Below, piece after piece: positions 1 through 10,012 of a stretch of DNA of 10,012 nt (positions are counted from its first letter, which is position 1; every line of letters begins with the position of its first letter). The stretch is taken from the NCBI GenBank assembly GCA_028698765.1, contig JAQVVW010000027.1, positions 1-10,012 on the forward strand, in the 5' to 3' direction. Source of the stretch: Methanoculleus sp. Its GTDB lineage: Archaea; Halobacteriota; Methanomicrobia; Methanomicrobiales; Methanoculleaceae. A program made the translations under genes and the position numbers. Under the pieces are notes generated by a model. It was not told the origin of the DNA and ran no database searches. It saw only the letters and a program-made list of their open reading frames with translations.

Positions 1-82
1 CCGGGACTCTGCCATTACTTCGCAACCCATAAGGAACAGAAGAGCGAGTAATCCTGGCAAGAGAGGGCAGGGCTACGACATC

Positions 83-105
83 GGTAAATCCGGGATTTAT
101 TTACC
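83..105. repeat. 7-bp perfect inverted repeat (stem-loop)
   Basis: GGTAAAT at 83-89 and ATTTACC at 99-105 are perfect complements around a 9-base loop. The loop and right flank can form a competing CCGGG/CCCGG pairing. It lies about 30 bp after the possible end of an upstream gene, so it might help end transcription, but there is no T-run after it on the plus strand. The function is a guess. Confidence 0.35.
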
Positions 106-157
106 CCGGCGAGGCCAGACGCAGCCGCAGATCTGATCCGGGCGACCCTCCCGCGGG

Positions 158-165
158 TATTTTAT
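158..165 (+). promoter_or_regulatory. TATA-like box upstream of the cysteine-cluster gene
   Basis: TATTTTAT stands out from GC-rich surroundings. Archaeal transcription usually starts about 25 bp downstream of the TATA box, which would be near 187 and would give a leader of roughly 50 bases before the ATG at 239. This rests on base composition and position only. Confidence 0.35.
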
Positions 166-238
166 CTCTCCAATGATTACGATTGGATAACGAGCATGTT
201 TGTACACCAATCGCCCGGCATCCGGGGAGACGGTCGCC

Positions 239-769
239 ATGGCATGTAGGTGCTGCCAGTGCGGCAGCTGCTGCAGCAGCATGAGAGACGCCCACACGGT
301 CATCGAAGAGCGCGGTGACTACACCTTCGTCGTCCCCAACGCCTACAGCGGGGACGTGAAGGAGGTGCGGGTCGACCCGGACAAGATCGCCCTCTTCGAG
401 GATGCGAGCAGCATCGTAGAACCACCGGACGCATGCCCCTTCCTGAGGTTCGAAACCCCCCGGGATTCTCCTGCTCCGTCCCACGGGAACATCGCATTCG
501 ACGGAAAGAAGGGAAAGGCATGGTGCACGGTCTACCTGACGCGCCCCGAGATCTGCCGCGATTACTGCTGCTGGCGTCTCCTCATCCTCGATTCGGAGGG
601 CAGAAGGGCCGGGCGCGTCATGTACCGGACAACGTTCATCCCGGACACCGACGAACTCCGCCGGCTCTGGGAACAGGTGCAGCCGACGCTGAACGGGCTC
701 TCCGGCACGGAATGGGACGATGCCGTCCTCGATATCCTCACGGCGGCCGGATACCGGGTTCGCCGGTAA
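239..769 (+). CDS. YkgJ-family cysteine cluster protein
   Basis: This is a 176-residue cytosolic protein of the YkgJ-type CxxCxxCC family, annotated as zinc- or iron-chelating; the exact role of the family is not established. The N-terminus has a dense cluster (Cys3, 5, 6, 8, 11, 12 in the motif CCQCGSCC). It is followed by the usual CPFL (Cys66), a Cys at 96, and the RPEICRDYCCW block (Cys106, 110, 111). These are the spaced cysteines expected to form the metal site. I chose the ATG at 239 because GGGGAG lies just upstream at suitable spacing and the cysteine motif then starts near the N-terminus, as is typical. A TTG at 200 would add 13 residues without family resemblance. No membrane segment or signal peptide is seen. 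The gene appears to be alone, with 143 bp before the next gene. The family call is solid; the function is unknown. Confidence 0.85.
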   Translation: MACRCCQCGSCCSSMRDAHTVIEERGDYTFVVPNAYSGDVKEVRVDPDKIALFEDASSIVEPPDACPFLRFETPRDSPAPSHGNIAFDGKKGKAWCTVYLTRPEICRDYCCWRLLILDSEGRRAGRVMYRTTFIPDTDELRRLWEQVQPTLNGLSGTEWDDAVLDILTAAGYRVRR

Positions 770-801
770 CTGCCGGGATTGCAGGTGCTCCCGCCGCCTG
801 C

Positions 802-831
802 GGGTGAAAGGAGATAGGGTGAAAGGAGATA
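802..831 (+). repeat. Perfect 15-bp tandem duplication
   Basis: The unit GGGTGAAAGGAGATA occurs at 802-816 and again, with no mismatch and no spacer, at 817-831. Each copy contains a Shine-Dalgarno-like AAGGAG, but no start codon follows at usable distance, so they are not obvious ribosome binding sites for an annotated gene. It lies in the 143-bp gap between the cysteine-cluster gene and the secreted-protein gene. A recent slippage duplication or a pair of protein-binding sites would both fit. Confidence 0.8.
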
Positions 832-870
832 GGAACCCTTTCCATCACCTGCCGGCGATCTACACAACCC

Positions 871-878
871 TGATATAC
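871..878 (+). promoter_or_regulatory. Possible TATA box of the secreted-protein gene
   Basis: TGATATAC at 871-878 is the only TATA-like stretch shortly before the gene at 913. Transcription would begin around 900, leaving a very short leader that still includes the GAGGT at 901-905. The match to the archaeal consensus is modest. Confidence 0.3.
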
Positions 879-912
879 CGGGATAGCAACAAGCCCGGCC
901 GAGGTCGAGCAT

Positions 913-1779
913 ATGAGAGCATCGATGAGACTGCTGGCGGGCTGTTGCCTGTTGCTGATGGTGTGCCAGGTCTCCGCCATGGCCCCGCCCGCCTGGGCAG
1001 AGCCCGGAACGAAGGTGACGTATCAGGCCGCGCTGACCCCGTACTACGCCATCGACCCCGACGATCCGATGGACCGGTGGGTGCATCACGAGGGGACCGG
1101 GGTATTCGGGTATCTGACCGACACGATCACCGCCGGGGACGCCGCGGGTGGCTATTCCGGCGACTCGGTGGTGGTGAGCGGCATCGACAGGGGCACCCTG
1201 TACACGGGTTCGTGGTCATACCTTCCGGGGGATCCGGGGATGGGGCTCGTACCGTTCTGGGTCGACCTCGACAGCCCCGCCTTCAGCCCGGAGTTCATGG
1301 TTCTTGAGGGGCCGCTGGAACTTGCCGGCACGGAATGGGATGCGCAGGCGTATTACTACGCAAACCTCGGGACGAGTTTTGACATACGCTACGTCGTCGA
1401 TAAGGAGAGCGGCCTCGTGTTGATCAAGAACGCGGGGCTGACGGGCGCAAACAACCAGATGCAGAGGGAGATCTACATCCTGCAGTCGCTTGAGACCGGA
1501 TACCCCGGAAGCGGTATGCCGGAGAACGACACCTTCCCTATCATCTGGAACTCCGCGCACCCGGAGCGCGGTATGCCGGAGAACGTTACCCGGCCTATCA
1601 CCTGGAGTTCCGGGCACCCCGGAAGCGGTATGCCGGAGAACATCACCCGGCCTATCGGTGAAATGGTCGGGAACTCCGGGTGGGCAATGAGGCATTTGGG
1701 GGAGGAAACTCCACCCCTTCACCATGCCTCTCACGATGGCACTGAACATCCCTACAATCCTGGAGGTGACGGGAACTAA
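913..1779 (+). CDS. Secreted protein of unknown function with C-terminal sequon repeats
   Basis: This is a 288-residue protein that I do not recognise as a named family. Residues 1-29 form a classical Sec signal peptide: Arg2 and Arg6, a hydrophobic core LLAGCCLLLMVC, and an AWA site before Glu30. The mature protein should therefore be outside the cell. Residues 30-195 look like a beta-rich globular domain with many aromatics and a KESGLVLIKNAG turn, somewhat like lipid-binding or lipoprotein-carrier beta sheets, but this is only an impression. Residues 197-251 are three repeats of about 19 residues, each with GMPEN followed by Asn-x-Thr. The tail is rich in His, Gly and Pro. There is no C-terminal membrane anchor. 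GAGGT at 901-905 is a suitable ribosome binding site for the ATG at 913; Met5 is an alternative start. The gene converges on the HEAT-repeat gene across 125 bp. Confidence 0.8.
   Translation: MRASMRLLAGCCLLLMVCQVSAMAPPAWAEPGTKVTYQAALTPYYAIDPDDPMDRWVHHEGTGVFGYLTDTITAGDAAGGYSGDSVVVSGIDRGTLYTGSWSYLPGDPGMGLVPFWVDLDSPAFSPEFMVLEGPLELAGTEWDAQAYYYANLGTSFDIRYVVDKESGLVLIKNAGLTGANNQMQREIYILQSLETGYPGSGMPENDTFPIIWNSAHPERGMPENVTRPITWSSGHPGSGMPENITRPIGEMVGNSGWAMRHLGEETPPLHHASHDGTEHPYNPGGDGN
1501..1665 (+). repeat. Three in-frame 57-bp repeats inside the secreted-protein gene
   Basis: Units begin at 1501, 1558 and 1615. The first two are exactly 57 bp (19 codons); the third is cut short after about 17 codons. 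All three share GGTATGCCGGAGAAC encoding GMPEN, then Asn-Asp-Thr, Asn-Val-Thr or Asn-Ile-Thr, then a Pro-Ile pair (FPII, RPIT, RPIG). Units two and three keep identical Arg-Pro-Ile coding. The high identity suggests recent internal duplication. Confidence 0.85.
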
Positions 1780-1904
1780 GAGGGAATTCCGGGATCTTGT
1801 CGAGGCGACAATCGAGGAGCGGGATCTCCCGTTCCCGGAACTCCTGCGAGAGGTGGAAAGGCTCCCGGTAGAAGATGGTAATCGAGCGCGGCCCCGAGGG
1901 AGAC
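1780..1904. other. Convergent gap between the secreted-protein and HEAT-repeat genes
   Basis: The two genes end facing each other across 125 bp. The stretch contains short inverted repeats that could help end transcription, the clearest being TTGTCG/CGACAA at 1797-1802 and 1806-1811 and CGGGA/TCCCG a little further on. There is no T-rich run, so no terminator is called. A 68-codon plus-strand reading frame (1724-1930) crosses the gap but lacks a well-placed ribosome binding site. Confidence 0.4.
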
Positions 1905-4900
1905 TTATGCTCTATGGTCGGGTCGGATAACAGGTCGCTCCCGGATCCGCTCCACCGCATCCTCGGCGGCTTTCCGGGCGTACCAGTCCTCATCGTCGAA
2001 GATGCGCTCGAGGGGCGCAATCGCCCGTGCATCCCCGATCTCGGCGAGCACATCCGCCGCACGTTTCCGGACATCGCCGTCCGGGTCGTCGAGCGCGGAG
2101 ACGACCGGCTCCACTGCCGGGGTTCCTATGGCGATGAGCGCCGCTCCCGCCTCCCGCCGGACGCTGTAGTAGTCGTCGTGGAGGAGACTCATGAGCCCCG
2201 GAGTCGCACGCGGGTCGCCGATCTCGCCGAGGATCATCGCCGCCCGCCGCCGGATGCTGTCGTCGCGGTCGTCGAGCACCGCGAGCAGCGGCTTGATCGC
2301 GGCCGCTCCCACCCGGGCGAGATCACCCCATCGCTCCTTTGCGATCAGGTAGACGACCGTCTCCCCCCCCACCGCGGGCGACCAGCCCAGGCGGTCGAGG
2401 GCGTCCGCAGCCCCGGCACGGACGCGGAAATGCTCATCGGTGAGCGCACCGGGGAGCAGGCGTGCCGCGGGCTCGCCGATCAGCACAAGCGCCGCCACCG
2501 CACCCTTCCGGGACGCATCGTTCCCGTCCCTGAGAACCCGCAGGAGCGGCAGGACCGCCGGTTCGCCCATCATGCCGAGCGCCCGCACCACGACGCGCCC
2601 CAGGCGCTGGTCGTCGTGCAGGAGCGCATCGATCAGCGGTTCGATGGTCGCCGGGTTCCCGATCTTGCCGAGCGTCGCGGCCGCTCCCATCCGGATCGTC
2701 GGGGGGGCAGCGCGGAGAGCCCGGACCAGCGGTTCGACTGCCGGATCTCCGATGCCGACGAGCGCCCGCGCCGCACCCAGGCGGATCTGCCAGTCGCGGT
2801 CCTGGAGAGCCTCGATGAGCGGCAGGACCGCCGCTTCGCCCATCATCTTGAGCGCCTCGACCGCCTTTCTCTGCGCGCCGTCCTGTTCGGTGCGGAGCTC
2901 GTAGATCAGCCTCTCGACTGCGGGAGCCCCGATCAGCCCGAGCGCCCGCGCCGCACCAATCTGGATTGCGCTGTCGGGGTCGTTGAGCGTCCGGATCAAC
3001 GGTCCGACCGCACCGGGCCCGATCCCGGCGACGAAAGTCCACTGTTCCTTCGCGATCAGGTAGCTGACGGTCTCGCTCTCGGTCCGCGGCTCCCATCCGT
3101 TCCTGCCGAGAACCTCGGCCGCGCCCAGCCGCACCAGGTAGCGTTCATCGTTGAGCGCCTGCACAAGCAGATCGACGACCGGGCCCCCGAGGCGGGTGAG
3201 GGCATCGATCGCCCCGAGCCTGAGGGTATCGTCGGGGTGTCCCAGGGCCCCGATAAGCAGGGCGGCAGCCGCTTCCCCAAGACCGGTGAGCAGATCTCCC
3301 GCCCGCTGCCGGATCAGGGCTTCGTCGTTCCCGAGCGCCTCGATCAGCGCATCGAAGGCCTCCATCCCCATCGCCTCGAGGATCCCGACAGCGGTCTGTC
3401 CGGTCTCTGGATGCCCGAGAACCGGGACGAGCGCGCCGGCCGCAGGACTCCCGATCCGGACAAGCACTCCGGCAGCCGTCTTGCGAAGCCGGGTCTTCTC
3501 CAGGGCCTGGATCAGCGGTTCCACTGCAGCTTCGCCGATTCTAACAAGCGTCTCTTCCGCCTGCTCGCGGAGCGCTTTTCTGCCGAGCAGGCGGATCAGG
3601 GAGGGGACCGCAGGGGTCCCGATGCCGACGAGCGCCTTCATCGATCCGGCCTGCACCGCCGGATCAAGGTCACCGAGCCGCGTCACCAGGGGATCGACGG
3701 CGGGAGCGCCGAGACTCACGATCTCCGGCCATCGCTGCAGCGCGATCAGGTGGACGATCTCCTCCTCCGTCCCCCCTTCGGGAACCCACCCGAGCTGCTC
3801 GAGTACCCTCGCGGCTCCCATGCGGATCGACGAGGACTCGTTGCTGAGTGCCCCGGCAAGCGGTTTGAGTGTCGGAGCACCGATCCCGGCGAGCGCCGCC
3901 GTCGCTCCTCCCTGACCGTCGCCCTCCTCGCCGAGGAGAGGGATGAGGGCGTCTATCGCGGGCGCACCGATCCCGATCAGGGCGTCGACGGCTTTTCGGT
4001 GAAGACGGTCTTCACCGGCCCTGACGAGTTCGACGATGGCCGGAACTGCCTCAGACGTCCCGAGTCGGCCCAGAACTTCGACGGCGCTCTCCCGGGCGGC
4101 CCCGACCCCGCCTTCAAGCAGTTCGAGGACGGGCGCCACGGCCGGTTCCCCAATGGCAACAAGCGCATCCGCCGCCACCGGGGCGACGTCCTCGTCGGCG
4201 AGGGCACCCACGAGCGGCCCTACCGCCGTCGGATCGCCGATCTCGCCGAGCGTCGCTGCAGCCTCGCAGCGTATACGGGCGTCATCGGCGTTGAGCATCC
4301 GGATCAGCGGCTCAACGGCCGGTGAGCCCATCAGGGCGAGTTCCATCCACTCCTCCCGGGCAATCAGGTACCAGGCCCGTTCAGAGTCGCTCCAGGGTTC
4401 CCAGTTCATCCCGCCGAGAATTTCAGCGACCTGGGACCGGATGCGGGATCGCCTGGATGTCAGCGACTGGATCAGGGCCGGTACCGCCGGCTCGCCGAGC
4501 GCACCAAGAAGATCTAAAAGTGCCTCCTGCGCCTCCCCGTCCGTGGAGTCCAGAGCGCGGATGCACGCCTCCGCCGCCGGTTCGCCGATCTTCGCCAGAG
4601 CCCCCGCCGCAGTCCTGCGAAGGGAAGGGACAGAGAGGAGCCCGATGAGCGGCTCGACCGCAGGAAAACCGATCTCCGTGAGCGCCATGGCCGCCAGCGG
4701 GCGGATCTCGTCGCCTGCTTCGTGCAGAAGTTCGACCAGGGGATCGACCGCGGCCCCGCCGATCTCCCCGAGAGTCCGGGCGGCGTTCCACCACACCCCC
4801 TTATCGGGGGACTTCAGGATGCGGATGAGGGGCTCGATCGCGGTCTCACCGTAATCCGCAACGTCGAGCCACGCCTCGTCGGCGATGAGGTAGCGTATCG

Positions 4901-6188
4901 CACCGGTGTCGTCGGGGGCTTTCCACCCGAGTTCACGGAGGACGGAGGCTGCCGACCTTCGGATGCTCCGCTCAGGCGCATCGATGGCCTCGATGAGGAA
5001 GGGGATTGCTTCGTCGCCGATCTCCCGGAGCGCGTAGCGGGAGCCGAACTGCACCTCGCCGTCGCCGTCGGCAAGCGCTGCGATGAGAGGCGGCACGGCG
5101 GGGCTCCCGATGCGCACGAGCGTGGCAGCCGCCCCGATCTGCGCCGTAACGTCCCCAAGCGCAGCAATCAACGCAGGGATCGATTCCTCGCCGATCAGGG
5201 TAAGGGCTTCGGCGATGCACCACCGCTCCCCGTCGCCCGCAAGAGCAAGGGCCCGGACCAGGGGCTCCACGGCGTCGGCCCCACGGTCTGCGACGGCACT
5301 GACGGCACGTCCGCGAACCCCGGCATCGTCGCTCCCGAGGTCATCGATGAGCGACTCTATCGGGCGTTCAGCGTCTCCCCCCGCAGCCTCAGATAGGGGA
5401 GGGAGAGAGGCGGTCACGGCCGCCAGATCTTCTTCTGAGAGATCGAGTTCGGCAAGCCCGGAAAAGGGGTCGAAATCTCCGTCCTCGAACCCTGGCATCT
5501 GCATGAGTTCATCGGCGCCGAGGGAGGCAGGGTGCGGTGCAGGCTGGTCGTCCGGAACACCGGGCATGCCGTCATCCAGGAGTGAAAAGTCCGGGAGGTC
5601 TTCTGCCGCAGGATCCTCCGTGAGGAAGAGAGCATCGACTTCGTCCGGGGAGGCGAGACCCCCGGGGCCATCCGCAGGAGGTTCCGCCGGGGAAGGAACG
5701 GTAACCGTTTCGCCCGGCGAGATGAGTTCGTCGAACCGCCGGAGGGCATCGGGGATCTTCTCGAGCCTATCGAGGACGCTCGTCCCATCGTCGGCCGGGG
5801 CATGCCTGCGCGGGGGGGCCTCAGCAGACAAACCAGCAATCGGGGGTTCGGGGTCGTCCTTGCTATCGCTCTCTTCGGTATTCTTCTTTATCCAGTGCCT
5901 GATGAGCGAAGAGCCGTTCGGGCCGAAGAGCCCGGGCAGGCAAACGATGGGAAATGCGGATTCAACCGCCGACATATCCGGCACTCCCGCACCGGGCAGG
6001 AGAAGGAACAGGCATACGATCCCGAAGATCGCGCAGAACAGGGCACGTAACGCCGGAAGAGGTACACGGCAGTCACCGGGCACGCCCCCATCTGCGGATA
6101 CCGGCAGCACCATCACTACATCGCGGATTGCGACTGCCGGATCGGTGGATGGACTGTCCGAGAATGCTCGTCGGCCCTCGATGCGCAT
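1905..6188 (-). CDS. Giant HEAT-repeat (PBS-lyase HEAT-like) solenoid protein with N-terminal hydrophobic segment
   Basis: This 1427-residue protein is almost entirely alpha-solenoid. From about residue 275 to 1418 I count about 34 HEAT units of about 30 residues with the signature PAVEPLI.AL...VR..AA.ALG.IG. Such solenoids are protein-binding scaffolds; the partner is unknown and no catalytic motif is visible. Five Trp-Pro...YLIA...Trp cassettes (Trp422, 596, 801, 1032, 1269) divide the array into larger modules. Residues 46-66 are hydrophobic enough for a membrane segment or signal anchor. Residues 105-270 are an acidic, proline-rich linker. The start at 6188 has AAGGT six bases upstream and an AT-rich promoter island just behind it. 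An internal Met72 (codon at 5975) also has a good GGGAG eight bases upstream and would drop the hydrophobic segment, giving an N-terminus containing GLFGPN, which I recall from cytosolic HEAT proteins of methanogens. The reading frame is certain; the start and location in the cell are not. Confidence 0.9.
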   Translation of the reverse strand: MRIEGRRAFSDSPSTDPAVAIRDVVMVLPVSADGGVPGDCRVPLPALRALFCAIFGIVCLFLLLPGAGVPDMSAVESAFPIVCLPGLFGPNGSSLIRHWIKKNTEESDSKDDPEPPIAGLSAEAPPRRHAPADDGTSVLDRLEKIPDALRRFDELISPGETVTVPSPAEPPADGPGGLASPDEVDALFLTEDPAAEDLPDFSLLDDGMPGVPDDQPAPHPASLGADELMQMPGFEDGDFDPFSGLAELDLSEEDLAAVTASLPPLSEAAGGDAERPIESLIDDLGSDDAGVRGRAVSAVADRGADAVEPLVRALALAGDGERWCIAEALTLIGEESIPALIAALGDVTAQIGAAATLVRIGSPAVPPLIAALADGDGEVQFGSRYALREIGDEAIPFLIEAIDAPERSIRRSAASVLRELGWKAPDDTGAIRYLIADEAWLDVADYGETAIEPLIRILKSPDKGVWWNAARTLGEIGGAAVDPLVELLHEAGDEIRPLAAMALTEIGFPAVEPLIGLLSVPSLRRTAAGALAKIGEPAAEACIRALDSTDGEAQEALLDLLGALGEPAVPALIQSLTSRRSRIRSQVAEILGGMNWEPWSDSERAWYLIAREEWMELALMGSPAVEPLIRMLNADDARIRCEAAATLGEIGDPTAVGPLVGALADEDVAPVAADALVAIGEPAVAPVLELLEGGVGAARESAVEVLGRLGTSEAVPAIVELVRAGEDRLHRKAVDALIGIGAPAIDALIPLLGEEGDGQGGATAALAGIGAPTLKPLAGALSNESSSIRMGAARVLEQLGWVPEGGTEEEIVHLIALQRWPEIVSLGAPAVDPLVTRLGDLDPAVQAGSMKALVGIGTPAVPSLIRLLGRKALREQAEETLVRIGEAAVEPLIQALEKTRLRKTAAGVLVRIGSPAAGALVPVLGHPETGQTAVGILEAMGMEAFDALIEALGNDEALIRQRAGDLLTGLGEAAAALLIGALGHPDDTLRLGAIDALTRLGGPVVDLLVQALNDERYLVRLGAAEVLGRNGWEPRTESETVSYLIAKEQWTFVAGIGPGAVGPLIRTLNDPDSAIQIGAARALGLIGAPAVERLIYELRTEQDGAQRKAVEALKMMGEAAVLPLIEALQDRDWQIRLGAARALVGIGDPAVEPLVRALRAAPPTIRMGAAATLGKIGNPATIEPLIDALLHDDQRLGRVVVRALGMMGEPAVLPLLRVLRDGNDASRKGAVAALVLIGEPAARLLPGALTDEHFRVRAGAADALDRLGWSPAVGGETVVYLIAKERWGDLARVGAAAIKPLLAVLDDRDDSIRRRAAMILGEIGDPRATPGLMSLLHDDYYSVRREAGAALIAIGTPAVEPVVSALDDPDGDVRKRAADVLAEIGDARAIAPLERIFDDEDWYARKAAEDAVERIRERPVIRPDHRA
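1935..5366 (-). repeat. Coding array of about 34 degenerate HEAT repeats in higher-order modules
   Basis: Approximately 90-bp coding units recur across this span. Cassettes of about 26 extra residues are inserted after units 5, 10, 16, 23 and 30. Distances between the first tryptophans of successive cassettes are 174, 205, 231 and 237 residues, close to steps of one HEAT unit. Four units follow the last cassette. The unit count was made by eye and could be off by one or two. Confidence 0.8.
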
Positions 6189-6270
6189 AATGAAACCTTT
6201 ACGTCTAAAAATTAAATATGTTTGTTTTTCTTGCCCGGGAAATAAAAAGAATCATTATATATCACCTATT
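6189..6270 (-). promoter_or_regulatory. AT-rich promoter island of the HEAT-repeat gene
   Basis: Read on the minus strand, two TATA-like boxes are visible. ATATATAAT lies at 6254-6262, with transcription expected near 6232 and a leader of about 44 bases. CATATTTAAT lies at 6211-6220 and would give an almost leaderless transcript beginning next to the ATG at 6188. The AAGGT before the ATG favours the box at 6254-6262. The island contrasts sharply with the GC-rich coding DNA on both sides. Confidence 0.5.
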
Positions 6271-6496
6271 TCAGGAACGAATATTAGCTTCCCGGGCCCC
6301 CGAGGTCACCGGGCAGCGTCTGCATCGGACTGCCAGGGCATACCAGGCGGCGGTCGCGGGTATGGTGCCGCACAGATCGCTATAGCGGCGTGACCGGTCA
6401 ACCGCTATCTGCGGCAGGGGCGGGGAGATCCGGTGAAGTAAGGCCTTGCTACCGGATTAACCCCATCAGCGCCTGAATGCAGCCACGAACGGCCGA
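6271..6496. other. Intergenic stretch between the DUF6573-HTH and HEAT genes
   Basis: Together with the promoter island this makes a 308-bp gap. Apart from the palindrome cluster at 6368-6414 I see no gene. Reading frames that cross it are shadows of the flanking genes, lack ribosome binding sites, or change composition abruptly. Confidence 0.5.
6368..6414. repeat. Nested palindrome cluster downstream of the DUF6573-HTH gene
   Basis: Within 47 bp there are two perfect 10-bp palindromes, CGCTATAGCG (6378-6387) and TGACCGGTCA (6391-6400). There is also a perfect 7-bp stem, ATAGCGG (6382-6388) with CCGCTAT (6402-6408), that encloses the second palindrome, and outer partial arms CCGCACAGAT / ATCTGCGG. 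It begins about 83 bases after the stop codon of the minus-strand gene at 6497. It may be a transcription terminator or mRNA-end structure for that gene, or a protein-binding site. Confidence 0.6.
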
Positions 6497-7102
6497 TCAG
6501 AACCCTTCGTTCATGATCCGGTCGAGTTCCGAGCGCTTGATCCGCCAGGTGCCTCCGCACTTGACCGCCGGAATCCGCGCCTCCCGGATGAACTCCCGGA
6601 TCCGGCCGGGGGTGAAGTTCAGAGTCGAAGCAACGTCGTCGACGGTGAGCATTGCGTCTCCCGTGGCATGGTGGTGGCCGCACCCGATCGTCTCCCAGTT
6701 CTCGTCCGGCAGCATGATGGTGATGACCGGCTCACCGCCGTCCCCCGGGGAGACCGCAGCCTTGAAGGTCAGGGTGGGAACAATGCCGTTCTGGTAGAGG
6801 CTGACCTGAAACTCGAACTCCTCCTCGGTCGTCGTGCGGGCTTTGGCCCTGAATGCATGAAGGGTGTCCCAGAGGTTCTCCGTAACGGTCTCCTGCGGGA
6901 TGTTCGGGAACGGAACCATGCTCTGTGCGGCCCGTGCCGAGACTGCAAGGGGGATCATGATGCCTATATCCCTTCCCATCCTGGTGATCTCGACCAGATC
7001 GCCGTCGTCGATGGCGTCCTGGCGCATCTTCCTCTGCTGTTCCGGGTCGGCCAGTCCCCAGATCTCTTCCGGTGTTCGCGATCGTAGTCTTCGTATCTCC
7101 AT
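6497..7102 (-). CDS. DUF6573-like domain fused to an excisionase/MerR-type helix-turn-helix
   Basis: This is a 201-residue predicted DNA-binding protein. Residues 27-140 match my memory of DUF6573, a family of small proteins common on plasmids and other mobile DNA. The resemblance includes DAIDDGDLVEIT, a GIMIPLAVS stretch, LWDTLHAFR, and the ending SPGDGGEPVITIMLPDENWE. Residues 152-197 are a winged-helix excisionase-type (HTH_17) domain: LTVDDVASTLNFTPGRIREFI, then IPAVKCGGTWRIKRSELD. A GCGHHHATGD linker joins them. I start at the ATG at 7102 because GGAGAG lies about nine bases upstream; a TTG at 7123 would read through that site. It is divergent from the CARF/PIN operon and may regulate it and itself. 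The helix-turn-helix call is strong, the DUF6573 call moderate, and the target is inferred. Confidence 0.82.
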   Translation of the reverse strand: MEIRRLRSRTPEEIWGLADPEQQRKMRQDAIDDGDLVEITRMGRDIGIMIPLAVSARAAQSMVPFPNIPQETVTENLWDTLHAFRAKARTTTEEEFEFQVSLYQNGIVPTLTFKAAVSPGDGGEPVITIMLPDENWETIGCGHHHATGDAMLTVDDVASTLNFTPGRIREFIREARIPAVKCGGTWRIKRSELDRIMNEGF

Positions 7103-7135
7103 GGGTGTATCTCTCCGGAACAATTTCGTGCTCTA

Positions 7136-7149
7136 CTATACCACTATAG
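7136..7149. promoter_or_regulatory. Inverted repeat CTATA-N4-TATAG, possible operator
   Basis: CTATACCACTATAG is a perfect 5-bp inverted repeat with a 4-bp spacer. It sits about 34 bp upstream of the ATG at 7102, about where transcription of that gene would begin if TAATAAAA at 7159-7166 is its TATA box. A repressor bound there would block the promoter, so self-regulation by the HTH protein is plausible but not shown. Confidence 0.4.
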
Positions 7150-7158
7150 GAAGATCGA

Positions 7159-7166
7159 TAATAAAA
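7159..7166 (-). promoter_or_regulatory. TATA-like box of the DUF6573-HTH gene
   Basis: On the minus strand this reads TTTTATTA within an AT-rich run. Expected transcription start is near 7137, giving a leader of about 35 bases that includes the GGAGAG at 7111-7116. Confidence 0.4.
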
Positions 7167-7380
7167 CATTTGTCAAATATTTCAGGGTATTTTCCGATTT
7201 CCTCTGCGTTAAAGGCATATTTTGGGAGCCCGGCTGGTGAAATTCCGCCATGATCGGGCATGAACCGCCATGCAGCCTCAGGAAAACCAGATAAAGGGCT
7301 AATAATCCAGAAATCATGAAGTATGGGGCCCGGAATACCGGCTGCCAACCCCGATCCCGGGAGGGCTGCTCCGACAAAGC

Positions 7381-7388
7381 CTATATAG
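7381..7388 (+). promoter_or_regulatory. TATA-like box CTATATAG of the CARF/PIN operon
   Basis: CTATATAG is a perfect palindrome centred about 26 bp upstream of the GTG at 7411. If it is the TATA box, transcription would start almost at the first codon, giving a leaderless message. The GGGAGAG at 7394-7400 could instead serve as a ribosome binding site for a longer transcript. The same half-sites (CTATA, TATAG) occur at 7136-7149. Confidence 0.45.
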
Positions 7389-7410
7389 CATCAGGGAGAG
7401 TCTTGAAGCA

Positions 7411-7923
7411 GTGATTGCCCCCGTGACCCCCGCTCCCGGTGACGCCTACATAACACTTCTCGGACGCTCGACATGGGCGCTCGTCAACGCTTACCACGCA
7501 GTCCTGCATGAGAAGGAGCTGCGCCCCGAACGGGTCATTATCGTCACCGAAGAACCCTACGCGCAGGAAGCATCGGTCGCGGCCAGGGCGATTGGAGTCG
7601 TCTCGGAGGGATACGGGTTCGCCCCCGCGATCGCAACGGAGATCCTGCCCGAAGCGGACTTCATAAGGGCCGGGCAGACGATCCGGGCGCTTGCCGGCGA
7701 TCTCATCGGGCAGGGACTCAACGTGGCGATCGACATCACCTCGGGCAGGAAGGTCACGGTCGCCGGGGCGCTCATCGCGGTCTCGGTCGCGGGGCTCGAT
7801 ATCCGGCACATCTATTATCTTGCCATGAAGAACACCGACGATGTTGCAAAGCCCTATATGATGATCCCCCACCAGATCCAGCAGATCCGGGATATCATGG
7901 AGGATGCGGGGGAGATGAGATGA
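7411..7923 (+). CDS. Stand-alone CARF-like (CRISPR-associated Rossmann fold) sensor protein
   Basis: This 170-residue protein looks like a single CARF domain, the Rossmann-type fold that binds cyclic oligonucleotide signals in type III CRISPR accessory proteins. Features are a first strand and loop LLGRSTWALVNAYHAVL (16-32), a second strand VIIVTEE (42-48), the conserved loop DITSGRK (108-114; the family motif is usually D-x-T-G/S-G-x-K), then VAGALIAVSVAGLDIRHIYYL. No nuclease or helix-turn-helix domain is attached, which is unusual. The GTG at 7411 is the first usable start; GTG 7423 is an alternative. Its stop overlaps the next start as ATGA (7920-7923), implying translational coupling and probably a physical complex with the PIN protein. 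No CRISPR array or cas gene is in the window. The fold call comes from motif recognition; the ligand is unknown. Confidence 0.75.
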   Translation: MIAPVTPAPGDAYITLLGRSTWALVNAYHAVLHEKELRPERVIIVTEEPYAQEASVAARAIGVVSEGYGFAPAIATEILPEADFIRAGQTIRALAGDLIGQGLNVAIDITSGRKVTVAGALIAVSVAGLDIRHIYYLAMKNTDDVAKPYMMIPHQIQQIRDIMEDAGEMR

Positions 7924-8927
7924 ACGACGCGGTCATCAGGGAGGACGAACTGCAGGTTCTCATCAACAGCCTCGACGAGATCCGCGTCACCTATCCGCTC
8001 TACGAAGGCGAGATCCTGGTCGCACGCCCCGAAGGCACCGGGTTCTCGCTAGAACTGCCCGCGTCCCGCGAGACCTTCAAAGACTGGGTTGCCGGATATG
8101 AGTCCGTCTCCGCGGAACTTCCTTCCTACGCCGATCTCCAGGAGTGCATGTTTGCAAGCGGGATAGCCCGCTACGTGAACCATGCCGCCTTTGAGTCGAT
8201 GCTCGCGTCGTATGGGCAGCTCAAGAAGGCCGTCTTCTTCGGCCTGGATACGAACCTCTTCTACCATGGGTTTGCATCGAACAACCCGCAGATCGAGCAC
8301 GCTTCATACCTGATCGTCGATACCGTCCGGGACGAGATCGCGTATGCCATCAACCGCAAGTACCCGGCAAAGACGATCGGTGAGATAGCAGCACTGGCGC
8401 CCGACTGCCGGGAGTACATCGGGGAACTCGAGAACAAGCGGACGAAGCGGTCACGCAAAGCGGCGTATCTTGCGCTGAAGGAGTACCGCATCATCCGTGA
8501 CCGGGCGACGGAGATCGCGGCCCCGGGCCCGCATACGCACCTCTCCGAGGAGAACGACTACAACATCGTCCGGGCGCTCCGCAAGTTCGAAGAAGAGCGG
8601 TATGCCCTCCCGGTCCTCCTGACCGCCGACACCTACATGGCCGATCTCTGCATGGCCGAGGGGCTCGAGTACTTTTACTTCGACCGCCCATATAGGTTAG
8701 AGACAACAGCCTGCACGGCGCCGGCGTTCCGGCGGCTGCTCTTCAACCTTGCCACCGTCTTCGGGTTCGTGAACTGCAACGAAATCGCGATCTTCGGCGA
8801 GTATGGAGGGAAGGGCAACGAACTCGACGAACTCAAAGTCCGTTTCCGGGACGATGGGGCGTACCGTGCATTCATGAGGGAACTCAAGATATGCAGGCAC
8901 CTTACGGCACTCGGCATACCGCGGTAG
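7920..8927 (+). CDS. PIN-domain nuclease-like protein, partner of the CARF protein
   Basis: This 335-residue protein has a PIN nuclease core in its middle. The acidic residues expected to bind metal are visible in order: Asp110 in FFGLDTNLF, Glu139 in DTVRDEI, Asp213 in ENDYNIVRAL, and Asp237 in VLLTADTYMADLC. PIN enzymes cut RNA, less often DNA, so this is a likely ribonuclease. The core (about 103-260) is longer than a typical toxin PIN of about 130 residues because of a basic insertion (ENKRTKRSRK, 171-180). Residues 1-100 and 261-335 match nothing I recognise; the C-terminal part contains IAIFGEYGGKGNELDELKVRF. The ribosome binding site GGGGGAG (7908-7914) precedes the ATG by five bases inside the CARF gene. 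No small antitoxin gene is adjacent, so a classical VapBC reading is unlikely. Activation by the CARF partner is inference. Confidence 0.75.
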   Translation: MNDAVIREDELQVLINSLDEIRVTYPLYEGEILVARPEGTGFSLELPASRETFKDWVAGYESVSAELPSYADLQECMFASGIARYVNHAAFESMLASYGQLKKAVFFGLDTNLFYHGFASNNPQIEHASYLIVDTVRDEIAYAINRKYPAKTIGEIAALAPDCREYIGELENKRTKRSRKAAYLALKEYRIIRDRATEIAAPGPHTHLSEENDYNIVRALRKFEEERYALPVLLTADTYMADLCMAEGLEYFYFDRPYRLETTACTAPAFRRLLFNLATVFGFVNCNEIAIFGEYGGKGNELDELKVRFRDDGAYRAFMRELKICRHLTALGIPR

Positions 8928-9586
8928 AGGCGGTCCTCTGCGACATGGACAACACCCTCTTTGACTTTGTCGGAGCGAAGCGGGAGGCGTGCCGGTGCGT
9001 CGTCGACTGCATCGGAACCGGCGACCCTGAAGCCCTCTTTTCCCAATTTCTCCGGGGGATTCACGGGTTCGAGGACTATGAGAACATACGCGATTATCTT
9101 GTAGACCTCGGGGTGTACGAGGAGCGGACGTTCGAGGTCTGCTGCCGCACCTACGAGGACGTGAAACTCGGCCTGGTCGAACCGTACCCGGGCGTCGAGG
9201 AGACGCTCCGGTGCCTCCGGGACGCCGGGATCTCTCTCGCGGTCGTGACCGACGCGGAGTCTCCCCATGCGCGCCGGCGGCTCGAGAAGACCGGGCTCAC
9301 CGATTACTTCGAGACGGTGGTGACCCCGGATATCTCGGGCAGGCGGAAACCGGAGCCTGACTCGCTCGTCTACGCCCTCCGGCGGCTCGATGCGGCTCCG
9401 GCGAGGGCGATGATGGTCGGCGACAGTCTGGTCCGCGACATCGCTCCGGGGAGGCGTCTGGGGATGGTGACCGCGTTTGCCGCCTATGGAGACTGGCGCG
9501 ACGGCAGTCCGGCGGAGATCGAGGCCGATATCGTTCTCGCAGAGTTCGCCGAACTCACCGGCCACCTGGGCATACCGCGCCGGTGA
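8891..9586 (+). CDS. HAD-superfamily hydrolase (phosphoglycolate-phosphatase-like)
   Basis: This 231-residue protein has all four HAD motifs: DMDNT with nucleophile Asp18 and Asp20; Thr120 in VVTDA; Lys153 in RRKPEPDS; and GDSLVRD with Asp178 and Asp183. The cap between residues 25 and 100 is helical (C1 type). The fold fits small phosphatases acting on phosphoglycolate, nucleotides or sugar phosphates; the substrate cannot be read from sequence. The ATG at 8891 has GAGGG ten bases upstream, and this start overlaps the PIN gene by 37 bp. No later start would keep the nucleophile motif. The overlap puts it in the CARF/PIN operon, so it might act on a nucleotide signal or product of that system, though co-transcribed housekeeping phosphatases are common. 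It ends at 9586, directly against the stop of the convergent gene. Confidence 0.88.
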   Translation: MQAPYGTRHTAVEAVLCDMDNTLFDFVGAKREACRCVVDCIGTGDPEALFSQFLRGIHGFEDYENIRDYLVDLGVYEERTFEVCCRTYEDVKLGLVEPYPGVEETLRCLRDAGISLAVVTDAESPHARRRLEKTGLTDYFETVVTPDISGRRKPEPDSLVYALRRLDAAPARAMMVGDSLVRDIAPGRRLGMVTAFAAYGDWRDGSPAEIEADIVLAEFAELTGHLGIPRR

Positions 9587-10012
9587 TCAGCGGAGCGGCG
9601 AGGGCGATTGCGATCCCGGCACCGGCAGGCGCGCCCCGTGGACAATGACCTGCTGGTCGGTCTCCAGGACCTTGCCGAGGATGATTGCTTTCCCCGCGGC
9701 CGTCATTGCAAAGACCGGGATCGACGTCCCGGCCTGCAGGAGCGCGGCCTTTGCTGCCTCATCCCGGATATGCTTTGAGGCGCAGGCGGTGATGAGATCG
9801 GCCGAGCGGGCCATCAGGGCGGCGTCCTCCCGCGAGATCCCGGTCGTGTGAACGGCGACGATCACGGCGTCGGGGAACCGCTCCCGGATAGCCGCCGCCT
9901 CGGCGGCAGCGGCGGTGGTCACGGCGATCCGGCGGTGGCCGAGTTCTGCCGCCAGGGCGACGCCGGCCGCCTGGTCGATCGCGGCGGTTGCCGGATCGAG
10001 GACGACGCCTCC
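9587..10012 (-). CDS. Methanogenesis marker protein 8, C-terminal part (runs off the right edge)
   Basis: The frame is open from the window edge to a TGA at 9587-9589, giving the last 141 residues of a longer protein. The Met of an apparent shorter frame at 9922 is an internal GTG; the family resemblance continues upstream of it. Key blocks are DPATAAIDQAAG near the visible start, an AVTTAAAAEA strand, VHTTGISREDA, ADLITACASKHIRD, and AGTSIPVFAMTAAGKAIIL near the end. These match my recollection of methanogenesis marker 8 (DUF2099), found in methanogens and linked to the coenzyme M reductase pathway, though its exact role is not settled to my knowledge. The last 20 residues are Pro/Ser-rich and look poorly conserved. 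Its stop codon touches the stop of the HAD gene. Confidence 0.78.
   Translation of the reverse strand, partial: GGVVLDPATAAIDQAAGVALAAELGHRRIAVTTAAAAEAAAIRERFPDAVIVAVHTTGISREDAALMARSADLITACASKHIRDEAAKAALLQAGTSIPVFAMTAAGKAIILGKVLETDQQVIVHGARLPVPGSQSPSPLR

Follow-up and report, generated by a model that had tools for sequence, protein, structure and literature searches.

The window, by which we mean the whole stretch of DNA analysed (10,012 nucleotides), carries three genes on its plus strand that encode a CARF protein, a PIN-domain nuclease and a HAD phosphatase. Each gene overlaps the next in the list of open reading frames (ORFs), and a presumed promoter precedes them:

7382..7387, plus strand: TATA box CTATATAG, presumed operon promoter, from aligned upstream regions
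7411..7923, plus strand: CARF gene (CARF_m1), 170 aa, GTG start, single-domain product
7920..7923, plus strand: ATGA overlap of the CARF stop with the PIN start, from the ORF list
7920..8927, plus strand: PIN-domain nuclease gene, 335 aa, ATG start
8891..9586, plus strand: HAD-IA phosphatase gene, 231 aa, DMDNTL motif

The initial annotation had described a sensor and a nuclease on separate chains, joined through an ATGA overlap. Both the separate chains and the overlap are borne out by the ORFs at 7411-7923 and 7920-8927, but its two-gene unit was incomplete, the HAD phosphatase having been missed as the third gene. The TATA box CTATATAG and the GTG start at 7411 were unchanged in all of the 14 upstream regions aligned, which came from chosen loci and included the window. 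The centre of the TATA box lies about 26 nt upstream of the GTG codon, a spacing that suggests a leaderless operon transcript.

The order HTH protein, CARF, PIN, HAD and methanogenesis marker 8 was found again in most of 27 named contigs with a gene for this CARF protein, and marks the window as Methanoculleus-like. The majority of these contigs are titled Methanoculleus, the others being Methanomicrobiales, Methanomicrobiaceae or Euryarchaeota MAGs. The HTH_17/excisionase-type protein, a possible regulator, is encoded divergently from CARF at 6497-7123 on the minus strand (DUF6573 match, E 2.6e-12), and its gene stands upstream of CARF in 23 of the 27 contigs. Beyond it, at 1905-6188 on the minus strand, lies a gene for a 1427-aa HEAT-repeat protein with 21 HEAT_2 stretches; this gene is in place in 17 of the 27 contigs, several others ending before its position is reached. 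Three 57-nt tandem repeats (1502-1672, 19 residues each) fall within an ORF at 913-1779 that matched no Pfam family at E 1. A scan with Rfam gave no match at gathering score.

The CARF protein was matched by the PADLOC model CARF_m1--CARF (PDLC01971) with an E value of 1.3e-62 and 208.6 bits. The name CARF_m1 reportedly goes back to Makarova's 2020 work on CARF classification. The AF2 model (mean pLDDT 83.7) showed alternating strands and helices, and all 50 Foldseek matches listed for it were CARF proteins or CARF ring nucleases, with Cam1, Csm6 and Csa3 at the top. The profile and the predicted Rossmann-like fold thus place the protein in the CARF domain superfamily. This agrees with the initial annotation, which had proposed a single-domain CARF-like protein from the stretches LLGRSTW...NAYHAVL and DITSGRK, both of which are present. 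Residues N26, K114, Y136, I152 and P153 were unchanged in all 56 loci that hold the pair, and D108, T110 and G112 in 55 of the 56. Pfam Csa3_N scored 16.7 bits on the protein, under its cut-off of 27, and neither Pfam nor PADLOC gave a match to a DNA-binding family.

The PIN protein was modelled by AF2 with a mean pLDDT of 94.4. It consists of an N-terminal region of about 100 aa followed by a PIN core at residues ~104-256, and the best solved match of the model in a structure search was SiRe_0806, with PIN-domain chains next. The four acidic residues named at first reading, D110, E139, D213 and D237, were unchanged in 56 of 56 paired loci. By its predicted fold and its acidic active site the protein is assigned to the PIN nuclease family, so that the structure checks proposed for the pair returned a CARF fold for the first protein and a PIN fold for the second. 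For neither protein did NCBIfam hold a fitting model.

SiRe_0806 of Sulfolobus islandicus (PDB 9jxw, and 9jxx with cA4) is a single chain in which, as here, a CARF domain is followed by a PIN-bearing part. The CARF and PIN proteins of the window align to successive parts of this chain, indicating a split form of the type, and the match of the PIN protein spans 242 residues and includes the N-terminal region. The order CARF, N-terminal region, PIN is thus the same, but it is distributed over two ORFs. The two window genes overlap and a HAD gene follows PIN, whereas SiRe_0806 is one chain, and identity to SiRe_0806 is low (16% for the PIN and 19% for the CARF protein). PADLOC holds related models (PDLC01971-01973, named CARF_m1--CARF and CARF_m1--CARF_PIN), of which PDLC01973 (CARF_m1--CARF_PIN) is a fusion. 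Both halves of it are matched by the two window proteins, although the PIN protein scores just 64.9 bits. We conclude that the window pair represents a known CARF-PIN type in split form. The two-chain CARF-PIN nuclease proposed by the initial annotation is supported by the alignments to SiRe_0806 and PDLC01973; its suggestion that the pair may work independently of CRISPR found support in the relatives only, as described below.

Near relatives as a rule carry the split form. Fusions were sought by length, and none of the 138 PIN proteins found, which include both queries' own proteins, reached that of a fusion, the longest having 391 aa. Phmmer with either window protein against PDB sequences gave no true relative, and a profile of the PIN alignment gave ribosomal matches only (E at least 0.57). 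A profile of the CARF alignment placed mostly TAL-repeat matches at the top, which we took as chance, and SiRe_0806 at E 0.0024. The alignments behind these profiles held 55 of 116 CARF sequences and 65 of 111 PIN sequences, the window included; one oddly long row (P0225) was excluded from the CARF alignment.

We examined whether the two genes stay together in 60 loci, made up of the window, the 27 named contigs and 32 genome stretches. G070, whose genes lie on two contigs, and G093, G128 and G189, which hold fragments, are outside this set. Both genes stood on one strand in 56 of the 60 loci, indicating that their pairing exceeds chance and answering the neighbourhood check proposed for them with near-constant adjacency; three of the 56 repeat a genome (L032, L034 and L035). 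As for the other four, the contig ends shortly past CARF in two (L024 and L026), and PIN occurs without CARF in two (L112 and L117). The CARF-PIN junction was a four-base ATGA or GTGA overlap in 41 of the 56 paired loci; three of these have a longer ORF start upstream, and there the ATGA was identified in the bases at the CARF stop. The gap was 240 nt in L021. The median dN/dS was 0.21, CARF and PIN alike, over 23 Methanoculleus-type rows (comparisons with dS of 0.05-1 were kept, 249 and 252 of 253). These results show that the CARF-PIN pair is kept under purifying selection. The distance matrices of the two proteins were correlated with an r of 0.985, which none of 2000 permutations equalled. 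We did not use this correlation as evidence of binding, because common descent alone yields such a value.

A HAD-IA gene follows PIN in 46 of the 56 paired loci, in Methanoculleus, Methanofollis and Archaeoglobales-like genomes. The window protein matched Pfam PF00702 with an E value of 1.2e-27 and TIGR01549 above its cut-off, the D-x-D-N-T-L motif was present in 46 of 46, and the closest solved relatives by sequence were general HAD hydrolases. HAD overlaps PIN in 45 of the 46 loci: measured from the first HAD start codon, the overlap is 37 nt in 33 loci, including the window, and has another length in 12. In the remaining one (G098), HAD begins 605 nt past PIN with another gene in between. 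No HAD gene came after PIN in six divergent loci, G064, G192 and L028 among the 56 loci examined; L028 has a HAD gene about 6 kb from the pair, and the contig of L023 ends after PIN. A PIN tree of 32 of the 56 pair loci separated 23 HAD-linked rows from six divergent rows by a 99/99 branch, and long branches leave the order within the divergent side unsure. On the HAD-linked side, the f9 genomes are called Archaeoglobales-like here because identity is 58-87% between their CARF proteins and counterparts from Archaeoglobus fulgidus or an Archaeoglobales archaeon, and 58-76% between their PIN proteins and one from an Archaeoglobaceae archaeon. The PIN protein of G154 is identical to that of Methanofollis aquaemaris.

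CARF proteins have mostly been studied as receivers of Cas10-made signals. In line with the initial annotation, neither a type III cas gene nor an array was found in the window: Pfam found no cas gene in eight proteins chosen from its 54 ORFs, and a search for direct repeats of at least 23 nt with spacing up to 200 nt found no CRISPR-like array, the repeats present falling in the HEAT gene and one 57-nt tandem repeat. Among 35 genomes of the genus taken as Methanoculleus, the PIN gene occurs in 34, and in all 24 of the more complete ones, whereas matches above cut-off were found to Csm1 in one genome, to the Cas10 palm in two and to mCpol in none. Cas1 occurs in all eight Methanoculleus genomes of a set of 196 genomes of the phylum, suggesting that CRISPR of another type is likely there.

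Within the 196 genomes, PIN was found in 35, CARF in 40, the Cas10 palm above cut-off in 38 and Cas1 in 125. The palm-domain count (39 matches, 38 above cut-off) was used for the comparison with the pair, and matches to Csm1, mostly weak (86 of 196 at E 0.001, 20 above cut-off), and to Cmr2 (37, 21 above cut-off) were set aside. Thirty genomes had both genes together; counted as pairless were G070, G165 (PIN only), G093, G128, G189 and eight genomes with weak CARF-only matches. Cas10 was present in 7 of the 30 pair genomes and in 31 of the other 166, i.e. there was no association (Fisher p 0.62, to be read as descriptive since the genomes are related). The HAD-linked side comprises 24 pair genomes, including G064 and G192, themselves lacking HAD; five had Cas10 and 19 gave no match. 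The distance was 15.0 kb in G087, 36 kb in G133 and 754 kb in G004, and in two genomes Cas10 was on another contig. An ancillary type III effector would be encoded with or near Cas10, and this was the case neither among the window proteins scanned nor in these 24 relatives. On the divergent, HAD-less side two of the six pairs lie near Cas10, at 4.6 and 5.1 kb (G123 and G168). The pair in L110, which we take to be Methanohalophilus sp. RSK through the identical protein P0226, is flanked by genes for a RAMP protein and Csm6 in a type III locus. It has the two-gene layout and the 4-nt overlap of the window, but differs in being placed within a type III locus, in having no HAD and in a PIN protein that falls with the divergent rows in the tree. 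Thus one two-gene layout belongs to type III loci in one lineage and occurs away from such loci in the lineage of the window, and among the relatives examined the HAD-linked clade shows no tie to type III CRISPR.

From the genes, their linkage and selection, the conserved residues, the predicted folds and the scarcity of Cas10, we infer that the three overlapping genes probably form an operon for a ligand-controlled two-chain ribonuclease whose messenger is normally not made by Cas10. The CARF protein would dimerise and bind an oligonucleotide messenger, and the PIN protein would dock on it through the N-terminal region, so that two chains would do the job that SiRe_0806 does with one. Binding of the ligand would turn on RNA cleavage at the PIN site, and growth would be slowed or a virus stopped. 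The HAD phosphatase would act in the same pathway, most likely by dephosphorylating the messenger, its breakdown products or nucleotides, and in Methanoculleus the messenger would normally come from a source other than a type III Cas10. A broader reading, quite possible but held more tentatively, is that methanogens and Archaeoglobales use CARF-PIN-HAD as a second-messenger system independent of CRISPR, in which a non-Cas10 signal (RNA ends, or an oligonucleotide from another cyclase) would cause PIN to cut RNA in trans and HAD would erase the signal or its products, the type III pairs being one branch of it.

The pair could instead be an orphan type III effector that works only with cyclic oligoadenylate made by Cas10 and is kept as type III loci come and go horizontally. 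The divergent pairs close to Cas10, the few Cas10 genes in Methanoculleus (2 of 35) and on the HAD-linked side (5 of 24), and a CARF fold nearest to cA4/cA6 binders among the matches listed would fit. We consider this unlikely, given the presence of PIN in nearly every member of a genus with two Cas10 palms, the lack of association across 196 genomes, a nearest same-contig Cas10 at 15.0 kb on the HAD-linked side, and the low dN/dS. A need for Cas10 disappears if the CARF protein binds RNA ends (2',3'-cyclic-phosphate tRNA fragments), like the CARF of RtcR, and if PIN, HAD and, in certain lineages, an RNase J-like protein make up an operon for RNA decay or repair, which would be a special case of the two-chain ribonuclease. 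An RNase J-like MBL gene does lie 2-5 nt before CARF in G014, G050 and G087, and no more than 12.4 kb from the pair in each of the nine genomes where a match above 400 bits shares a contig with the pair. But none of the eight Methanoculleus genomes sampled gave a match to this gene, which is strongly matched in some pairless genomes as well, and while the CARF_m1 scores are high, the RtcR model is absent from the 19 PADLOC matches of the CARF protein; damaged RNA as the signal is therefore rather unlikely.

We regard as improbable a toxin-antitoxin-like pair, in which PIN would be a VapC-like toxin and CARF its antitoxin, with no small-molecule ligand. VapC chains are among the fold matches of PIN, the ATGA overlap would suit such a pair, and genes for a MazE/AbrB-type antitoxin and a short PIN protein stand between CARF and PIN in three genomes (G035, G098 and G160). 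A VapBC pair consists of a DNA-binding antitoxin beside a short PIN toxin, but the partner here is a CARF protein and the PIN protein has 335 aa; the unchanged CARF motif residues would be needless for an antitoxin, and the likeness to SiRe_0806 extends over 242 residues including the N-terminal region, whereas VapC is compact. It is very improbable that CARF is a ring nuclease that ends signalling, with PIN as a separate effector or an unrelated neighbour: the near-constant coupling of the two genes, the fused PADLOC model and the SiRe_0806 layout argue against it. The fold match is not specific for the ring nuclease Crn1.

The preferred two-chain ribonuclease has parallels in known systems. 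Chp effectors (PMC12715507) contain a CARF-controlled HAD phosphatase that lowers ATP and IMP. The HAD is tied to a CARF sensor as it is here, but in Chp the HAD, transmembrane helices and CARF are on one chain encoded in type III loci, whereas here a separate HAD stands beside a PIN nuclease. The CARF of RtcR binds RNA ends without CRISPR (PMC7790460); it resembles the window protein in lying outside CRISPR in an RNA-related operon, and differs as part of a CARF-AAA-HTH activator that binds tRNA fragments and has no PIN. Two PIN-linked CARF families are mentioned in PMC4012209, and PIN RNases appear among the cOA effectors in PMC12669027, so that, with the PADLOC models, CARF-PIN nucleases and CARF_m1 proteins are already catalogued. 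A literature search, with most subscription papers outside it, found no paper on Methanoculleus together with CARF and CRISPR. What seems to be new is the conserved CARF-PIN-HAD operon separated from Cas10. An intact CARF-nuclease pair across a Cas10-poor genus offers a test case for archaeal CARF signalling without CRISPR, which also covers the source and the clearance of the messenger, and the split lets the sensor and the nuclease be purified apart and then mixed.

Several minor observations concern the history and surroundings of the pair. A second PIN copy in G103 (L117, 4597-5313) is N-terminally short and has a HAD but no CARF; together with the PIN fragments in G093, G128 and G189, it is a sign of decay. 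A viral origin of the pair is not supported: none of 24 pattern matches in viral contigs could be confirmed, and phage records contained no relative either. The VapBC-like inserts lie in Archaeoglobales-like genomes at L040 2499-3114, L047 812-1502 and L109 2972-3634, the antitoxin family (AbrB or MazE) having been scanned in the first two. Their short PIN gene was considered as the solved AF0591, which was rejected since no PDB sequence matched at E 0.001. Straight after PIN, at L102 11415-12068, L117 5297-5944 and L099 7668-8312, lies a gene for a protein of some 215 aa that matched no Pfam family. The RNase J-like protein (RMMBL domain; for example L108 2284-3825) matched TIGR00649 at E 2e-18, under the cut-off of that model. 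Genes for McrC and a McrB-like AAA protein stand ahead of CARF in three Archaeoglobales-like genomes, G064, G103 and G155 (L099 9794-12212, L103 10407-13993 and L108 4750-8594). The RNase J-like and McrBC-like neighbours point to a putative setting in RNA metabolism or defence.
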